The position numbers were made by a program, and so were the translations under genes. A stretch of 64,000 bases of DNA, taken from Parapedobacter indicus (GTDB lineage: Bacteria; Bacteroidota; Bacteroidia; Sphingobacteriales; Sphingobacteriaceae). Below the pieces are notes generated by a model. That model made no database searches. It was not told where the DNA came from and saw only the letters and a program-made list of their open reading frames with translations. Of the stretch, positions 1 through 64,000 are shown one piece after another (position 1 is the first letter of the stretch; each line of letters starts with the position of its first letter). The stretch covers positions 310,001 through 374,000 of the forward strand of contig NZ_FOQO01000006.1 in NCBI RefSeq assembly GCF_900113765.1, in the 5' to 3' direction.

Positions 1-1
1 G

Positions 2-334
2 GTGAATCTAAACAGCGGAAAATTGCTGTGGAAGGTTCCTTTGGGAAATTTCGCCGAGTTGGGAACCGCGGAAGATACCGGCACAGAGGTTTATGGAGGG
101 CCGGTCGTAACGAAAAGCGGCCTGATATTCATCGCAGGCACACAAGATGAAAAAATACGGGCATTTGACAAAAAAACAGGGCAAGTCCTTTGGGAGCATC
201 CGCTTCCTGCCGCTGGGTTTGCATCGCCAGCCGTTTATACGATTGATGGGAAGCAATTTGTCGTTATTGCCGCCGGTGGCGGAAAGCTGGGCATGCGATC
301 GGGCACGAAATACCTTGCTTTTGCCCTTCCCTAA
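2..334 (+). CDS. PQQ-dependent quinoprotein dehydrogenase, C-terminal fragment (5' end outside window)
   Basis: Only the last 110 residues are visible and the reading frame is open at the left edge, so the GTG at base 2 is not the real start. The fragment has beta-propeller blade signatures of membrane or periplasmic quinoprotein alcohol/glucose dehydrogenases: a GKLLW strand, a YGGP-V-T-SGL-F segment, the typical D-K-TG-LWE blade, and the closing AGGGKLG stretch followed by a short C-terminus. In this family the propeller binds pyrroloquinoline quinone and oxidises sugars or alcohols, passing electrons to quinone or cytochrome. It is followed 54 bases later by a Tat-exported isomerase-like gene on the same strand, which suggests a shared sugar-oxidation role. 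The exact substrate cannot be read from this piece. Confidence 0.82.
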   Translation: MNLNSGKLLWKVPLGNFAELGTAEDTGTEVYGGPVVTKSGLIFIAGTQDEKIRAFDKKTGQVLWEHPLPAAGFASPAVYTIDGKQFVVIAAGGGKLGMRSGTKYLAFALP

Positions 335-388
335 TTTGTAGAAAAGCAACCAATATGAGTACTATATCAAATAAATATAACGTAAAAT

Positions 389-1366
389 ATGAAAAATAGT
401 CAATTATCAAGAAGGCAGTTCTTGGGCACAGCTGCACTAGCTGCTGCCGGTATCGCCGTATCGAACAAATCCGCATTTGGAATGCCTGCCTATATCAGAA
501 ATCTGAATAAGCCAAACTCCGTATTCAAAGGGGTACAAATTGGTGTGATCACCTATTCGTTCCGCAGCATGCCCAGCAGTGCCGAACAGTTGCTCCAATA
601 TTGCCGCGAGTGTGGTGTCGGCGCTGTGGAGCTCATGGGCGATGCAGCCGAAACATTCGCAGGTGCACCGGTAGCACCTGCACGTCCCAAACGCGGCAGT
701 ACCGAAGGACAGGAGGCTTGGAAAGCACACCTGCAAGCACTGGCGGCTTGGCGGGAAAAGGTGCCCATGACCCGGTTTGAGCAACTCCGCAAGTTATACA
801 ACGATGCTGGTGTGAAGATCTACGGTTATAAACCCAGTGCGTTAGGTGTGAACAATACGGATGGAGAAGTTGAATATGCCTTCCGAGCCGCCAAGGCGCT
901 GGGAGCCAACCAAGCCAATATCGAGTTTCCAACCGACCCGGCACAAACCAAACGCTTGGGGACATTGGCTGCCAAGCACAAAGTCTATGTGGGTTATCAC
1001 GGACATACGCAACAAACGTTCGATATGTGGGACAGCGCTATCGCCCAATCCCGTTATAATGCGATGAATTTTGACATGGGGCATTATGTGGCTGCTGGAT
1101 TCGACGCCATCGAATTTATAAAGGCGAAACACCAACACATCGTCAGTATGCACGTCAAAGACCGCCAAACCAAAGAACATGGTGGCGCAAACCTACCTTG
1201 GGGACAAGGCGACACACCCATTGCGGAAGCCTTGAATCTGATGTCCAAATCGCATTATAAATTTCCGGCAACCATCGAACTTGAATACCAAATCCCCGAA
1301 GGGTCCAATGCGGTACAGGAGGTGGCTAAGTGCCTGGAATTTGCAAGAAAGGCATTAGGGGCTTGA
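389..1366 (+). CDS. Exported sugar phosphate isomerase/epimerase-like TIM-barrel protein
   Basis: This 325-residue protein starts with a twin-arginine signal (SRRQFLG at residues 8-14, then an Ala-rich hydrophobic stretch to about residue 30), so it is probably exported folded. The rest fits the xylose isomerase-like TIM barrel (AP_endonuc_2 family): a GVQIGVITYSFR first strand, a GYHGHTQ strand with a probable metal-binding His, a NFDMGHYVAAG strand with Asp and His, a SMHVKDR strand, and an E-L-E-Y near the C-terminus as the last acidic ligand. Members isomerise or epimerise sugars or act on keto-sugars. The gene follows a PQQ quinoprotein on the same strand, consistent with a periplasmic sugar pathway. 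The start is set by the Tat motif. The substrate is unknown. Confidence 0.85.
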   Translation: MKNSQLSRRQFLGTAALAAAGIAVSNKSAFGMPAYIRNLNKPNSVFKGVQIGVITYSFRSMPSSAEQLLQYCRECGVGAVELMGDAAETFAGAPVAPARPKRGSTEGQEAWKAHLQALAAWREKVPMTRFEQLRKLYNDAGVKIYGYKPSALGVNNTDGEVEYAFRAAKALGANQANIEFPTDPAQTKRLGTLAAKHKVYVGYHGHTQQTFDMWDSAIAQSRYNAMNFDMGHYVAAGFDAIEFIKAKHQHIVSMHVKDRQTKEHGGANLPWGQGDTPIAEALNLMSKSHYKFPATIELEYQIPEGSNAVQEVAKCLEFARKALGA

Positions 1367-1403
1367 GCAGCATACACAGCCAATTTAATTACGAATAAAC
1401 TAT

Positions 1404-2771
1404 ATGGAGAAAAAAATTCTTTTGAATGAACGGGACATGCCTACACAATGGTACAACATTGTAGCCGACATGCCCAATAAGCCCTTGCCACCGTTGCATC
1501 CTGCTACTAAACGGCCTGTTGGTCCCGACGATCTCGTGCCGCTCTTTCCCATGGCACTGATCCAGCAAGAAGTTTCGGCCGAGCGTTACATTGACATCCC
1601 CGAAGAAGTACAGCAAGCTTACCGCATCTGGCGCCCCACGCCGTTGATGCGCGCAACCAACCTGGAAAAGGCACTGGGCACAGACTGCAAAATCTACTAC
1701 AAGTACGAGGGCACCAGCCCCAGTGGCTCACACAAGCCTAATACGGCCATCCCCCAGGCGTACTACAACAAGCAGGCGGGCGTGAAACGTATCATCACCG
1801 AAACCGGTGCCGGCCAATGGGGTACTGCCTTGAGCTTTGCCTGCAGCCAATTCGGCATCGACTGCGAAGTGTATATGGTCCGGATCAGTTTCGACCAGAA
1901 ACCTTACCGAAAAATCCTGATGAACACGTTTGGGGCAAAGGTCCATGCTTCACCTACGAACCATACACAGGCCGGACGGAATGCGCTCGCCGCCAATCCC
2001 GACACGCCAGGAAGCCTCGGTTTGGCCATCTCCGAGGCCATCGAAGTGGCCGTGGGTGACGATCAGACCAAATACGCGTTAGGATCGGTGCTCAATCACG
2101 TATTGCTTCACCAGACCATTATTGGTCAGGAAGCCAAGAAGCAACTGGAATACACAGGCGACTATCCGGACATCATCATCGCCCCTTTGGGTGGGGGTTC
2201 CAACTTTGCGGGCCTCGCTTTCCCCTTCATTAAAGACAAGATTGCCGGCAAAGCGATGCGTTGCATTGCGGTGGAGCCTGCCTCATGCCCCAAGCTGACC
2301 AAAGGTAAGTTTATGTATGATTTCGGCGATACCCAAGGATATACGCCGCTGTTACCTATGTATACATTGGGCCATACGTTTACTCCTGCAGCCATCCATG
2401 CGGGCGGCCTCCGTTACCACGGGGCCAGTGTACTATGCAGCCAATTGCTGAAAGATGGTCTTATCGAAGCCCAAGCCATCCAGCAGCTTGAATGTTTCGA
2501 AGCGGGCGTGCTGTTTGCCAAGGCCGAAGGAATTGTGCCTGCTCCCGAAGCCAATCACGGCATCGCACAGGTCATAAGCGAAGTCAACAGGGCCAAAGAG
2601 GAAGGGGTATCAAAAACCATTCTCTTCAATCTCTGCGGGCACGGTTTTGTCGATATGGCTGCTTACCAGGATTATTTCGACGGCAAGCTGCGGGATCACG
2701 TATTTACGGATGAAGAGTTGACAGCTGAAATCGGTAAACTGGAAGTGTTGCAGCCACAACCTACCGAATGA
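1404..2771 (+). CDS. trpB: Tryptophan synthase beta chain, TrpB2 type
   Basis: At 455 residues this is longer than the usual 400-residue TrpB1 and matches the TrpB2 subgroup. The PLP lysine lies in GSHKPNTA, followed by the TETGAGQWG substrate loop. The phosphate-binding glycine loop is APLGGGSNFAGL, and the cofactor-contacting C-terminal stretch is NLCGHG. TrpB condenses indole with serine to make tryptophan. TrpB2 enzymes usually work without TrpA and are thought to salvage free indole. No trpA or other trp gene is adjacent, so this copy is orphaned here, consistent with salvage. The start ATG is preceded by an A-rich leader. A GC-rich hairpin follows the stop. Confidence is high for the family and moderate for the physiological role. 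Confidence 0.93.
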   Translation: MEKKILLNERDMPTQWYNIVADMPNKPLPPLHPATKRPVGPDDLVPLFPMALIQQEVSAERYIDIPEEVQQAYRIWRPTPLMRATNLEKALGTDCKIYYKYEGTSPSGSHKPNTAIPQAYYNKQAGVKRIITETGAGQWGTALSFACSQFGIDCEVYMVRISFDQKPYRKILMNTFGAKVHASPTNHTQAGRNALAANPDTPGSLGLAISEAIEVAVGDDQTKYALGSVLNHVLLHQTIIGQEAKKQLEYTGDYPDIIIAPLGGGSNFAGLAFPFIKDKIAGKAMRCIAVEPASCPKLTKGKFMYDFGDTQGYTPLLPMYTLGHTFTPAAIHAGGLRYHGASVLCSQLLKDGLIEAQAIQQLECFEAGVLFAKAEGIVPAPEANHGIAQVISEVNRAKEEGVSKTILFNLCGHGFVDMAAYQDYFDGKLRDHVFTDEELTAEIGKLEVLQPQPTE

Positions 2772-2785
2772 TGCACCAACAAAAT

Positions 2786-2807
2786 AGCCCCGGCGCTGGC
2801 CGGGGCT
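2786..2807 (+). terminator. Hairpin downstream of trpB2
   Basis: A perfect 9-bp GC-rich stem (AGCCCCGGC paired with GCCGGGGCT, 4-base loop) starts 14 bases after the trpB2 stop. The bases after it are only mildly T-rich (AAGTCTATTAATT), so it is a terminator-like hairpin rather than a textbook one. It sits between convergent genes and could serve both. Confidence 0.65.
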
Positions 2808-2841
2808 AAGTCTATTAATTATAGGAATTGATTATTAACGA

Positions 2842-3240
2842 TTACATGGACGTTTTAGGGTGCTTCTGACCGTTATGGCACGTTGCACAGGTCACAGCCA
2901 TTGTCCCGCTTTCTTCTCCATGCCCTGCAAAGTATTTTTTGTTGATTTTTGACACCATCTTGAGCATCTTGCGAGCGGCTGCCTTATGATGGTTTTCGTC
3001 GCTTGCAAAGTCCAGCTTTTTCGGATCAGATTTACTGGGAGCATGACAAAAATCACACTTCACCCCCAAAGCTGCATTAAAACCTTTCATTACTTCCTTA
3101 ACCTGATCAATACTCATATCTTTGGGAAGTACTTTGAGGTTTTGGGGAGTGGGCTCTTGCGTCTGAGACACAAACGCACTCAAAACGCCGACAAAAGACA
3201 GAAGCAAGGCTGCTACAATTAATTTTTTGACACCTTTCAT
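2842..3240 (-). CDS. Diheme c-type cytochrome, photosynthetic reaction-centre cytochrome-like (CytoC_RC) family
   Basis: The 132-residue protein has an N-terminal signal peptide or anchor (hydrophobic residues 7-23) and two covalent heme motifs: CDFCH at residues 62-66 and CATCH at 118-122. The segment between them (D-F-A-S-D then an HHKAAARKML helix) resembles the small cytochromes of Bacteroidota and Acidobacteriota assigned to the CytoC_RC family. Those proteins act as periplasmic electron carriers. It needs a cytochrome c maturation system, and ccmE and ccmF-like genes are found near the right end of the window. It is transcribed alone, convergent with trpB2. Its redox partner is not known, although the window encodes PQQ enzymes that would need an electron acceptor. 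Confidence 0.85.
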   Translation of the reverse strand: MKGVKKLIVAALLLSFVGVLSAFVSQTQEPTPQNLKVLPKDMSIDQVKEVMKGFNAALGVKCDFCHAPSKSDPKKLDFASDENHHKAAARKMLKMVSKINKKYFAGHGEESGTMAVTCATCHNGQKHPKTSM

Positions 3241-3422
3241 TTGAAAACAGTTTATTTACAATGGCCTCTTGAAACCTGCACGACAGGTCTCATCAAGTGC
3301 AGTATTGGATTACCGATGCAAAGTATCTAAAATCTGGAAAAAGTCCGAACAAAAACCACTATTTGGAATGGCTACAAATCTAAATACGCAAAAACTTATT
3401 AATACATAGGAGATATTGACAC

Positions 3423-3779
3423 ATGATCATCGAAACGCATCGAATCAACCAAACCGATATTGCCGAAGTGATTTCGGAAGAATGCCTGATTAAAACGGCC
3501 GAAGACGGGCTGGACTTATTAGGAAATCTGTACTATCAAGGTTTTGACCGGATCATTCTGTATGCGCATAACATCACGCCGAACTTCTTCGATCTGAAAA
3601 ATGGACTAGCCGGTGAGATTCTTCAAAAATTTTCCAATTATCGGGTCCGGCTTGCTATCGTCGGAGATTTTTCCGCTTATACCAGCAACAGTATTCGGGA
3701 TTTCATTCGTGAGAGCAATCGCACCGGACATATCAGTTTCTCGGATTCGCTATCTGAAGCATTGGCCAAACTCGGGTAA
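3423..3779 (+). CDS. DUF4180 domain protein
   Basis: The 118-residue protein covers a complete DUF4180 domain: an alternating strand/helix pattern with a D-LDLLGNLYYQGFDRIILY core, an F-F-DLKNGLAGEILQKF segment and a VAIVGDFS-like strand (here LAIVGDF). No catalytic residues are obvious and the family has no established function. It has no signal peptide or membrane segment, so it is probably cytosolic. A purine-rich AGGAGA lies 11-16 bases upstream of the ATG, which supports this start. It converges with the next gene, whose stop lies 1 base away. Confidence 0.85.
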   Translation: MIIETHRINQTDIAEVISEECLIKTAEDGLDLLGNLYYQGFDRIILYAHNITPNFFDLKNGLAGEILQKFSNYRVRLAIVGDFSAYTSNSIRDFIRESNRTGHISFSDSLSEALAKLG

Positions 3780-3780
3780 G

Positions 3781-4338
3781 TCATGATTCGTCCCATTTTG
3801 TAAGGGGAGCACCGAATACAAGTGGTTGCGCAACACTTTTTGAGGGTGTGGCATCCGACTTGAATTCCATCACCTTGCCGTCTTTCACAAAAGATGCAGC
3901 TGCAATATAAGCGGCATGGTATCGCTGGTGGTGACTGATATGCGAGCCGCCACCGCTCGAATCCACACGCAAAAATGAGATACTCACGTTCACCAAGATC
4001 AGCCGATGATCCATCTCAGTTATTGGTACCGAGGCTTTCTTTTCGGTAGCATCCCTGTCCCGATGCCCAAAATCCAACCGTTCCAGCCCATAGGCATCTA
4101 CCGTCAGTCGTTCCACATCCATTGCCACGACCTGAACATCAAGACAAGCCGAAATTGCTTGCTCTGTCCCTTTAAAGCCACTTTCACCGGTGTTTCGCAC
4201 ACGTAAGTGTACCTTTCTGAATACCGGATCAATCAAAACCCCGACAGAAATACCCGGTGCCAACGTCGAAAACTGCGCTAAACCACGCTTTCCCTTCTTC
4301 GCTTCCGGTCCGGTATGGAGTACTGAAATGATGCGCAC
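3781..4338 (-). CDS. Hypothetical protein, 185 residues
   Basis: This frame is not recognised as any known family. It encodes 185 residues with no signal peptide or membrane span. The beta-strand-rich appearance (ISVGVLID, KVHLRVRNTG, DVQVVAMDVERLTVDAYGL) and the C-terminal half with an SGGGSHISHHQRYHAAY His-rich segment are the only notable features. It has no competing long frame on the other strand, and it fills the space between DUF4180 (convergent) and the sigma factor (divergent, 50 bases away), so it is probably a real gene. It could be a lineage-specific cytosolic protein. The His cluster could bind metal, but this is a guess. Confidence 0.6.
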   Translation of the reverse strand: MRIISVLHTGPEAKKGKRGLAQFSTLAPGISVGVLIDPVFRKVHLRVRNTGESGFKGTEQAISACLDVQVVAMDVERLTVDAYGLERLDFGHRDRDATEKKASVPITEMDHRLILVNVSISFLRVDSSGGGSHISHHQRYHAAYIAAASFVKDGKVMEFKSDATPSKSVAQPLVFGAPLTKWDES

Positions 4339-4388
4339 CGTGGATTATGTCGTATATTTTCTAATTTAGCCGTCAAATCAAAAAGGCT

Positions 4389-4979
4389 GTGTCGCAACGC
4401 TCATTGTGGAATAAAGTAAGTAAAGGGGATAAAAATGCCTTCGCAAAATGCTTTGACCAATATTGGGAGCCCCTCTACCATGCTGCTTTTTGGCGGGTGT
4501 GCGACGAAGAACTGGCCAAAGATCTGGTACAGGAGGTATTTATTACCCTTTGGGACAAGCGGGCAGACATCGTTATAACGGATAGCCTGCCCGGATACCT
4601 GCACCGGATGCTCCGCAACCGAATTATCAATCATTTCAAAGCAGAGGGAATCCGCCAGAATCATTACCAAGGCTCATCCTATAGCAGTCAGGCAGACGTA
4701 CCGACACCGGAAACGGAAGCGTTATGGAAAGAATCCATCCAACGATACGAAGCCGCGGTAGCTAACCTACCGGAAAAAATGCGGAATATCTTTCTGCTGC
4801 GGCATGAGGAAGGCGCGGCGATTTCCGATGTCGCCGGGCGATTAGGCATTACCGTTCAAACGGTAAAAAACCAATATACTGCCGCCGTGAAACGCATTAA
4901 GCGCGAATTGCTAACGCCAGACGGCAACCAAACCAGTCCGCCCTCTTCAGGATTGCTGGCCGTCACTATTTTTTTCTGA
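4389..4979 (+). CDS. ECF RNA polymerase sigma factor (FecI-like)
   Basis: This 196-residue sigma-70 family protein has region 2 (Q-YWEPLYHAAF through DLVQEVFITLWDKR, about residues 18-56), the Y-L-HRMLRNRIINHFK segment of region 2.4, and a region 4 helix-turn-helix (LPEKMRNIFLLRHEEGAAISDVAGRLGIT, about residues 128-160). It starts with GTG, and no ATG fits upstream within the frame. The hydrophobic tail after the HTH is common in Bacteroidota FecI proteins. It is followed by a FecR anti-sigma gene, an STN-bearing TonB receptor and a DUF4249 lipoprotein, so by the Fec paradigm it should direct transcription of the receptor when the ligand is bound outside. Confidence 0.93.
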   Translation: MSQRSLWNKVSKGDKNAFAKCFDQYWEPLYHAAFWRVCDEELAKDLVQEVFITLWDKRADIVITDSLPGYLHRMLRNRIINHFKAEGIRQNHYQGSSYSSQADVPTPETEALWKESIQRYEAAVANLPEKMRNIFLLRHEEGAAISDVAGRLGITVQTVKNQYTAAVKRIKRELLTPDGNQTSPPSSGLLAVTIFF

Positions 4980-5052
4980 CCTACCTGGTACTTCGGAGCA
5001 CGAGCATTGTCAAGCTATAAAGTCCCCTGGGGATTTGTTTAGCGAAACAACG

Positions 5053-6009
5053 ATGGACGAACAGAAAATAGTGGAATTGCTCCGGCTGCAACGGGAACTT
5101 ACCACCGAAGAAAAAGAAATGCTTTACGAATGGTACGGCCAATTTCCCGAGTACCGTCACCTAACGTTTGACAGCCTATCTGACAAACAGCGCATCGCGC
5201 GTGAGATGCACAGTAAGGTATTCGAACAGTTACCGGCGCGCCCCCGGCAGTTGTGGCCGTTTGTCATGCGTATTGCCGCGGTCGTCATTGCAGCCATTGC
5301 ATTGGGCTGGTGGCTATGGCCTACTGCACGTAAACACGCACCAGATAACGCCCGTTGGGTCGAAATCCATGCAGACAGCGGAGGGAAAAACAAGTTAGTC
5401 AAACTTCCAGACGGTTCCAACGTCACACTTTTCCCCGGTTCTACAGTGAAGTACAGTGAGCCCTTTGATAGTGGAAAAAGACAGGTAACCATCGGCGGTC
5501 TGGCTTATTTCGAGGTGGTACACAACAGTGGACATCCGTTTACCGTGCAAACGGCAGCAGATATCTCTACTACCGTGCTGGGCACTACGTTTACCGTCAA
5601 AGCATTCGAACATAACACGACGGTTCAGGTCGGCTTACTTTCCGGCAAGGTACGGGTGGATAAAGCGGGTGAAACAATCGACGTTCTTGATCCCAATGAG
5701 CAACTGATTGTGGGCACGAGAGACAACTACGTGCACAAACAACCATTGGGCAGTGGCCGAGGCATCGAGTGGCTTTCGGGAACGCTCGTTTTGAACGATG
5801 CTTCGCTCCACGAGATTGCCGCGGTCATTCAGCATGTATATGGCTTGTCCGCTTCTTTTGATGAACGGGCCACCGAACACATGCGTTTCAATCTGCAAAC
5901 ACAAATGGACGCTCCGATTACGGAATTGCTGGAAATGATTTCGCTCATCTCCGATCTCGATTGCCATATCGACAAAAACACCGTGTTTTTCGAGCTACAA
6001 AATCTTTAA
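5053..6009 (+). CDS. FecR-family anti-sigma factor
   Basis: The ATG chosen here gives 318 residues. A TTG 18 bases upstream is in frame but less likely. The N-terminal about 70 residues form the cytoplasmic sigma-binding part, ending in a single membrane span (LWPFVMRIAAVVIAAIALGW). The periplasmic FecR domain follows, with the family signatures DGSNVTLFPGSTVKY and R-QVTIGGLAYFEVVHNSGHPFTV, then TTVLGTTFTVKAF and a V-VGLLSGKVRV segment. The C-terminal DUF4974 domain (F-DERATEHMRFNLQTQMDAPITELLEMISL) contacts the STN domain of a receptor in this family. It lies 73 bases after the sigma gene and 13 bases before the receptor, so all three are probably co-transcribed. Confidence 0.93.
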   Translation: MDEQKIVELLRLQRELTTEEKEMLYEWYGQFPEYRHLTFDSLSDKQRIAREMHSKVFEQLPARPRQLWPFVMRIAAVVIAAIALGWWLWPTARKHAPDNARWVEIHADSGGKNKLVKLPDGSNVTLFPGSTVKYSEPFDSGKRQVTIGGLAYFEVVHNSGHPFTVQTAADISTTVLGTTFTVKAFEHNTTVQVGLLSGKVRVDKAGETIDVLDPNEQLIVGTRDNYVHKQPLGSGRGIEWLSGTLVLNDASLHEIAAVIQHVYGLSASFDERATEHMRFNLQTQMDAPITELLEMISLISDLDCHIDKNTVFFELQNL

Positions 6010-6022
6010 ATCACTAACTACC

Positions 6023-8710
6023 ATGCCCCTACTTCCTTTCAAAACGGTACTTTTGATTAGTCTCTTGTTGTCCGCCGCTACGTTGGCATCCAAAGCACAA
6101 TCGGCGGCGGACGACCCCTCGATAACCTGTACCGTCGCCAAAGGCAGCCTCACGGACGCGATACAAACGCTGGGTAAGGCCGCCAACATCCAGATCATTT
6201 TCGAACGTAGCCTACTTGACCGCTACATGGTTGCAAGCAAAACATTTACCGAAGTACAGCTTTCTGTTGCCATCCACCAACTTCTTGCACCTACCAAGTT
6301 GCAATTGGTCATTCGGGATGGTAAATTTCTCATCGGGCCGGCAGCTAGCCCCGAAAAAGGTGTATCAGCAGTCGGCAGCGCCACGCTTAGTGGTTATGTA
6401 GCCGATGCTTCCAGCGGAGAGCGGCTTGTGGGCGTAACCATCGGTATAAAAGGTGCCGCTACTACGACCAATAACTATGGTTATTTCAGCATTACCATAC
6501 CTGCGGGTCTCGCCGACATTCGTATTTCCATGGTGGGGTATCAGACGTTGATCGACACATTATTTCTACAACAAAACATACATCGGACCTTTACAGTGAA
6601 CCGGCAGTCCATCGTTTTGGATGATATTGAAATCACGGCCTCTGCATCTCCTACAATCCAGCAACGGACACAAATGGGACACATCAACCTATCGATAGAA
6701 CAGATCCAATCGGCACCCCGTTTCATGGGTGAAGCGGATGTGCTGAAGACCGTCCAGTTGCTGCCCGGCGTTCAGCAGGGGTCGGAAGGAACCTCCGCAT
6801 TGCTGGTACGGGGCGGTTCGCCCGACCAGAACATGTTCCTGCTCGATGGTACACCACTTTATAACCCCTCCCACCTGCTGGGCATTTTCTCTACATTCAA
6901 CACCAGCACACTGAAAAATGTAGATCTGTATAAAGGTGCTTTTCCGGCGAGGTTCGGAGGCAGGCTTTCGTCCGTCCTGGACATCACGACCAAAGATGGC
7001 AACCTCAACGAGCTACATGGTGATTTCTCGATCGGTTCGATGGCATCCCAGTTTACGTTGGAAGGTCCGCTGAAAAAAGGAAAAACTTCTTTTGTATTAT
7101 CAGCAAGGCGAACTTATGCCGATCTGATAGTACGCCCTTTCATGCGAAACATGGAAGAAGACGTAGACAAATTTGCGGTGTTTTTCCACGATATCAATAT
7201 CAAACTGCACCATAAATTTTCGGATGATGACCGGGTGTTTTTTTCGGTCTATTCCGGACGCGATTATTTCCGCGCACGTACCGGCTATGAAAGCGGCTTT
7301 GACTATGGCAATGCCCCTGAAGGCTGGTACAGCCGCTCGCAGGATGATTTTCACATCGGATGGGGCAATCATACAGGTACCGTCCGCTGGAACCACGTAT
7401 TTGGACCGAAGCTGTTTGCCAACGTTTCGTTGATGGGTTCGCAATACCGCTTCCATACCGCCGCTGCCAGTGAAACCTCCAATCCAGACAACCATATGAC
7501 CTCCGACAATGAACTTACATCGGGTATCCGTGATTTCGGCGGAAAAATTGATTTTGACTATCGCCCCCATCCCAATCACGCCGTTAAGGCCGGGGTTGGA
7601 CTCATCAACCATCGTTTCACTCCCGGATCGAGCAGTTTATCTTACGACATGGGAAGGTCCGAGGCTCCGGTGAATGTAAGCCTTTCTACGGTGCTGCATG
7701 GTAACGAGATCAATGTCTATGCGGAAGACGAATGGCAGCTGTCCCCGAAGGCAAGCGTCAACCTGGGTCTGCACGGAAGTCTATTTGCCACGGCCGGCAA
7801 AACCTATGCATACGCCCAGCCCCGTATCAGCGGACGGATCCTACTGCCCGGCGATGTGGCCTTTAAAGTAGGTTATGCCCAGATGGCCCAATACCTGCAT
7901 CTGCTGTCCAACAATACGATATCGCTCCCTACTGATCTGTGGGTCCCCGCTACGAGCCGGGTAAAACCACAGTTGGCCCAGCAGCTATCGGTAGGTTTCG
8001 CCCGCAGTGTTGCTCACAACACCGTCGAGCTTTCGGTGGAAGGCTACTATAAAAACATGGACAATGTCATCGAGTACAAAGAAGGGGAATTATATTTTGC
8101 TACAGCGGGCAGGGATTGGGAACACAAAGTCACATCCGGTAACGGGCGGGCCTTCGGTGTGGAATTTTTTGTCCACAAGAAAGTAGGCCGTCTTAACGGA
8201 TGGGCAGGCTATACCTGGGCAAAAACGGACCGCAAAATCAAGGAAGTCAATTTTGACCGGCGTTTCCCTTACAAATACGACCGCAGGCATGAGTTTAAGG
8301 CATTAGCCATCTACAAACTTTCAAAAGGCATCCACATCAGTGGCAGCTGGGTGTACCAATCGGCCACACCATTTACCCTTGTTCTGGGCGAATACGAAGG
8401 GATAAGCGATCCCGCGCCGACGTACGGCACGCGAGTAGTAGGCAATGAACGTGTCCCGCTGGTCAACTCACGCAATAACGTCCGGCTGGAAGATTATCAC
8501 CGGTTAGACATCAGCATTGACTTTGTCAAAATAAAACGCAATGGCAACCAGCGCATCTGGAATTTCAGTGTATACAATGTTTACAACCATCAAAATCCGT
8601 TTACGTACTATCCCGACGGCGGGTTTGTCGGCGGCCGCTCCTATCAAGAGCTTACGCGCGTAACCCTACTTCCTATCTTACCCAGTCTCAGTTACATCCT
8701 TAAGTTTTAA
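6023..8710 (+). CDS. STN-domain TonB-dependent outer-membrane receptor/transducer
   Basis: This 895-residue receptor has a signal peptide (about 1-26), an STN signalling domain (about 35-105), a carboxypeptidase-regulatory-like beta-sandwich (about 120-205), a TonB plug (about 225-335, with LLVRGGSPDQNMFLLDGTPLYNP split across it) and a long beta-barrel ending in an aromatic residue (…ILKF). The STN domain is the part that touches FecR in the periplasm, and the two genes before it are exactly sigma and FecR, so this should be a signal-transducing transporter. The next gene, a DUF4249 lipoprotein, is a frequent partner of this receptor type. The substrate is not shown by the sequence. It is not a SusC, since the neighbour is not SusD-like. 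Confidence 0.93.
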   Translation: MPLLPFKTVLLISLLLSAATLASKAQSAADDPSITCTVAKGSLTDAIQTLGKAANIQIIFERSLLDRYMVASKTFTEVQLSVAIHQLLAPTKLQLVIRDGKFLIGPAASPEKGVSAVGSATLSGYVADASSGERLVGVTIGIKGAATTTNNYGYFSITIPAGLADIRISMVGYQTLIDTLFLQQNIHRTFTVNRQSIVLDDIEITASASPTIQQRTQMGHINLSIEQIQSAPRFMGEADVLKTVQLLPGVQQGSEGTSALLVRGGSPDQNMFLLDGTPLYNPSHLLGIFSTFNTSTLKNVDLYKGAFPARFGGRLSSVLDITTKDGNLNELHGDFSIGSMASQFTLEGPLKKGKTSFVLSARRTYADLIVRPFMRNMEEDVDKFAVFFHDINIKLHHKFSDDDRVFFSVYSGRDYFRARTGYESGFDYGNAPEGWYSRSQDDFHIGWGNHTGTVRWNHVFGPKLFANVSLMGSQYRFHTAAASETSNPDNHMTSDNELTSGIRDFGGKIDFDYRPHPNHAVKAGVGLINHRFTPGSSSLSYDMGRSEAPVNVSLSTVLHGNEINVYAEDEWQLSPKASVNLGLHGSLFATAGKTYAYAQPRISGRILLPGDVAFKVGYAQMAQYLHLLSNNTISLPTDLWVPATSRVKPQLAQQLSVGFARSVAHNTVELSVEGYYKNMDNVIEYKEGELYFATAGRDWEHKVTSGNGRAFGVEFFVHKKVGRLNGWAGYTWAKTDRKIKEVNFDRRFPYKYDRRHEFKALAIYKLSKGIHISGSWVYQSATPFTLVLGEYEGISDPAPTYGTRVVGNERVPLVNSRNNVRLEDYHRLDISIDFVKIKRNGNQRIWNFSVYNVYNHQNPFTYYPDGGFVGGRSYQELTRVTLLPILPSLSYILKF

Positions 8711-8717
8711 TACAGCT

Positions 8718-9638
8718 ATGATTTTTCAAAAAAAACAAATCCTTCTTTATACACTTGTCTTCGCACTCTATGGCTTCATCAGTGGATGCACCGACACCAT
8801 CGATTTCTATCAGGGAGAGCGACGATCGGCCATCGTGCTGAACAGCCTCCTCAATACCGATAGCATCGTCTACGCCCGGCTGACGTGGATGAATAAGCCG
8901 GGGGAGATGTTCTATGATTGGGCACCGGATGAAATCAAGGATGCGGAGGTCTCGCTATATGAAAACGGGGATTTCGTTGAGCACCTTGCGCCTGTCGCCA
9001 TCGGCGACACGATTTACAATGCCCACTATTACAAAAGCACCCACGCCGTGCGTCAGGGACAAACCTATCAACTGGTTGCCAAGCTACCCGATGGACAACA
9101 GGTATCGGCGGAAGGATGGACACCGGCCCAGCCTTCCTTCTCAATCGGGAAGGCTACGTGGGTCCCTTCACCTTCCAATCCGAGGCGTGATGAAACCCAA
9201 ATCGTTTTACAACTGAATGATCCTGCCGGTGAGCACAATTATTACCGAATCCGGATGTTCACTTATTCGGAAGGTTATGTCGAACGTTGGTCGCAACGCA
9301 TTACCTGGGTCGGTCCCGGCAAGCAGGGAACCAGCTTCTTTGAGGACGAATTCCAACCGCAGGTGTTTATTGACGACGAACTGTTTAACGGGCAATCCGT
9401 CGAACTGATCCTGCGCTGCGAAAACATGCTTTTTGAAAACAGCAAGATGGAAGTGACGGCGCTCACGCAGGAATCGTACCGTTATCTCCGCAATAACGCC
9501 TTTGCGAATGAATCGGTCAATAATGTCATCACCGAACCGATCCCGGTATTTACCAACGTAATGAATGGATTGGGATTTGTCGGCGGCGTAGCCGTACGCG
9601 AGCAGCCCATCGAGGTGGACAGAACAGGTGCTCCCTAA
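8718..9638 (+). CDS. DUF4249 lipoprotein, partner of the TonB receptor
   Basis: The 306-residue protein has a lipoprotein signal (FISGC, lipidated Cys at residue 24). The mature part begins TDTIDFYQGE and is followed by the DUF4249 pattern: a conserved beta-sandwich with VLNSLLNTDS-YARLTW, A-VSLYENGDFVEHL and TYQLVAKLPDGQQVSAEG-TPA segments. It starts 7 bases after the receptor stop, so the two are translationally close and probably form a surface complex analogous in layout to SusC/SusD. The function of DUF4249 is not established. The stop overlaps the stop of the convergent gene by 4 bases. Confidence 0.9.
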   Translation: MIFQKKQILLYTLVFALYGFISGCTDTIDFYQGERRSAIVLNSLLNTDSIVYARLTWMNKPGEMFYDWAPDEIKDAEVSLYENGDFVEHLAPVAIGDTIYNAHYYKSTHAVRQGQTYQLVAKLPDGQQVSAEGWTPAQPSFSIGKATWVPSPSNPRRDETQIVLQLNDPAGEHNYYRIRMFTYSEGYVERWSQRITWVGPGKQGTSFFEDEFQPQVFIDDELFNGQSVELILRCENMLFENSKMEVTALTQESYRYLRNNAFANESVNNVITEPIPVFTNVMNGLGFVGGVAVREQPIEVDRTGAP

Positions 9639-10066
9639 AACCGGATGCGGAAATCCTCCTTGGCCTGTCCCTTATGGAAAAAGACCAAGCCCAGGTAAAA
9701 TAAATCAATGGTGACCGTCACATCGGGTCGCTCCTGGATAGTATGCCACAATGCTTTCATCCGCCTGCTGCGGTAAATATCGTTTAGTACCAATACGCTG
9801 CCCGCGTGAAGCTGCGGCCAAGTCTGTCCGAGTTGGGAGGTAATCGTCTCCACATTATCCCCACCGGCGACAGCAAAGTCCGATTTGAACCGGCTGGCCA
9901 GACGGGATATCAGCCGTTGTACTTTCTCTCGCGGTTCACCCTCTTTTCCGGGCGCATAAATTACTTCGTCCACCAACTGATAAACAAAAGGCGAATGCGT
10001 ACCGTGACGCGAATGGGACATCAGGAAATGGAGCGCATAATCAACATAAAACCGAGGGCTGTGCAT
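9635..10066 (-). CDS. Class I methyltransferase-like protein lacking the SAM-binding core
   Basis: The 143-residue protein begins with the N-terminal helix block of a Bacteroidota class I methyltransferase family (RHGTHSPFVYQLVDEVIYA, residues about 20-38). It ends with the same family's C-terminal block (LNDIYRSRRMKALWHTI then VTVTIDLFYLGLVFF and a final IRF). Family members known to me are about 220-260 residues, with a Rossmann core (E-GTSLG and D-FVFIDG type motifs) in between. Here only about 50 unrelated-looking residues join the two ends and no glycine-rich SAM motif is visible. The frame is open, so it may be an in-frame deletion product or a repurposed protein. It precedes no gene of known pathway; the acyltransferase is upstream in the same direction. 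Confidence 0.72.
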   Translation of the reverse strand: MHSPRFYVDYALHFLMSHSRHGTHSPFVYQLVDEVIYAPGKEGEPREKVQRLISRLASRFKSDFAVAGGDNVETITSQLGQTWPQLHAGSVLVLNDIYRSRRMKALWHTIQERPDVTVTIDLFYLGLVFFHKGQAKEDFRIRF

Positions 10067-10093
10067 CGCATCAAAGATACGGGAAACTGCCTT

Positions 10094-10999
10094 TTATTTC
10101 CACCTCCGATGTGACCAAAGCCAATACGCCGGTTCCTTTCGAATGGTTTCTTGCAATCGCTCGCCAAAACTCCGGGTAATCTCGCCCTTGGCTGTTTCGG
10201 TAGGTTTATCGGTTATCAACGAAAAGTGTACGTCCCATCCGGCTCCCTCATTTCTTTCCAGCTCCACATAAAAAACGACCGCATTGATCGCTTTCGCTAA
10301 TTTCTCAGCACCATCAAACAGGGCGGTCGGCTGGTTCAGCAATTCCATAGGAAGGCCCCGATTACGCCCCGGAAACTGATCGGCTATAAACAGATTGAGG
10401 GAAGCGTCGTCTTTCGCTTTCATCAATTGACGTACTGCCTTTTCCGCGGGAATCAATTGCATTCCAAACCGGGAACGGATGTACATAATGAAGCGACCTA
10501 CCGATTTGTTTGACAGGGGTTTGTACAGGGCATTTACCGGAATAGACAGTTTACTGGGCAGGATGCTCAGACTCTCCCAGTTACCATAATGCCCCAGCAA
10601 TGCGACCATGGGTTTTGCCTCACGCTGATAGTGTTCCAGTAAATCTGCATTGACGATGCGAACACGACCCGCCAGTTCGCGCTTACTGATGGAAAAAGAT
10701 TTAATCATTTCAACGACAAGGCAGGAAAAATGCCGATAGAAATCTTTTGCCAGGGCATGGATTTCCGCATAGGGCTTTTCGGGAAATGAACGCGACAGAT
10801 TTTGGAGCACCACATGGTAACGGTAACGGGCAAACGAATACGTCAGGAAATAACAGCACCGGCCAACGGTACCTAAGAGTAGGGAATATGGCAGCCGGCT
10901 TAAAAGAACCAGTGGGAAGAGCATCGTAAGGTATAGTGCTTTTCCAAAAAGGACCGGTAGCCGGCCCATGACTTCAGTGATGCCATTCATAGTCATCAT
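10094..10999 (-). CDS. Lysophospholipid/lipid A late acyltransferase (LpxL/HtrB family)
   Basis: This 301-residue protein has an N-terminal membrane anchor (about residues 15-55) and the acyltransferase motif HYGNWE, which gives the HX4E pair at His137 and Glu142. Downstream are the family's ADQFPGRNRG and P-ALFDGAEKLAKAINA segments and a C-terminal YWLWSHRRWK, a hallmark of late acyltransferases. The family adds secondary acyl chains to lipid A (or acylates related lipids) at the inner membrane. Three closely spaced ATG codons are possible starts (10999, 10996, 10990). The longest is given. The first codons overlap the end of a small membrane-protein gene by 26 bases, suggesting coupled translation. 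Confidence 0.92.
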   Translation of the reverse strand: MMTMNGITEVMGRLPVLFGKALYLTMLFPLVLLSRLPYSLLLGTVGRCCYFLTYSFARYRYHVVLQNLSRSFPEKPYAEIHALAKDFYRHFSCLVVEMIKSFSISKRELAGRVRIVNADLLEHYQREAKPMVALLGHYGNWESLSILPSKLSIPVNALYKPLSNKSVGRFIMYIRSRFGMQLIPAEKAVRQLMKAKDDASLNLFIADQFPGRNRGLPMELLNQPTALFDGAEKLAKAINAVVFYVELERNEGAGWDVHFSLITDKPTETAKGEITRSFGERLQETIRKEPAYWLWSHRRWK

Positions 11000-11123
11000 C
11001 GCAGGTGGTATGCAGTTCGATTAAGACGATCTTCAGCAGGTAAATGCATCCCACGAACACAACGACCGTGACGATTCCTCCTATATAGGCGAGGATGACA
11101 ATCCAGTTTTCCATAAATGTCAT
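10974..11123 (-). CDS. Small single-span membrane protein (49 residues)
   Basis: Reading the minus strand from ATG at 11123 gives 49 codons and a TGA. A second in-frame ATG lies 9 bases later. The product starts MTFMENW, has one long hydrophobic segment (about residues 8-36: VILAYIGGIVTVVVF then GCIYLL-IVLI) and ends in a polar tail with two Cys in the protein as a whole plus an acidic/His end (CDDDYEWHH). It overlaps the start of the LpxL-type gene by 26 bases in another frame, typical for a coupled small gene. I do not recognise the family. It may be a small partner of the acyltransferase or a spurious frame. The membrane-like composition and overlap arrangement favour a real gene. Confidence 0.5.
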   Translation of the reverse strand: MTFMENWIVILAYIGGIVTVVVFVGCIYLLKIVLIELHTTCDDDYEWHH

Positions 11124-11203
11124 AAACAATTAATTATTCTGTTTAGAAGAGACAACTTCAACTGGCTTTACCCTTACCTCCGGACGTAATAACCTGAAGC
11201 AGG

Positions 11204-12763
11204 CTACCAACGATAGCGTACGCCACCCATCAGTCCTGCCTGGAATGTACGGTTGGGTTGAAGAAGATAATTGACCGACGGTCCGGCGAAGATCCCCCAA
11301 TGCGGGTTGAAGCGAAATTGAGGAAATACACGAAACGATGCCTGCTGCTCGGGGGTTGTTTTGAAATCAGGACTGATCCTGCTAGCGAGCTCGGTATCCA
11401 ACGCGAACCGGTTTGTTTGCCAAATATGAACGCCGATCCCCGCTTCGAGCACATACCGCATGGAGCTGTCATTCAACCGATATCCGACACCCAGCAGGCC
11501 ATATAAAATACGGCCACCCGAGCGGAATGTTAATTGTGCAACACCCGATTCATTCAGCTCGATCGCAAAACTCTTATCGCCATTTTTGATCAGGTTGATC
11601 AAACCAATGGGATAGTCGCTGCTATCTGCGACATTGACCAATCCCGATAATTGGACGCCGTTTACTTTTCCGGCGATATTGACGATCCCCGCCAGCTGAA
11701 TACCTTGTATGTTTTCGGCTACATTGAAAAGGCCAACCAATTGCGCTCCGACGACATTTCTGGCCCGGTTGTTTATTCCGGCTACCTGCACCCCTGAAAC
11801 ATCGCGGACGACGATATTGGAAATTCCGGCGGCTTGTACACCTTGTACGCCATTTCCCACTAAATTGAACAGACCAGCGGCCTGGAAGTAACGTGCCTGC
11901 TGCTGGTTGATGTTGAAGACGCCACCCACTTCGACACCGTTCACTCCCGCGGTGTGGCCGCCGACGATATTCACGGAAACCTGGTTGACCACCTGGCTAT
12001 TAAACAATCCCTGCGAACTCAATCCGGGAGTCAACGAAATCTGATAGGGATTATACGCAAAAAAACCGCCCAGATTGATACGCTGGATACGCTGCCGGGA
12101 ACTGGTGAAAAACCGCCCCAATGCTGTGCCGTCCAGCCCCATTCCGCTCCCTTCGTCCGGCGCGAACCAATACCGTCTTCCTTTTTGTCTGTTATTGACC
12201 TGCACAGGTGGCAATAAGGCCAACGTTGTATCGCGATAATTTTCTTTGCTGATGGTGAGCCATATGGTTTCCTCAGGCCGTTTAATGGTCAATTTAAAAT
12301 TGCCCGCTGGTCCGGATAGCGTAGATGCCAATACATTGCGTTCATAAACACTGGCCAAATACACACCCTTTTTATGATCCGCATCGGTGATCTGCCCCTC
12401 GATCACCATAGGCCCGTGCCGTCTTTCTTCAATATCGATGGCTACGACCATCCTACGGGGGGCGTATCGGATAATGACATATCCGGGGGTTTCCTTAAAT
12501 TCATAAGCAGGCCCCAATGTGTGGGTCAAAAAATCGAGCAGCTTACCATCATACCGTGCGACCGTGATCAGGCTGTCAGCCGGTACGACCTGATTGCTGT
12601 AAGAAAAATAAAAATCGTGTGCTTTGCCGATGGCATCCAGTACTTGCTGGATTCGCTGGGGATCGGAAAAGCGTAAATGAACATCCCGCATCAGGTATCC
12701 CTGCCCGCTGACCGTAGCGGCTAAAAATAAAAAAAAGCAAGTTAATTGTATCCTGACAGCCAT
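11204..12763 (-). CDS. STN and carboxypeptidase-regulatory-like protein with GxQxxGxxN repeats and barrel-like C-terminus
   Basis: The 519-residue protein has a signal peptide (about 1-21), an STN domain (about 28-101), a carboxypeptidase-regulatory-like domain (about 120-190), then seven repeats of 15-16 residues with the consensus G-x-Q-[VLA]-x-G-[IL]-x-N (first N-rich copies near 276 and 292, then 308, 324, 339, 354, 369). The last about 120 residues are alternating strands ending YRW, like an outer-membrane beta-barrel. The repeats resemble the LA_2272-type surface repeat proteins. There is no TonB plug. It follows a FecR and an ECF sigma gene in the same direction (46 bases from FecR), so the STN domain probably talks to that FecR. 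The ligand and barrel function are unknown. Confidence 0.85.
   Translation of the reverse strand: MAVRIQLTCFFLFLAATVSGQGYLMRDVHLRFSDPQRIQQVLDAIGKAHDFYFSYSNQVVPADSLITVARYDGKLLDFLTHTLGPAYEFKETPGYVIIRYAPRRMVVAIDIEERRHGPMVIEGQITDADHKKGVYLASVYERNVLASTLSGPAGNFKLTIKRPEETIWLTISKENYRDTTLALLPPVQVNNRQKGRRYWFAPDEGSGMGLDGTALGRFFTSSRQRIQRINLGGFFAYNPYQISLTPGLSSQGLFNSQVVNQVSVNIVGGHTAGVNGVEVGGVFNINQQQARYFQAAGLFNLVGNGVQGVQAAGISNIVVRDVSGVQVAGINNRARNVVGAQLVGLFNVAENIQGIQLAGIVNIAGKVNGVQLSGLVNVADSSDYPIGLINLIKNGDKSFAIELNESGVAQLTFRSGGRILYGLLGVGYRLNDSSMRYVLEAGIGVHIWQTNRFALDTELASRISPDFKTTPEQQASFRVFPQFRFNPHWGIFAGPSVNYLLQPNRTFQAGLMGGVRYRW
11590..11938 (-). repeat. Coding repeat array of seven 15-16-residue units inside the STN protein
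   Basis: Residues about 276-392 of the STN protein are made of consecutive units with conserved Gly, Gln, Gly and Asn. Units start at residues 276, 292, 308, 324, 339, 354 and 369, so the period is 15-16 residues (45-48 bases). Examples of the core are GVQVAGINN, GAQLVGLFN, GIQLAGIVN and GVQLSGLVN. The regular spacing suggests a solenoid or stacked-strand structure. Confidence 0.85.
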
Positions 12764-12809
12764 TTATACGCGGGTGGAAAACCCGACAAGTATACAAATT
12801 ATGTTTAGG

Positions 12810-13775
12810 TTACCTCAACAGAATTTTGTCGCCCTCCCGTTTCACCTCAATCCGTAGCGTCACTCCAATGACCTCCAAAATCCGATCCAAGTCATCCCGG
12901 CGGAAAGTCGTCGTTATCGGCAGGTTGCGTATCTCCGGGTTCTCGATACGGATATCGGTATGATACGCTTGGCTAAGCACTTCGGCGAGGCGCCAAAGTG
13001 GGGTGTTAACGGCCACAAACTGGTTGTCGACGTAATAATTATGTAACTGATCGGTTACTTTTCCTACTTCAAACTGATGGGTCGTGGTATTGATCAGTAA
13101 TTTGCCACCCAACGACAATTCCACCTCCCGTTTCGGGCCTGTTACCTTAACATGGCCGCTTTCGACAATGACTTCGGTTTGATCTCCATTCCGCTTTACG
13201 TGGAACGAGGTGCCGAGCACGGTTACCGTAACCTCCCCCGATTGAACAATAAACGGTCGATCGGGATCGCTTTTTACCTTGAAAAACACTTCGCCCTCAT
13301 CCAGTGTCGCCAAACGCCGATGAGTACGGGTCTCCTGTGCATACCGTAGGGTGGCAAAACTGTTTAAGGTAATGATGCTGCCATCGGTCAACGTATCGGT
13401 ATGGGTAGCCTCTTTTGTTTCATATACGATGGGCGTGGAATCGCCATAGCGGCTATTCCAAAACGTATAGAGTGCCCATACTGTCAGTGGAAGCAGTATC
13501 AGTGCCGCTGCATACCGCAGTCCGTTTATCCATCTTACATTTCCACCTTTCCGACTGGTCGCTCCCGAGTCCCGGCGTTGCACAAAACGATGCCACGCTT
13601 CTTCCTCATCTACCGTTAATTGACTTCCGAGCGACTTGCTGGTTTTCCAGATCCGCTGTAGGTGCTCATACCTTCGTGCATGATCGGGATGTGCGGCAAT
13701 CCAAGCGCGTACGGAAGCAGACTCTGCTTCGTTTGTCTCGTTTAGCAGGTATTTTGTCAACAATATATCATCCAT
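12810..13775 (-). CDS. FecR-family anti-sigma factor
   Basis: Starting at the ATG of MDDILLTKYLL the protein is 321 residues and overlaps the end of the sigma gene by 8 bases, a usual arrangement for these pairs. An upstream in-frame ATG would add eight residues and overlap the sigma gene further. The N-terminus is a sigma-binding helical region with EAWHRF near residue 66. A single span follows at about 90-112 (YAAALILLPLTVWALYTF). The periplasmic FecR domain includes DGSIITLNSFATLRY, R-LATLDEGEVFFKVKSDPDRPF and TVTVLGTSFHVKR, and a DUF4974 C-terminal domain ends the protein. It should hold the sigma factor inactive and receive a signal from the STN domain of the downstream gene. Confidence 0.93.
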   Translation of the reverse strand: MDDILLTKYLLNETNEAESASVRAWIAAHPDHARRYEHLQRIWKTSKSLGSQLTVDEEEAWHRFVQRRDSGATSRKGGNVRWINGLRYAAALILLPLTVWALYTFWNSRYGDSTPIVYETKEATHTDTLTDGSIITLNSFATLRYAQETRTHRRLATLDEGEVFFKVKSDPDRPFIVQSGEVTVTVLGTSFHVKRNGDQTEVIVESGHVKVTGPKREVELSLGGKLLINTTTHQFEVGKVTDQLHNYYVDNQFVAVNTPLWRLAEVLSQAYHTDIRIENPEIRNLPITTTFRRDDLDRILEVIGVTLRIEVKREGDKILLR

Positions 13776-14346
13776 AGCCCCATAGATTTGGCAATACAAT
13801 TAGCAATAAAGGAAGGAAATCGGCCAGTTGAATACGCAATAATTTCAGTGCTTTTCCCATGTGCGCTTCAACTGTTTTTAAGGAAATGCCTAACCTTTCC
13901 GCTATTTCCTGATACTTGAGTTCCTCAAAACGGCTTAATTGGAAAACGGTCCGGCATTTCTCCGGCAATTGCCGGAGTGCCCGCTGCAACTGACGTTGCA
14001 GCTCGTTATCTGCTTCGGTCTCTTCCGTTTGCTGTTGTTTATGAGCCACCATCGCTTCCTCCATATATCTCCGTTGAACCTTTTTATGCTTCAAGTAATT
14101 CAAGCTTTCGTTATACACCGATTTGTACAGATAGGCCCGTAAGGACGTATGTATTGTCATTCGATCGCGGCTTTCCCAAAGTTTCAGAAAGACAGTCTGT
14201 ACAATTTCTTCGGCCATACCTTCGTCCTGAAGCATCGTGTATGAATACGCGTGCAATGCCTTAAAATTGCTTTTAAACGCTTCTTCAAAAATGACCTCGT
14301 GATCTGTATGCACCAATGTTTCTCTTTTGGCCAAAGTTACTTCCAT
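13768..14346 (-). CDS. ECF RNA polymerase sigma factor (FecI-like)
   Basis: The 192-residue protein contains region 2 (FKALHAYSYTMLQDEGMAEEIVQTVFLKLWESR, about residues 28-60), the LRAYLYKSVYNESLNYLKHKK segment of region 2.4, and a region 4 HTH (LPEKCRTVFQLSRFEELKYQEIAERLGIS, about 132-160) ending in KTVEAHMGKAL. It is the first gene of a minus-strand trio with FecR and an STN protein. The start at 14346 sits 73 bases from the ATG of the divergent SirB1-like gene, so the two probably share a compact promoter region. Some alternative downstream starts exist, but the N-terminal acidic residues fit the family. Confidence 0.93.
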   Translation of the reverse strand: MEVTLAKRETLVHTDHEVIFEEAFKSNFKALHAYSYTMLQDEGMAEEIVQTVFLKLWESRDRMTIHTSLRAYLYKSVYNESLNYLKHKKVQRRYMEEAMVAHKQQQTEETEADNELQRQLQRALRQLPEKCRTVFQLSRFEELKYQEIAERLGISLKTVEAHMGKALKLLRIQLADFLPLLLIVLPNLWGYG

Positions 14347-14405
14347 TTGATTAGGTTGACAACTTTGTTGCGGTTTACCCTTAGTCGCGGATTATATTTT
14401 TTTAT

Positions 14406-14413
14406 TAACTTTG
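14406..14413 (+). promoter_or_regulatory. Bacteroidota -7 promoter motif for the SirB1-like gene
   Basis: The octamer TAACTTTG matches the TAnnTTTG consensus of the Bacteroidota housekeeping sigma factor. It ends only 5 bases before the ATG, so the transcript would begin at or very near the start codon (leaderless). Confidence 0.55.
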
Positions 14414-14418
14414 TCTTG

Positions 14419-15273
14419 ATGGATGAGAAAGAACTGGATTCATTGATCAAATTGTTGGATGACCCCGATTCGGAAGTATTCCAACATGTAGAGCAAAAGC
14501 TGATTACCATGGGACCCGAGGTGATCACGCGGTTGGAATCGGCATGGGAACAATCGTTCGATGTGATGCTGCAGACGCGTATCGAGAATCTTATTCATAA
14601 GATCCAATTTGAAGATGTACTGCAGGAATTGGAGCTTTGGAAAATAAGCGGTTCATTTGACCTATTGCAGGGACTGATTATTGTCAACAAATATCAGTAT
14701 CCTGACATGAATGAACAAAAAGTCATCAACCAGATAGAGGCTATCAAACGTGATGCTTGGTTGGAAATGATTTATAGCATGAGTGCGGTAGAGAAAGTAC
14801 GGTTGCTTAACAATATCATTTACAATGCTCATGGCTTTTCAGGGAATACAAGCAATTACCACGATCCACAAAACTCGTATATCGGACAGGTATTGGAGAC
14901 TCGTAGGGGAAGCCCCATCCTATTGGCCTGTGTGTATAGCATTGTAGCCCAAAAGCTCGATATACCTATTTATGGGGTGAATCTGCCGAAACATTTTATC
15001 TTGGCTTATACAGAAGACCATACACCGGTTGCCGACAAGAACGGCATTTTATTTTATATTAACGCATTTAACCGCGGACAAATATTCGGGCGCCACGATG
15101 TCATCGCATTCCTTAAGCAGCTCAACCTGGCCCCGAGTGACAATTTTGTGCTTCCCTGCACCAACCTCGACATCATTATTCGTGTACTGCGTAATCTGAC
15201 TTCATCGTATTCGCAGGCAGGTAATGCCGCTAAGACCGAAGAAATCAATCGGATGATCGATTTACTGGCGTAA
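14419..15273 (+). CDS. SirB1-like transglutaminase-fold protein
   Basis: The start is taken at the ATG of MDEKELDSLI, giving 284 residues. A longer frame upstream runs through the promoter and is unlikely. After an N-terminal helical region (about 1-100), the transglutaminase-like core has GSPILLACVYSIVAQKL, with a Cys in the nucleophile position, and GVNLPKHFILAY with the His. This matches the SirB1_N family, often annotated as transglutaminase-like protein. The biochemical role of SirB1 proteins is not established. It has no signal peptide and is likely cytosolic. It is divergent from the sigma gene and converges with the following lipoprotein gene (stops 4 bases apart). Confidence 0.85.
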   Translation: MDEKELDSLIKLLDDPDSEVFQHVEQKLITMGPEVITRLESAWEQSFDVMLQTRIENLIHKIQFEDVLQELELWKISGSFDLLQGLIIVNKYQYPDMNEQKVINQIEAIKRDAWLEMIYSMSAVEKVRLLNNIIYNAHGFSGNTSNYHDPQNSYIGQVLETRRGSPILLACVYSIVAQKLDIPIYGVNLPKHFILAYTEDHTPVADKNGILFYINAFNRGQIFGRHDVIAFLKQLNLAPSDNFVLPCTNLDIIIRVLRNLTSSYSQAGNAAKTEEINRMIDLLA

Positions 15274-15277
15274 TCGC

Positions 15278-16405
15278 CTATTGGGAATTAGGTACTCCTC
15301 TTACGTCGAGATATATTCCGAACGGCCGCCGTGCATTGCCCAATGTATCCAGTGACACGGACGCTTCCGGCGCGACATTTCCGTCGTCTGCGAGCCGGAA
15401 TCGCAAGATTCTTCCGGGTTGTCCACCCGATACCTGTGCATCGTAATCCGCCACAAAAATCGTTCGCCTGCCCTGTCTCGGATCGATGGCCACATCCATC
15501 GGCCCCGTCAAACCGGTCAATGCCCCTTGAATGGTACGTGTGGGCGCAACGGTGGTGAAAGAACCCTCCTTAAGCTTGGCCTTGATTCCGTCGATGATAT
15601 AAATCCGCCCATCGGCAACCGGATTATCGGATGACCCAGTGCCGTAGTCGGCCGCGACCAAAATGTCTAACGAATCAACGAATGCGATTCCCCGAAGAGC
15701 TGCCGCACCTTCAATACGGATGGTAGAAAGCGCTTGGAAATCGGCGACTAATGAATCCACTTTCGACAGCCCTCCATACAACGACACGCTTCCGCTTGTA
15801 CCCGAATTGGATACCAACAGGCTATCTCCCCATAATACCATCCCCCAGGGGCGCATAGTTGGATCTAACCGAAGTACGCGATCGGGCAATGTATATCCTC
15901 TCCGATTATATGGCAGGTGATATCCATAAATCGTTGTCCGCCCGCCGACAGTCGCATTATTGGCTACATAAAGCATCTTTGACGGGTAATGATAAGTAAG
16001 CCCGCGCATGGCATTGAGTCCACTATATTGTATTTGACCACTATTTGACAGGATACCGAGTGCGCCAACGCTCATTACCCGGATGGTCGTGTCCGCGGTT
16101 CCATAACCTGCTTGGAAAATTGCGCTTTGAAAAGGATCAAAATAGATTCCTGCACCGCCCCGTAGTGCCTCGGAGTTGTGGCTAAGCACTACATCCATCT
16201 CTGCTTCCAGGGTATCCGCCGGATCAATCAGTAACACATTGTCGATGGGATCTTCCGACGCATTGGTCTGATAATTCCCTACCGAAATATACAACCTCGA
16301 TATGGGCCGTACAGGCATTACGGGTTCGTCATCGTTGCGCACACAGCTACCAAGCGTTATGGCCACGATGTCCGCTACCAGGAAAAAACCAAATAACTTC
16401 TTCAT
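15278..16405 (-). CDS. Predicted lipoprotein with beta-propeller-like repeats
   Basis: The start at MKKLFG (375 residues) is preferred. A longer in-frame ATG 18 bases upstream lies inside the promoter motif described separately. The signal ends in VAITLGSC, so residue C20 is probably lipidated. The mature protein shows repeated strands of the type A-GIYFDPFQSAIFQAGYG, GLTYHYPSKMLYVANNA, GIAFVDSLDILVAADYGTG and DVAIDPRQGRRTIFVADYDA, consistent with a six- or seven-bladed NHL/lactonase-like propeller. No catalytic residues can be assigned. It is transcribed alone between a divergent QueH gene and a convergent SirB1-like gene. It could bind sugars or proteins at the surface. The family is not firmly recognised. 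Confidence 0.75.
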   Translation of the reverse strand: MKKLFGFFLVADIVAITLGSCVRNDDEPVMPVRPISRLYISVGNYQTNASEDPIDNVLLIDPADTLEAEMDVVLSHNSEALRGGAGIYFDPFQSAIFQAGYGTADTTIRVMSVGALGILSNSGQIQYSGLNAMRGLTYHYPSKMLYVANNATVGGRTTIYGYHLPYNRRGYTLPDRVLRLDPTMRPWGMVLWGDSLLVSNSGTSGSVSLYGGLSKVDSLVADFQALSTIRIEGAAALRGIAFVDSLDILVAADYGTGSSDNPVADGRIYIIDGIKAKLKEGSFTTVAPTRTIQGALTGLTGPMDVAIDPRQGRRTIFVADYDAQVSGGQPGRILRFRLADDGNVAPEASVSLDTLGNARRPFGIYLDVRGVPNSQ

Positions 16406-16420
16406 CCAACCGGTTTTTGG

Positions 16421-16428
16421 CAAAGTTA
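16421..16428 (-). promoter_or_regulatory. Bacteroidota -7 promoter motif for the propeller lipoprotein
   Basis: On the minus strand the octamer reads TAACTTTG, matching TAnnTTTG. It ends about 15 bases before the ATG at 16405, which supports that start over the one at 16423. Confidence 0.6.
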
Positions 16429-16534
16429 GAAAAATTATCGCTGATCCGGCAACGGAACAAATTCTGTTTCGTTACTTGCAACAAGCCACCATTCTCCGTA
16501 ATATTGCAACCTGAAACCAAGTGGCACACGTACG

Positions 16535-17215
16535 ATGGATAATACAGGATTAAAACGTGAAAAGCTCGAACTGCCTAATGGCGAAAACAAATTGCTGTTG
16601 CATTCCTGCTGTGCACCCTGCTCCGGCGAGGTGATGGAAGCGTTGATTGCTTCAGACATTGACTTTACGATATACTTTTACAATCCCAATATCCACCCCC
16701 GCAAGGAGTATGACCTCCGAAAAGATGAAAACATCAAGTTTGCCGAAAAGCACAACATCCCTTTTGTAGATGCAGATTATGATGTAGATGACTGGTTTGC
16801 CCGTGCCAAAGGGATGGAGCATGAACCCGAACGGGGCATTCGCTGCACCATGTGCTTTGATATGCGCTTCGAACGCACGGCCCTATATGCCTACGAAAAC
16901 GGCTTCCCGATAATCACCAGTTCATTGGGTATATCGCGCTGGAAAAACTTCGAACAGATCAACGATTGCGGTATACGGGCTGCAGACCATTATCCCGGCA
17001 TTACCTACTGGACGTACAACTGGCGCAAAAAAGGCGGATCATCGCGTATGTTAGATATTTCCAAACGCGAACAGTTCTATATGCAGGAGTACTGCGGTTG
17101 TGCCTATTCGCTGCGCGACACCAATCATTGGCGACTTCAAAACGGCCGTGAACGAATCGAAATCGGCAAAAATTACTATGGGGATGAAGGCGGTACTACC
17201 CCAGCCTGCTCTTAA
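16535..17215 (+). CDS. queH: Epoxyqueuosine reductase QueH
   Basis: The 226-residue protein matches QueH (former DUF208), a non-orthologous replacement for QueG that reduces epoxyqueuosine to queuosine in tRNA. The two cysteine groups that bind the iron-sulfur cluster are visible: [13 protein letters not shown] near residue 21 and RCTMCFDMR near residue 107. The fold markers [17 protein letters not shown] and [10 protein letters not shown] are present. The start ATG is preceded by an AC-rich leader. It lies between a divergent lipoprotein gene and a dienelactone hydrolase gene whose stop overlaps this stop by 20 bases in a convergent arrangement. Confidence 0.93.
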
Positions 17216-18047
17216 AAAAATCGACAGTTCGTTTCCAAGCTAACTTAGCGGCTTCCGCATCGTACCGTGTAGGTGACGTATCGTTATTGAATGCGTGATT
17301 GACTCCTTCGTAAATATATAATTGGTACTCCACATCATTCGCCTTGAGTGCCTCTTCATATGCGGAAATTCCCGCATTAATCCGCTCGTCGAGTCCCGCG
17401 TAATGCAACATCAGGCTAGCCTGGATCGTAGGCACGTCGGCTGCATCCGGCTGGCTGCCATAATAAGCTACAGAAGCTTGTAGGTTTGGATCGTTGACGG
17501 CGAGCCGTCCCGCCATGGCTCCGCCCCAGCAGAAACCTACGCAGCCCACCTTGCCATTGCTACCCTCGGTATTTCTTAGGTAGGCAAGTCCTTTCAGATA
17601 GTTCTGAACCGTCTTTGCCATATCCAGCTGACCGATCAGTTCCCTTCCCTTGTCTTCGTCGGCCGGGGTGCCCCCCAACGGCGATAGTGCGTCCACGCCC
17701 AACGCGATAAACCCTTCGGATGCCATGCGCCTGGTGACGTCGATGATATGCGGATTCAGTCCGCGGTTTTCATGGATAACCACCACGCCGCCAATACCGG
17801 ATTTCCCCTTGGGTTTTGCAAGGACCGCTTTTACGTCACCATCCACACCTGCATACGTGATGTTTTCTGACGTGATGTCAGCGCTATCAAACGGTGTGGC
17901 CGCGGCATAATTGTTTTGCAGCAACGGCAGTACGGTCATCGCTGCAGCTGTGCCGCCTGTAAGTATGGCAAGCTGCTTCATAAATTCCTTACGCCCGATC
18001 TGGCTGTGCGTATACCGGTCGTATAAATTGATAATGCGTTGATCCAT
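17196..18047 (-). CDS. Dienelactone hydrolase family protein, exported
   Basis: The 283-residue protein has an N-terminal signal ([22 protein letters not shown], not a clean RR Tat motif), suggesting a periplasmic location. The core is the dienelactone hydrolase alpha/beta fold: [14 protein letters not shown] oxyanion-side loop, the nucleophile elbow GFCWGG (Cys instead of Ser), the [10 protein letters not shown] strand region, and [16 protein letters not shown], which supplies the catalytic His. Members hydrolyse dienelactones or similar esters. It is followed in the same direction by an exported thiol peroxidase gene on the far side of its start (17 bases upstream), so the two are probably co-transcribed, peroxidase first. 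Confidence 0.9.
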
Positions 18048-18064
18048 GGCAATTGATTTAATCG

Positions 18065-18670
18065 TTATTTTACCGCCGCAAGCGCTGCGGCATAATTGGG
18101 CTCTTGTGATAACTCAGGTACCTGCTCCTCGTAGACGATTTTTCCTTCCGGATCAATGACCACAACCGCCCGGCTGAGCAATCCCCGCATAGGGCCTTCA
18201 GCAAGCTGGACACCATACTGCGTTCCAAAATCCGACCGGAAGTCAGACAGCATGACCACGTGATCTATTCCTTCAGCCCCGCAAAAAGCCTTTTGGGCGA
18301 AAGGCAAATCTTTGGATATACACAACACCGTCGTATTCGGAAGGTTTGCGGCGTCTTCATTGAATGTGCGGACAGATCGTGCACAAACTCCGGTATTGAC
18401 GCTGGGAAAAATATTAAGGATCACGTATTTCCCCTTGAAATCAGTGAGCCGTTTGTCGGACAAATCGACTGCCGTAAGCGTAAAGTCTTTGGCTGACGTG
18501 CCTAGGGCGGGGAGTTTTCCGACCGTATGGACGGGTTTGCCACGCAGGGTAATCGTCGTGGATAGGTGTCCGTCCGCCTGTTGTGCTACCACTGGGGCAA
18601 CCCTTATACCCATCGTAGTAAGTATAAGCGCAAAGAGCCCGACCGATTGAGATTTCATGAAGCTTTTCAT
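18065..18670 (-). CDS. tpx: Thiol peroxidase (Tpx) with a signal peptide
   Basis: The 201-residue protein is the atypical 2-Cys peroxiredoxin Tpx. The peroxidatic Cys is in NTGVCARSVRTFN and the resolving Cys in AFCGAEGIDHV. The opening TTITLRGKPVHTVGKLPALG is diagnostic of Tpx. Unusually for Tpx, it has an N-terminal signal (SVGLFALILTTMGIRVAPVVAQQ), so it should act in the periplasm. The family's usual Asp before Thr-Gly-Val-Cys is Asn here. It reduces lipid and alkyl peroxides with a thioredoxin-like donor. It precedes the dienelactone hydrolase gene by 17 bases. A TTTTAC-T-GTAAAA palindrome lies just upstream of its start. Confidence 0.92.
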   Translation of the reverse strand: MKSFMKSQSVGLFALILTTMGIRVAPVVAQQADGHLSTTITLRGKPVHTVGKLPALGTSAKDFTLTAVDLSDKRLTDFKGKYVILNIFPSVNTGVCARSVRTFNEDAANLPNTTVLCISKDLPFAQKAFCGAEGIDHVVMLSDFRSDFGTQYGVQLAEGPMRGLLSRAVVVIDPEGKIVYEEQVPELSQEPNYAAALAAVK

Positions 18671-18884
18671 CTCTCTTTTTTACTGTAAAACGTTTTCGAG
18701 CAAGCAGTTGGTATCGTGTAACGAAAATAATCCATTCGCACTCTCACCGCAACCGGGGTTTCAGGCGCACTGCCTATTCTCCGCTTCCCTCGCAATTTCT
18801 AAAAGCGAAGTTCCCGACGACTCGTAATAAAAAATTTCATATCTTATATTTTATACTTACCTTTGCAGGCTCAATTGTGGGACG
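18671..18884. promoter_or_regulatory. Divergent promoter region between tpx and yceD
   Basis: This gap of 214 bases separates divergent genes. It contains a 13-base palindrome (TTTTAC-T-GTAAAA, 18678-18690) 8 bases from the tpx ATG, and a TACCTTTG -7 motif near the yceD end. No RNA gene or coding frame is seen in it. Confidence 0.5.
18858..18865 (+). promoter_or_regulatory. Bacteroidota -7 promoter motif for the yceD-rpmF operon
   Basis: TACCTTTG matches TAnnTTTG and ends 19 bases before the GTG start of yceD, the right distance for a short leader. Confidence 0.65.
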
Positions 18885-19421
18885 GTGAATTATTTGAAGC
18901 AATATCGGATTCCTTTTTCGGGACTGGGCTTGGGCACGCACGACTTTGAGTTTGACATTGATAAGGCGTTCTTTGATTGTTATGAATATTCCATTGTAAA
19001 GGACGGAACCCTTAAGGCATCGGTCAATCTGCATAAGCAAGAGAATATGATGGTGGTCCGATTTCATATTACGGGTACCGTTAATTTGGTGTGTGACGTA
19101 TGCCTTACCACCTTTCCGGCAGAAACGGAGATCAATGAACGGTTGATCGTCAAATTCACGGAGGAGGACCTAGCCGAAACCACGGATGAAATCCTGGTGT
19201 TGGCTAAGCATGAGCATGAGCTCGATATTGCACCGGTACTTTATGAATACATCAATGTGTCAATACCACATTACATCAAATGCAGCGAGCAAGGCAACAA
19301 CATTACGTGCGACGAAGCCGTATTGGCCAGGTTAAGCGATCTTTCGCCGGCGCAACAGGAAACAGCGCAAACAGATCCCCGTTGGGAAGCATTGAAAAAA
19401 ATAAAATACAATAAAAATTAA
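18885..19421 (+). CDS. yceD: YceD/DUF177 family protein
   Basis: The 178-residue protein starts with GTG (VNYLKQYRIPFSGLGLGTHDFEFDID in pieces) and matches the Bacteroidota form of YceD (DUF177). It carries the family's C-V-C pattern as LVCDVCLTTFP near residue 69 and a second Cys in the C-terminal half (IKCSEQGNNITCDEA), which may bind metal. In bacteria yceD sits directly in front of rpmF, as here (9 bases apart), and in E. coli and plants it is linked to 23S rRNA or ribosome assembly. The GTG start is supported by the promoter 19 bases upstream and by the family's N-terminus. Confidence 0.88.
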   Translation: MNYLKQYRIPFSGLGLGTHDFEFDIDKAFFDCYEYSIVKDGTLKASVNLHKQENMMVVRFHITGTVNLVCDVCLTTFPAETEINERLIVKFTEEDLAETTDEILVLAKHEHELDIAPVLYEYINVSIPHYIKCSEQGNNITCDEAVLARLSDLSPAQQETAQTDPRWEALKKIKYNKN

Positions 19422-19430
19422 CAATACGAG

Positions 19431-19622
19431 ATGGCACATCCAAAACGTAAGACCTCCAAGACTCGGAGAGACAAAAGAAGAACACATTATAAAGCTGAGC
19501 GGCCTACGCTTGCGACCTGCAAAGAGACCGGTGCGGTACACCTGCCCCACCGTGCTTACTTGGTGGACGGCAATCTTTACTACAACGGCAAATTAATCAT
19601 CGAAAACGCTGCTGCTGTCTAA
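19431..19622 (+). CDS. rpmF: 50S ribosomal protein L32
   Basis: At 63 residues this is a full-length L32: [20 protein letters not shown] start, Cys at residue 30 in LATCKETG, a PHRAY motif and the C-terminal LYYNGKLI typical of the Bacteroidota form. It lies directly behind yceD and in front of plsX, the conserved order that links ribosome and fatty-acid synthesis. The zinc-type Cys pairs found in some L32 proteins are not present. Confidence 0.97.
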
Positions 19623-19803
19623 GCTTATCTTTCAAAAAATTGAACATCCCATAACGTATAACTAATTTTTTATGCGTTACTTTGGGGTGTTTTTGCGTAT
19701 TATTGGATTGAAACCGCCTGGCGATATCGGAAAAAGATCAACCATAACAGCGGTTCCTTCCGGCTCTTAAAAGTAAATTTTTGCGGAAGAAAAACAATAA
19801 CGG

Positions 19804-20745
19804 ATGAAAATCGGGCTAGACATTTTGGGTGGTGATTTTGCGCCGGAAGCGACCATACAGGGCGCTATTCTGGCATCGAAACAGCTTTCGAAAGAGCAGA
19901 AGATCGTACTCATTGGCGACCAAAATATTGCTAAACAACAAATTGAACAAGCAGGGGAAAATCCTGCTTTTTTTGAATACGTACATGCCCCCGAAATTAT
20001 CGGTATGGGCGAACATCCCACCAAAGCTATTGCACAGAAACCCAATTCGAGTATCAGTCGCGGTTTTCAGCTGTTAAAAGAAGGTGCTATCGATTCGTTC
20101 GCCTCCGCGGGTAGTACCGGCGCGATGCTTGTGGGAGCAGTATTAAGCGTGAAGAATATCCCTGGAGTAATCCGGCCGGCTATCGGCACCTATGTCCCTA
20201 AAATATCCGGTGGCTACGGCTTTCTGCTTGATGTAGGAGCGGTGTCAGACTGTAAACCCGAAATGCTTTCGCAATTCGGCCTGCTGGGCAGTTTGTTCGC
20301 TGAACATGTAGCGGGAATGACCGCTCCTAACGTAGCGCTTCTCAATATCGGTGAAGAAGAAGAAAAAGGGAATACGCTAACCCAGGCCAGTTATCCGCTG
20401 CTTAAGCAAAATCAACGTATCCGTTTTATTGGCAATATTGAGGGCCGCAATGTATTTGATGACGGTGTAGATGTCATTGTATGCGATGGCTTCACAGGCA
20501 ATGTCGTCCTGAAAATGGCCGAATCGTTTTATGTGATGACCCAAAGAAAGGGCCTAAAAGACGAGTTTTTCGATCGGTTCAACTATGAGATATATGGCGG
20601 CACTCCGATACTTGGTGTGAATGCCCCCGTTGTGATTGGACATGGTATTTCCAACCCTAAGGCCATCGAAACGATGATCATGCTCTCCAAAACCATGATC
20701 GAATCCGATATCATCGAAAAAATAAAATCTGCTTTCAACGAATAA
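19804..20745 (+). CDS. plsX: Phosphate acyltransferase PlsX
   Basis: The 313-residue protein matches Pls[17 protein letters not shown] start, [19 protein letters not shown] and the [13 protein letters not shown] glycine-rich motif, [14 protein letters not shown], and [15 protein letters not shown]. PlsX makes acyl-phosphate from acyl-ACP for phospholipid synthesis and acts at the cytosolic face of the membrane. A 181-base gap separates it from rpmF, so it may have its own promoter as well as read-through. fabH begins 4 bases after the stop. Confidence 0.96.
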
Positions 20746-20749
20746 TTAT

Positions 20750-21745
20750 ATGTCAAAAATACACGCTGCCATCACGGCTGTAAACGGGTATGTGCCTGAT
20801 TATATCCTGACTAATCAGGAACTTGAAACCATGGTAGATACCAACGACGAATGGATCACCACACGTACTGGCATTAAGGAGCGACGGATTTTGAAGGGAG
20901 AAGGTTTAGCCACGTCTGATATGGCTGTGCCTGCCGTGAAAGGGTTATTGGAAAAACGGGGCATTGGTGCCGACGAGATCGACCTGATCATCTTCTGCAC
21001 GGTTACGCCGGACATGCCTTTTCCGGCATCTGCCAACATTCTTGCCGACAAAATCGGCGCAGTGAATGCCTGGGGTTTTGATTTGATGGCTGCCTGCTCA
21101 GGATTCATCTACGGGCTTACCACGGGGGCTCAATTCATCGAATCGGGCATGCACAAAAAAGTGCTGGTGGTAGGGGGCGACAAGATGTCATCCATTATCA
21201 ATTACAAGGACCGCACCACCTGCATCATCTTCGGTGACGGTTGCGGAGCAGTACTTCTTGAACCTAACGATGAGGGATTGGGTGTGATGGATTCCATCTT
21301 AAAGAGTGACGGATCCGGATGTCCTTACCTGAATATAAAAGCCGGGGGCTCGCTTCATCCAGCTTCACACGCCACGGTAGATGCGGATATGCATTACGCC
21401 TATCAAGAAGGCCGGGCGGTGTTTAAATTTGCGGTAACCAACATGGCCGATGTCGCCGCTGAAATCATGGAACGTAATCAATTGACGGCTGACGATGTCA
21501 CCTGGTTAGTACCTCACCAAGCCAATAAACGGATTATTGATGCAACGGCAGACCGCATGGGATTGAGTGAGGATAAAGTTATGGTGAACATCCAACGTTA
21601 TGGAAACACCACGGCCGGCACCATACCGCTCTGTCTCTGGGAGTGGGAAAATCAGTTAAAAAAAGGGGACAACATCATTTTAGCGGCTTTTGGCGGCGGA
21701 TTTACTTGGGGCTCTGTATACCTGAAATGGGCTTACGGGAACTGA
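20750..21745 (+). CDS. fabH: Beta-ketoacyl-ACP synthase III
   Basis: The 331-residue protein is FabH. The catalytic triad is visible: Cys in [12 protein letters not shown], His in VPHQANKRI and Asn in [11 protein letters not shown]. The N-terminal [13 protein letters not shown] and the [15 protein letters not shown] segment are characteristic. It condenses acetyl-CoA (or branched acyl-CoA in this phylum) with malonyl-ACP to start fatty acid synthesis. It lies directly after plsX and before accB-accC, giving a fatty-acid initiation block. In Bacteroidota FabH often prefers branched primers, which cannot be judged here. Confidence 0.96.
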
Positions 21746-21834
21746 CAAGAGTGGCAGATGAAATAAATCCCGATTTTTATTGTTAAATAATAGATTAGAT
21801 TATATTTTTGATTGTATTATCAAACTACTAAACG

Positions 21835-22308
21835 ATGAGCATGGATATCAAACAGATTCAAGACCTGATTAAATTTGTAGCAAAGTCAGGAGTGAATGAA
21901 GTATCTATCGAAGAAGAAAATTTCAAGATCACGATAAAGACAAACCAGACACCCACTTACGTGACCGCCACGATGCCTAACGTGCCGCAACCGCAACCGG
22001 TAGCCGCCGTGGCAGCTCCCGCAGAGGCCCCGCAACCGACGGCACCCAAAACGGAAGATACCTCAAACTATGTGACGATTAAGTCGCCTATGATCGGCAC
22101 GTTTTACCGATCGCCCTCACCCGATAAGCCAGTATTTGTCAACGTGGGTGACGAGGTTACCGCTGGCAAGGTGGTTTGCATCGTAGAAGCGATGAAATTG
22201 TTTAACGAGATCGAATCGGAAGTTTCCGGAAAAATCGTCAAGATATTAGTAGACGATGCTCAACCTGTTGAATACGATCAGCCGCTGTTTTTGGTCGAGC
22301 CGAAATAA
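21835..22308 (+). CDS. accB: Acetyl-CoA carboxylase biotin carboxyl carrier protein
   Basis: The 157-residue protein has an N-terminal helical part (IKQIQDLIKFVAKSGVNEV), a Pro/Ala-rich linker (residues about 50-76) and a C-terminal biotinyl domain with EAMKLFNEIES, placing the biotin on Lys121. The KSPMIGTFYRSPSPDKPVF strand is typical of BCCP. It carries biotin between biotin carboxylase and the carboxyltransferase. accC follows 70 bases later. Starts at the first ATG or the one six bases on are both possible. Confidence 0.96.
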   Translation: MSMDIKQIQDLIKFVAKSGVNEVSIEEENFKITIKTNQTPTYVTATMPNVPQPQPVAAVAAPAEAPQPTAPKTEDTSNYVTIKSPMIGTFYRSPSPDKPVFVNVGDEVTAGKVVCIVEAMKLFNEIESEVSGKIVKILVDDAQPVEYDQPLFLVEPK

Positions 22309-22378
22309 GTTCGACTCGCTAAATCATTTTTGTGACCAACGTCTTTAAACATTGCCTATTAGGTGTAGCCAAACATTC

Positions 22379-23719
22379 ATGTTCAAAAAGATATTAATAG
22401 CCAATCGGGGAGAAATCGCATTGCGGATCATCCGTACCTGCCGCGAAATGGGGATTAAAAGCGTAGCGATCTATTCGACCGCCGACCGCGATAGCCTGCA
22501 TGTGCGGTTTGCGGATGAAGCGGTTTGCATCGGCCCCCCTCCTAGTAAAGAATCTTACCTCAATATTCCTAATATTATATCCGCTGCCGAATTGACGAAT
22601 GCGGATGCGATACACCCGGGATACGGGTTCCTATCGGAAAATGCGCGGTTCTCCTCAATATGCAACCAATATGGCATCAAGTTTATCGGTGCTACCGCAG
22701 AGCAGATCCAGCAAATGGGCGATAAATCATCGGCCAAAGAAACGATGAAGAATGCGGGTGTACCCACCATTCCCGGTTCGGAGGGATTGGTAAAAGACGT
22801 CAAAGAGGGCATACAGATAGCCAACGAAATCGGTTATCCGGTGATTCTCAAGGCAACCGCTGGCGGTGGTGGGCGTGGTATGCGCATTGTGTGGAAAGAC
22901 GAAGAATTTGAACCGGCATGGGATTCTGCCCGTCAGGAAGCCGGTGCTGCTTTCGGCAATGATGGCATCTACCTCGAAAAGTATGTCGAAGATCCCCGGC
23001 ATATCGAAATACAGGTGGTGGGTGACCAATATGGGACCGTTTGCCACCTTTCGGAACGCGATTGTTCCATTCAACGGAGGCATCAAAAGCTGATCGAAGA
23101 GGCTCCATCTCCTTTTATCACCCCGGAACTTCGAAAAGCAATGGGCGAAGCGGCCATCAAAGGAGCCAAAGCGGTTAACTACGAAGGGGCAGGTACCATC
23201 GAGTTCTTGGTCGATAAACACCGCAACTTCTACTTTATGGAAATGAATACCCGCATTCAGGTGGAACACCCTGTCACCGAAGAGGTCATTAACTTTGACC
23301 TTATCAAGGAACAGATCAAGGTGGCAGCAGGTATTCCGATTTCGGGCAATAACTATGAGCCGACGATGCATGCGATTGAGTGTCGCATCAATGCCGAAGA
23401 TCCATTCAATGGTTTCCGGCCTTCGCCCGGCAGGATTACCAATTTCCACTCTCCGGGCGGTCATGGCGTCCGCGTGGATACGCATGCCTACTCCGGCTAC
23501 GTGATTCCACCGAACTATGATTCAATGATTGCCAAACTGATTTGTGTGGCTCAAACACGTGATGAAGCCATTTCCACCATGGAACGGGCATTAAGCGAAT
23601 TTATTATCGAAGGGATAAAAACAACGATACCCTTGCACCTTCGCCTAATGCGCGACCCGAATTTCAGGGCGGGCAACTTCACCACCAAGTTTATGGAAAC
23701 ATTTGATCTTAGTGAATAA
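22379..23719 (+). CDS. accC: Acetyl-CoA carboxylase, biotin carboxylase subunit
   Basis: Started at the ATG of [17 protein letters not shown], the protein is 446 residues, the normal AccC length. An upstream TTG in the same frame is ignored because the family begins with exactly this sequence. The N-terminal domain is followed by an ATP-grasp fold: [15 protein letters not shown] (phosphate-binding glycine loop), [26 protein letters not shown], and the C-terminal ECRINAEDP. It carboxylates biotin on AccB using bicarbonate and ATP. A strong hairpin after the stop ends the fatty-acid operon. Confidence 0.97.
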
Positions 23720-23738
23720 ATATAAGATACCTGATTAC

Positions 23739-23774
23739 AAAATACCATTCTTATGAAACAGAATGGTATTTTTG
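23739..23774 (+). terminator. Rho-independent terminator after accC
   Basis: AAATACCATTCT and AGAATGGTATTT form a 12-bp stem with an 8-base loop, flanked by T-rich sequence (TTTTTG). It lies between the accC stop and the tatC start. Confidence 0.8.
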
Positions 23775-23790
23775 CTTTTTATACGTTGTC

Positions 23791-24675
23791 ATGAGTAAAC
23801 TATCCGGAAAGAAATTAATCGATGCTATCAAAAACAAAGGGAAAAACCTGGAAGCAGAAATGTCGTTTTTTGACCACCTTGAAGTGCTCCGTTGGCACCT
23901 CGTCCGGTCAGCGATAGCGGTAGCTGTTTTCATGGTCGTCGCCTTTTCCTTTTACGATTTTATCTTCGATGATATCATCATGGGGCCTAAAAGCCCTAAT
24001 TTCTTGACCTATCGGGTAATGTGCCAAATTGCTGAATGGCTCAATACGCCCGACTTCTGCGTAACGGAGGTGCCTGGCACCATCATTAATACGCAGATGG
24101 CGGGTCAATTTATTTTGCAGATCAACTCGTCCTTGATTATTGCTGTTTTACTGGGCTTTCCCTATCTTTTGTACGAAGTATGGCTTTTTGTCAAACCTGC
24201 ACTGACCGACGTGGAGCGGAAATCATCCAGTGGATTCGTATTTTATGCAAGCATACTCTTCCTATTGGGGGTGTTATTTGGGTATTATGTGGTGGTTCCA
24301 CTTGCCATGAACTTTCTGGCCAATTACTCGATCAGTGACGACATATCCAATACAATTACCATTGACAATTACCTGTCGTTCGTGGCGACACTGACGTTGG
24401 GGTGCGGCATTGTATTTGAATTGCCGATCGTCATCTTTATCTTATCAAAACTAGGAATTATGACGCCGCAATTCATGCGGAAGTCTCGTCAATATGCGGT
24501 CGTAGTCATCCTACTTATCGCCGCCGTCATCACTCCTACACCCGATATCATTACGATGCTGACCGTGAGTTTTCCGATGTTCCTGCTTTATGAACTGAGC
24601 ATTGTCGTGGCAGCACGCGTACAAAAAGGTAAGATGAAGGCTGAAGTCGATTTTTATAACGGAGAAAATCAATAA
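23791..24675 (+). CDS. tatC: Sec-independent translocase subunit TatC
   Basis: The 294-residue protein is a six-span membrane protein of the TatC family. It has the conserved N-terminal FDHLEVLRWHLVRS with the acidic residue used to recognise signal peptides, a GFPYLLYEVWLFVKPALTDVERK loop, and the P-rich AAVITPTPDIITM near the last span. TatC is the receptor of the twin-arginine pathway for folded proteins. At least one Tat substrate is encoded in the window (the isomerase near the left end). The length is a little above the usual 250 because of an N-terminal extension and the periplasmic loop (about residues 60-110). rpiB begins 3 bases after the stop. Confidence 0.95.
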   Translation: MSKLSGKKLIDAIKNKGKNLEAEMSFFDHLEVLRWHLVRSAIAVAVFMVVAFSFYDFIFDDIIMGPKSPNFLTYRVMCQIAEWLNTPDFCVTEVPGTIINTQMAGQFILQINSSLIIAVLLGFPYLLYEVWLFVKPALTDVERKSSSGFVFYASILFLLGVLFGYYVVVPLAMNFLANYSISDDISNTITIDNYLSFVATLTLGCGIVFELPIVIFILSKLGIMTPQFMRKSRQYAVVVILLIAAVITPTPDIITMLTVSFPMFLLYELSIVVAARVQKGKMKAEVDFYNGENQ

Positions 24676-24678
24676 ACG

Positions 24679-25122
24679 ATGACCCTAGCAAAAAAAACAA
24701 TCGCTATTGGTGGAGACCATGCAGGATTCGGATATAAATCTGCATTGGTGCAATTCCTTGAAGAAGCGGGATATGCGGTGAAAGATTTCGGTACAGACAC
24801 AGCCGATTCAGTCGACTACCCGGACTTTGCCCATCCCGTGGCAGCTGCTGTAGAAAGTGGCGATTTTGAGCGTGGCATCCTGGTGTGCGGCAGTGCCAAC
24901 GGCGTAGCGATCACAGCCAATAAGCACCAGGGGATACGAGCGGCTATCTGCTGGCAGGAAGAATTGGCATCGCTTGCCAGGCAGCATAATGATGCGAATG
25001 TTGTCTGCATTCCGGCCCGGTTCATTGACATTGATTTGGCAAAGGCCATCGTAAACACGTTTATGACGACTGATTTTGAAGGTGGCCGCCACGCAAACCG
25101 AGTCTGTAAAATCTCCTGTTAA
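24679..25122 (+). CDS. rpiB: Ribose 5-phosphate isomerase B
   Basis: The 147-residue protein matches RpiB. It has IGGDHAGFGYK at the N-terminus, DFGTDTADSVDYPDFA, the catalytic Cys in LVCGSANGVAI, and NKHQGIRAAI. It interconverts ribose 5-phosphate and ribulose 5-phosphate in the pentose phosphate pathway, in the cytosol. It lies right behind tatC (3-base gap), an order frequently kept in this group. The KFE-type C-terminus is usual for the family. Confidence 0.95.
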   Translation: MTLAKKTIAIGGDHAGFGYKSALVQFLEEAGYAVKDFGTDTADSVDYPDFAHPVAAAVESGDFERGILVCGSANGVAITANKHQGIRAAICWQEELASLARQHNDANVVCIPARFIDIDLAKAIVNTFMTTDFEGGRHANRVCKISC

Positions 25123-25209
25123 TTATCAATGGTTAATGCCAGGTGTTTATGATCTGATAGCTGACAGCTAAATTCCGACGTCCGGTATCCCAAAAATCAA
25201 ATAGCGACC

Positions 25210-26787
25210 ATGAAGCACACATTATCTGTAGTTTTTCTTATTTCAGCGCTCTGTGGCTGCATCAAAGGCCAAAACCATGATCCGCTCCAGCAAAAATATG
25301 CTACAGAAATAAACCCGGAATCTGCAAAAAAACATCTTTCCATCCTTGCATCCGCTGAATTTGAGGGACGCGGAACCGGAGAGCCCGGCGGAGAAAAAGC
25401 AGCAGCCTATATCGCAGCCGAATTTAAGAAATTAGGGCTGACAGCCCCGGTAGAAGGCTCCTATTTCCAGCCCGTGAAGCTGGTAAGGACACGGTTTGAT
25501 GTCGGGGAATTTACGATCGCCGGACAATCGTTTCATAACGGCAAGGATTTCTATTTCATAGGTGGCGGACCGGAAACCCACGTTCAGGCAAGAGATCTGG
25601 TTTTCATCGGTTATGGTATCAGCGACGAGAAGTATGACGACCTAAAGGGGATTGACATCGAAGGCAAGGTTGTGTTAGTGCTGAGTGAGGGGGAACCCAA
25701 GGATGCAAAAGGTAAGTCCCTGATTACGGGGATGGATACCCCGTCTGACTGGGCAACCTCTAACACCAAACGCTTGCAAAACATCACTTCCAAAAAGCCG
25801 AAACTAATTATCGCGGTATCCAATACCGTTCACGAATCGCTCACACGTTTCGGATATCGGCTTACCCAGCCGCGCATCGCACTTGATGACGATAAAAATC
25901 AGGCAGTGGCCACAGCCACTCCCGTAGCCACCATCGGCAAAGAAATGGCCAACTTGCTGTTGGCAAAGACGGGAACATCGGTCGATAAACTGGTGACTAA
26001 AATCGATGCAACCCAAAAGAGTCAAAGTGGTATTTATAACGTCGACCTGAATACCTCATTCGGTTCCAAAACCGAACCGTTTACGTCGGACAACGTACTG
26101 GGGTACCTCGAAGGCACAGACCTCAAAGACGAATTGCTGGTTATTACGGCACACTACGATCACGAGGGTAACCAGAACGGTGTGATTTACTACGGTGCTG
26201 ACGACAACGGATCGGGCACTACGGGCGTACTGGAAATCGCCCGTGCTTTTGCCAAAGCGAAATCCGAAGGACATGGGCCTAGACGGAGTATTTTATTTAT
26301 GACTGTCACCGCCGAAGAAAAGGGACTGTTGGGTTCAAATTATTATTCGCGCCATCCGGTATTTCCTTTGGAAAATACGGTTGTAAACCTGAATACAGAC
26401 ATGATCGGCCGCATAGACGACAAGCATTTAAATGGCAACCACAACTATGTGCATGCCATCGGTTCAGACAAGCTCAGCTCCGAATTGAAGGCGATCAATG
26501 AAAAGGCGAATGCTGTATATACACAAATGGAGTTGGATTATATGTATGACGATCCGAAGGACCCCATGCGTATCTATTACCGGTCGGATCAATACAATTT
26601 CGCAAAACATGGCATTCCCGTAATTTTCTATTTCAGCGGGCTCCACCCGGACTACCATACACCAGCGGATACTGTCGATAAGATCAATTTCGAATTGCTA
26701 TGTAAACGTGCACGTCTGGCATTCCACACCGCTTGGGAAATCGCCAACCGTGATAAACGTTTGGTGGTGGATTCGAATAAAGAATGA
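25210..26787 (+). CDS. M28-family zinc aminopeptidase, lipoprotein or secreted
   Basis: This 525-residue protein has a signal ending in ALCGC (possible lipid Cys about residue 17). A protease-associated insert lies at about 85-260 and an M28 zinc peptidase domain from about 295. Metal and catalytic motifs are visible: HYDHEG, GADDNGSGT, TAEEKGLLGSNYY (catalytic Glu), LNTDMIGR, and the C-terminal SGLHPDYHTPADT with the His ligand. The family removes N-terminal amino acids from peptides at the cell surface or periplasm. It stands alone between rpiB and a repeat region. The hairpin 6 bases after its stop may end transcription. Confidence 0.93.
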   Translation: MKHTLSVVFLISALCGCIKGQNHDPLQQKYATEINPESAKKHLSILASAEFEGRGTGEPGGEKAAAYIAAEFKKLGLTAPVEGSYFQPVKLVRTRFDVGEFTIAGQSFHNGKDFYFIGGGPETHVQARDLVFIGYGISDEKYDDLKGIDIEGKVVLVLSEGEPKDAKGKSLITGMDTPSDWATSNTKRLQNITSKKPKLIIAVSNTVHESLTRFGYRLTQPRIALDDDKNQAVATATPVATIGKEMANLLLAKTGTSVDKLVTKIDATQKSQSGIYNVDLNTSFGSKTEPFTSDNVLGYLEGTDLKDELLVITAHYDHEGNQNGVIYYGADDNGSGTTGVLEIARAFAKAKSEGHGPRRSILFMTVTAEEKGLLGSNYYSRHPVFPLENTVVNLNTDMIGRIDDKHLNGNHNYVHAIGSDKLSSELKAINEKANAVYTQMELDYMYDDPKDPMRIYYRSDQYNFAKHGIPVIFYFSGLHPDYHTPADTVDKINFELLCKRARLAFHTAWEIANRDKRLVVDSNKE

Positions 26788-26793
26788 TTTCTT

Positions 26794-26823
26794 GTTACTT
26801 TTTTCCTTGATGAAAAAAGTAAC
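26794..26823. repeat. Perfect 11-bp inverted repeat after the M28 peptidase gene
   Basis: GTTACTTTTTT and AAAAAAGTAAC pair perfectly around an 8-base loop (CCTTGATG), 6 bases after the peptidase stop. It is A/T-rich, so it would be a weak intrinsic terminator in either direction. A second pair of the same style lies further on. Confidence 0.75.
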
Positions 26824-27120
26824 CAAAAAAATCAAGGCTGTGAAGCCTCGGTCGCAGGTTGATTGCAAAGCATTTAAAGCGCAGATTGCAGCCGCTGCGC
26901 TTCCCCAATCCGCTTGGTACAGTGTCATTACGCAGGTTCCTGCACATGCTTTGCTGCTCCCTGCTTCCCGATCCTTCAAGGCCGATAACCCTCCGAACGT
27001 CCGTTCCGTGCGCCTACCAGCACCAACCCATCGTACTCCGCCCATGCCGCCTCATTCTGTCGCGGTTTGCAGTGGGATGCACTACCGTGGTAGCGTCAGA
27101 ATACAGCGGTGAGTTATTTG

Positions 27121-27190
27121 CCTACTTTTTTGCGGAAACCGCGAAGCAGCATGAGTGTCTTTAAAAGCGAACATACGAATAAAAAGTAGG
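27121..27190. repeat. 10-bp inverted repeat with 50-base interior
   Basis: CCTACTTTTT and AAAAAGTAGG are perfect inverted copies separated by 50 bases, which themselves hold a small GCGG-AAA-CCGC hairpin. The T-run/A-run pattern echoes the first inverted repeat of the element (TACTTTTT in both). Confidence 0.7.
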
Positions 27191-27215
27191 GTCATATCGC
27201 GGCGAGCGACGGAAT

Positions 27216-27263
27216 GCCCTTGCGGCGATTGAGCAAAAGAGCCCTTGCGGCTTGAGCAGAAAT
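27216..27263. repeat. Two tandem near-copies of a 23-25-base unit
   Basis: GCCCTTGCGGC occurs at 27216 and 27241, each followed by (GA)TTGAGCA(A/G)AA. The copies differ by a two-base insertion in the first. They end about 40 bases before the miaB promoter motif. Confidence 0.65.
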
Positions 27264-27302
27264 CCCTTTCTGCCAAACTGTCATTCATTCAAAATTTATT
27301 GC

Positions 27303-27310
27303 TAACTTTG
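27303..27310 (+). promoter_or_regulatory. Bacteroidota -7 promoter motif for miaB
   Basis: TAACTTTG matches TAnnTTTG and ends 19 bases before the miaB ATG. Confidence 0.65.
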
Positions 27311-27329
27311 TAGGCTTTAATCAACAACG

Positions 27330-28733
27330 ATGTTTGAGACACCGACAAGTACAAAACAGCATGACGAATCGCGCCAGGGCGAGGCATTGCTGTTGGAGAA
27401 TGATTCAAAAAAAAGCAATGGCCGGAAACTGTACATAGAAAGTTACGGTTGCCAGATGAACTTTTCCGACAGTGAGATCGTGGCCTCCATCCTGTTAGAC
27501 AAAGGGTTTGAAACCACGCGCGATTATAAGGAAGCGGACGTCGTATTCATTAACACGTGTTCCATCCGTGAAAATGCCGAACAACGGGTACGTAATCGGT
27601 TGAAGGAATTCGAATCGGCCAAGGCAAAAAACCCGGGCATGGTGGTGGGGGTATTAGGCTGCATGGCGGAGCGGTTGAAGTCCAAATTTTTGGAAGAGGA
27701 AAAACTGGTTGACGTTGTTGTAGGTCCCGATGCATACCGCGATTTACCCAATCTCATTGAGCAGGTCGACGAAGGTTCTCGCGCGGTCAATGTATTGTTA
27801 TCACGCGAAGAGACTTATGCGGACATTAGTCCGGTACGCCTCAACACCAACGGCGTAACGGCGTTCATTTCCATCATGCGGGGTTGCGATAACATGTGTT
27901 CTTTCTGTGTGGTGCCCTTTACCCGCGGACGGGAGCGAAGCCGCGACCCACAGTCTATCGTTAAGGAAGCAACAGACCTGTTCAACGCAGGATACCGTGA
28001 AGTCACCCTCCTGGGACAAAACGTCGATTCATACAACTATGAAACCATAAACTTCGCCAATTTGTTGGAAAAGGTCGCCCGGGTAAACCCGTTGCTACGG
28101 GTACGTTTTTCGACCTCGCATCCCAAAGATATTACCGATGAGGTGCTCCATACCCTAGCGAGATACGAAAATATCTGCAAATATATCCATCTTCCCGTGC
28201 AATCGGGTAACTCAAGGGTACTCAACCTGATGAACCGTACATACGATCGTGAATGGTACATGGAACGGGTAAGTGCCATTCGCAGGATCATCCCTGAATG
28301 TGGAATTTCAACCGATGTTATCACCGGCTTCTGCAGCGAAACCGAGGAAGAACACCTGGAAACCCTGTCGATGATGGATTATGTGAAGTATGATTTTGCC
28401 TACATGTTTGCCTATTCGGAGCGCCCGGGCACCTTGGCTGCAAAGCGCTATGCGGATGATATTCCCGAGGAAGTGAAAAAGCGACGGCTCACCGAAGTGG
28501 TGAACCGCCAACGTGAACATAGTCTGGAACGCCTGCAAACCTATGTCGGCAAGACACATAAGGTATTGATCGAAGGATTATCAAAACGTTCAGACAATGA
28601 CTATTGCGGCCGAAATGACCAAAACAGCATGGTTGTATTCCCCAAGGACGATCGCTATAAAGTGGGCGACTACGTAAATGTCTATGCAGAGAAATGCACA
28701 TCGGCAACGTTGATTGGAAAAATCATAGATTAA
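27330..28733 (+). CDS. miaB: tRNA-2-methylthio-N6-dimethylallyladenosine synthase MiaB
   Basis: The 467-residue radical SAM methylthiotransferase has three N-terminal cluster cysteines in [25 protein letters not shown] and LGCMAERLK. The radical SAM motif CDNMCSFC with [12 protein letters not shown] follows. A C-terminal TRAM domain starts at about 400 ([12 protein letters not shown]). MiaB adds a methylthio group to i6A37 in tRNA. It precedes a sigma-54 activator whose start lies 2 bases after the stop, and this order with lptE and secG is common in Bacteroidota. The family's N-terminus is preceded here by an extra about 30 residues, so the true start may be later. Confidence 0.95.
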
Positions 28734-28735
28734 AA

Positions 28736-29983
28736 ATGGACATTCAAGACATTAAAAATAGATTTGGAATCATCGGCAACTCCCCGCTGCTCAACCGGGC
28801 AATTGATGTGGCGCGCCAAGTGGCCCCCACGGATATTTCGGTCTTAATTACGGGCGAAAGCGGAAGTGGCAAGGAGGTGTTTTCGCAAATCATTCACCAA
28901 CTTAGTTCGCGCAAGCACGGTCCTTTCATTGCCGTTAACTGCGGTGCGATACCTGAAGGCACAATTGATTCGGAGTTGTTCGGGCACGAAAAAGGTTCCT
29001 TCACGGGTGCACATGAAGCCCGAAAAGGTTATTTTGAAGTGGTAAACGGTGGCACGATCTTCCTCGATGAAGTAGGGGAATTGCCTCTGGGTACACAAGC
29101 TCGATTGCTGCGTGTATTGGAAACTGGCGAGTACATTCGTGTGGGTTCATCCAAGGTACAGAAAACCAACGTACGTGTGGTGGCAGCCACCAATGTGGAT
29201 ATATACGACGCCGTACAGAAGGGAAAATTCCGCGAAGATCTGTATTACCGGCTCAATACGGTACCCCTGCGCATACCGGCGTTGCGTGATCGCAAGGAAG
29301 ATATCCACCTGCTATTCCGAAAATTTGTAGCTGACTTTACCGACAAATACCGGAGTCCGAATGTACAATTGACGGAAGATGCACAACAGTTACTTGCTAA
29401 CTATCCATGGCCGGGCAACGTAAGGCAATTGAAAAATATCGCCGAGCAGATTGCGGTATTGGAAAAAGAGCGATTAATTGATGCGAAGATCCTTGAGCAG
29501 TACCTCCCTATAGACCACCGAAGCACGCTTCCTGTACATGTGTCGGCTGGTGGAAAAGATGATTTTTCGGAGCGGGATCTACTTTATAAAGTGCTTTTCG
29601 ACATGAAAAAGGATATGGTGGAATTGAAGAAACTGGTGGTTGAAATTATCCAAAATGGCGTCAACTCCCGGATTGTGGAAGATCACTCTCCTTATATTAA
29701 CAAGCTGTACCGCGATGTGGACAGCCCTGCCCCCGAACAATTGGCACCGCCCTCCACACTTACCATCCATCATCCGCAAGCGGGAAAAAATGAGGACTTC
29801 CACTTCCACACGCAAGAAGTGGAAGAAGTGGAAGAGGAATCGCTTTCATTGGTAGAGAAAGAATCAGATCTGATCAAAAAAGCACTAAAAAAACATAAGG
29901 GCAAACGTAAATCTGCGGCACAGGAGCTGGGGATATCAGAGCGAACCCTCTACCGGAAAATCAAAGACCTGAACTTGAATTGA
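28736..29983 (+). CDS. Sigma-54 interaction AAA+ transcriptional activator
   Basis: Started at MDIQDIKNRF, the 415-residue protein has a central sigma-54 activator domain: Walker A GESGSGKE, the sigma-54 contact loop GSFTGA (usual GAFTGA), Walker B-like TIFLDEVGELPL, and R-finger region DLYYRLNTVPLRIP. The C-terminus is a Fis-type HTH (KKHKGKRKSAAQELGISERT). There is no receiver or GAF domain, so the N-terminus lacks a visible sensor and the activator may be constitutive or controlled by partners. A long acidic linker (about 290-370) separates the AAA+ and HTH parts. It sits between miaB and lptE, and its target promoters are not in view. Confidence 0.93.
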   Translation: MDIQDIKNRFGIIGNSPLLNRAIDVARQVAPTDISVLITGESGSGKEVFSQIIHQLSSRKHGPFIAVNCGAIPEGTIDSELFGHEKGSFTGAHEARKGYFEVVNGGTIFLDEVGELPLGTQARLLRVLETGEYIRVGSSKVQKTNVRVVAATNVDIYDAVQKGKFREDLYYRLNTVPLRIPALRDRKEDIHLLFRKFVADFTDKYRSPNVQLTEDAQQLLANYPWPGNVRQLKNIAEQIAVLEKERLIDAKILEQYLPIDHRSTLPVHVSAGGKDDFSERDLLYKVLFDMKKDMVELKKLVVEIIQNGVNSRIVEDHSPYINKLYRDVDSPAPEQLAPPSTLTIHHPQAGKNEDFHFHTQEVEEVEEESLSLVEKESDLIKKALKKHKGKRKSAAQELGISERTLYRKIKDLNLN

Positions 29984-29988
29984 CAGGG

Positions 29989-30507
29989 ATGTATATGAGG
30001 ATTGGAAAAAGAATTGGTTGCTTGGTGTTTTTATCGGCTATGTTAATTGCCCAAGGGTGCGGCGTCAAATATGGCTTTACGGGCGGCTCCATTCCGGAAG
30101 GAATGAAAACCTACACCGTAGAGTTTTTCGAAAATACAGCTCCGATTGTTTATCCGACCCTCAGCCAGTCGTTTACTGAGGCGCTCAAAGAACGGATACG
30201 AAGCCAGTCGAGCCTCAGCCAGGTGACCAATGACGGTGATGCTATTTTTGAAGGACGAATTACAGGGTATGCCATTACACCCGCTGCCGTGGAAGCCGGC
30301 ACAGACCGCGCAGCGCTCAGCCGGTTATCTATTACCGTCAGTGTGAAGTACACCAACAATATCAAACCGGAAGACAACTTTGACCAACCGTTTACCCGCT
30401 TTAAAGACTTTTCGGGTGCTATATCGGCACAGGAAGAGTCGTTGATACGGGATATCAATCAAATGCTCACAGAAGATATTTACAATCGGGCGTTTGCAAA
30501 CTGGTAA
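29989..30507 (+). CDS. lptE: LPS-assembly lipoprotein LptE-like
   Basis: Using the ATG just after the preceding stop gives 172 residues. The signal ends in IAQGC (lipid Cys at about residue 24). The mature part starts GVKYGFTGGSIPEGMKTYTV and shows the FFENTAP-YPTLSQSFTEALKERI segment and an EGRITGYAITPAAV strand typical of Bacteroidota LptE. LptE with LptD inserts lipopolysaccharide into the outer membrane. Its start lies 5 bases after the sigma-54 activator stop, and a TPR protein gene and secG follow, an order I know from other Bacteroidota. Confidence 0.88.
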   Translation: MYMRIGKRIGCLVFLSAMLIAQGCGVKYGFTGGSIPEGMKTYTVEFFENTAPIVYPTLSQSFTEALKERIRSQSSLSQVTNDGDAIFEGRITGYAITPAAVEAGTDRAALSRLSITVSVKYTNNIKPEDNFDQPFTRFKDFSGAISAQEESLIRDINQMLTEDIYNRAFANW

Positions 30508-30515
30508 GCTAAAAT

Positions 30516-31466
30516 TTGGAGGTTATTGACGGAGTGGAACAGTTAGATTACAGCGTATTATACAATAGAACGGTAGCCGATCCTTTGGCAGCTGACGGAC
30601 AGACCTTGTCCCTACTGATCGATCGCTATCCGTATGCCCAATCCTTACGCTTTATCCAAGCGCGAAGGCTATATCAAGAGAACGGGGGATGCAATATGAA
30701 CGATGTCTTGTTGTACACCAATTCGCTCAACTGGTTGCAGGGTTATCTGATTGAAGGCCCTTCCCGACCTGAAGACACGGAAGCGGCCGACGCTCAACCT
30801 CACACCGAACCAGACAGCATGGTTTCCGATGCTTACGAACATCCTGCTGGGATAGACTACTTTGTCTACGCCGAAAAGGAGCAAACGACCGAATCGGCGG
30901 AATTGCTGCCCGCTTCAGATGCCACACCGTATGAAAAGGTAAGCCTCTATAACGACGAGCATATGCCGTATAGCTTTCTTTGGTGGCTCAATAAGACCCG
31001 CAAGGAACATGCACATACGTACCAACCTTATGCTCCATTGAACAACATGCTCCAGCATGAGGCCGACCCTACAGAAAAGCAAGACGGCGAGCAGGTTTTA
31101 GATCAACAGATTCGGGAGAATATTTTTCACCTGCAGGCTCCCGAAGAAAAATTAAGCGAAAAACATCGGACTCAAACAGTACCCTTTCAGGTTCCTCAAA
31201 AGATAGATCCCATCATCGAGCGCTTCATCCGCGAAGAACCACAGATCAAACCACCTCCGGCAGACAAGATTGATCTGGAAAACAAAGCCCGCAAGAGTGC
31301 GGAAGATCAATTAACACTGGTCTCAGAAACGTTGGCGAAGGTATATGTTGAGCAGGGCTTGTATCCAAAAGCCATCGAAATCTATAAAAAATTAAGTTTG
31401 AAATATCCCGAAAAAAGTGGTTACTTTGCCGCTCAAATAGCTGAACTAGCGAACAAATTAACATAA
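30516..31466 (+). CDS. Hypothetical protein with C-terminal TPR
   Basis: This 316-residue product starts with TTG. No ATG lies in the right place, though the exact start is uncertain. The N-terminal half (about 1-100) is a helical domain with [24 protein letters not shown] low-complexity acidic middle follows. The C-terminal 40 residues look like a tetratricopeptide unit ([23 protein letters not shown]). It is conserved in position between lptE and secG in related genomes from memory. The function is not known. It could scaffold an envelope or secretion complex. Confidence 0.75.
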
Positions 31467-31477
31467 CAAGACATCAA

Positions 31478-31828
31478 ATGCAAACATTATTGATTATATT
31501 AATTATTTTGGCCAGTATCCTATTGGCATTCCTGGTATTAATACAGAACCCAAAAGGCGGTGGCCTGGCTTCAGGGTTTGCCGGCGGAGCCAACTTAATG
31601 GGGGTAAAGCGCACCGGAGATCTATTAGAGAAAGGTACTTGGATCATGGTTATTGCCATTATGATCTTTTCATTGGTCGTTAATATTTTAGGTCCCTCAT
31701 CCGGATCTGGAGGAAGCGGCTTAAGCGAGCAGATCAATTCAACTGCACCTGCTGCCCCTATCCTTCCTACGGAAGCTCCGCCAGCTACCCCACAGGATGC
31801 ACCGCAAGAAAGTGATACCGCTCAATAA
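31478..31828 (+). CDS. secG: Preprotein translocase subunit SecG
   Basis: At 116 residues with two membrane spans (about 2-20 and 53-73) separated by the conserved loop NPKGGGLASGFAGGANLMG, this is SecG. It is an accessory subunit of SecYEG at the inner membrane. The C-terminal tail is Pro/Ala-rich and longer than in E. coli. A Rho-independent terminator follows. Confidence 0.93.
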   Translation: MQTLLIILIILASILLAFLVLIQNPKGGGLASGFAGGANLMGVKRTGDLLEKGTWIMVIAIMIFSLVVNILGPSSGSGGSGLSEQINSTAPAAPILPTEAPPATPQDAPQESDTAQ

Positions 31829-31852
31829 CAAAAGTCGTGCACTAAAAACAGC

Positions 31853-31880
31853 GCCTCTCCTTGATCTGAGAGGCTTTTTT
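31853..31880 (+). terminator. Rho-independent terminator after secG
   Basis: GCCTCTC and GAGAGGC form a 7-bp stem with an 8-base loop, followed directly by six T's. Confidence 0.85.
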
Positions 31881-32081
31881 ATTTTTCCGCTCACAAAACT
31901 GCCATTTGCACTGACATCCTGACACGCATACATCTTCCCGCCGGGAAACACCTGTCTTTAAATGAAAAAATGGCAAGGTATCGGGATGAATTGGGACTTG
32001 GCATAGTTGATGAGATAAACGATGTGAGAAAAATCAAAAACATTAATAACAATTAAAATTAATTATTAAATAAAATCAATT
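31881..32081 (+). promoter_or_regulatory. Upstream region of groES-groEL
   Basis: About 200 bases before groES contain a TTCCCG-C-CGGGAA palindrome (31935-31947) and an A/T-rich stretch. A CIRCE element (TTAGCACTC-N9-GAGTGCTAA) was looked for and not seen, and no clear TAnnTTTG motif is present. Heat-shock control therefore probably uses another mechanism. Confidence 0.4.
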
Positions 32082-32357
32082 ATGGCATTAAGTATTAAAC
32101 CTATCGGCGACAGAGTGGTAGTGGAAGCTGCCCCTGCAGAGGAGAAGACCGCATCAGGTATCTACATTCCAGATACCGCTAAAGAAAAGCCACAACGTGG
32201 AACTATAGTGGCCGTCGGTGCCGGAAAAACGGATGAGCCTTTGACGGTGAAGGTAGGAGATCAAGTGTTGTATGGCAAATATGCCGGCACCGAGATTACT
32301 TACGAAGGAAAGGAATATTTAATCATGAAAGAATCTGATATCTACGCGATCGTTTAG
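32082..32357 (+). CDS. groES: Co-chaperonin GroES
   Basis: The 91-residue protein has the GroES beta-barrel with the mobile-loop region [26 protein letters not shown] and the C-terminal [16 protein letters not shown]. It caps GroEL during ATP-driven folding in the cytosol. groEL follows after 137 bases. Confidence 0.97.
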
Positions 32358-32494
32358 CGTGGTCATCAGCAATCGTATTTTCTTCGAAGGTGTTTAATAA
32401 TTAATGGTAAACTTAAAAGTTACGATGCAGGACACAGCGATTGATTTCTAAAAATCTCGGATCGCATGTTTAACATCTCAAATCAATTAAAAAA

Positions 32495-34135
32495 ATGGCG
32501 AAACAAGTAAAGTATAATGTGGAAGCACGTGATGCCCTGAAAAGAGGGGTAGATACGTTGGCGAATGCGGTGAAAGTAACATTGGGCCCCCGTGGGCGTA
32601 ACGTGATCATTGAGAAAAAATTTGGTTCTCCTTCCATCACGAAAGACGGAGTCACCGTTGCAAAAGAAATCGAATTGAAAGACGCGCTTGAAAACATGGG
32701 TGCTCAAATGGTAAAGGAAGTGGCTTCCAAGACTGCCGATCAGGCAGGTGACGGTACCACCACCGCAACCGTATTGGCACAGGCAATCATTGCTCCCGGT
32801 TTGAAAAGTGTTGCAGCCGGCGCTAATCCCATGGACTTAAAACGCGGTATCGACAAAGCTGTTGCTACGGTGGTGGAAAGCCTTCAATCACAGTCGCAAA
32901 CAGTGGGAGAAGACAACAGCAAAATAAAGCAAGTAGCCAGTATTTCCGCTAACAACGACGAACTGATCGGTGCATTGATCGCTGAAGCAATGGAAAAAGT
33001 GGGTAAAGACGGTGTTATTACCGTGGAAGAAGCCAAGGGTACGGAAACCGAAGTAAAAACGGTAGAAGGTATGCAATTCGACCGTGGTTACCTGTCGCCT
33101 TACTTCGTAACCAACACCGACAAGATGGAAGCCGAATTGGAAAGCCCCTACATTCTGATTTACGACAAGAAAATCAGTAACATGAAGGAATTGCTTCCAA
33201 TCTTGGAAAAACAAGTTCAAACCGGAAAGCCGCTGTTAATCATCGCTGAGGATCTTGACGGCGAAGCATTGGCTACCTTGGTAGTCAACAAAATCCGCGG
33301 TTCACTGAAAGTAGCTGCCGTGAAAGCTCCCGGCTTTGGCGACCGTCGTAAAGCCATGCTGGAAGACATCGCTATCCTTACCGGAGGTACAGTTATTTCC
33401 GAGGAAAGAGGCTTCAAATTGGAAAATGCCGATCTTTCTTACCTGGGCCAAGCTGAAAAAGTGGTTGTTGACAAAGATAACACCACCATCATCAACGGCT
33501 CCGGCATTGCGGAAGATATCAAAGGCCGTGTGAATCAAATTAAAGCGCAGATCGAAACCACCACTTCCGATTACGACCGTGAAAAATTGCAAGAGCGTTT
33601 GGCTAAATTAGCCGGCGGTGTTGCAGTATTGTACGTAGGTGCAGCGACCGAAGTGGAAATGAAAGAAAAGAAAGACCGTGTAGACGACGCATTGCATGCT
33701 ACACGTGCGGCAGTAGAAGAAGGTATCGTGGCCGGTGGTGGCGTAGCCTTTATTCGTGCCGGCGAGTCTCTGAAAGACCTCAAAGGTGCTAACGAAGACG
33801 AAAACATCGGTATCGAAATCGTAAAACGCGCCATCGAAGAGCCGTTACGCCAAATTTGTAACAACTCCGGTATCGAAGGTGCCATTGTGGTACAAAAGGT
33901 AAAGGAAGGCAAAGCTGACTATGGCTACAACGCACGTACGGGCGATTATGAAAACCTGATTGGTGCCGGCGTCATCGATCCGACCAAAGTATCCCGTGTA
34001 GCGTTGGAAAATGCTGCTTCTATCGCTTCCATGCTGCTTACTACCGAAGTGGTATTGGCAGACGAACCGGAAGAAGAAAAAGCAGGAGGTGCTGGTGCTC
34101 CCCCAATGGGCGGCGGCATGGGCGGAATGATGTAA
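32495..34135 (+). CDS. groEL: Chaperonin GroEL
   Basis: The 546-residue protein is Gro[20 protein letters not shown] start, nucleotide-binding [14 protein letters not shown] and [13 protein letters not shown], apical-domain motifs, and a C-terminal GGM-type tail ([12 protein letters not shown]). It folds proteins in a double-ring cage with GroES. A strong terminator follows the stop. Confidence 0.98.
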
Positions 34136-34177
34136 TCATTTAATCATTGCCCCGGCTCGGGGATTATCCTATATGCG

Positions 34178-34212
34178 AACCGGTACATCTTAAAGATGTA
34201 CCGGTTTTTTTT
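34178..34212 (+). terminator. Rho-independent terminator after groEL
   Basis: AACCGGTACATC and GATGTACCGGTT pair perfectly (12 bp) around TTAAA. The run of T's that follows extends to 34212. It is the clearest intrinsic terminator in the window. Confidence 0.92.
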
Positions 34213-34303
34213 ATCGCATACAAGAAAGAGGATACAACGTATTGGAAAAGTTGCAGATATCGTTATTTTTGATCTAAAAATTGCAATTCCAAGATATACC
34301 AAC

Positions 34304-35470
34304 ATGATAAACCCATTAACAATGAGCATTATCGGGAAATACGGACCATGGGCAACTTCCCTACGACCCGCGCTTGGAAAATTATCCTTTCGGAATCAGG
34401 CATGGAACGATATACGCACATGGAAGGAGCAAGCATTGGCCAAAGTAAAAGAATTGGTGGCTTCACCGGATATAGGTACGACCCCTGCCGTAAGAACAGA
34501 AAAAAAGTACGTCTTTGACGGCTTAGACATAGAAGAATTATCCTGGCAGTTGCCGTACGGCAATCGTACGAGAGCCGCGGTATTGAAACCCGTGAATTCC
34601 AAAGGTCGCTTACCCGGTATATTGGCATTGCACGACCACGGCGGGAAAAAATATTTTGGGGTGGATAAAATTACGCGTACAGCGGCGCAACAACATCCGT
34701 TGATTGCAGATCACCAACAGAGCGACTATGAAGGGCGGGCTTGGGCAAATGACATCGCAAAACTAGGCTATGTCGTATTGGTGCATGACACGTTTACCTT
34801 TGGAAGCCGGCGGGTAAGGTATGACGATGTGGAAGGTCTTCCAACGGTTCCACACCAGGTTTTTTCCGATGAGGAGGACCCCCATGTGGACAGCCAATAC
34901 ATTCTGGCATACAACCAATGGGCCGCCGAGCATGAACATATTATGTCCAAATCGCTTTTTAGCAGCGGTACCACGTGGCCGGGCGTATTTCTGGCAGAAG
35001 ACCAAGCAGCGTTATCCGTATTGGCGGAAAGGGATGACGTGGATCCTGAAAAACTGGGTTGCGGTGGTTTGTCCGGTGGAGGTCTGCGCACCGTTTATCT
35101 GGCAGGCATGGACTCACGCATTAAATGCGCCGTTTGCGCAGGCTTTATGTCTACTTGGGACGATTTTATATTGCATAAATCGTATACACATACCTGGATG
35201 ACCTATACCCCCTTGTTACCCAATTACCTGGAATTTCCTGAAATTTTGGGCTTACGTGTACCGTTGCCTACCTTGGTACTCAACAATAACCAGGACGAAC
35301 TGTACACATTGTCTGAAATGAAAAAGGCCGATCGAATTTTGCAGGATGTGTATGCGAAAGCCGGAGTGCCTGATCATTTTGAGTCTGCCTATTACGAAGG
35401 ACCCCATAAATTGGATATCCAGATGCAACAAAAGGCTTTTGACTGGTTTGGCAGGTGGTTGAGGGTGTAA
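34304..35470 (+). CDS. Alpha/beta hydrolase family protein (acetylxylan esterase/dienelactone hydrolase-like)
   Basis: Starting at MINPLTMSIIGKY gives 388 residues. A much earlier in-frame ATG overlaps the groEL terminator and is rejected. The fold is an alpha/beta hydrolase with LPGILALHDHGGKKYFG (oxyanion loop), the nucleophile elbow GGLSGGGL at about residue 265, LPTLVLNNNQDELY (acid), and the His in EGPHKLDI. Members of this type are esterases or multi-substrate hydrolases. No signal peptide is obvious, so it is probably cytosolic. It stands alone after groEL; its stop abuts the convergent MazG-like gene. Confidence 0.87.
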   Translation: MINPLTMSIIGKYGPWATSLRPALGKLSFRNQAWNDIRTWKEQALAKVKELVASPDIGTTPAVRTEKKYVFDGLDIEELSWQLPYGNRTRAAVLKPVNSKGRLPGILALHDHGGKKYFGVDKITRTAAQQHPLIADHQQSDYEGRAWANDIAKLGYVVLVHDTFTFGSRRVRYDDVEGLPTVPHQVFSDEEDPHVDSQYILAYNQWAAEHEHIMSKSLFSSGTTWPGVFLAEDQAALSVLAERDDVDPEKLGCGGLSGGGLRTVYLAGMDSRIKCAVCAGFMSTWDDFILHKSYTHTWMTYTPLLPNYLEFPEILGLRVPLPTLVLNNNQDELYTLSEMKKADRILQDVYAKAGVPDHFESAYYEGPHKLDIQMQQKAFDWFGRWLRV

Positions 35471-35797
35471 TCATTGCAATTTATCGTTGTTCCGATGCCG
35501 CTCGGCATCGCGGATATTTTTCTTTTCCAGATTCGTCGTTAGCGCCTCCGTAAGGTCAATACCCGTTTGATTGGCCAGGCAGATCAGTACAAACAACACA
35601 TCAGCCATCTCATCGGCAAGGTTTATCTCTTCGTCGGATTTCTTAAACGATTGCTCGCCATACCGACGGGCCATAATACGGGCCACTTCCCCTACCTCTT
35701 CCATCAGGATAGCGGTATTGGTTAATTCATTGAAATAACGGATTCCCGTCGTATTTATCCAGTGGTCAATTCTTTTCTGTGCTTCTTCAATGGTCAT
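35471..35797 (-). CDS. MazG-like nucleotide pyrophosphohydrolase
   Basis: The 108-residue protein is a short all-alpha MazG-type domain. It has the EEVGEVARIMARRYGEQSF acidic helix (E-x-x-E type) and INLADEMADVLFVLICLANQ, which carries the E-x-x-D metal pair. Such proteins hydrolyse NTPs or dNTPs, possibly non-canonical ones. It is the last gene of a short minus-strand run with dtd (39-base gap) and a PQQ sugar dehydrogenase. Confidence 0.9.
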   Translation of the reverse strand: MTIEEAQKRIDHWINTTGIRYFNELTNTAILMEEVGEVARIMARRYGEQSFKKSDEEINLADEMADVLFVLICLANQTGIDLTEALTTNLEKKNIRDAERHRNNDKLQ

Positions 35798-35836
35798 GCT
35801 ACTGATGGTCTGCGATCGGCGGCCAATTGCCGATGA

Positions 35837-36295
35837 TCAATGATTGTCTTTGTCTTTCGTATCCATTACGATGGTCACAGGTCCGTCGTTTACAAGGGAA
35901 ATTTTCATATCAGCGCCAAAAATCCCCGTAGCCACTTTTTTGCCCAGCAGGGTGGAAAGTTCCGTAATCATCGATTCATACAGTGGGATGGCTTGATCGG
36001 GTTTAGCCGCGCGGATAAAAGAAGGGCGGTTGCCCTTCTTGGTTTGTGCAAATAACGTAAATTGGGAAATCAGTAGAATGTTTCCCTGAATGTCATGCAG
36101 GGACTTGTTCATCAACCCGTTTTCGTCGCCAAACACACGGAGGTTAGCCATTTTCTGTGCCAACCAACGAAGGTCATCCAACCTGTCGGCTTCCTCAATG
36201 CCCAATAGAATCACAAATCCTTGGTTGATCGCACCGACAACTTGCTGGTCAACTTTGCAAGACGCCTCCGATACCCGCTGGATAACTGCTCTCAC
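35837..36295 (-). CDS. dtd: D-aminoacyl-tRNA deacylase
   Basis: The 152-residue protein is DTD. The active-site motifs SQFTLFAQTKKGNRPSF and NDGPVTIVMDT (Gly-Pro-Val-Thr cis-Pro region) are both present. It removes D-amino acids from mischarged tRNAs in the cytosol. It starts with GTG, and that G is shared with the last base of the preceding stop (TAGTG arrangement), so it is translationally coupled to the sugar dehydrogenase gene. Confidence 0.95.
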   Translation of the reverse strand: MRAVIQRVSEASCKVDQQVVGAINQGFVILLGIEEADRLDDLRWLAQKMANLRVFGDENGLMNKSLHDIQGNILLISQFTLFAQTKKGNRPSFIRAAKPDQAIPLYESMITELSTLLGKKVATGIFGADMKISLVNDGPVTIVMDTKDKDNH

Positions 36296-37536
36296 TATTT
36301 TTTTCCGATGCGGTACAATCGTCCTTCATCGGTGATCGCATAGAGAGCCCCGTCTTTTCCCTGTTGTACGTCACGGAAACGCTGACCCTGGTCTGACAGC
36401 AATCGCTCCTCCCCCACCACTTTGTTATCCTTTATGACCAACCGCGCGATGTGCGTACTGCTTAATCCACCTATAAACAAATTATTTTCCCACTCCGGAA
36501 TGGAATTGCCAGCAAAGAACGTAATACCACTTGGCGATAATACCGGATCGTAATAATATACCGGTTGTTCCATTCCATCTTTTTGCTGAATGGAGTCGCC
36601 AATTTTTTTGCCACTGTATTCCAGACCATAGGTAATGGTAGGCCATCCATAATTCTTTCCAGGTTGGATACGGTTTACTTCATCTCCGCCACGTGGTCCA
36701 AATTCTGTTTCCCATAGATCTCCTGTTACTGGGTGGAATGCAAGGCCTTGCACGTTACGATGCCCATACGAATAAATCTCGGCTCTAGCATTATCCCTGC
36801 CTTCGAAAGGATTACCTGGTGCCGGTTTGCCGTCTGTCGTGATTCGCAACACCTTTCCCAAAGCTGAATTCAAATCCTGAGCTTGGGGTCGCGTTACGAT
36901 GTCCGAACGTTCGCCTGTACTTACGAAAAGATATCCTTCGTTACCGACTAAAATACGTCCACCGTAATGCAAATTACTTTTATGCGCCGGTGTAGCTTGG
37001 TAAATCACCTGGGCATTTTCAATGCTCTTTTCGTCTGTTGCCAATTTTCCTTTTGCGACAGCCGTAAGCGTTCCATTGGGCGTATCTTGTGAAAACACCC
37101 AATAAACCATGCGGTTGCTATCAAATGCCGGGTCGACAGTAATACCCAACAAACCGCCTTGCCCATTGGAATTTACTTCGGGCAGACCGGTAATGGCGTC
37201 GCTCAGGGTCCCATCTTGTGCCGCGATCCGGAGTGTACCGGCCTTTTGGGTAATCAAAAATCTCCCATCCGGCAAAACAGCGATACCCCATGGGCGCTCC
37301 AACCCTTCACTCACTACTTTCACATCGTATGGAGTCGAGGTTTTTACACCTGCTATACGGGTTTGCCCCTCAAATGCCGGTTTATAATCGGTGTTGGCCT
37401 CCTTGGTTTCCACCGGTGCGTACGTCGAATCTGCTACCGACTCATTCCCCCCTTCTTTGGAGGCCGAAGAGTCGCATGCCGAGATCATCAATGATAATCC
37501 CGCAAGAATGCCTATTGTTTTCGGAATATGCTGCAT
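36295..37536 (-). CDS. PQQ-dependent sugar dehydrogenase (glucose/sorbosone dehydrogenase type), lipoprotein
   Basis: The 413-residue protein has a lipoprotein signal (LSLMISAC, lipid Cys about residue 21). It is followed by the six-bladed propeller of soluble PQQ glucose/aldose sugar dehydrogenases: [90 protein letters not shown] and the GKNYGWPTI loop. In this family His and Arg side chains near those loops hold PQQ and calcium. It would oxidise aldoses in the periplasm. A near-consensus TATCTTTA lies about 16 bases before the start. The stop shares one base with the dtd start. Confidence 0.92.
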   Translation of the reverse strand: [413 protein letters not shown]

Positions 37537-37599
37537 AGCTGAAAATTTTGCCTAAAGATAAACACATTTTGCCAACAAAATCAATGCCTATTCATACAA

Positions 37600-37636
37600 T
37601 AAAAGAAAACGCGCTGTTATTTTTACAACAGCGCGT
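37600..37636 (-). terminator. Rho-independent terminator after the TPP-controlled TonB receptor
   Basis: On the minus strand ACGCGCTGTT and AACAGCGCGT form a 10-bp stem around an 8-base loop, followed by a T-rich run (TTTCTTTTATT). It separates the receptor from the sugar dehydrogenase gene. Confidence 0.85.
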
Positions 37637-37656
37637 CCGCACAGCGGTGTAAAAAG

Positions 37657-40122
37657 TCAAAATTTCAGATTCAGTCCGAGCAGAAAATTAGTAGTGGCCT
37701 GTGGATAATAGTAATTGTAGCTTACCCGATCCGTCTCTGACAGATAATATCCCCAAGTGAAGCCACTTGCCGAATATTTTTCATTGAATAAGTTATTGAC
37801 CAGCAGGCTCAGTCCGATGTTTTTCAACTTCCAAAAAGAAGTATGGTAAACTACGCGGAGATTGTTCACAAAAAAACCATCGATGATCCGCTCGCTACTA
37901 CTGGTATTATCCAGGTACTGGCTCGACACATATTTACTCAGCAACGCCAATTCAAGGGGCTTCCAAGGCGTGAAAGCAAGCTCACTCGATGCGACCCAAT
38001 CGGGTGAAAAGGAAATGTCCGTGATCTTGTAAAAATTCTCCACATCACCCACCACTTCCGTAAAGTTTTTGATCTTATTTTGACTATATGCCAGTGTAGT
38101 CCCCCAAGCAAACCAGTCGGAAGGCATCCAACGGCCATCGAATTCCACCCCGATCCGGTAGCTAACCTCGACGTTTTTACGCAAGGTGCTGCCTACATCA
38201 TTGAGTTGCCCCGTAGGAATTAATTGGTTTTTATATAACATTGCATATCCATTTATTCCGATGTTAAACTGCGGCGACCTGACCCGATAGCCCGCCTCAA
38301 AATCATGCAATTGCTCGGCCTTGGGACTTTGTCCTACGGGCCAGTCAGTAAAATCACTTCGAATGGGTTCTTTGTTGGCCAGTGCATAGGAAGCATAGAC
38401 GTTGCTCGCTGCCGACAGTTGATAGGTAACGCCTATTTTAGGATTGAAAAAATCAAACGATGCATCCTGTGTAATGTCACGCTGGTCATTATCGATTCCT
38501 GCAATGCCATAGTCGATGTGACGGTATTGGACATCTGCAAACAAGAATAAATCGTTCAATCGGTAAGAGGCTTTCAAGTAAGTATTGAAATCTTTCTTCG
38601 TTGCATCGCCATCGTAATATCGATAAGAAGTGTTGAAGGAGTTTCCTGCTTCATTCAGGTAATTGCGTTCGGTAAATAACGGATATCGGGACCAGACGAT
38701 ATCGCCATAATGCCCACCCTTATATTGGTTATAGGCTCCTCCCCAGGTAATTTCAACACCTCCGGCAGGTTTATATACCAAGGAATAAGTGCCCCCATAA
38801 AAGTGATTGTTCAACCACCGCTGGCGTACCAAATCCGTCTCCTCGACCGTATTTCCGGCGACAATAACCGACGACAACCCATAGTCAGCCAATTCGTCGC
38901 TATCCCGGAATTGCTCATAATAGCCCTTTCCACGTGTATAATGCAGGGCGGTGTTCAACGTCAATTGGCTTGACAGTGCGGAGGAAAACAGTAGCTGGTA
39001 ATGCGTTTGCTGGTAGTTGTCGGTTTCATTGTCATACAAGTATTTGTTATACCGCCGGTCTGAGTTTAACAGATTTTCGATCTCGTAATCCGTGAGTCCA
39101 TCGTCGTATGCATAGGCCTCCATGGCCTCCCGATCGCCGGTAAGGCGGGATTCGGGTGTACCATACCAGGCTTGATACGTTTTTTCTTTCCCTCCAAATA
39201 CATTGGCACGAAGTAAGCTATTCTTGCCATACCAAGAACCGGATAGGAAAAAAGACTGCAGATCGGAGGTCGCGCGGTCGATATAACCGTCGCTCTTGAT
39301 ACGTGATAACCGCCCATCGAAGGAAAACTTATCATCAATCAAGCCCGTCCCCAGCCGCAGGGTGTTTCTCCATGAATTGTAGGAGCCGAACGAATTATCC
39401 AATTCAGCATAGGGAGTCTCGTTGAGCGTGTTAGTCTGGATGTTGAGGCTTGCCCCGAATGCGCCGGCACCGTTGGTGGAGGTACCGACACCTCGTTGGA
39501 TCTGTACATTATCAACCGATGACGCAAAATCTGGCAGGTTGATAAAAAAGGACCCTAAACTTTCGGCATCATTAAGTGGTATCCCATTAACGGTCACGTT
39601 TGTACGTTGCCCGTCGCTACCCCGTATCCGCATACTGGTATATCCAATCCCAGCGCCCGCATCCGAGGAAATGACCACACCCGGCGTTTGGTCAAGTAGA
39701 TAGGGTATATCTTGCCCAAGGTTATTTTTAGCAATGTCTGCTTTATTGAGATTCTTGTAGGTAGTTGCAGTGTTTTCGGTTGCCCGCGTAGCTTGGACGA
39801 TCACTTCGTCAGTTAACAGCGTAGCCGATTCCAGCGAAATGCGTACCGTTCGGTCATTGGGAATGGAAACCGTTCGCTGCTGCGACTGGAACCCCAGATA
39901 ACTTGCTGTAACGACATAGTTCCCCGTTTTTATAGTATGGATCATCACCTGGCCGCTTTTATTGGTTTGTCCCTCGTATGGGGTTCCCATCACACGTACG
40001 GATGCCCCGCTCATTGGACTGTCGTCATTGGCGTTGAACACTTCAACGGTAATTTCATGTTGCGCGGAAGCCATAGCCACGTGTGCAAATAGTGCAATCC
40101 CTGCGACTAATCTTTTAATCAT
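37657..40122 (-). CDS. TonB-dependent outer-membrane receptor, predicted thiamin-related transporter
   Basis: Started at MIKRLVAGIALF (821 residues), the protein has a signal peptide, a carboxypeptidase-regulatory-like domain (about 24-100), a plug (about 115-225, with TSMRIRGSDGQRTNVTVNGIPLND in parts) and a long beta-barrel ending in …LGLNLKF. A TPP riboswitch lies in its leader, so expression should fall when thiamin pyrophosphate is high. By the logic of riboswitch regulons, the substrate is thiamin or a precursor. TonB receptors preceded by this element were predicted as thiamin transporters in Bacteroidota. No SusD-like or other thi gene is adjacent. The start is within about 70 bases of the riboswitch end. 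Confidence 0.9.
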   Translation of the reverse strand: MIKRLVAGIALFAHVAMASAQHEITVEVFNANDDSPMSGASVRVMGTPYEGQTNKSGQVMIHTIKTGNYVVTASYLGFQSQQRTVSIPNDRTVRISLESATLLTDEVIVQATRATENTATTYKNLNKADIAKNNLGQDIPYLLDQTPGVVISSDAGAGIGYTSMRIRGSDGQRTNVTVNGIPLNDAESLGSFFINLPDFASSVDNVQIQRGVGTSTNGAGAFGASLNIQTNTLNETPYAELDNSFGSYNSWRNTLRLGTGLIDDKFSFDGRLSRIKSDGYIDRATSDLQSFFLSGSWYGKNSLLRANVFGGKEKTYQAWYGTPESRLTGDREAMEAYAYDDGLTDYEIENLLNSDRRYNKYLYDNETDNYQQTHYQLLFSSALSSQLTLNTALHYTRGKGYYEQFRDSDELADYGLSSVIVAGNTVEETDLVRQRWLNNHFYGGTYSLVYKPAGGVEITWGGAYNQYKGGHYGDIVWSRYPLFTERNYLNEAGNSFNTSYRYYDGDATKKDFNTYLKASYRLNDLFLFADVQYRHIDYGIAGIDNDQRDITQDASFDFFNPKIGVTYQLSAASNVYASYALANKEPIRSDFTDWPVGQSPKAEQLHDFEAGYRVRSPQFNIGINGYAMLYKNQLIPTGQLNDVGSTLRKNVEVSYRIGVEFDGRWMPSDWFAWGTTLAYSQNKIKNFTEVVGDVENFYKITDISFSPDWVASSELAFTPWKPLELALLSKYVSSQYLDNTSSSERIIDGFFVNNLRVVYHTSFWKLKNIGLSLLVNNLFNEKYSASGFTWGYYLSETDRVSYNYYYPQATTNFLLGLNLKF

Positions 40123-40189
40123 TTTTGATCTGAATTTCGTTAAACACAACTGTCACAAGGGGTTCACGACAGCTCAATTATTTAACTTA

Positions 40190-40297
40190 CCTTCCCTACG
40201 CCGGCATTATCCGGATCAGGTGCTCCCGATATATCAGGATGGGTATAATCTCAGCCTTTATTTGTGTTTGTCTATACAAACAAGGCACCCCTAAATG
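40190..40297 (-). ncRNA. TPP (THI-box) riboswitch
   Basis: On the minus strand the leader reads TAGGGGTGCC … GGCTGAGA … ACCC … CACCTGATCCGGATAATGC then CGGCGTAGGGAA. This contains the two invariant THI-box blocks (CTGAGA in the pyrimidine arm and CCTGATCCGGATAATGC-like block plus the closing GCGTAGGGA). A variable stem (TTTGTATAGACAAA) sits between the GGGGTGCC and GGCTGAGA segments. It precedes the TonB receptor. Confidence 0.96.
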
Positions 40298-40303
40298 ATG
40301 AGA

Positions 40304-40311
40304 CAAAGATA
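40304..40311 (-). promoter_or_regulatory. Bacteroidota -7 promoter motif for the TPP riboswitch transcript
   Basis: On the minus strand TATCTTTG matches TAnnTTTG. It ends about 7 bases before the first riboswitch stem, which fits transcription beginning at the aptamer. Confidence 0.7.
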
Positions 40312-40353
40312 GCTTATTTTTTTCAATGATCAAAAGCGATGAGCCAAGGTAAG

Positions 40354-40396
40354 ATGCCAAGCCGCAAAGCCACTTCATGGCTTTGCGGCTTGGCAT
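40354..40396 (-). terminator. Strong 19-bp hairpin downstream of the ThuA/cupredoxin gene
   Basis: ATGCCAAGCCGCAAAGCCA and TGGCTTTGCGGCTTGGCAT pair perfectly over 19 bp with a 5-base loop (CTTCA). It lies 47 bases after the stop of the giant ThuA protein and 43 bases upstream of the riboswitch promoter motif. No T-run follows directly in either direction, so it may act as an RNA-processing or barrier hairpin as well as a terminator. Confidence 0.65.
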
Positions 40397-40442
40397 GAAA
40401 CATAGCAAACAATCTCTCGTACACCCAACCGGGTTTATCCCA

Positions 40443-43400
40443 TTAGTTGACTACGGTCATAACTCCGTTCATGATTCGCCAGTGGCCCGGAAATGTACAG
40501 ATAAAGGGGTATTTCCCAGGGTTGGAAGGTACTTTGAACGTTAGCTCGTACCTTTCTCCGGGGTTTACCAGCGGTGTAGAGAATAAAATATCGGGCGAGT
40601 TCGGTATATACTGCAATTCCACACCGTTGGGTTGTTTTGCCAATTCATCCGCAGCTTGCCCTACCCGTTCCATCGTTCCCGGTTTAAGGATCAACAGATT
40701 GTGTTGCATGTGATCGGGATTATCAAAAATGAGCTTCAGTGTGGTTCCCGCTTTTACGGAAAGCGCAGGCTTATCGTATTTCATCTCACCCACAATGGAT
40801 TTAATCGTAATCACTTCGTCCGCGTCAATTGCAGCTGTCTTAACTTCTGCACCCAACACTACGAGGCGGGCATTTTCCAATTTGCCCGTAAAATGGAAAT
40901 CCTCCGGAAAATCCGCTACATCCTTAGCTTTCGGTGTATTATTTCGTCGCCGGTTATGCCCTAGACGAATATTTCCTTCTGGCATGCTGGCAAAAAGCCC
41001 CCTATTCGAACCTTCTGCCGCCAACTTGCCATTGATATGCAAGGTCATCGCTCCACCAGCCAACAATGCCGCCTTTACGGTAAACTCGCGCGACAACGAG
41101 TCAGCTGTCGATACAACCGACTGTCGACCTTGTTGATTGACCTGGAAATAAATTTTTCCGGATTTCATATAAACTGCATACCCATTCTGACGATCTCCCT
41201 GAGCTACTAATACCCCTTCCGGCTGTGTATGCCGCATCTCGGGCGTTTTCACTTCGGTTACGAAAATGAGGTTCTTACCCGAATAGTCGGGCACCTGCTT
41301 TCCGCCGTACGTGGCATTATGTTGGGTGTCCATGGGTAAAACCGACATTTGATTTCCGGCCACGATGCGCTCTACCAATGAGCCATCTGTGTTGGATAAA
41401 TCGGGGTGGCCATACTTTTTGTGATACGCATCCATAAATGCCGTTCGATGCATGGTACCTGCAATAAGCAACGCATGGGAAATCCACTTATCTTCCGTAT
41501 TTTCCTTCTGTTGTACCGCCTCAAAGATAGCCGCTCCTAGGTCTGCCGTTGGCGGTGTATCGGAAAGAGTTAATAACATAGCAAGCCGGACACGAAAATC
41601 AGCATCATTCAACAGACCTGCTGAAATCAGCTGACGCGCGATGTCGGGATTTCCGGAAGGAAGCGCTTGGACAGCCGCTCGTCGCACACCAGGTGCCGGA
41701 TGTTTCAAGGCACCCATAACCGCATCCAGGCTTTCCTTATCTGAACCGTCCAGTAACCCCAAGCCATGCAACGTCCATATCGCATGGAGAGCAGCTGCAT
41801 TGACGTTGACGGCATCTACCGACTTATTGGCTATCAACTCATACAAATCATCCTTAACGGATTTGTCGCCAGACTCTACCAAAAGCCGTTGGGCAGTGAG
41901 TCGCCAGAATAAGTTGTCGCTTTGCAGTGCATCTATTAATGTGCCGGGTCGTGTCCGGTCCAATTTATAATGCTTAGACCGCTTCCCATCTTCATATACC
42001 AACCGATAAATCCGTCCCCTTGTATTATCCCGTAGCGGATCAATATACGCGTTCCCGGCTCCGTTATCGAAACCATCCGGCGTCGGATTGTGCTGAATAA
42101 CAAAATTATACCAATCCAGTATCCACAAGGCCCCATCGGGCCCCACCTTTGTATCTACTGGACCAAACCAGTTGTCCGAGCTGGCCACGATATTCCATCC
42201 ATCTCCTTTTTCTTTAAAGCCGGATCCGTCCTGTTCCAGTACCTGACGATGGACCAATCTTCCCGTAGGTTCAGCAACAAAAGCAATCCGGTTCCAATAC
42301 ATTTGTGGAAATGCCCTTGCCGTATATAGCCTGTGACCGGAAGCTGCCGTAAAGCCACCGTGCACGTCTACCTGCCGGAGATCTTTGGTCAGTACATGCA
42401 TACCGTAATGCGCATCGATTTTCTCGATTCCTTTTTCTCGCAACTCGGCCTTTTCATAATACCGATTAGGTATAGCGAAAAAATCGCTGTGCTCATTATT
42501 GGCCGTAGACACAAACACATCAAAATCTTCCGAAAAACCAAGCCCCCAGGTATTGTTCGACGTGTTGGCCAAAAATTCGAAACGTTGTCCATCTGGAGCA
42601 AATCGATACACGCCGGACCCAAATTTATAGGGCTTTCCGCCAATGGTACCCTCAAAAGAAGAGTAGCCAACCGTTCCCCACACATTATTGTCCAATCCAT
42701 ACTGCAGATTGGAAGGTCCTGCATGGGTATCAAACGTTCCCCAACCGTGTATCAACACTTCTTTTACATCGGCTTTATCATCTCCGTCTGTGTCTTTCAG
42801 GAATAAGAAATCGGGGGCTTGTGCTACAATTACCCCCCCATTGGCAAACGTCAGTGAAGTGGGGATATTCAGCCCTTCGGCAAATACGGTGAATTTATCC
42901 GCTTTGCCATCTTCATCGGTGTCTTCGCAGATAAGTATCCGGTCATCTCCTGCGCCCTTATCATCCCGCACTGTATTGGGATAATCGACCGTTTCGACAA
43001 TCCACAGCCGGCCTTTTTCATCCCAATCCATGGCTATGGGTTTTTTGATGTCTGGCTCGCTGGCGAATAATTCCAAGCGGAATCCGGGAGGTATTTGTAT
43101 TAACGTCTGCGACTCTTCGGGAGTAAGGGGAAGTTGGTAGCGGGGCGGTGGGTTACGCTTTTCATAATTTGGCATCGTAGCTTCCCGATAGGTCGGCTGC
43201 GCGATTGTAAAATCGTTCAATTTGGCCGCAGCCTCTTCTCCTACCGCCCACATAATACCATTGTGAACCAACTTGAGGAATCCCGGATTACGAAATGTTC
43301 GCTCATCATGGCCAAATGCGGTATAGAAAACCCGGCCCTTGCCGTACTCTTTTACCCAAGTATAGGGTTCACGACCCGTACTGTCGACCCGCTCCATCAG

Positions 43401-43943
43401 CACGACTATGTCATCGGCCTTCTTATCGTGCACATATGTCTCATCCCACTCGGTTGTAAAGGATTCTACTCCCTTCATAACCGGATGTTCGGGCATTACG
43501 ATTTCCGCGTTGAATGACCCGCCGCCATGGCTTTTGAACTGCCCGCCAATAAGCGCCACCACTTCCGGAGAATTGCGGAAACAATAGGAGCCCGAATGAA
43601 GCGGAATAAACCCTTTTCCCGATCTCACAAAATCCAGTAGCCCTTTCTCCTGCGCCGGGCTTATGGAATCGTGGTTTGCATAGAGGATTAATCCGTCATA
43701 CCGCCATAGGTCTTCGCTCGCTAAATCCTCAGGATCGGTCGAATACGTAATGTTTATTCCCTTCGTGAAATATTCCTGCGCCAATATACCGGCCAGTTGC
43801 TCCGAATCGTGATGCTTGCTGTCGTGGCCAAGAAAAAACAACTCAAGCCTTCGGGGTCCCTTGTCGCTCTTTCGTTGCCCATTGCATCCCACGAAGCACA
43901 GCGGCACTAGTAAGAGTAATAGCAATTTAGACGTTTTACTCAT
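40443..43943 (-). CDS. ThuA / PVC-type beta-propeller / HEAT / LamG-like / cupredoxin fusion lipoprotein
   Basis: This 1166-residue lipoprotein (LCFVGC, lipid Cys at about 20) joins several domains in one chain. A ThuA-like domain (about 30-235) has FLGHDSKHHDSEQ and GKGFIPLHSGSYCF. A PVC-type dehydrogenase propeller follows (about 285-690), with LASEPDIKKPIAMDWDEKGRLWIVETVDYPN. A HEAT-like helical part covers about 695-850 and a concanavalin/LamG-like part about 905-1035. It ends with a type-1 copper domain (about 1045-1166). Copper ligands are visible: His in HMQHNLLIL, then Cys1149, His1154 and Met1158 with azurin spacing. No CxxCH heme motif was found. It is last in an operon with an isomerase and an oxidoreductase and may oxidise sugar derivatives at the envelope. 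Confidence 0.88.
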   Translation of the reverse strand: MSKTSKLLLLLLVPLCFVGCNGQRKSDKGPRRLELFFLGHDSKHHDSEQLAGILAQEYFTKGINITYSTDPEDLASEDLWRYDGLILYANHDSISPAQEKGLLDFVRSGKGFIPLHSGSYCFRNSPEVVALIGGQFKSHGGGSFNAEIVMPEHPVMKGVESFTTEWDETYVHDKKADDIVVLMERVDSTGREPYTWVKEYGKGRVFYTAFGHDERTFRNPGFLKLVHNGIMWAVGEEAAAKLNDFTIAQPTYREATMPNYEKRNPPPRYQLPLTPEESQTLIQIPPGFRLELFASEPDIKKPIAMDWDEKGRLWIVETVDYPNTVRDDKGAGDDRILICEDTDEDGKADKFTVFAEGLNIPTSLTFANGGVIVAQAPDFLFLKDTDGDDKADVKEVLIHGWGTFDTHAGPSNLQYGLDNNVWGTVGYSSFEGTIGGKPYKFGSGVYRFAPDGQRFEFLANTSNNTWGLGFSEDFDVFVSTANNEHSDFFAIPNRYYEKAELREKGIEKIDAHYGMHVLTKDLRQVDVHGGFTAASGHRLYTARAFPQMYWNRIAFVAEPTGRLVHRQVLEQDGSGFKEKGDGWNIVASSDNWFGPVDTKVGPDGALWILDWYNFVIQHNPTPDGFDNGAGNAYIDPLRDNTRGRIYRLVYEDGKRSKHYKLDRTRPGTLIDALQSDNLFWRLTAQRLLVESGDKSVKDDLYELIANKSVDAVNVNAAALHAIWTLHGLGLLDGSDKESLDAVMGALKHPAPGVRRAAVQALPSGNPDIARQLISAGLLNDADFRVRLAMLLTLSDTPPTADLGAAIFEAVQQKENTEDKWISHALLIAGTMHRTAFMDAYHKKYGHPDLSNTDGSLVERIVAGNQMSVLPMDTQHNATYGGKQVPDYSGKNLIFVTEVKTPEMRHTQPEGVLVAQGDRQNGYAVYMKSGKIYFQVNQQGRQSVVSTADSLSREFTVKAALLAGGAMTLHINGKLAAEGSNRGLFASMPEGNIRLGHNRRRNNTPKAKDVADFPEDFHFTGKLENARLVVLGAEVKTAAIDADEVITIKSIVGEMKYDKPALSVKAGTTLKLIFDNPDHMQHNLLILKPGTMERVGQAADELAKQPNGVELQYIPNSPDILFSTPLVNPGERYELTFKVPSNPGKYPFICTFPGHWRIMNGVMTVVN

Positions 43944-44008
43944 CGCATTCTATTGTTAGCATTTATCGAATTGGTTTATGAGAACGTAAAGATTTATGCA
44001 AATAAAGG

Positions 44009-45136
44009 TTATGAGAAGGTAAAATCCGGTAATGGAATAATTTCACCACCCCGTTGGGCCGACTCATGGGCTAAAATACCTACACATGTAATATTGGCAG
44101 ATTGCCGCACATTCGGGTATGGCGACCTCCCTTCCAGCAAGGCACTAATAAATTCGTGAACCAAGTGCGGATGCGATCCACCATGCCCAGCTCCTTGGGT
44201 AAACGAAAGATGTTGATTGCCTTCCTCATTGTATACCCCACCGGTTGTAAAGTGTTGAATGGCCGCCGGCAGCAGGTGCCCATAGTCTGGAGACTGTACC
44301 TCTTCGGGAATGTCCGGTTCGGGCCTTTTAGCGGTGTGTATCACCAACGGTTGGCCTTCAATCAATGGCCATTCCACTGCTTTTTTTGAACCATATACTT
44401 CGAAACTTTCGCGGTATTGCCTCGCTGTATCAAATAAAGAGCGATAGATATGTGCACTTAAATCAGAATTCCGAAATTTAATGTGTGCTGTTTCGACCGC
44501 GAACGTTGAATGATAATGAGGGTGTAACTCAGGTCGTATGGTACCCGAACCAAAACAAGAAACATATGCTGCTTCGCTGCGTGTAAGGGCCAACACCGGT
44601 CCTACGCAATGGGTGGCATAGTGCATGGGTGGTAAACCCGGCCAGTAATCCGGCCATCCATCCATATCTTGTTGATGACTGGCTTTAAGAAATTGTATTT
44701 TTCCCAACTCACCGGTCTCATATAATTCTTTCATAAATAGGAACTCGCGGGCATATACAACAGTTTCCATCATCATATAGGTCAATCCCGTTTCTTGTAC
44801 TGTTTCTACGATTTGTTTACATTCTTCCACCGTGGTAGCCATGGGCACGGTACAGGCCACGTGCTTCCCCGCACGGAGTGCTTTAAGCGACTGTTCGGCG
44901 TGATTGGGGATGGGCGTATTGATATGTACCGCGTCAATTTGATCGTCCTTCAACAATTCGTCGTAGTCCTGGTAGCGCTTTTCAACACCAAAGGTGTTAC
45001 CAATCTCATTCAAGCTGTCTATATTCCGCTGACAAATCGCATACATATTCGCACCGGGATGTCGCTGATAGATTGGAATAAATTCCGCCCCGAATCCGAG
45101 TCCAACAATAGCTACGTTAATTGGCTTTTTACTCAT
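44009..45136 (-). CDS. GFO/IDH/MocA-family oxidoreductase
   Basis: The 375-residue protein starts with a Rossmann nucleotide-binding motif (VAIVGLGFGAEFIP). The rest shows the family's NAD(P) domain with DAVHINTPIPNHAEQSLKALRAGKHVACTVP, in which the usual E-K-P after the cofactor loop is replaced by T-V-P. The second alpha/beta domain carries the A-H-I-KFRNSDLSAHIYRSLF strand region and a HGGSHPHLVHEFI segment with clustered His. The family oxidises sugars, inositols or sugar acids. It is the second gene of a minus-strand operon (isomerase, this enzyme, ThuA-cupredoxin). The loss of the conserved lysine (K of EKP) is a notable deviation that could change catalysis. Confidence 0.9.
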   Translation of the reverse strand: MSKKPINVAIVGLGFGAEFIPIYQRHPGANMYAICQRNIDSLNEIGNTFGVEKRYQDYDELLKDDQIDAVHINTPIPNHAEQSLKALRAGKHVACTVPMATTVEECKQIVETVQETGLTYMMMETVVYAREFLFMKELYETGELGKIQFLKASHQQDMDGWPDYWPGLPPMHYATHCVGPVLALTRSEAAYVSCFGSGTIRPELHPHYHSTFAVETAHIKFRNSDLSAHIYRSLFDTARQYRESFEVYGSKKAVEWPLIEGQPLVIHTAKRPEPDIPEEVQSPDYGHLLPAAIQHFTTGGVYNEEGNQHLSFTQGAGHGGSHPHLVHEFISALLEGRSPYPNVRQSANITCVGILAHESAQRGGEIIPLPDFTFS

Positions 45137-45145
45137 AATTTGTGT

Positions 45146-46018
45146 TTATGCTTGTTTTCCTGTTACCCATTCTCTTAAGAATTCGTACCCTTCGCTCGCA
45201 AATGCATCTTGACTTTCTGCTAAACTCCGCCAGATACATACCGCTCCCGCCAGCTCTTTATTGTCGGGAGTGAAGCTCTCGATAGATACCGTACCCGTGT
45301 AGCCAATAGCCTCAAGGCCGCGGTAGTACGCAGGCCAGCTTGCATTTCCCGAACCAGGAGTGCCCCGATAATTCTCAGCAACCTGAACATGCACCAGCTT
45401 GTCTCCCGCTTTACGGATCGCTCTTTCGGGATCGGGTTCTTCAATATTCATATGGAACATATCCAGGCAGATACCTGCTGCTGGATGCCCGATTTCATGG
45501 ATCATGCGAAGCGCATCGTCTACGGTGTTCACCAAATCCGATTCAAACCTATTCAGGGGCTCAAGTGCAATCTGTAGCTTACGATCAGCCGCCATTTCAC
45601 AGACGCTATAAAGGTTTTCCACGGCACGCTGCCATTCCACCTTTCGTTGCTCGGCGGGCACCATTCTCGCCTTTCCAACTGCGGCATACATCGGGCCCGC
45701 AAAAAAGCCCGTGTCTAAACTGGCCGCCATGTCCAGGCACCTAGCAATATAATCCAGTCCCGTCCTTCGTAGGGATTCATCGTCACTCGTCAGATCTCTT
45801 GTACTTCCGAATGCACCACATAAAACTGCCTCCAATCCGTTATTGACCAATTCCCTTTTTACCGCCTGTATGTCAATCAAATCGGGATCTTCCACGGCAA
45901 TCTCAATTTTGTCGAAGCCCATGCGCTTGACTTTTGCAAACAGCTCCGCGGCATCTTCGGTTGTGAAGGGGGAAGTCCACAACCATGTACTAACTCCCAA
46001 TCTGATCGTTAACGGCAT
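45146..46018 (-). CDS. Sugar phosphate isomerase/epimerase (psicose 3-epimerase-like)
   Basis: Started at MPLTIRLGVSTWLWT (290 residues). A longer in-frame start reaches into the divergent promoter region and is unlikely. The fold is the xylose isomerase-like TIM barrel: GFDKIEIAVEDPDLID, QIALEPLNRFESDLVNT (catalytic Glu region), AAGICLDMFHMNIEEPD (metal Asp and His) and VSIESFTPDN (last Glu). This is close to D-psicose/D-tagatose 3-epimerases. It is the first gene of the operon with a GFO/IDH/MocA oxidoreductase and the ThuA-cupredoxin protein, and divergent from an AraC regulator, so it is probably induced by the same sugar. Confidence 0.9.
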   Translation of the reverse strand: MPLTIRLGVSTWLWTSPFTTEDAAELFAKVKRMGFDKIEIAVEDPDLIDIQAVKRELVNNGLEAVLCGAFGSTRDLTSDDESLRRTGLDYIARCLDMAASLDTGFFAGPMYAAVGKARMVPAEQRKVEWQRAVENLYSVCEMAADRKLQIALEPLNRFESDLVNTVDDALRMIHEIGHPAAGICLDMFHMNIEEPDPERAIRKAGDKLVHVQVAENYRGTPGSGNASWPAYYRGLEAIGYTGTVSIESFTPDNKELAGAVCIWRSLAESQDAFASEGYEFLREWVTGKQA

Positions 46019-46266
46019 CGTATTAATTACCAGTCTTACTAATTTATTTCGGTCTATAATATAGCATAATTCAAAAACTAAGGTAGCGTTTAAACTGTCA
46101 ATGAAACACCTGTTAAATAACCAATCATGACTATATTTTATCCATTTTACAGATTTTTTCCCATAATACTGCAATAATAATCCAAACCCATATCCATAAA
46201 CGCTTGTTATCTACGCGACTTTAATTAATTTTGAGCGACCAAGAAAGATACAAATTATGTGTAACC
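46019..46266. promoter_or_regulatory. Divergent intergenic region between the sugar operon and its AraC regulator
   Basis: The 248 bases hold no gene. They are A/T-rich and should carry both promoters and the AraC-type operator, but I could not pick out a clear repeat or TAnnTTTG motif. Confidence 0.45.
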
Positions 46267-47151
46267 ATGGAAACGACATTCAGAAGAACCGTTGTTCAGA
46301 AATCAAACATCCCCGAATCCAACATATTTTTTGTTAGAGAGCTACGCGAGAAACATTTCGATGCGACCTGGCACGCCCATCAAGAGTTCCAGTTATTTTT
46401 AGTAGTAGAAGGAACCGGTACGCGCTTCGTTGGCAATACCGTCAAACCCTTTGATAAAGGCGATTTAACGTTCCTTGCCCCCAATATTCCGCATCTGTGG
46501 CGCACTGAGGAAAGTTATTTCGAACACCCCTCTGATAAGTTCTGCCACGGACTGGTCGTCTATTTTGATGAAGGATCTTGGAGCCCACTGATGGGAAAAG
46601 ACGAATTTTTGCAGATTAAGATGCTTTTTGAGAAAGCGCGTTATGGCATGGAAATTCACGGCGAATGTGCAACCACTGTATCGACGTTGATGCTTGAACT
46701 CCTTCACTCACACGGTACGGAAAGCATTATCCACTTCTTCAAAATACTTGATTTATTGAGTGTGTGTAAAGATTATCATCTACTCCATGACGACGTAGTT
46801 GATAGCCCATTGAAGGAAATCGAATCTAATCGCATTAATACGGTATACAATTATGCCGCCAGGCACTTTAAGAATAAGATTGCCTTGGACGAAGTAGCGG
46901 CTTTACTGAATATGACCCCGACCTCATTCAGTCGCTATTTCACCATGAAAACCAGTAAATCGTTTTCGTATTTTCTTACCGAGCTCCGTGTCCGCAATGC
47001 GTGTAAGTTGCTTTCCACAGAGGAAGCTAAAAACATTGATCAAATCTGTTACGAATCGGGGTTCAATACCTTATCTAATTTCAACAGGCAATTCAAAACA
47101 TTCATCGGCATGACGCCCAAGGAGTACCGGCAAAAGTTTTTGACACTCTAG
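46267..47151 (+). CDS. AraC-family transcriptional regulator with cupin sensor domain
   Basis: Started at METTFRRTVV (294 residues). An in-frame TTG 36 bases earlier is less likely. The N-terminal cupin includes WHAHQEFQLFLVVEGTGTRFVGN and F-KGDLTFLAPNIPHLW, which probably binds a small ligand. The C-terminal double HTH has KNKIALDEVAALLNMTPTSFSRYFTM, SYFLTELRVRNACKLL and ICYESGFNTLSNFNRQFKTF with the family's GMTPKEYR. It is divergent from the sugar-derivative operon, whose activator it probably is. It converges with a TonB receptor gene: its stop and the receptor's stop are adjacent. Confidence 0.93.
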   Translation: METTFRRTVVQKSNIPESNIFFVRELREKHFDATWHAHQEFQLFLVVEGTGTRFVGNTVKPFDKGDLTFLAPNIPHLWRTEESYFEHPSDKFCHGLVVYFDEGSWSPLMGKDEFLQIKMLFEKARYGMEIHGECATTVSTLMLELLHSHGTESIIHFFKILDLLSVCKDYHLLHDDVVDSPLKEIESNRINTVYNYAARHFKNKIALDEVAALLNMTPTSFSRYFTMKTSKSFSYFLTELRVRNACKLLSTEEAKNIDQICYESGFNTLSNFNRQFKTFIGMTPKEYRQKFLTL

Positions 47152-49524
47152 TTAAACGCCAAACCGTTTTCGGATCGTGATACCATAGGTAGCCGGTCTT
47201 CCCAGGTGGACGGCGGCGAAACCTACACTATAGGCATAGTCGATGTACCGTTTATCTGTCAGATTCTGTCCCCATAGGCTCAATTCATACCCCTTCAACG
47301 AATAGCTGATATTTGCATTTAACAGACTGTAAGCTTCCTGCCCGATGGTATTATCGACAACGAAATACTGTTGGCCGATGAATCTGCCATAAATTCCGAA
47401 TTGCAGTTGCTGCTTGTTACGAGTTTGCAGTGGCACCACATACTGAGCCCCAAGGAATCCGGTCCATTCCGGCGTATACACCGGACGATTGCCCTTTAAT
47501 TGGACGTTACCGCCATCCGCTCCCACTGTGTTAAAATCGGTATATTCCGCATGGGTAAACGCAGCGCTTCCCCACAGAGTCAAGTTCCGCACCACACGTG
47601 CGGCGATTTCCGCTTCGGCTCCGAAACTGGCCATCCGTCCGGTATTTTCTGTTACGGTAATGGCATCGGGCAAGATGAGTGTTGGCACTTGTGCATTGTT
47701 AACACGGGTATAGAACGCAGCTACATCCAATTGCAGGCGCTGATTTAAAAATAGGTTTTTGCTACCCAATTCAACATTGTTACTGAACTCGGGATCAAAA
47801 GGTCTTAACGACGCCTCATCGGGATTGGAAGATAATTGAGAGAGCCCTCCGGCACGGAACCCACGTGTATAAGAACCATAGACATGATGCGCCTCATCAA
47901 CCGCGTATTTTACACTTACCCGCGGTGTAAAGGCATGGAAACCTGCTGAAGCTGAGGTATCGGGTTGAAGGACCATTATCTCTCCGCCATCCGGTTGAAA
48001 TTCCCCGCGAGCGTCTAATTTAGCGTGTTCGTAATCATACCGAAGTCCTACCTGAAATTCCCAGCCATTTCCAAGCTGATAACCCAGTTGACCGAAAACA
48101 GCGGCGCCTTGATTAATGGCCGAATTGGTTAAAATACTGGTAGCATAAGTCGGCGTCCCCTCGCCCATCATCTCGGCATCCGCTCCAAAATAAGTACCCT
48201 GCTTGGTCGGGGCATCTTGATGGAATAAAAATGTACCCGCCGTCCAATGAAGGGGGGTATCGTGGGAAGGTGCCGACGAAAGCTTAAACTCCTGGGTAAA
48301 CACCTTGACATGGTTCCAATCTTTGCCGTAGTCGTTGACAATGGAAACGGCATCCAGGAACGAAAAATCGCCGTCGATGGGATCCCGGTAATACCGGTAG
48401 TTGGACTGATAAGCCGTGTGCGAACTAAAATTGAGGGCGTTACCAAAATGGTTAATCGAAAGCGACACATTCCGTGTTTCATCGACCATTTTCGTCCGCG
48501 CATTCTGAGTAAGGTGGAACGGGTTTCCAAAGGCATCATCTACGCCCGGAATAAGGGCAAATGCACCGTGGTTACGGTTTGAAATATGTTTAACATTCAA
48601 CGTCATCGCCCATTGGTTGCTTATTAGGTATTTTAGGTAATAATTGCCAAACACCGTTTGCTGTTTGTCATAATGAGAATGGTCAAAATCATTGGTAAAA
48701 AAACCGTTCAGACCGTTATACATTCCCGAAGCTCCAAAAAACAGCCGATCCTTGACGATAGGCGTACGGATACCTAGCAAATAACGCTGTTGCCCATGGC
48801 TACCCACGTTCACCTCTGCCAATCCACTTAGTTGGTTTGTAGGCTGTTTGGTGATGATATTAATGACACCGCCCATGGCATTCCTGCCGTAAAGCGTGCC
48901 TTGCGGTCCACGCAGCACTTCGATGCGCTCCACATCTTGCAGATAGGGGATGTAGGTATCTAGCCCAAATTGATTGACACCATCCACATAGGTGGCAACG
49001 GCCTGGTTGTAAGAGGTAGTAGCAATCCCTCGTATCGAGGCAACATTGCGATTATCCCCGGGGTTTGCCATATTTAGATTCGGCACCACGGCCGTCACAT
49101 CCATTACGTTCCAAATATATTGTTGCTCAATTTGTCGCCCCTCCACCACGGATAAGCTTGCCGGAATATCGTGCGGGTCACTTTCCATTTTCTGAGCAGT
49201 CGCTACAACCTCATCCAGCCGGTTTTCGACGCCCGCCAGTTGAATATCCAAAGAGACATTTTCCTGGACTACTACCGTATGGTTTTCAGCTGCATATCCC
49301 AATGCACTCACGCGGACAACGTGTGTACCCGCTGGCAGGTACTCAAGGAGAAAATTCCCTAGTTCGTCCGTTGACGTAGCGCGATTGGAATTCAATACCT
49401 GAACCGAGGCACCAGCTATCCCTTCTCCACCTTCCGCACTTACCTTTCCGCCTATCGAATACTGCTGCGCTACGGCGGCACCGGAAAGCATCAAAAACAA
49501 ACCTAACAAACAAAAGCGGTGCAT
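47152..49524 (-). CDS. TonB-dependent outer-membrane receptor (iron-siderophore-like plug)
   Basis: Starting at MHRFCLLGLFL gives 790 residues. Two ATGs 9 and 30 bases upstream are possible. It has a signal peptide, a carboxypeptidase-regulatory-like domain (about 20-105), a plug (about 120-230) with VASIRGIATTSYNQAVATYVDG and ERIEVLRGPQGTLYGRNAMGGVINI, and a barrel ending in TIRKRFGV. The plug sequence is the classic siderophore/vitamin receptor type rather than the SusC type, and no SusD lies nearby. The substrate cannot be assigned. Location next to the AraC-controlled sugar operon hints at import of a sugar derivative or chelate. Confidence 0.92.
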   Translation of the reverse strand: MHRFCLLGLFLMLSGAAVAQQYSIGGKVSAEGGEGIAGASVQVLNSNRATSTDELGNFLLEYLPAGTHVVRVSALGYAAENHTVVVQENVSLDIQLAGVENRLDEVVATAQKMESDPHDIPASLSVVEGRQIEQQYIWNVMDVTAVVPNLNMANPGDNRNVASIRGIATTSYNQAVATYVDGVNQFGLDTYIPYLQDVERIEVLRGPQGTLYGRNAMGGVINIITKQPTNQLSGLAEVNVGSHGQQRYLLGIRTPIVKDRLFFGASGMYNGLNGFFTNDFDHSHYDKQQTVFGNYYLKYLISNQWAMTLNVKHISNRNHGAFALIPGVDDAFGNPFHLTQNARTKMVDETRNVSLSINHFGNALNFSSHTAYQSNYRYYRDPIDGDFSFLDAVSIVNDYGKDWNHVKVFTQEFKLSSAPSHDTPLHWTAGTFLFHQDAPTKQGTYFGADAEMMGEGTPTYATSILTNSAINQGAAVFGQLGYQLGNGWEFQVGLRYDYEHAKLDARGEFQPDGGEIMVLQPDTSASAGFHAFTPRVSVKYAVDEAHHVYGSYTRGFRAGGLSQLSSNPDEASLRPFDPEFSNNVELGSKNLFLNQRLQLDVAAFYTRVNNAQVPTLILPDAITVTENTGRMASFGAEAEIAARVVRNLTLWGSAAFTHAEYTDFNTVGADGGNVQLKGNRPVYTPEWTGFLGAQYVVPLQTRNKQQLQFGIYGRFIGQQYFVVDNTIGQEAYSLLNANISYSLKGYELSLWGQNLTDKRYIDYAYSVGFAAVHLGRPATYGITIRKRFGV

Positions 49525-49617
49525 CGGAACCATGCGATTGATCACGTATATCATTTCAGTATTTTAAAAGTTGCTTTTCAATTTCCTTGCAGAACGCCGA
49601 AATTACAACATTTTTTT

Positions 49618-50760
49618 TTATTCCTTAAGCATCTCCCGCGAAATGACCATCTTCTGAATTTCAGATGTCCCCTCATAGATTTGTGTAATCTTGGCGTCGC
49701 GCATGAGGCGCTCCACGTGATATTCCTTCACATATCCATAACCGCCATGAATCTGTACAGCTTCTATGGTAGTTTTCATGGCCACTTCGGATGCATAGAG
49801 CTTGGCCATGGAAGCCGCTTGTGTGTAAGACTCGCCCTTGTCTTTGAGCCATGCGGCTTTGAGACACAACAGCCGGGCAGCTTCAATCTGAGTAGCCATA
49901 TCGGCCAATTTGAATTGAATTGCCTGATGTTGGGCAATAGGCTTGCCGAAGGTTTGGCGCGCTTTTGCATAATTTAGCGCAAGCTCAAAGGCCCCCGAGG
50001 CGATACCGAGCGCTTGTGCTGCAATACCGATGCGACCACCTTCTAGTGTTTTCATAGCGAATTTAAATCCAAAACCATCTTCACCGATCCGATTTCCTTT
50101 AGGTACCTTTACATCGCTGAATAAAAGCGAATGTGTATCGGATCCCCGGATACCCAGTTTATTCTCCTTCGGCCCTACCGTAAAGCCATCCATCCCCTTC
50201 TCGACAATCAATGCATTGATTCCCTGATGCCCTTTTTCGGGATGCGTTTGCGCAATGACCAAATACGTAGAGGCTGTACTCCCATTGGTTATCCAATTTT
50301 TTGTACCATTGAGCAGGTAATGGTCACCTTTGTCCTCGGCAGTGGTGCGCTGAGAGGTAGCATCCGAACCTGCCTCCGGCTCAGACAAACAAAAAGCACC
50401 GATCTGTTCCCCTGCGGCGAGTGGTTTCAGGTAGTTGCGCTTTTGTTCCTCGGTGCCGTATTCTTCCAACCCATAGCAAACCAACGAATTATTGACGGAT
50501 ACAACCACGGAAGCCGACGCATCGATCTTGGAAAGTTCCTCCATGACCAGCACGTAGGAAACGGCGTCCAGTCCGGCACCGTTGTATTTGGGATCGACCA
50601 TCATGCCCAGAAATCCCAGTTCACCGAGTTTCTTGATTTGCTCTGCAGGAAATTGCTGCTGCTCATCGCGTTCAATCACACCGGGTTTCAATTCGTTCTG
50701 GGCAAAATCACGGGCGGCATCCCGAATCATCCGCTGTTCGTCGTTAAGGTCAAATATCAT
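49618..50760 (-). CDS. Acyl-CoA dehydrogenase
   Basis: Started at MIFDLNDEQRMIRDAARDFA (380 residues). A longer in-frame start is within the upstream gene. It is a typical FAD-dependent acyl-CoA dehydrogenase: GAFCLSEPEAGSD, KNWITNG, the catalytic Glu region IQIHGGYGY near the C-terminus (here VQIHGGYGYVKEYHVERLMRDAKI in parts) and EGTSEIQKMVI. It oxidises acyl-CoA to enoyl-CoA in the cytosol and passes electrons to ETF. A VOC-family gene ends 2 bases before its start in the same direction. The substrate chain length cannot be told from this. Confidence 0.95.
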   Translation of the reverse strand: MIFDLNDEQRMIRDAARDFAQNELKPGVIERDEQQQFPAEQIKKLGELGFLGMMVDPKYNGAGLDAVSYVLVMEELSKIDASASVVVSVNNSLVCYGLEEYGTEEQKRNYLKPLAAGEQIGAFCLSEPEAGSDATSQRTTAEDKGDHYLLNGTKNWITNGSTASTYLVIAQTHPEKGHQGINALIVEKGMDGFTVGPKENKLGIRGSDTHSLLFSDVKVPKGNRIGEDGFGFKFAMKTLEGGRIGIAAQALGIASGAFELALNYAKARQTFGKPIAQHQAIQFKLADMATQIEAARLLCLKAAWLKDKGESYTQAASMAKLYASEVAMKTTIEAVQIHGGYGYVKEYHVERLMRDAKITQIYEGTSEIQKMVISREMLKE

Positions 50761-50762
50761 AA

Positions 50763-51254
50763 TTATCCTAATTCGGCCAGCAAACCATTCAAATCCAAGG
50801 TTCTCGTGTACATGTTCAGCGAACCATCCGGAAAATAAGGCCATTGCTCCTTGGGTCGATCCCAATACAGCTCCACGCCATTGCGATCCGGATCATCCAG
50901 GTATAACGCCTCGGATACACCATGGTCACTTGCTCCTGTCAACGGATATTGGGCCTTGCGCAGTCTATCAAAGATCACCGCCAAGTCTCGCCTCGTTGGG
51001 TAAACAATGGCGGTATGGTACAAGCCAGGGCTCCGCACCGACGCGGGTGGCTCACCCTCACTATGCCAGGTATTCAAACCAATGTGATGGTGATACCCTC
51101 CAGCAGAAACAAATGCTGCTTGCCGCCCATACCGGGTGGTCAACTCAAACCCCAGTAAACCGCAGTAAAAGTCCAAGGACCGTGCCAGGTCTGACACCTT
51201 CAGATGCACATGACCGATCCGTGTCTGTGCCGGAACCGTATAAAGCTCGTCCAT
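50763..51254 (-). CDS. VOC-family protein (catechol dioxygenase/glyoxalase fold)
   Basis: Started at MDELYTVPAQTRIGHV (163 residues); an ATG 36 bases upstream is also in frame. The fold has two beta-alpha-beta-beta-beta modules. Metal ligand candidates are the His in GHVHLKVSD, the His in YHHHIGLNTW and the Glu in NGVELYWDRP, an arrangement typical of catechol 2,3-dioxygenase-like proteins. Members are dioxygenases, epimerases or glyoxalases. It is directly upstream of and co-directional with an acyl-CoA dehydrogenase gene (2-base gap). Confidence 0.88.
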   Translation of the reverse strand: MDELYTVPAQTRIGHVHLKVSDLARSLDFYCGLLGFELTTRYGRQAAFVSAGGYHHHIGLNTWHSEGEPPASVRSPGLYHTAIVYPTRRDLAVIFDRLRKAQYPLTGASDHGVSEALYLDDPDRNGVELYWDRPKEQWPYFPDGSLNMYTRTLDLNGLLAELG

Positions 51255-51292
51255 AAAAGCAAACTTTAGGAAAAATAGCGAACAATGCAAAT

Positions 51293-52042
51293 TTATTCGA
51301 TGTCCAATATTCGCATCCGATAGCAGTTCATCGCAGCGCTTCCCAGTTGCTCCAACAATCGGTAATTGACCACCGCACCTACTGCTGCACCGATAACTGG
51401 AACTAATTGAGCCATTTTAGCCAAATCGATATAATCACGGTACTCCAGTTGGAAGGTCCTCCAATCGAAGCTATCAATATTATCCGGAAGGTCTGCCGCA
51501 TACGCGTCCCAGATGACTAATCTATGGTATACTTCAGCCCGGTGCTTATGGCTGGAAAATGCTAGTTGGAACACCGTCAGCAAAAAGAGCCGTTCTTTAT
51601 ACTGCCGTACATCAAATCCGTACGTTGCGGCAATATCAAATAACATCTTCATCTTAATGGCCAATAATGCGGGAAAATCAGCAATTCCCATTAGAATACC
51701 TCCAGCGCCGGTAATGGCTCCCTCCAACGACCCCGTTTTTTTATAAGTGTCGATGAGCCGCTTAACGTAAGCCTCACGCAATTGGAAACTACCATACACA
51801 CCAGGCGGCGCTGTGGTATATTTTGCACCAAAAAGTACTCCCTTCACCATTTTCTCAATTGCGAAGGTTATCACCTGATGTATCCGCTCGGGAATTAAAT
51901 TGTTGAGTCTGGTCTGTATATTTTTTGCCCACACACTACTTAGAGGCTGCTTCTTGGTCATTTTATGTTTCCAAAACGCTAACTCGATCGCTACCTTTTT
52001 TCGGTATAACGGCGACATTTCCGGAAGCTCTTTCTTTTTCAT
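51293..52042 (-). CDS. EcsC-family protein
   Basis: The 249-residue protein matches the EcsC family. It has an N-terminal cationic helical segment, then GAITGAGGILMGIADFPALLAIKMKMLFDIAATYGFD and the VPVIGAAVGAVVNYRLLEQLG segment, both hydrophobic and glycine-rich. EcsC proteins are membrane-associated and uncharacterised outside a link to ABC transporters and secretion in Bacillus. No ABC gene is adjacent here. It is divergent from the peroxiredoxin gene across 126 bases, so they share a promoter region. Confidence 0.88.
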   Translation of the reverse strand: MKKKELPEMSPLYRKKVAIELAFWKHKMTKKQPLSSVWAKNIQTRLNNLIPERIHQVITFAIEKMVKGVLFGAKYTTAPPGVYGSFQLREAYVKRLIDTYKKTGSLEGAITGAGGILMGIADFPALLAIKMKMLFDIAATYGFDVRQYKERLFLLTVFQLAFSSHKHRAEVYHRLVIWDAYAADLPDNIDSFDWRTFQLEYRDYIDLAKMAQLVPVIGAAVGAVVNYRLLEQLGSAAMNCYRMRILDIE

Positions 52043-52074
52043 ATGTAGGATTAGACGGGCTGTAAATGATTTTG

Positions 52075-52098
52075 TTTCGACATTTTTTTATGTCGAAA
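52075..52098. promoter_or_regulatory. Inverted repeat in the peroxiredoxin promoter (9-6-9)
   Basis: TTTCGACAT and ATGTCGAAA are perfect inverted copies separated by six T's. The pair sits where the -33 element of the peroxiredoxin promoter should be, so it could be a regulator binding site. Confidence 0.65.
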
Positions 52099-52105
52099 AA
52101 TCTAC

Positions 52106-52113
52106 TAACTTTG
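52106..52113 (+). promoter_or_regulatory. Bacteroidota -7 promoter motif for the peroxiredoxin gene
   Basis: TAACTTTG matches TAnnTTTG. The first bases of a second palindrome (TTTGTAG-A-CTACAAA, 52110-52124) overlap it, which suggests repression at the core promoter. Confidence 0.7.
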
Positions 52114-52124
52114 TAGACTACAAA
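52110..52124. promoter_or_regulatory. 7-1-7 palindrome overlapping the peroxiredoxin -7 motif
   Basis: TTTGTAG and CTACAAA flank a single A in perfect symmetry. Position and symmetry suggest an operator for a dimeric regulator. The family of that regulator cannot be named from the sequence. Confidence 0.6.
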
Positions 52125-52168
52125 CTTATAAATACGAAAACTTATAAATATAAAAAGGAGGAACAAAC

Positions 52169-52804
52169 ATGGGCTTACGATTAGGTGATACCGCACCGAA
52201 TTTTAAAGCGGTAACGACAATAGGCGAAATCGATTTTTACGATTACACAGAAGGAAGCTGGGTGGTCTTGTTTTCACATCCGGCCGACTATACGCCTGTG
52301 TGTACGACTGAACTGGGGCGCACCGCCCAATTGAAAAGCGAATTTGAAAAACGCAATGTCAAAGTGCTCGCAGTGAGTGTAGACCCGATAGACAGCCATC
52401 ACGGATGGGTTAATGATATCAACGAAACGCAAAACTGTGAAGTAGATTTTCCGTTGATAGCTGATCCCGATCGACACGTTTCTGAACTTTATGACATGAT
52501 TCACCCAAACGCGTCGGCAACCGCTACCGTCCGTTCGGTTTTCGTCATTGGGCCTGACCGTAAAATTAAGTTAACGCTTACTTACCCAGCTTCTACGGGC
52601 CGTAATTTCAATGAAATTCTTCGTGTAATTGATTCGCTGCAGTTGACCGCAGACTATAGTGTGGCAACACCGGCCGACTGGAATCACGGTGAAGACGTAA
52701 TCGTGGTTCCGGCGATCCAAACTGAAGACATTCCCGCAAAATTTCCAAAAGGTCACAAGGTGATTAAACCTTACCTGCGTACTACACCACAGCCCAACAT
52801 CTAA
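52169..52804 (+). CDS. 1-Cys peroxiredoxin (Prx6/AhpC-TSA family)
   Basis: The 211-residue protein has the peroxidatic Cys in SHPADYTPVCTTELGR. The long C-terminal domain (about 150-211, with DWNHGEDVIVVPAI and FPKGHKVIKPYLRTT) typical of Prx6-type enzymes is present. No resolving Cys at the usual place is seen, though another Cys lies in NCEVDF. It reduces peroxides in the cytosol. The gene has a strong AAGGAGG Shine-Dalgarno 8 bases before the ATG, rare in this phylum, and two palindromes in its promoter. A terminator follows. Confidence 0.94.
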   Translation: MGLRLGDTAPNFKAVTTIGEIDFYDYTEGSWVVLFSHPADYTPVCTTELGRTAQLKSEFEKRNVKVLAVSVDPIDSHHGWVNDINETQNCEVDFPLIADPDRHVSELYDMIHPNASATATVRSVFVIGPDRKIKLTLTYPASTGRNFNEILRVIDSLQLTADYSVATPADWNHGEDVIVVPAIQTEDIPAKFPKGHKVIKPYLRTTPQPNI

Positions 52805-52825
52805 AAGTTTTATCAATTCACAAAA

Positions 52826-52857
52826 AAAAGCGATTGACTTTAGAGCCAATCGCTTTT
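52826..52857. terminator. Bidirectional terminator between peroxiredoxin and protease genes
   Basis: AAAAGCGATTG and CAATCGCTTTT pair over 11 bp around a 10-base loop. A-run and T-run flank it on opposite sides, so it can end both convergent transcripts. Confidence 0.85.
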
Positions 52858-52876
52858 CAATTCCACAAAAAAGTCC

Positions 52877-53983
52877 TTAATAAACCTTCACCAAATAGAC
52901 ATACTCCTGAATCTTTTTAATTTGATCCGTACGTTTCAATCCATTAAGTGAATTCTTACGATTGATTGTCAATTTACTTGCCAAAGAATCCATCGGAATC
53001 GCTGATATAGATTTTAAAAGCGCCTCTGCTTTAATTGCAAAAGATGCCCCATCAATTCCTGTTTGCTTACCACTGATGATACCAATCACTTGCCCCCTGC
53101 TATCTATCACGGGTCCTCCACTATTGCCGGGATTGACCGGAATGGACAACTGATAAGCCGTAGTATCCCCTGCGTAACCGGTACGCGAACTGAGATACCC
53201 CTGCCCGTAAACTACCTCATCACGCGGAAATCCGATTGTATATACATCTTCACCGAGATCCGAATCCGCTTCTTTAAACGTATAGGGAGTGGTTTTTAGC
53301 GGACTGAAAGCGCTGTCACTGATATGTAACATCGCCAGGTCGTTAGTGGGATCGATGTAAATCACATCTGCCCTCAAGGACTCACCTTTCGTATTCTGCA
53401 AGTGAACGGAATCCGCATCCTTCACCACGTGATAGTTGGTTACGACATACCCGTTAGGAGAGATGATAAAACCCGTGGCACCGAAATGCCCCTCAGATTG
53501 TCCCTCTTTTTGCTTTTCGTTATTGATATTACGTATTACCGCATTTTGTGCATTTACATTCTGCTTGACCGTATTCATATCCCTCCGCAATGCGCTGTAA
53601 TTTGTCGTGGTTTTTTCAATGGTTTTGTAGTATCCAGACAGCCACAATGTCGAAAAAACGGCTACAATTGCCACACTTGCTGCCACCAACGAGTTGACTT
53701 TAAACCGGTTCCATAGGGCAACCAGCATCGGTTCCCAGCGCCCTTCCGCCACGGTGGTATCGGGGCGATGGTATCGGTCTGCTACCACAGCCAGTGTACT
53801 TTTAAAAGCCGCTCGATCTGCGTGATGCTTAAGTTGCTGTAAAAAAAGCCGGTGTGTTGCCAACTGCTCAGCCGCTGCCGGATTCCCTTCACAATACCGT
53901 TCAAAAGCAATGCGTTCGGAGCTATCCATCTCGCCATTGAGGAACCTATCGGCCTGCACTATAAAATCCTGTTCGTTCATCAT
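52877..53983 (-). CDS. Membrane-anchored trypsin-like (S1C/HtrA) protease with anti-sigma-like N-terminus
   Basis: This 368-residue protein has a cytoplasmic N-terminus (about 1-95) with the FLNGEMDSSERIAFERYCEGNPAAAEQ pattern of Bacteroidota anti-sigma factors. A single membrane span follows (about 97-118), then a coiled-coil-like stretch (about 120-158), then a trypsin-like domain with the complete triad His185 (TNYHVV), Asp215 (NDLAML) and Ser288 (GNSGGP). No PDZ domain is seen. The ECF sigma gene is just upstream (6-base gap) in the same direction, where a FecR or RseA-type partner would normally sit. Thus it looks like a sigma-binding anchor with a periplasmic protease. The fusion is my inference from the domain layout. 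Confidence 0.85.
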   Translation of the reverse strand: MMNEQDFIVQADRFLNGEMDSSERIAFERYCEGNPAAAEQLATHRLFLQQLKHHADRAAFKSTLAVVADRYHRPDTTVAEGRWEPMLVALWNRFKVNSLVAASVAIVAVFSTLWLSGYYKTIEKTTTNYSALRRDMNTVKQNVNAQNAVIRNINNEKQKEGQSEGHFGATGFIISPNGYVVTNYHVVKDADSVHLQNTKGESLRADVIYIDPTNDLAMLHISDSAFSPLKTTPYTFKEADSDLGEDVYTIGFPRDEVVYGQGYLSSRTGYAGDTTAYQLSIPVNPGNSGGPVIDSRGQVIGIISGKQTGIDGASFAIKAEALLKSISAIPMDSLASKLTINRKNSLNGLKRTDQIKKIQEYVYLVKVY

Positions 53984-53989
53984 ATCCGT

Positions 53990-54562
53990 TCACCTAGTTG
54001 AAAAAAACAATCGCTTTAACCGCTGCAGGCATTTATATTTTTGGTTTTTTGCGTTATCTGCGCTGGTATATCCAAATTTTTCACAAATTTCCTGCATGGA
54101 TAAATTCATTATATAAAAGTCATGGATAATGGTCCGGCAAGGTTCACCCAATTTATCCAACGCCTGTTCCATCAAAGACAGCTGCACTTCAGTTTCTCGA
54201 TGTTTTGCTAAGTCATCCTCTACCGGAATAACTTCCTCATAACTACTGACGTCTTGAAACGCCCGCTCTTGGCTTCCCAGCTGTTTGAGCCACAGTCTCC
54301 GGCATACCGAGTAAATATAGGTCTTTAGTTTGCTGCTTAATTCAAAATTTCCCTGCTTAATCTTGTCATACAATACGATTACCGCTTCCTGAAAAATATC
54401 TTTTGCCTCCTCCTCCGTACCATTGTTCTGAATCACCATATGCAGTACCATGGGGAAATAATCGTGATATAAGCTTTCCAAAACTGCAGCATCACCACAC
54501 GCAATGCCATCCACGGTTTTCAAGTCAGCGTCCGACACAACCGATCTATTTAACTTACTCAC
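53990..54562 (-). CDS. ECF RNA polymerase sigma factor
   Basis: The 190-residue protein has region 2 (LESLYHDYFPMVLHMVIQNNGTEEEAKDIFQEAVIVLYDKI in parts, about 28-68), the LKTYIYSVCRRLWLKQLG region 2.4 helix, and region 4 (LGEPCRTIIHDFYIMNLSMQEICEKFGYT, about 133-165). Its neighbour 6 bases downstream is the membrane-anchored trypsin-like protein, an unusual partner. A TAGGTTTG -7 motif lies 44 bases upstream of the start. Confidence 0.92.
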   Translation of the reverse strand: MSKLNRSVVSDADLKTVDGIACGDAAVLESLYHDYFPMVLHMVIQNNGTEEEAKDIFQEAVIVLYDKIKQGNFELSSKLKTYIYSVCRRLWLKQLGSQERAFQDVSSYEEVIPVEDDLAKHRETEVQLSLMEQALDKLGEPCRTIIHDFYIMNLSMQEICEKFGYTSADNAKNQKYKCLQRLKRLFFSTR

Positions 54563-54605
54563 CTATTAATACGCTTATGCCCAAAATGTAACCCTTATCC
54601 CTCAC

Positions 54606-54613
54606 CAAACCTA
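54606..54613 (-). promoter_or_regulatory. Bacteroidota -7 promoter motif for the sigma/protease pair
   Basis: On the minus strand TAGGTTTG matches TAnnTTTG, about 44 bases before the sigma start. The rest of the 54563-54745 gap shows no gene. Confidence 0.55.
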
Positions 54614-54745
54614 AGATATTTTTTTGATTTACCGTATCTCCATTCGCGGTTCGCTCTTCATGCATAACTTGTTGCGACCCATCGGGAGCTCACAATTTTT
54701 TACGCCAAACCTGCAAAGGATATTTACAGCTTCCCTTGGCCATCT

Positions 54746-55972
54746 TCAATTTTCGTTCTTGACCACTTGCGTCATTGAAATCAAGGTGGTGATCATCAAT
54801 CCAAATAAGCCAATCACTGCATACGAATAGCGGAGACTGGCTAATTCAGCGACGTAACCGATCAACGGGGGCCCCATGAGAAAGCCGAGATAGCTGACAC
54901 TGGAAACCATGGCCAACGCAACCCCCGGAGATATGTTAGCATTCCGGCCCGCGGCACTATAAATCGAAGGGACTACACAAGCCACACCCAGTCCCACCAG
55001 CATAAATCCCAGTGAAGCTGTCGTTACCGTAGGAAAGACGACCGCAATCCCCATACCTACAAAGATGAAGCAGCCACTCGCTTGCAATAACGTGCGCCTT
55101 CCGATGCGCCGGATTGCCCAGTCGCCCAAAAAGCGGCCAGCGGCCATCATGATCATGAACGACGCATAGCCAACCACAACCAATGAAGAAGGGGCCCGCA
55201 CAATATCCTTGAAGTAGATACCACTCCAATCAAACATCGCCCCTTCGGTGGCCATGCTGCAAAACCCGATGATACCGAGTTGTATTAGCACCCCATCGGG
55301 CTTCGTAAAGAAACTCGTTTTCCGTTGCTCGGTGACCACATGGCGTACCAGGTATTTTTGATTGATTACCGTATTGATCACCACGCAAATTAAAATAATC
55401 CAAAAATGCAGATAGGTATCGACATGAAGGTTTATCATCAGCAGTCCAATCAGTGCTCCCGTAAATCCGGCGATGCTCCACGCACCGTGAAACGATGTCA
55501 TGACCGAACGGCTATACAACTGTTCTGCAGCCACTCCTTGTGTATTCACCGCAATGTTGCACATATTGCCCACAATACCAAAAGCGAGCAGCGCCAGCCC
55601 CAATTGCCATCCGGTAGATACGAGAGCGATGCAGGTCAGCACAAGGGCATACAGGGGAGCCGCGACACGCAACACCCGGTGGCTGCCGTATTGGGTAACC
55701 AATCTGCCTGACAAAGGCATGGTCAATAACTGCCCAAAGGGCAATGCAAAAAGTAAGGTCCCTAGTTGGGCATCGGAAAGATTCAATGCCGACTTTATAT
55801 CCGGAATACGGCTCGCCCAAGAGGCAAACGCTAACCCTTGGCAGAAATAAAACAATGCGACAGCAATTCGTATTCGTTCCCGTGAAATTGTGATGTCAAA
55901 ACTTGGGATAGGTTCCGGTTCTGCATGTTCAGACACCGGGGCGGAGACAGGCTCCTCAATCAATGTTTTCAA
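54746..55972 (-). CDS. MFS transporter (FucP/YbjJ-like, DHA-type)
   Basis: The start is placed at a TTG that gives 408 residues, because the promoter motif TACCTTTG lies 22 bases upstream and no ATG exists between them. A longer frame reaches into the promoter and repeat DNA and is not believed. It shows 12 membrane spans with the first motif ALFYFCQGLAFASWASRIPDIK and the MFS loop LSGRLVTQYGSHRVL. The type with A-F-A-WA-RIP at the first span is typical of YbjJ-like MFS proteins, possibly inner-membrane sugar or small-molecule permeases. No substrate can be named. Confidence 0.88.
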   Translation of the reverse strand: MKTLIEEPVSAPVSEHAEPEPIPSFDITISRERIRIAVALFYFCQGLAFASWASRIPDIKSALNLSDAQLGTLLFALPFGQLLTMPLSGRLVTQYGSHRVLRVAAPLYALVLTCIALVSTGWQLGLALLAFGIVGNMCNIAVNTQGVAAEQLYSRSVMTSFHGAWSIAGFTGALIGLLMINLHVDTYLHFWIILICVVINTVINQKYLVRHVVTEQRKTSFFTKPDGVLIQLGIIGFCSMATEGAMFDWSGIYFKDIVRAPSSLVVVGYASFMIMMAAGRFLGDWAIRRIGRRTLLQASGCFIFVGMGIAVVFPTVTTASLGFMLVGLGVACVVPSIYSAAGRNANISPGVALAMVSSVSYLGFLMGPPLIGYVAELASLRYSYAVIGLFGLMITTLISMTQVVKNEN

Positions 55973-55993
55973 CTTTATTCTTCTGAATTTTTG

Positions 55994-56001
55994 CAAAGGT
56001 A
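55994..56001 (-). promoter_or_regulatory. Bacteroidota -7 promoter motif for the MFS gene
   Basis: On the minus strand TACCTTTG matches TAnnTTTG, ending 21 bases before the TTG start. Confidence 0.6.
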
Positions 56002-56020
56002 CGACAAATCCTCTGCCAAT

Positions 56021-56160
56021 TTGCAAAATCGCGAAACCGCGTAATTGCTTATTTACGAAACAGTTTATCTGCAAATTGCGGAACGGCGAATCGTAAAATC
56101 GCGAAAGGGCGAATATGCGATTTTGCAACTCGGCAACCCTGTAACTTAGCCATTTCGCGA
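56021..56160. repeat. Word-repeat region between MFS and polyprenyl synthase genes
   Basis: About 140 bases are built from variants of GCAAAATCGCGAAA/GGCGAA. TTGCAAAATCGC (56021-56032) is inverted at 56117-56128, and AAAATCGCGAAA occurs as a direct copy at 56025 and 56095. No gene is present. Confidence 0.65.
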
Positions 56161-56193
56161 GTTATTCCTATCTTAGCATCCAATTTCCACGAC

Positions 56194-57171
56194 ATGGCAT
56201 ACGATACCTCCAAATGGCAGCAACATATCAACCAGGGATTAGCGGATCTTGATCTTCCTCCTGTTCCCGCAACATTATACGAACCCATCCGGTATATGCT
56301 TGCGCTGGGAGGAAAACGCATACGTCCCTTACTTACGCTCATGGCTGCTGACCTCTTTTCCATTTCCGATATCAGACATGCCATACCGGCCGCATTGGCC
56401 GTAGAACTCTTCCACAACTTCTCACTTGTACATGATGACATCATGGATGAGGCGCCCTTGAGACGGGGAAAGCCAACTGTTCACAAAAAATGGAATGCCA
56501 ATGTCGCCATACTGTCAGGAGATAACCTGCTGATCATGGCTTATGGACAGTTAGCGAAATGTCCAAGCGACAAGCTACCTTCCATCTTAGAGACCTTCAA
56601 CGCAATGGCCACTCACGTATGTGAAGGGCAGCAATTGGATATGGATTTTGAACGCAGTCCGACTGTCGGCATAAATGACTACCTGCATATGATCCAATTG
56701 AAGACTTCCGTGCTGTTGGGAGCCGCATTGAAAATAGGTGCAGTGCTTGGTAATGCCTCCGATGTCGACGCCCAATACCTTTATGATTTTGGTGTCAATG
56801 TAGGCATTGCATTTCAATTACAGGACGATCTACTGGACGTTTATGGAGATCCCGAGCAATTCGGAAAACAACGGGGTGGAGACATTCTTGCCAACAAGAA
56901 AACCTACCTGTTGCTAAAGGCATTGGAAACGGCAGACACGGAGACCGTTTCCGAACTGCATGATTGGATGAAGCGGAGCGATCAGCCTCAAATTAAAATC
57001 AACCGAGTAACTGCTATCTATAATTCCCTTGGTATCCAACAGGCTACGGAAACCATGAAGCGATTTTATGCGACACAGGCCTATGCGGCACTCGATCGAA
57101 TTCCTTGTGAAAAAAGCCGCAAACTTCCTTTACAGACAATGGCCCAGCACCTTTTGAACCGGTCAAATTAA
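56194..57171 (+). CDS. Polyprenyl diphosphate synthase
   Basis: The 325-residue protein has both Asp-rich motifs of trans-prenyltransferases: HDDIMDEAPLRRGKPTVH (about 88-105) and FQLQDDLLDVYGDPEQFGKQ (about 207-226), plus the NVAILSGDNLL and GGKRIRPLL N-terminal motifs. It elongates isoprenoid diphosphates, probably for quinone side chains or cell-wall carriers, and the chain length depends on residues I cannot judge. A TATCTTAG motif lies upstream but is not a perfect -7 element. The nitrilase gene follows on the same strand. Confidence 0.94.
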   Translation: MAYDTSKWQQHINQGLADLDLPPVPATLYEPIRYMLALGGKRIRPLLTLMAADLFSISDIRHAIPAALAVELFHNFSLVHDDIMDEAPLRRGKPTVHKKWNANVAILSGDNLLIMAYGQLAKCPSDKLPSILETFNAMATHVCEGQQLDMDFERSPTVGINDYLHMIQLKTSVLLGAALKIGAVLGNASDVDAQYLYDFGVNVGIAFQLQDDLLDVYGDPEQFGKQRGGDILANKKTYLLLKALETADTETVSELHDWMKRSDQPQIKINRVTAIYNSLGIQQATETMKRFYATQAYAALDRIPCEKSRKLPLQTMAQHLLNRSN

Positions 57172-57275
57172 TAACTGGCAAAATAATTGCGGCATAAAGA
57201 GCTATCATTTGCTTTTAGATAATTTTTGTTAACTTGTGCTGATTGCAGGTTACTTATAACAGGATACCATAGCTG

Positions 57276-58073
57276 ATGGATATGGATGCATTAAAAATCA
57301 CCACTTTTCAAGCATACCTTTTTTGGGAAAATATCGACAAAAACCTCAGCAACCTATCACTTAGGTTGTCCGCAATCCGTGAAAAAACTGATCTGATTAT
57401 CCTGCCGGAAATGTTCAATACTGGCTTTACAATGGACGTGCAGAAATGTGCAGAAAAGTCAGATGGCAGGACGATGCATTGGATGCTCGAAACAGCTCAA
57501 CAATACGATTGTGTAGTGGCGGGGAGCCTTATTATCGAAGAAGAAGGTAAATATTATAATCGTTTCGTGTGGATGACCAAGGAAGGCGATTATGTCAAAT
57601 ATGATAAGCGGCATCTTTTCGGTATGGCGGGAGAAGACAGGGCATTCACCCCCGGCAACCAACGTGTCATCGTTGAGCTGAACGGCTGGAAGATCTGCCC
57701 AATGATCTGTTACGATCTGCGTTTCCCGGTGTGGTCGCGCAACCTCAACAGTGCGTACGACATCTTGCTTTACGTAGCCAATTGGCCTGACAAGCGCTCG
57801 GCACATTGGCGAAGCCTTATACCTGCGCGGGCGATCGAAAATCAGGCATTTGTCATCGGCGTAAACCGGGTAGGACACGACGGCAATGAAATTTACTACT
57901 CCGGGGGCTCTATGTGTATTTCACCCATGGGCGACGTGGTATATTATAAACCAGAGTATGAAGATCTATACACATTTACCATCTACCCGAAAGACATCGA
58001 AGATACACGGAAAGGATTACCATTCTTAAAAGATATGGACGATTTCACCTTACAGGTTGATCGCAAGCCATAA
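57276..58073 (+). CDS. Nitrilase-superfamily omega-amidase-like hydrolase
   Basis: The 265-residue protein has the carbon-nitrogen hydrolase triad: Glu45 in LPEMFNTGF, Lys in YDKRHLFGMAGED and Cys in PMICYDLRFPVWSR. The RSAHWRSLIPARAIENQAFVIGVN segment is typical of the omega-amidase (YafV/NIT2) branch, which hydrolyses alpha-ketoglutaramate and similar amides in methionine salvage. It is cytosolic. ATGs at 57276 and 57282 are both possible. It stands between a polyprenyl synthase gene and a convergent unknown. Confidence 0.92.
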   Translation: MDMDALKITTFQAYLFWENIDKNLSNLSLRLSAIREKTDLIILPEMFNTGFTMDVQKCAEKSDGRTMHWMLETAQQYDCVVAGSLIIEEEGKYYNRFVWMTKEGDYVKYDKRHLFGMAGEDRAFTPGNQRVIVELNGWKICPMICYDLRFPVWSRNLNSAYDILLYVANWPDKRSAHWRSLIPARAIENQAFVIGVNRVGHDGNEIYYSGGSMCISPMGDVVYYKPEYEDLYTFTIYPKDIEDTRKGLPFLKDMDDFTLQVDRKP

Positions 58074-58094
58074 AATTTGGGGTACCGCGGTTCA

Positions 58095-58517
58095 TTAAGG
58101 GTATGGTCGTTCCAAAATAGCCGATTTAATGACGGCATCCCGTAAGTCAAACGTCATTTCGTCCCTTACATACGCCGAGTCCGCACCCTCATCGACGTCT
58201 ATACGCAACGATGAGAGGGTTGGATTACGAACTGCCTTTTTAGTACGCGTCACGTTATCCGCATCCATGAACCCAGAATAACTTTCATAGGCTTCCCGGA
58301 TAGGCTGGGCCTGTCGCTGGGGAGGTGCTACCACCCGCCGGTGTACATCTGTCTCGGGCTTAACAAGGGTCCGCTCGGCATTTTCTTCGGGCAATGGAGG
58401 TACCGGCGGCTGCCCCAAATTTCGCTTACGCGCTTTTTCCTGTTCTTTTTGAAAATTGGCATATGCTTGGAATGCAAAAACCACAATGGCAATCAGTATG
58501 GGTATAAAGGTTTCCAT
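58095..58517 (-). CDS. Small membrane-anchored protein of unknown function
   Basis: Started at METFIPILIAIVVFA, the product is 140 residues. A longer frame upstream overlaps the sigma gene's leader and is doubtful. An N-terminal span (about 3-17) is followed by a charged, Pro-rich cytoplasmic or periplasmic stretch, and the C-terminus has TLSSLRIDVDEGADSAYVRDEMTFDLRDAVIKSAIL. I do not recognise the family. A near-consensus promoter (TACCTTTA) lies just before the start. It is divergent from the sigma gene. Confidence 0.65.
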   Translation of the reverse strand: METFIPILIAIVVFAFQAYANFQKEQEKARKRNLGQPPVPPLPEENAERTLVKPETDVHRRVVAPPQRQAQPIREAYESYSGFMDADNVTRTKKAVRNPTLSSLRIDVDEGADSAYVRDEMTFDLRDAVIKSAILERPYP

Positions 58518-58587
58518 TGGTATAAAGGTATGGATTTTTTGTAACATATTTGCAGCCAGTATGTCAAACAGATTGTAATTACCATTC

Positions 58588-59085
58588 ATGAGTAAGCAGC
58601 GACAATTGTTCCAGCAACTGTTTGAAGATAACTCCAAAAAGGTGTATCACTTGTGTTATGGATATACAGGTGACAGCGATTCGGCAAACGATTTAATGCA
58701 GGAGACATTTATTAAAGTTTGGCAGAATCTGGATAAATTCAGAAACGAGTCCCAATTTTCCACCTGGATATACCGTATTGCCGTAAATACCTGCCTTTCA
58801 TACCTACGCACGGTCAAGCGCCGCACGACAGACGAATTGAACGATACCATCATTGAAAATTACGCAGAAGAACCGTCAGAAAAACAGGAACAGATTGCGC
58901 TGCTCTATAAGTCCATCTCCCAACTGGATGAAAATGAACGTATCATCATTACCATGGTATTGGACGAAATACCGTATCCCGAAATTGCCGAAGTAGCTGG
59001 GATCTCTGAAGGCAACTTACGGGTAAAAATACATCGGATAAAACATAAGCTGACAGAAATATACAACAGTAATGAAAGGCTTTGA
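58588..59085 (+). CDS. ECF RNA polymerase sigma factor
   Basis: The 165-residue protein is a compact ECF sigma: region 2 (GYTGDSDSANDLMQETFIKVWQNLDKF, about 26-55) and FSTWIYRIAVNTCLSYLR, then region 4 (LDENERIIITMVLDEIPYPEIAEVAGISEGN, about 113-145) ending in LRVKIHRIKHKL. The next gene overlaps its end by 14 bases and encodes a membrane protein, so the two are co-translated and the membrane protein may be its regulator. There is no FecR/TonB partner. Confidence 0.93.
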   Translation: MSKQRQLFQQLFEDNSKKVYHLCYGYTGDSDSANDLMQETFIKVWQNLDKFRNESQFSTWIYRIAVNTCLSYLRTVKRRTTDELNDTIIENYAEEPSEKQEQIALLYKSISQLDENERIIITMVLDEIPYPEIAEVAGISEGNLRVKIHRIKHKLTEIYNSNERL

Positions 59086-59665
59086 TGAGATACAACAGCT
59101 TTGGCAGGGGCAGAAACCGGAGCCAAACGTTAGCTTTGACACGATTTTAAAACGTCTTAAAAGCAATCGGACCGCCCTAATGAGAAAATTGTTTTGGCAA
59201 AGTATAGCCGTTGGCATAGTTGTTCTGACCGCTTTGTGGATCGGCCTCGCGGTAGACTTCTCAACATGGACCACCTATCTGGCGCTCGCCATCATGGTGG
59301 GATGTATCGCCTATTATTTTGTCAACCAACTAACTGACTACAAAAACATCAGCCGAAGCAGTCATTTACTATCCAAGCCACAGGACTACATTAATTACCT
59401 ACGGGCTTTCCAGCAAAAACGCAACCGGTTCAATACACGGAACTATCTAATTTACGAGATCTGCATCGCTGCTGCATTTGCTTTATACGGTATCGAGATG
59501 TATTTTATATTGCCTCTTTTGACATTCGTCGGCATTTTTCTCTTCGTCATTTTCTGGTTCCTGATCTGCCATTTCGTGTTCATGAAACAGTACATCAACA
59601 GTGAGAATATGCGGATAGAAGAGATGATTGATAATCTGGAACGGATAAAAAATCAGTTCGAATAA
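59072..59665 (+). CDS. Multi-span membrane protein coupled to the sigma factor
   Basis: The 197-residue protein begins inside the sigma gene (14-base overlap). Its N-terminal about 45 residues (MKGFDEIQQLWQGQKPEPN then basic residues) are cytoplasmic. Four hydrophobic spans follow (about 40-62, 68-86, 124-143 and 146-170). It has no FecR or zinc anti-sigma motif. The C-terminal 25 residues are charged and helical. The arrangement suggests an anti-sigma factor of the multi-span type, but the family is not recognised. It converges with the DUF2520 gene, overlapping its end by 13 bases. Confidence 0.75.
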   Translation: MKGFDEIQQLWQGQKPEPNVSFDTILKRLKSNRTALMRKLFWQSIAVGIVVLTALWIGLAVDFSTWTTYLALAIMVGCIAYYFVNQLTDYKNISRSSHLLSKPQDYINYLRAFQQKRNRFNTRNYLIYEICIAAAFALYGIEMYFILPLLTFVGIFLFVIFWFLICHFVFMKQYINSENMRIEEMIDNLERIKNQFE

Positions 59666-60417
59666 ATCTGCTCGCTTAGTTGCTGGTACAGCGCAACCAG
59701 GCCTTGGTGGCCTTCCTTCAACAGTTCCAAATGTTTCTGCATCGTGCCGACGTCGTGCCGTATGGCGGGACCGGTCTGAACCTCTCTGGGAGAAAAAGCC
59801 ATCACCTTTTGGGCGGTTTCAAGGATAAGGGGACGGATTAAATCGAAATCCAATGCATGTTTGCGGAGAATATCGGCCCCGATGGCATACAAGTGATTGG
59901 TGAAGTTGCTGGCGAATACCGCCGCTACATGCAACGCAAGCCGTTGCCGGGAATCGCAGGAAAAAATCTGCGTGGATAAAGGGTCGACCAATTGTGTTAA
60001 CTGAGCATAAGTGGCCTCATCTGAAGCTTCCAATGCAAGGGGAACGCTCGAAAAATCAACTGGTTTTGCTATGGAAAACGTCTGTACCGGATAAATTACG
60101 CCGTACTTCTGTGCGTGGGGGATGAGGACAGCCATATCAACACTTCCCGCCGTATGAGCGACGATGCCGTTCAACGCTGCAGGCAACTGTGCAGCCACCT
60201 GACCAATCGCGCCATCGGTTACGGCGATAAGGTATAAGTCAGCAGCCAAATCAATGGCTTCCAGATCATCAATTGCACGGGCGTTAAGCGCATCGGCTAA
60301 TACGATGGCTTGAGCTTTGGTTCGGCTATACACTTGAACCACCCGATGACCGGCGTCGAAGAGCGCCTTACCGAAGTGAGTAGCTACATTTCCACTACCG
60401 AGCAATACGATGTCCAT
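59653..60417 (-). CDS. Rossmann-like plus DUF2520 domain protein
   Basis: The 254-residue protein has a Rossmann NADP-binding start (VLLGSGNVATHFGKALFDAGHRVVQVYSR in parts) and a C-terminal DUF2520 domain (about 125-245) with L-VAAVFASNFTNHLYAIGADILR. Annotation in databases is often F420-dependent or ketopantoate reductase-like. Its substrate is unknown. It is the last gene of a minus-strand run after the cytochrome c assembly gene, starting 5 bases after that stop. Confidence 0.88.
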   Translation of the reverse strand: MDIVLLGSGNVATHFGKALFDAGHRVVQVYSRTKAQAIVLADALNARAIDDLEAIDLAADLYLIAVTDGAIGQVAAQLPAALNGIVAHTAGSVDMAVLIPHAQKYGVIYPVQTFSIAKPVDFSSVPLALEASDEATYAQLTQLVDPLSTQIFSCDSRQRLALHVAAVFASNFTNHLYAIGADILRKHALDFDLIRPLILETAQKVMAFSPREVQTGPAIRHDVGTMQKHLELLKEGHQGLVALYQQLSEQIYSN

Positions 60418-60422
60418 GCGGA

Positions 60423-62861
60423 TTAAACCGATTTGATTTCCTTATTACGGCGTAGGATTGATAGGAAGAAACCGATAGTCATCACGATAGCACCGCACCA
60501 AAAGAAATTGATATAGGGAAATCTGATTGCCTTAAAAACAATCCATTTCTTTTCGGGCAGGGGCTTTTGGTACACCATTAGTTCCAGCTTATCTTTCTGT
60601 GGCATGATGTTGCTAAAACGAAGCCGAAGCCCCTGATCTTCCACGTCTTTAAACAGGTCAAAGGTGGTTCCGCCGCGTATCAGAAACACTGGCTCTGCCT
60701 CGTAGGTTTCGCCGGTTGCTGCATGTACACGGAGTGTCAATCCGACGATGATATCGTCATCCTTACGAGGAATATTCTGCACGGTGGCATTTCGGTTAAT
60801 TCCTTCAACCACGATATATCCGTTGCGATAGCGTAGCGTATCACCGATATTGGTTTCATAAACCGCGGGCTCATCATACGCTTCGAAGCCGGTTTGCTCA
60901 TCTTGTTGCCCTTGCAGATGGGGTTCTGACATGGCCGCCGTAATCAACGTGTATACATCGTGTGTAAGGTAGTGCTTGGTTGCAGGCGTACCGATAAGCC
61001 CTCCCATCTGTGGGTTGTTCTGGGCAAAAGGCCGAAGCTGAAAACGATCGGTTACCCGGCCCGTCTCGTCATCTATTTTCTCATAATTGATTTTATAGTA
61101 CACGTTGGGCGGAGCCACGCTATCACCTACGTAGGTAATGCGATAGGCACCCATCTGCGTAGGCTCCCCTTCGGTAAGAAACAGGTTGTCTCCCGGCTTT
61201 TCCACCTGATCGAAACCAGCTACCGCAATGTAGTTGCTGCTATTTACTGAAATCACTTCATTGGTAGCCGCAGCCACCAATCCACCAATGAGTAAAAGTC
61301 CAAATCCAATATGCGCTACGGCCGATCCGGTGAGCTTCCATTTTCCCCGGATGGCATCTCCTAAAATTTTGCCGTTGGCCACAACCGTATAAGCGGCCGC
61401 AAACACCAACAGGATGTACATGAAATTAGTATATACGTTAGTGATATAAACCACTACGGCCGTGACGACGAGAGCCACTACCAGCGAGGCAATCGCCGCT
61501 GCATAAAATTTACGGACATCCGTACGTTTGTATTTCATGAACTGCGTAAATGCGGAAAGCAACGCCACAACCACTGCAAACCCTGCCTGCCACTTGTTAT
61601 AGTGCTGCACCGGGTCAATCGGAGGCGCAACTTTCGTCCCGAAGACCGCATTGAACACCGGGATGGATGTGGATGCAATGATCTGCACACATGCGACTGT
61701 CAACACTAAAGCACCTACAAATAGCCAGAATTCGCGCGAATAAATATCCTCTTCTTTTTTGGTGGACGGCATTTCCTTTTTACGTTTCACCAGTAGGTAT
61801 ACCATGATTCCCAAGAAAATGACGTTGAAAGCCACCAACTGCCAATAAAGGCCTAAGTCCGTAAACGAGTGTACCGATGTTTCGCCCAGTACACCACTCC
61901 GAGTAAGAAACGAAGCATAAATGACTAACACAAAACTGACCAGCGCTAAAAAGGTAGCGGTGAAATACGAGTGACCTGAATTTTTGAAGGCAACCATCAC
62001 ATGGACCGCGGCAATAAGTGTAAACCACGGAATAATCGATGCGTTCTCCACCGGATCCCAAGCCCAAAAACCACCGAAGTTAAGTGCTTCATAAGCCCAG
62101 AAGGATCCCATAATAATCCCCGCGCCCAACGTCATTACGGCGAAGAGCGCCCACGGTATACCCACAACAATCCATTCTTTATACCGCCGTTGCCATAACC
62201 CCGCTACTGCATAGGCAAAAGGTACGATCATCGCGGCAAACCCCAGAAACAACGTAGGCGGGTGAATCACCATCCAGTAATTCTGCAACAATGCATTCAA
62301 CCCGCTGCCATCGGTGATCATCCCGAGGTAATTCGGATCCGAAAAGATCGGTAAGTCCATCGCGTCCCGAAACAAGATAAAGGGTGAACTACCCACCCGC
62401 TCGCCTAAAATTTCAACGCCGATAAGCATCGATCCCAATACCGCCTGACATAACATCACCACGGTCATTACGGGGCTTTCCCAACTTTTGGCCCTGAAAA
62501 CCAGTACGACACCCAATAGTCCTTGCCAAAACATCCACAACCAGAAACTCCCTTCCTGTCCTTCCCAGAAACTGGAGATAATAAAATGCGTAGGGAGGGA
62601 TCTCGAAGAATGGTCCCACGCATAATAATATTCAAATAAATGATTGTAAATGATGTAAAATAAGCAACTACCGATACTGACAACCGATACCACATTTATC
62701 CAGAAAGCAATACGGGCAATTTTCAACCACGAACGATCTTTGTGGATAGTTGCAAAATAATAACTGATACAGGACAGAAGTGCGGAACCAAAGGAAAGGA
62801 TAACGAAAAACTGACCGATCTTGCCGGGCAACAGGGTTTCACCTACATATGTTATATCCAT
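60423..62861 (-). CDS. ccmF: Cytochrome c assembly protein (CcmF/CcsA type)
   Basis: The 812-residue protein has many spans and the heme-handling tryptophan-rich motif NFGGFWAWDPVENASIIPW (about 270-290), with flanking His in ILSFG and PPTLFLGF regions. The length and the C-terminal periplasmic domain (about 600-790) fit the CcmF/NrfE family that ligates heme to apocytochrome. It works at the inner membrane with CcmE, whose gene is just upstream (3-base gap). The cytochrome and PQQ-electron-acceptor proteins in the window are potential clients. Confidence 0.93.
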   Translation of the reverse strand: MDITYVGETLLPGKIGQFFVILSFGSALLSCISYYFATIHKDRSWLKIARIAFWINVVSVVSIGSCLFYIIYNHLFEYYYAWDHSSRSLPTHFIISSFWEGQEGSFWLWMFWQGLLGVVLVFRAKSWESPVMTVVMLCQAVLGSMLIGVEILGERVGSSPFILFRDAMDLPIFSDPNYLGMITDGSGLNALLQNYWMVIHPPTLFLGFAAMIVPFAYAVAGLWQRRYKEWIVVGIPWALFAVMTLGAGIIMGSFWAYEALNFGGFWAWDPVENASIIPWFTLIAAVHVMVAFKNSGHSYFTATFLALVSFVLVIYASFLTRSGVLGETSVHSFTDLGLYWQLVAFNVIFLGIMVYLLVKRKKEMPSTKKEEDIYSREFWLFVGALVLTVACVQIIASTSIPVFNAVFGTKVAPPIDPVQHYNKWQAGFAVVVALLSAFTQFMKYKRTDVRKFYAAAIASLVVALVVTAVVVYITNVYTNFMYILLVFAAAYTVVANGKILGDAIRGKWKLTGSAVAHIGFGLLLIGGLVAAATNEVISVNSSNYIAVAGFDQVEKPGDNLFLTEGEPTQMGAYRITYVGDSVAPPNVYYKINYEKIDDETGRVTDRFQLRPFAQNNPQMGGLIGTPATKHYLTHDVYTLITAAMSEPHLQGQQDEQTGFEAYDEPAVYETNIGDTLRYRNGYIVVEGINRNATVQNIPRKDDDIIVGLTLRVHAATGETYEAEPVFLIRGGTTFDLFKDVEDQGLRLRFSNIMPQKDKLELMVYQKPLPEKKWIVFKAIRFPYINFFWCGAIVMTIGFFLSILRRNKEIKSV

Positions 62862-62864
62862 CTA

Positions 62865-63305
62865 TTATTGCCCATTAGCCGGTTTACTGTCTACAAACCC
62901 CAGATTCTGGGCTGTCGACGCTTCAATCACTTCCATTTCGTCTTGATTATATTTAGACGGACATTTCATCAAAATCTTGCTGGCATGGAACTCATCTCCT
63001 ACCATCTTGCCCGTCAGTACGATTTGTTCGGAACGTTCGATATCCTGGGGTTTTGCCCCTCTGAAAACAACCCGGCATTCCGTGCTGTCATTATCGTACA
63101 TAAAGAACGAAAAATGGTTGGCATCCTCTTTCGGGTTGTAGTGCAATTCCTTCTCTTTATTGAGCACGCCCACAACGTACAACTCAGATTGTTTTTCCTT
63201 TGCTTCGCTGAATGTGGAATAGGTACTTGAATCTGCGTACATTACGATAATCATCGCGATTGCTAACGCGATAACAATAATGGCTATGACCGAACTTTTC
63301 TTCAT
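62865..63305 (-). CDS. ccmE: Cytochrome c maturation heme chaperone CcmE (Cys variant)
   Basis: Started at MKKSSVIAIIV (146 residues). A longer frame would include the promoter and a Gly-Ile-Asn leader and is not used. It has an N-terminal membrane anchor (about 5-24) and an OB-fold domain. The heme-attachment site is CPSKY (Cys115-Tyr119) instead of the HxxxY of the usual CcmE. Cys-type CcmE proteins occur in system I variants of some bacteria and archaea and bind heme by the Cys. It hands heme to the CcmF-type protein encoded 3 bases downstream. The ANGQ end is usual. Confidence 0.92.
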   Translation of the reverse strand: MKKSSVIAIIVIALAIAMIIVMYADSSTYSTFSEAKEKQSELYVVGVLNKEKELHYNPKEDANHFSFFMYDNDSTECRVVFRGAKPQDIERSEQIVLTGKMVGDEFHASKILMKCPSKYNQDEMEVIEASTAQNLGFVDSKPANGQ

Positions 63306-63338
63306 GTTGTTATCTCCCAACGGGTTAATACCAGAATG

Positions 63339-63346
63339 CAAATTTA
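63339..63346 (-). promoter_or_regulatory. Bacteroidota -7 promoter motif for ccmE-ccmF
   Basis: On the minus strand TAAATTTG matches TAnnTTTG, about 33 bases before the ccmE start. Confidence 0.6.
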
Positions 63347-63391
63347 CGAATTGCAAAATGAAGCCACGAATATTGCAAGGGATTGGCATTT

Positions 63392-63408
63392 TTTAGAATT
63401 ATTCTAAA
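63392..63408. promoter_or_regulatory. 8-1-8 palindrome, Fur-family-like operator
   Basis: TTTAGAAT-T-ATTCTAAA is a perfect 17-base palindrome with the ANAAT-N-ATTNT pattern shared by Fur, PerR and Zur boxes. It lies between ccmE and the LpxR-like gene. Whether a Fur-family protein binds it is untested. Confidence 0.55.
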
Positions 63409-63473
63409 CAAAGTAGATAAAAAAAAACCGTATGTTTGTTTCTGAGGGAGAATAAGCTGTACCAATCACCGAA

Positions 63474-64000
63474 ATGATCAACAACCTATATAATACCGGC
63501 AAGGCCGTCATGACAACCGGTATACTTTTAAGTTATTTCATGGGCATCGCACAGTCGTTACCCCGTGCGGAGTTCAATTTTCGAAGCGACAATGACCTTT
63601 ATTTATTTAACAAGCAGGATCAGTATTATACCAATGGCATTTTTTTTAATATTCGGAAAGCGGCAGACAGCACACATTTATCTACCGCAGAAGTCAATCG
63701 GCTTTGGGGAATAACCGTGGGACAAAAAATGTATAATGCCTATACTGCTCAAATCCACCATATTGAAGAAATCGACCGACCGATTACTGCTTATCTGTTC
63801 ATTGCTGCGGATATGGATCGCTATTTTGCCAACGAATCCTTCCTTTCATTCGCTGTGGAATTCGGCACCATCGGGCAACGGGCACTGGGACGTCAGTTTC
63901 AGGAACGCATTCATAAAGTACTTAATCTTTATGACATCGCGGGATGGGAATACCAATTGAAGAATGCGGCAGGTCTGGACGCTTCCATACAATACGGTAG
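63474..64000 (+). CDS. LpxR-like outer-membrane lipid A deacylase family (DUF2219), partial
   Basis: An ATG at 63474 opens a frame that runs off the right edge; 175 residues are visible. After a signal peptide (about 1-30, …FMGIAQS), the mature start N-F-R-SDNDLYLFNKQDQYYTNGIFFNIRKA is the LpxR/DUF2219 signature, with the family's conserved N-D-D and Y-T-NG. WGITVGQKMYNAY and RPITAYLFIAADM follow, and EFGTIGQRALGRQFQERIH fits the beta-barrel hairpins. LpxR removes a 3'-acyloxyacyl chain from lipid A, in the outer membrane. The Fur-like palindrome 66 bases upstream may control it. The rest lies outside the window. Confidence 0.87.
   Translation, partial: MINNLYNTGKAVMTTGILLSYFMGIAQSLPRAEFNFRSDNDLYLFNKQDQYYTNGIFFNIRKAADSTHLSTAEVNRLWGITVGQKMYNAYTAQIHHIEEIDRPITAYLFIAADMDRYFANESFLSFAVEFGTIGQRALGRQFQERIHKVLNLYDIAGWEYQLKNAAGLDASIQYG

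Follow-up and report, generated by a model that had tools for sequence, protein, structure and literature searches.

An ECF sigma factor gene of Parapedobacter indicus followed by a probable membrane anti-sigma factor with its own HtrA/DegS-like protease domain

How the Bacteroidota hold their many ECF sigma factors is a question on which one published figure bears: in the excerpted text of PMC7406223, a class I anti-sigma neighbour is given for 6% of Bacteroidetes ECFs, against 32% over all phyla. The locus described here raises the question in a particular form, with a membrane-anchored protease encoded in the anti-sigma position. The window, that is the whole stretch of 64,000 nucleotides that was analysed, had been described in a first-pass annotation as holding a sigma gene that ends 6 bases before a partner gene, and the two open reading frames, 53990-54562 and 52877-53983, were recovered with exactly this spacing on the minus strand. 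We estimate at roughly 0.6 the probability that the two genes encode an ECF sigma factor and its membrane anti-sigma factor, with an HtrA/DegS-like protease built into the latter. The best reading of the locus is an RseA-plus-DegS-like fusion controlling itself and a lipoprotein gene. The features are as follows.

53990..54562, minus strand: ECF-type sigma factor gene, 190 aa (Pfam, NCBIfam; AF2 model)
52877-53983, minus strand: ORF of the fusion protein, in the anti-sigma position and with a protease, 368 aa
54566..54594, minus strand: promoter-like element GGGTTAC-N15-GTATTAA ahead of the sigma gene (-35-like box 54588-54594, -10-like box 54566-54572)
53759..53983, minus strand: fusion residues 1-75, helical anti-sigma-type module, presumed cytoplasmic (AF2 helices, ECF-adjacent profile matches)
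53630..53692, minus strand: membrane span, about residues 98-118 of the fusion (hydropathy, AF2 helix 86-115)
53489..53629, minus strand: residues 119-165 of the fusion, a stalk presumed to be periplasmic and possibly the site-1 region (low-confidence AF2 helix 129-156)
52880..53488, minus strand: trypsin-like (S1C-like) protease domain, residues 166-368, H185/D215/S288, without PDZ (Pfam, triad reading, Foldseek)

A peroxiredoxin-like and a transporter-like ORF (named by eye) are the neighbours of the pair. Elsewhere in the window, a second ECF sigma gene at 58588-59085 (+) overlaps the ORF of a small membrane protein at 59072-59665 (+), which has hydrophobic stretches by eye and no Pfam family over cut-off; the two probably make up a further sigma/anti-sigma pair that is not of the type described here. 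A third ECF-like gene, detected by similarity to the sigma factor, lies at about 4413-4910 (+) (G000:C18:314413-314910).

The sigma factor consists of regions 2 and 4 only in about 190 aa, as expected of an ECF sigma factor. It matches TIGR02937 (sigma70-ECF) over residues 28-184 with 77.6 bits against a cut-off of 42.9 (NCBIfam), and in Pfam Sigma70_r2 is over its cut-off and Sigma70_r4 under it, at 12.9 against 24.1. Assignment to the FecI-like subfamily of the Bacteroidota was considered and rejected, TIGR02985 giving 55.7 bits where 126.4 are needed. Residues 161-180, by position region 4.2, the reader of the -35 box, are almost invariant among 71 distinct sequences. The P. indicus genome contains 34 sigma-like matches (E<=0.001). 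The true start codon is uncertain because the annotated GTG lies only 3 nt past the -10-like box (window 54560-54572); the transcript may be leaderless, or the annotated start may be wrong.

An AlphaFold2 (AF2) model of the fusion protein, made from 52 sequences (mean pLDDT 78), gave N-terminal helices at residues 4-15 and 21-33 and one long helix at 35-72, then the membrane helix 86-115, the stalk helix 129-156 at low confidence and a trypsin fold. The means of ten-residue blocks of pLDDT were 77-92 for residues 1-70 and 70-94 for residues 171-368. The membrane span of the first-pass annotation agrees with the AF2 helix and with hydropathy, the most hydrophobic 19-residue window beginning at residue 99 (best window only). 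The linker had been called coiled-coil-like: a helix is predicted there, but the pLDDT of 41-55 for residues 121-170 does not establish a coiled coil. Stalk residues 131-150 have mean entropies of 1.49 and 1.70, lower than every ten-residue block of residues 1-90 except 11-20 (1.48). The orthologue from P. defluvii is 89% identical to the fusion protein.

Across 71 distinct sequences, conservation within the fusion is highest in the protease. Trypsin_2 matches residues 169-302 with E=1e-27 (Pfam), and the solved folds ranked best by Foldseek were DegS delta-PDZ chains. His185 (NYHVV), Asp215 (NDLAML) and Ser288 (GNSGGP), named as the triad from the start, were confirmed by direct residue reading. 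The protein therefore has the trypsin-like domain and the Ser-His-Asp triad of HtrA/DegS proteases and lacks their C-terminal PDZ domain, no PDZ match being found in Pfam at E<=1, as had been claimed. An ordinary HtrA was rejected on the missing PDZ and on degP_htrA_DO, with 99 bits of the 416.2 needed (NCBIfam).

The protein was matched in 382 of 399 genomes drawn from its own family, f1 (E<=1e-20; a few weak matches in this count may be other HtrA-like proteins). At E<=1e-70, matches were found in 229 of 244 genomes of f2, all 150 of f9 and 41 of 150 of f10 (the family labels are our own). Most of the genomes sampled from three families, and some of those from a fourth, thus carry it. An even draw over the phylum gave matches in 40 of 395 genomes (E<=1e-30); 29 of these, P. 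indicus included, belong to f1, f2, f9 and f10, and the matches in the remaining 11 start no earlier than model position 85 and so lack the N-terminal module.

A subset of all matches, 379 loci (L001, L003-L086, L112-L139, L141-L406), was read for gene order. Excluded from the counts were the loci that match the protease part only: L002 (a weak second match in the P. indicus genome), L140, and L087-L111, which lie in other lineages and are 25 of the 80 loci kept from 128 matches. The sigma gene lies directly upstream on the same strand in 377 of the 379 loci, both misses (L224, L400) being contig edges, and the H, D, S triad is kept in every one of the 377 paired loci. The loci are not independent, some species being present both as named and as unnamed records; they represent 350 distinct pairs with an effective number of 212 at 80% identity, which were also the input for coevolution analysis. 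The search of other Bacteroidota that had been proposed as a check therefore found the gene pair kept and the protease intact. The gene adjoins its ECF gene as those of class I anti-sigma factors do, and the view of the two as chance neighbours was rejected.

The N-terminus had been described as anti-sigma-like, and as a type of module this held. Judged by its sequence profile, it is an anti-sigma-type module which occurs elsewhere as a protein of its own or joined to different C-terminal halves; we call it so because the profile recovers proteins encoded just downstream of ECF genes. Searched against the P. indicus genome, the profile gave 14 matches (E<=10), and each of the best eight comes immediately after an ECF gene of the same strand, as do 11 of the 14 overall; one of the remaining three has an ECF gene on the opposite strand, and two have none in the locus. 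Stretches just downstream of sigma-like genes make up well under 1% of this genome, by arithmetic from the 34 matches. This module also comes after each of the three closest sigma paralogues in the genome. One of these paralogues precedes a stand-alone 89-aa module (L421:2876-3665, contig 29), and two precede the module joined to a membrane span and to a TPR-like half of greater length (L422:2463-3708 and L423:2501-3822, contigs 8 and 28; TPR by eye). When 148 genomes drawn from the phylum were searched, matches were found in 77 (E<=0.01). Among 29 further loci of this draw that were returned and read, to which these neighbourhood counts apply, 12 were the present fusion and 17 had other C-terminal halves, 15 of the latter directly downstream of an ECF gene; the misses were L467 and L468, the second near a contig start.

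Against this stands the explanation that the protein begins with an ordinary cytoplasmic tail that plays no part in sigma binding, the sigma gene merely sharing an operon with a membrane protease. Curated families offer it some ground, as the window's own N-terminus brings none in Pfam or NCBIfam over its cut-off. Among 42 members, weak matches were found to zf-HC2 in 19 (best 2.9e-4), to NF052375 'anti-sigma factor' in 10 (best 1.3e-4) and to 'putative anti-sigmaE' in 6; most of the weak matches thus lean one way, and contrary ones were to the unrelated family CP12 in 6 and to hemerythrin in 2, the latter with a better best E (4.9e-5). A blind search of 21 genomes with zf-HC2 gave 14 matches (E<=0.01); one of them, below cut-off at E=0.0037, falls on the N-terminus of the orthologue L414, a point against an ordinary tail. 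The same search missed the N-terminus in 12 of the 13 searched family genomes that carry the protein, and finding it in only one of 13 counts against the best explanation as well as for the tail. Among solved structures compared by sequence, the best E for the N-terminus was 0.057, with no anti-sigma factor among the best 60 of 132. The class I anti-sigma domain (ASDI) is described in the excerpted PMC7406223 as an N-terminal three-helix bundle plus helix 4; the window's N-terminus, on which no family is over cut-off, has the three AF2 helices given above.

In the coevolution analysis, the protease domain served as the comparison because a periplasmic domain should not touch the sigma factor. 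The N-terminus was not enriched over it among the top inter-protein couplings by mean-field DCA, by pseudolikelihood or on variable columns only; on variable columns, p for residues 1-75 was 0.07-0.96 across ten cut-offs. A test of the published interface, helix 4 against sigma regions 2.1/2.2 with positions from the excerpted PMC7406223, was split by method. With pseudolikelihood, the observed value was reached by 1 of 246 control windows for the top-5, by 0 of 246 for the share over 2 sd and by 80 of 246 for the mean, whereas with mean-field DCA it was reached by 34, 190 and 201 of 234, a mostly negative outcome (the control windows overlap). When partners were shuffled within clusters, the top-50 coupling mean of 0.0724 slightly exceeded that of the eight shuffles (0.0652-0.0708), and the top-10 mean and the maximum were inside the shuffled range. 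The failure of these tests to single out the N-terminus is in line with an ordinary tail and, together with the split interface test, weighs against the best explanation. The N-terminal profile speaks the other way, as it recovers ECF-downstream proteins including the 89-aa stand-alone form and, weakly, a FecR-like protein (L434, by eye), and we regard an ordinary tail as extremely improbable.

The fusion has no FecR match at E<=1 and is thus not of the FecR type, which is defined by a FecR-type C-terminal half and a SusC/TonB neighbour. Nor is it a member of the Dma group, as the model and Pfam give a protease fold in place of the C-terminal beta-barrel. A pro-sigma factor, as some FecR-like proteins are, would bring the sigma factor to the membrane or aid its action beyond inhibiting it; for the present fusion we consider such a role very unlikely.

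Family f10 departs from this picture. There, 30 of 41 matches begin at model position 27 or later, and residues 1-36 of the fusion are absent in 22 of 42 rows, compared with 1 of 57 (L353) in f9. The shortened loci include L122, L125, L209-L216 and L356-L360; three of them (L209, L214, L215) have a stop codon inside the match. The sigma gene is retained, and the divergent lipoprotein gene described below is usually still present. The loss of about 36 residues with the sigma factor kept is a further point against the best explanation, and on it the first-pass interpretation needs qualifying: the anti-sigma position, the type of module, the pair and the triad stood, but the complete N-terminus is not a constant feature. 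Either helix 35-72 suffices in the short forms or regulation has changed there. The former would agree with PMC7406223, according to which class I anti-sigma factors contact sigma-2 mainly through helix 4.

The first-pass annotation mentioned neither the promoter-like element nor the small lipoprotein gene that also bears it. In a first scan ahead of the sigma gene, GGGTTAC-N15/16-GTATTAA, with at least 6 of 7 letters required in the -35-like box and at least 5 of 7 in the -10-like box, was found in 327 of 374 upstream regions, compared with 2-7 in ten rounds of shuffling; both boxes were letter-perfect in 274 of the 374. A wider scan at the same thresholds, reaching from 200 nt ahead of the called ORF to 60 nt inside it and run without a shuffled control of its own, found the element in 368 of 377 loci, three of the nine misses having almost no upstream sequence. 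Raw counts mean nothing alone, because GGTTACN{15,16}GTATTA gave 27 sites in nine genomes of the genus and 31 in the reversed control. The case for the element rests instead on placement and on the loci tests: 18 of the 27 sites are at two shared places, the sigma promoter (9/9 genomes) and a lipoprotein gene (9/9), and at the genus sites the spacers between the boxes have diverged while the boxes are unchanged.

In all nine genomes of the genus, the element lies 45-49 nt before this gene for a lipoprotein of 66-70 aa, which begins MKNxFKFGFLGL...AAC and continues rich in Ser/Thr/Asp/Glu; its neighbour genes were alike in the four loci compared. In P. indicus the gene (L497, minus strand, from 1501; G000:C29:67261-67287) and the sigma operon are on different contigs. 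Of 307 loci whose upstream sequence extends for 300 nt or more, 128 have a gene for a small lipoprotein rich in Ser/Thr/Asp/Glu that is divergent to the sigma gene: 40/42 in f10, 28/36 in f9, 31/115 in f2, 26/109 in f1 and 3/5 in other Cytophagales (Larkinella and Adhaeribacter records were placed by judgement). The motif is present on the strand of the divergent gene in near-exact form in 65 and in tolerant form in 123 of the 128 (shuffled, 0/128). The same ORF criterion applied downstream of the protease was satisfied once in 194. The 116 distinct divergent lipoproteins have a median length of 67, and their mature parts contain 25% Thr, 14% Ser and 10% Asp, with aromatic residues almost absent; the Ser/Thr/Asp/Glu richness is partly built in by the criterion for divergent ORFs (>40%), whereas the genus-wide genes were found by motif alone. 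Pfam gave no family over cut-off for three of the lipoproteins. As far as sequence can indicate, the shared element ahead of the pair and of the lipoprotein gene suggests a small circuit for sensing the envelope, one not studied until now.

In the RseA-plus-DegS-like reading, the N-terminal module would hold the sigma factor at the inner membrane until a periplasmic signal alters the state of the protease. The stalk would then be cut, by the fused protease in cis or in trans or by another protease, and the remaining stub would become a substrate for an M50 site-2 protease, of which the genome has one match (PF02163). The freed sigma factor would transcribe its own operon and the gene of the small Ser/Thr/Asp/Glu-rich lipoprotein. 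It is plausible that the fused protease itself makes the stalk cut. We infer such self-cleavage because the fusion stays one chain, because the triad is invariant and because there is a precedent in HtrAw, for which PMC5359297 describes a substrate-induced, intermolecular autoprocessing of the HtrA membrane anchor.

The main rival is a separate site-1 protease. Regulated proteolysis would then be conventional, the anti-sigma fusion being cut at site 1 by another protease, DegS-like or a signal peptidase, and the trypsin domain would be an output enzyme that acts on other periplasmic substrates in step with the sigma factor. The site-1 proteases named in the excerpted review PMC7593790 (DegS, DegP, SipS, SipT, Prc) are indeed separate chains, and the conservation of the triad fits an output enzyme equally well; an intact triad would be needed by a plain quality-control protease too, which tells against the best explanation. 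In another family of Bacteroidota, moreover, a relative of the protease domain stands by itself and starts, by eye, like a signal peptide (L140:1161-2414). No sigma gene lies within the 3.3-kb locus of this relative, and its C-terminal tail resembles that of the fusion by eye. A separate site-1 protease leaves unexplained that, in the loci read, the enzyme has not parted from the anti-sigma module, and we regard this explanation as possible but rather unlikely.

The RseA-plus-DegS-like reading can be extended to a full feedback loop. The protease would be sensor and site-1 protease at once, cutting its own stalk, probably between neighbouring molecules, and the lipoprotein would be the main output under the shared promoter, closing the loop. 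During normal exit of lipoproteins from the inner membrane the protease would be quiet, and lipoproteins or similar chains stalled near the anchored protease would switch it on; the lipoprotein would serve as gauge, substrate or inhibitor of the protease. Taken as a whole, this extended version is decidedly unlikely.

In practical terms, the N-terminal module marks further likely anti-sigma factors, and the analysis names a promoter-like element together with one candidate target gene. The literature searched yielded no description of a Bacteroidota protein that unites an ECF anti-sigma factor with a trypsin-like protease, and the ECF re-classification (10.1093/nar/gkaa1229) may list the group. 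The logic, RseA plus DegS, is already known, and fused anti-sigma factors are known in the phylum from Dma, which according to PMC13088901 is likewise an anti-sigma factor adjoining a Bacteroidota ECF gene, with an N-terminal sigma-binding module, a membrane helix and a further outer part. That part is a disordered tether with a C-terminal beta-barrel, whereas the fusion ends in a serine protease. HtrAw of Brevibacillus is, according to PMC5359297, a membrane-anchored trypsin-like protease which processes itself off its own anchor; it differs in having a PDZ, and its abstract mentions no anti-sigma module or sigma partner. The FecR-type anti-sigma factors of the P. indicus genome (L424-L428, by eye) are ECF-adjacent like the fusion, and the N-terminus of L434 is close enough for the weak profile match noted above, but they have a FecR-like C-terminal half, SusC-like genes beside several of them (by eye) and no protease. 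A 2023 study by Chen is said, by its title, to report essential autoproteolysis in RsgI anti-sigma factors. RsgI autoproteolysis is not known to proceed by a trypsin-like triad. The RsgI proteins of Clostridium thermocellum resemble the fusion as membrane anti-sigma factors with varied outer modules, as far as the excerpted PMC12203970 describes them, and differ in that their partners are sigma-I factors, not ECFs. The closest comparison is with RpoE/RseA/DegS/RseP of E. coli, which shares with the present system an ECF sigma factor, a membrane anti-sigma factor with a cytoplasmic N-terminus, a DegS-like fold and an M50 site-2 protease in the genome. Here, in a system known from its sequence, the anti-sigma module and the protease are one chain and there is no PDZ sensor; if the self-cleavage reading is true, the envelope stress pathway that has been studied best would here have a counterpart made of a single chain.
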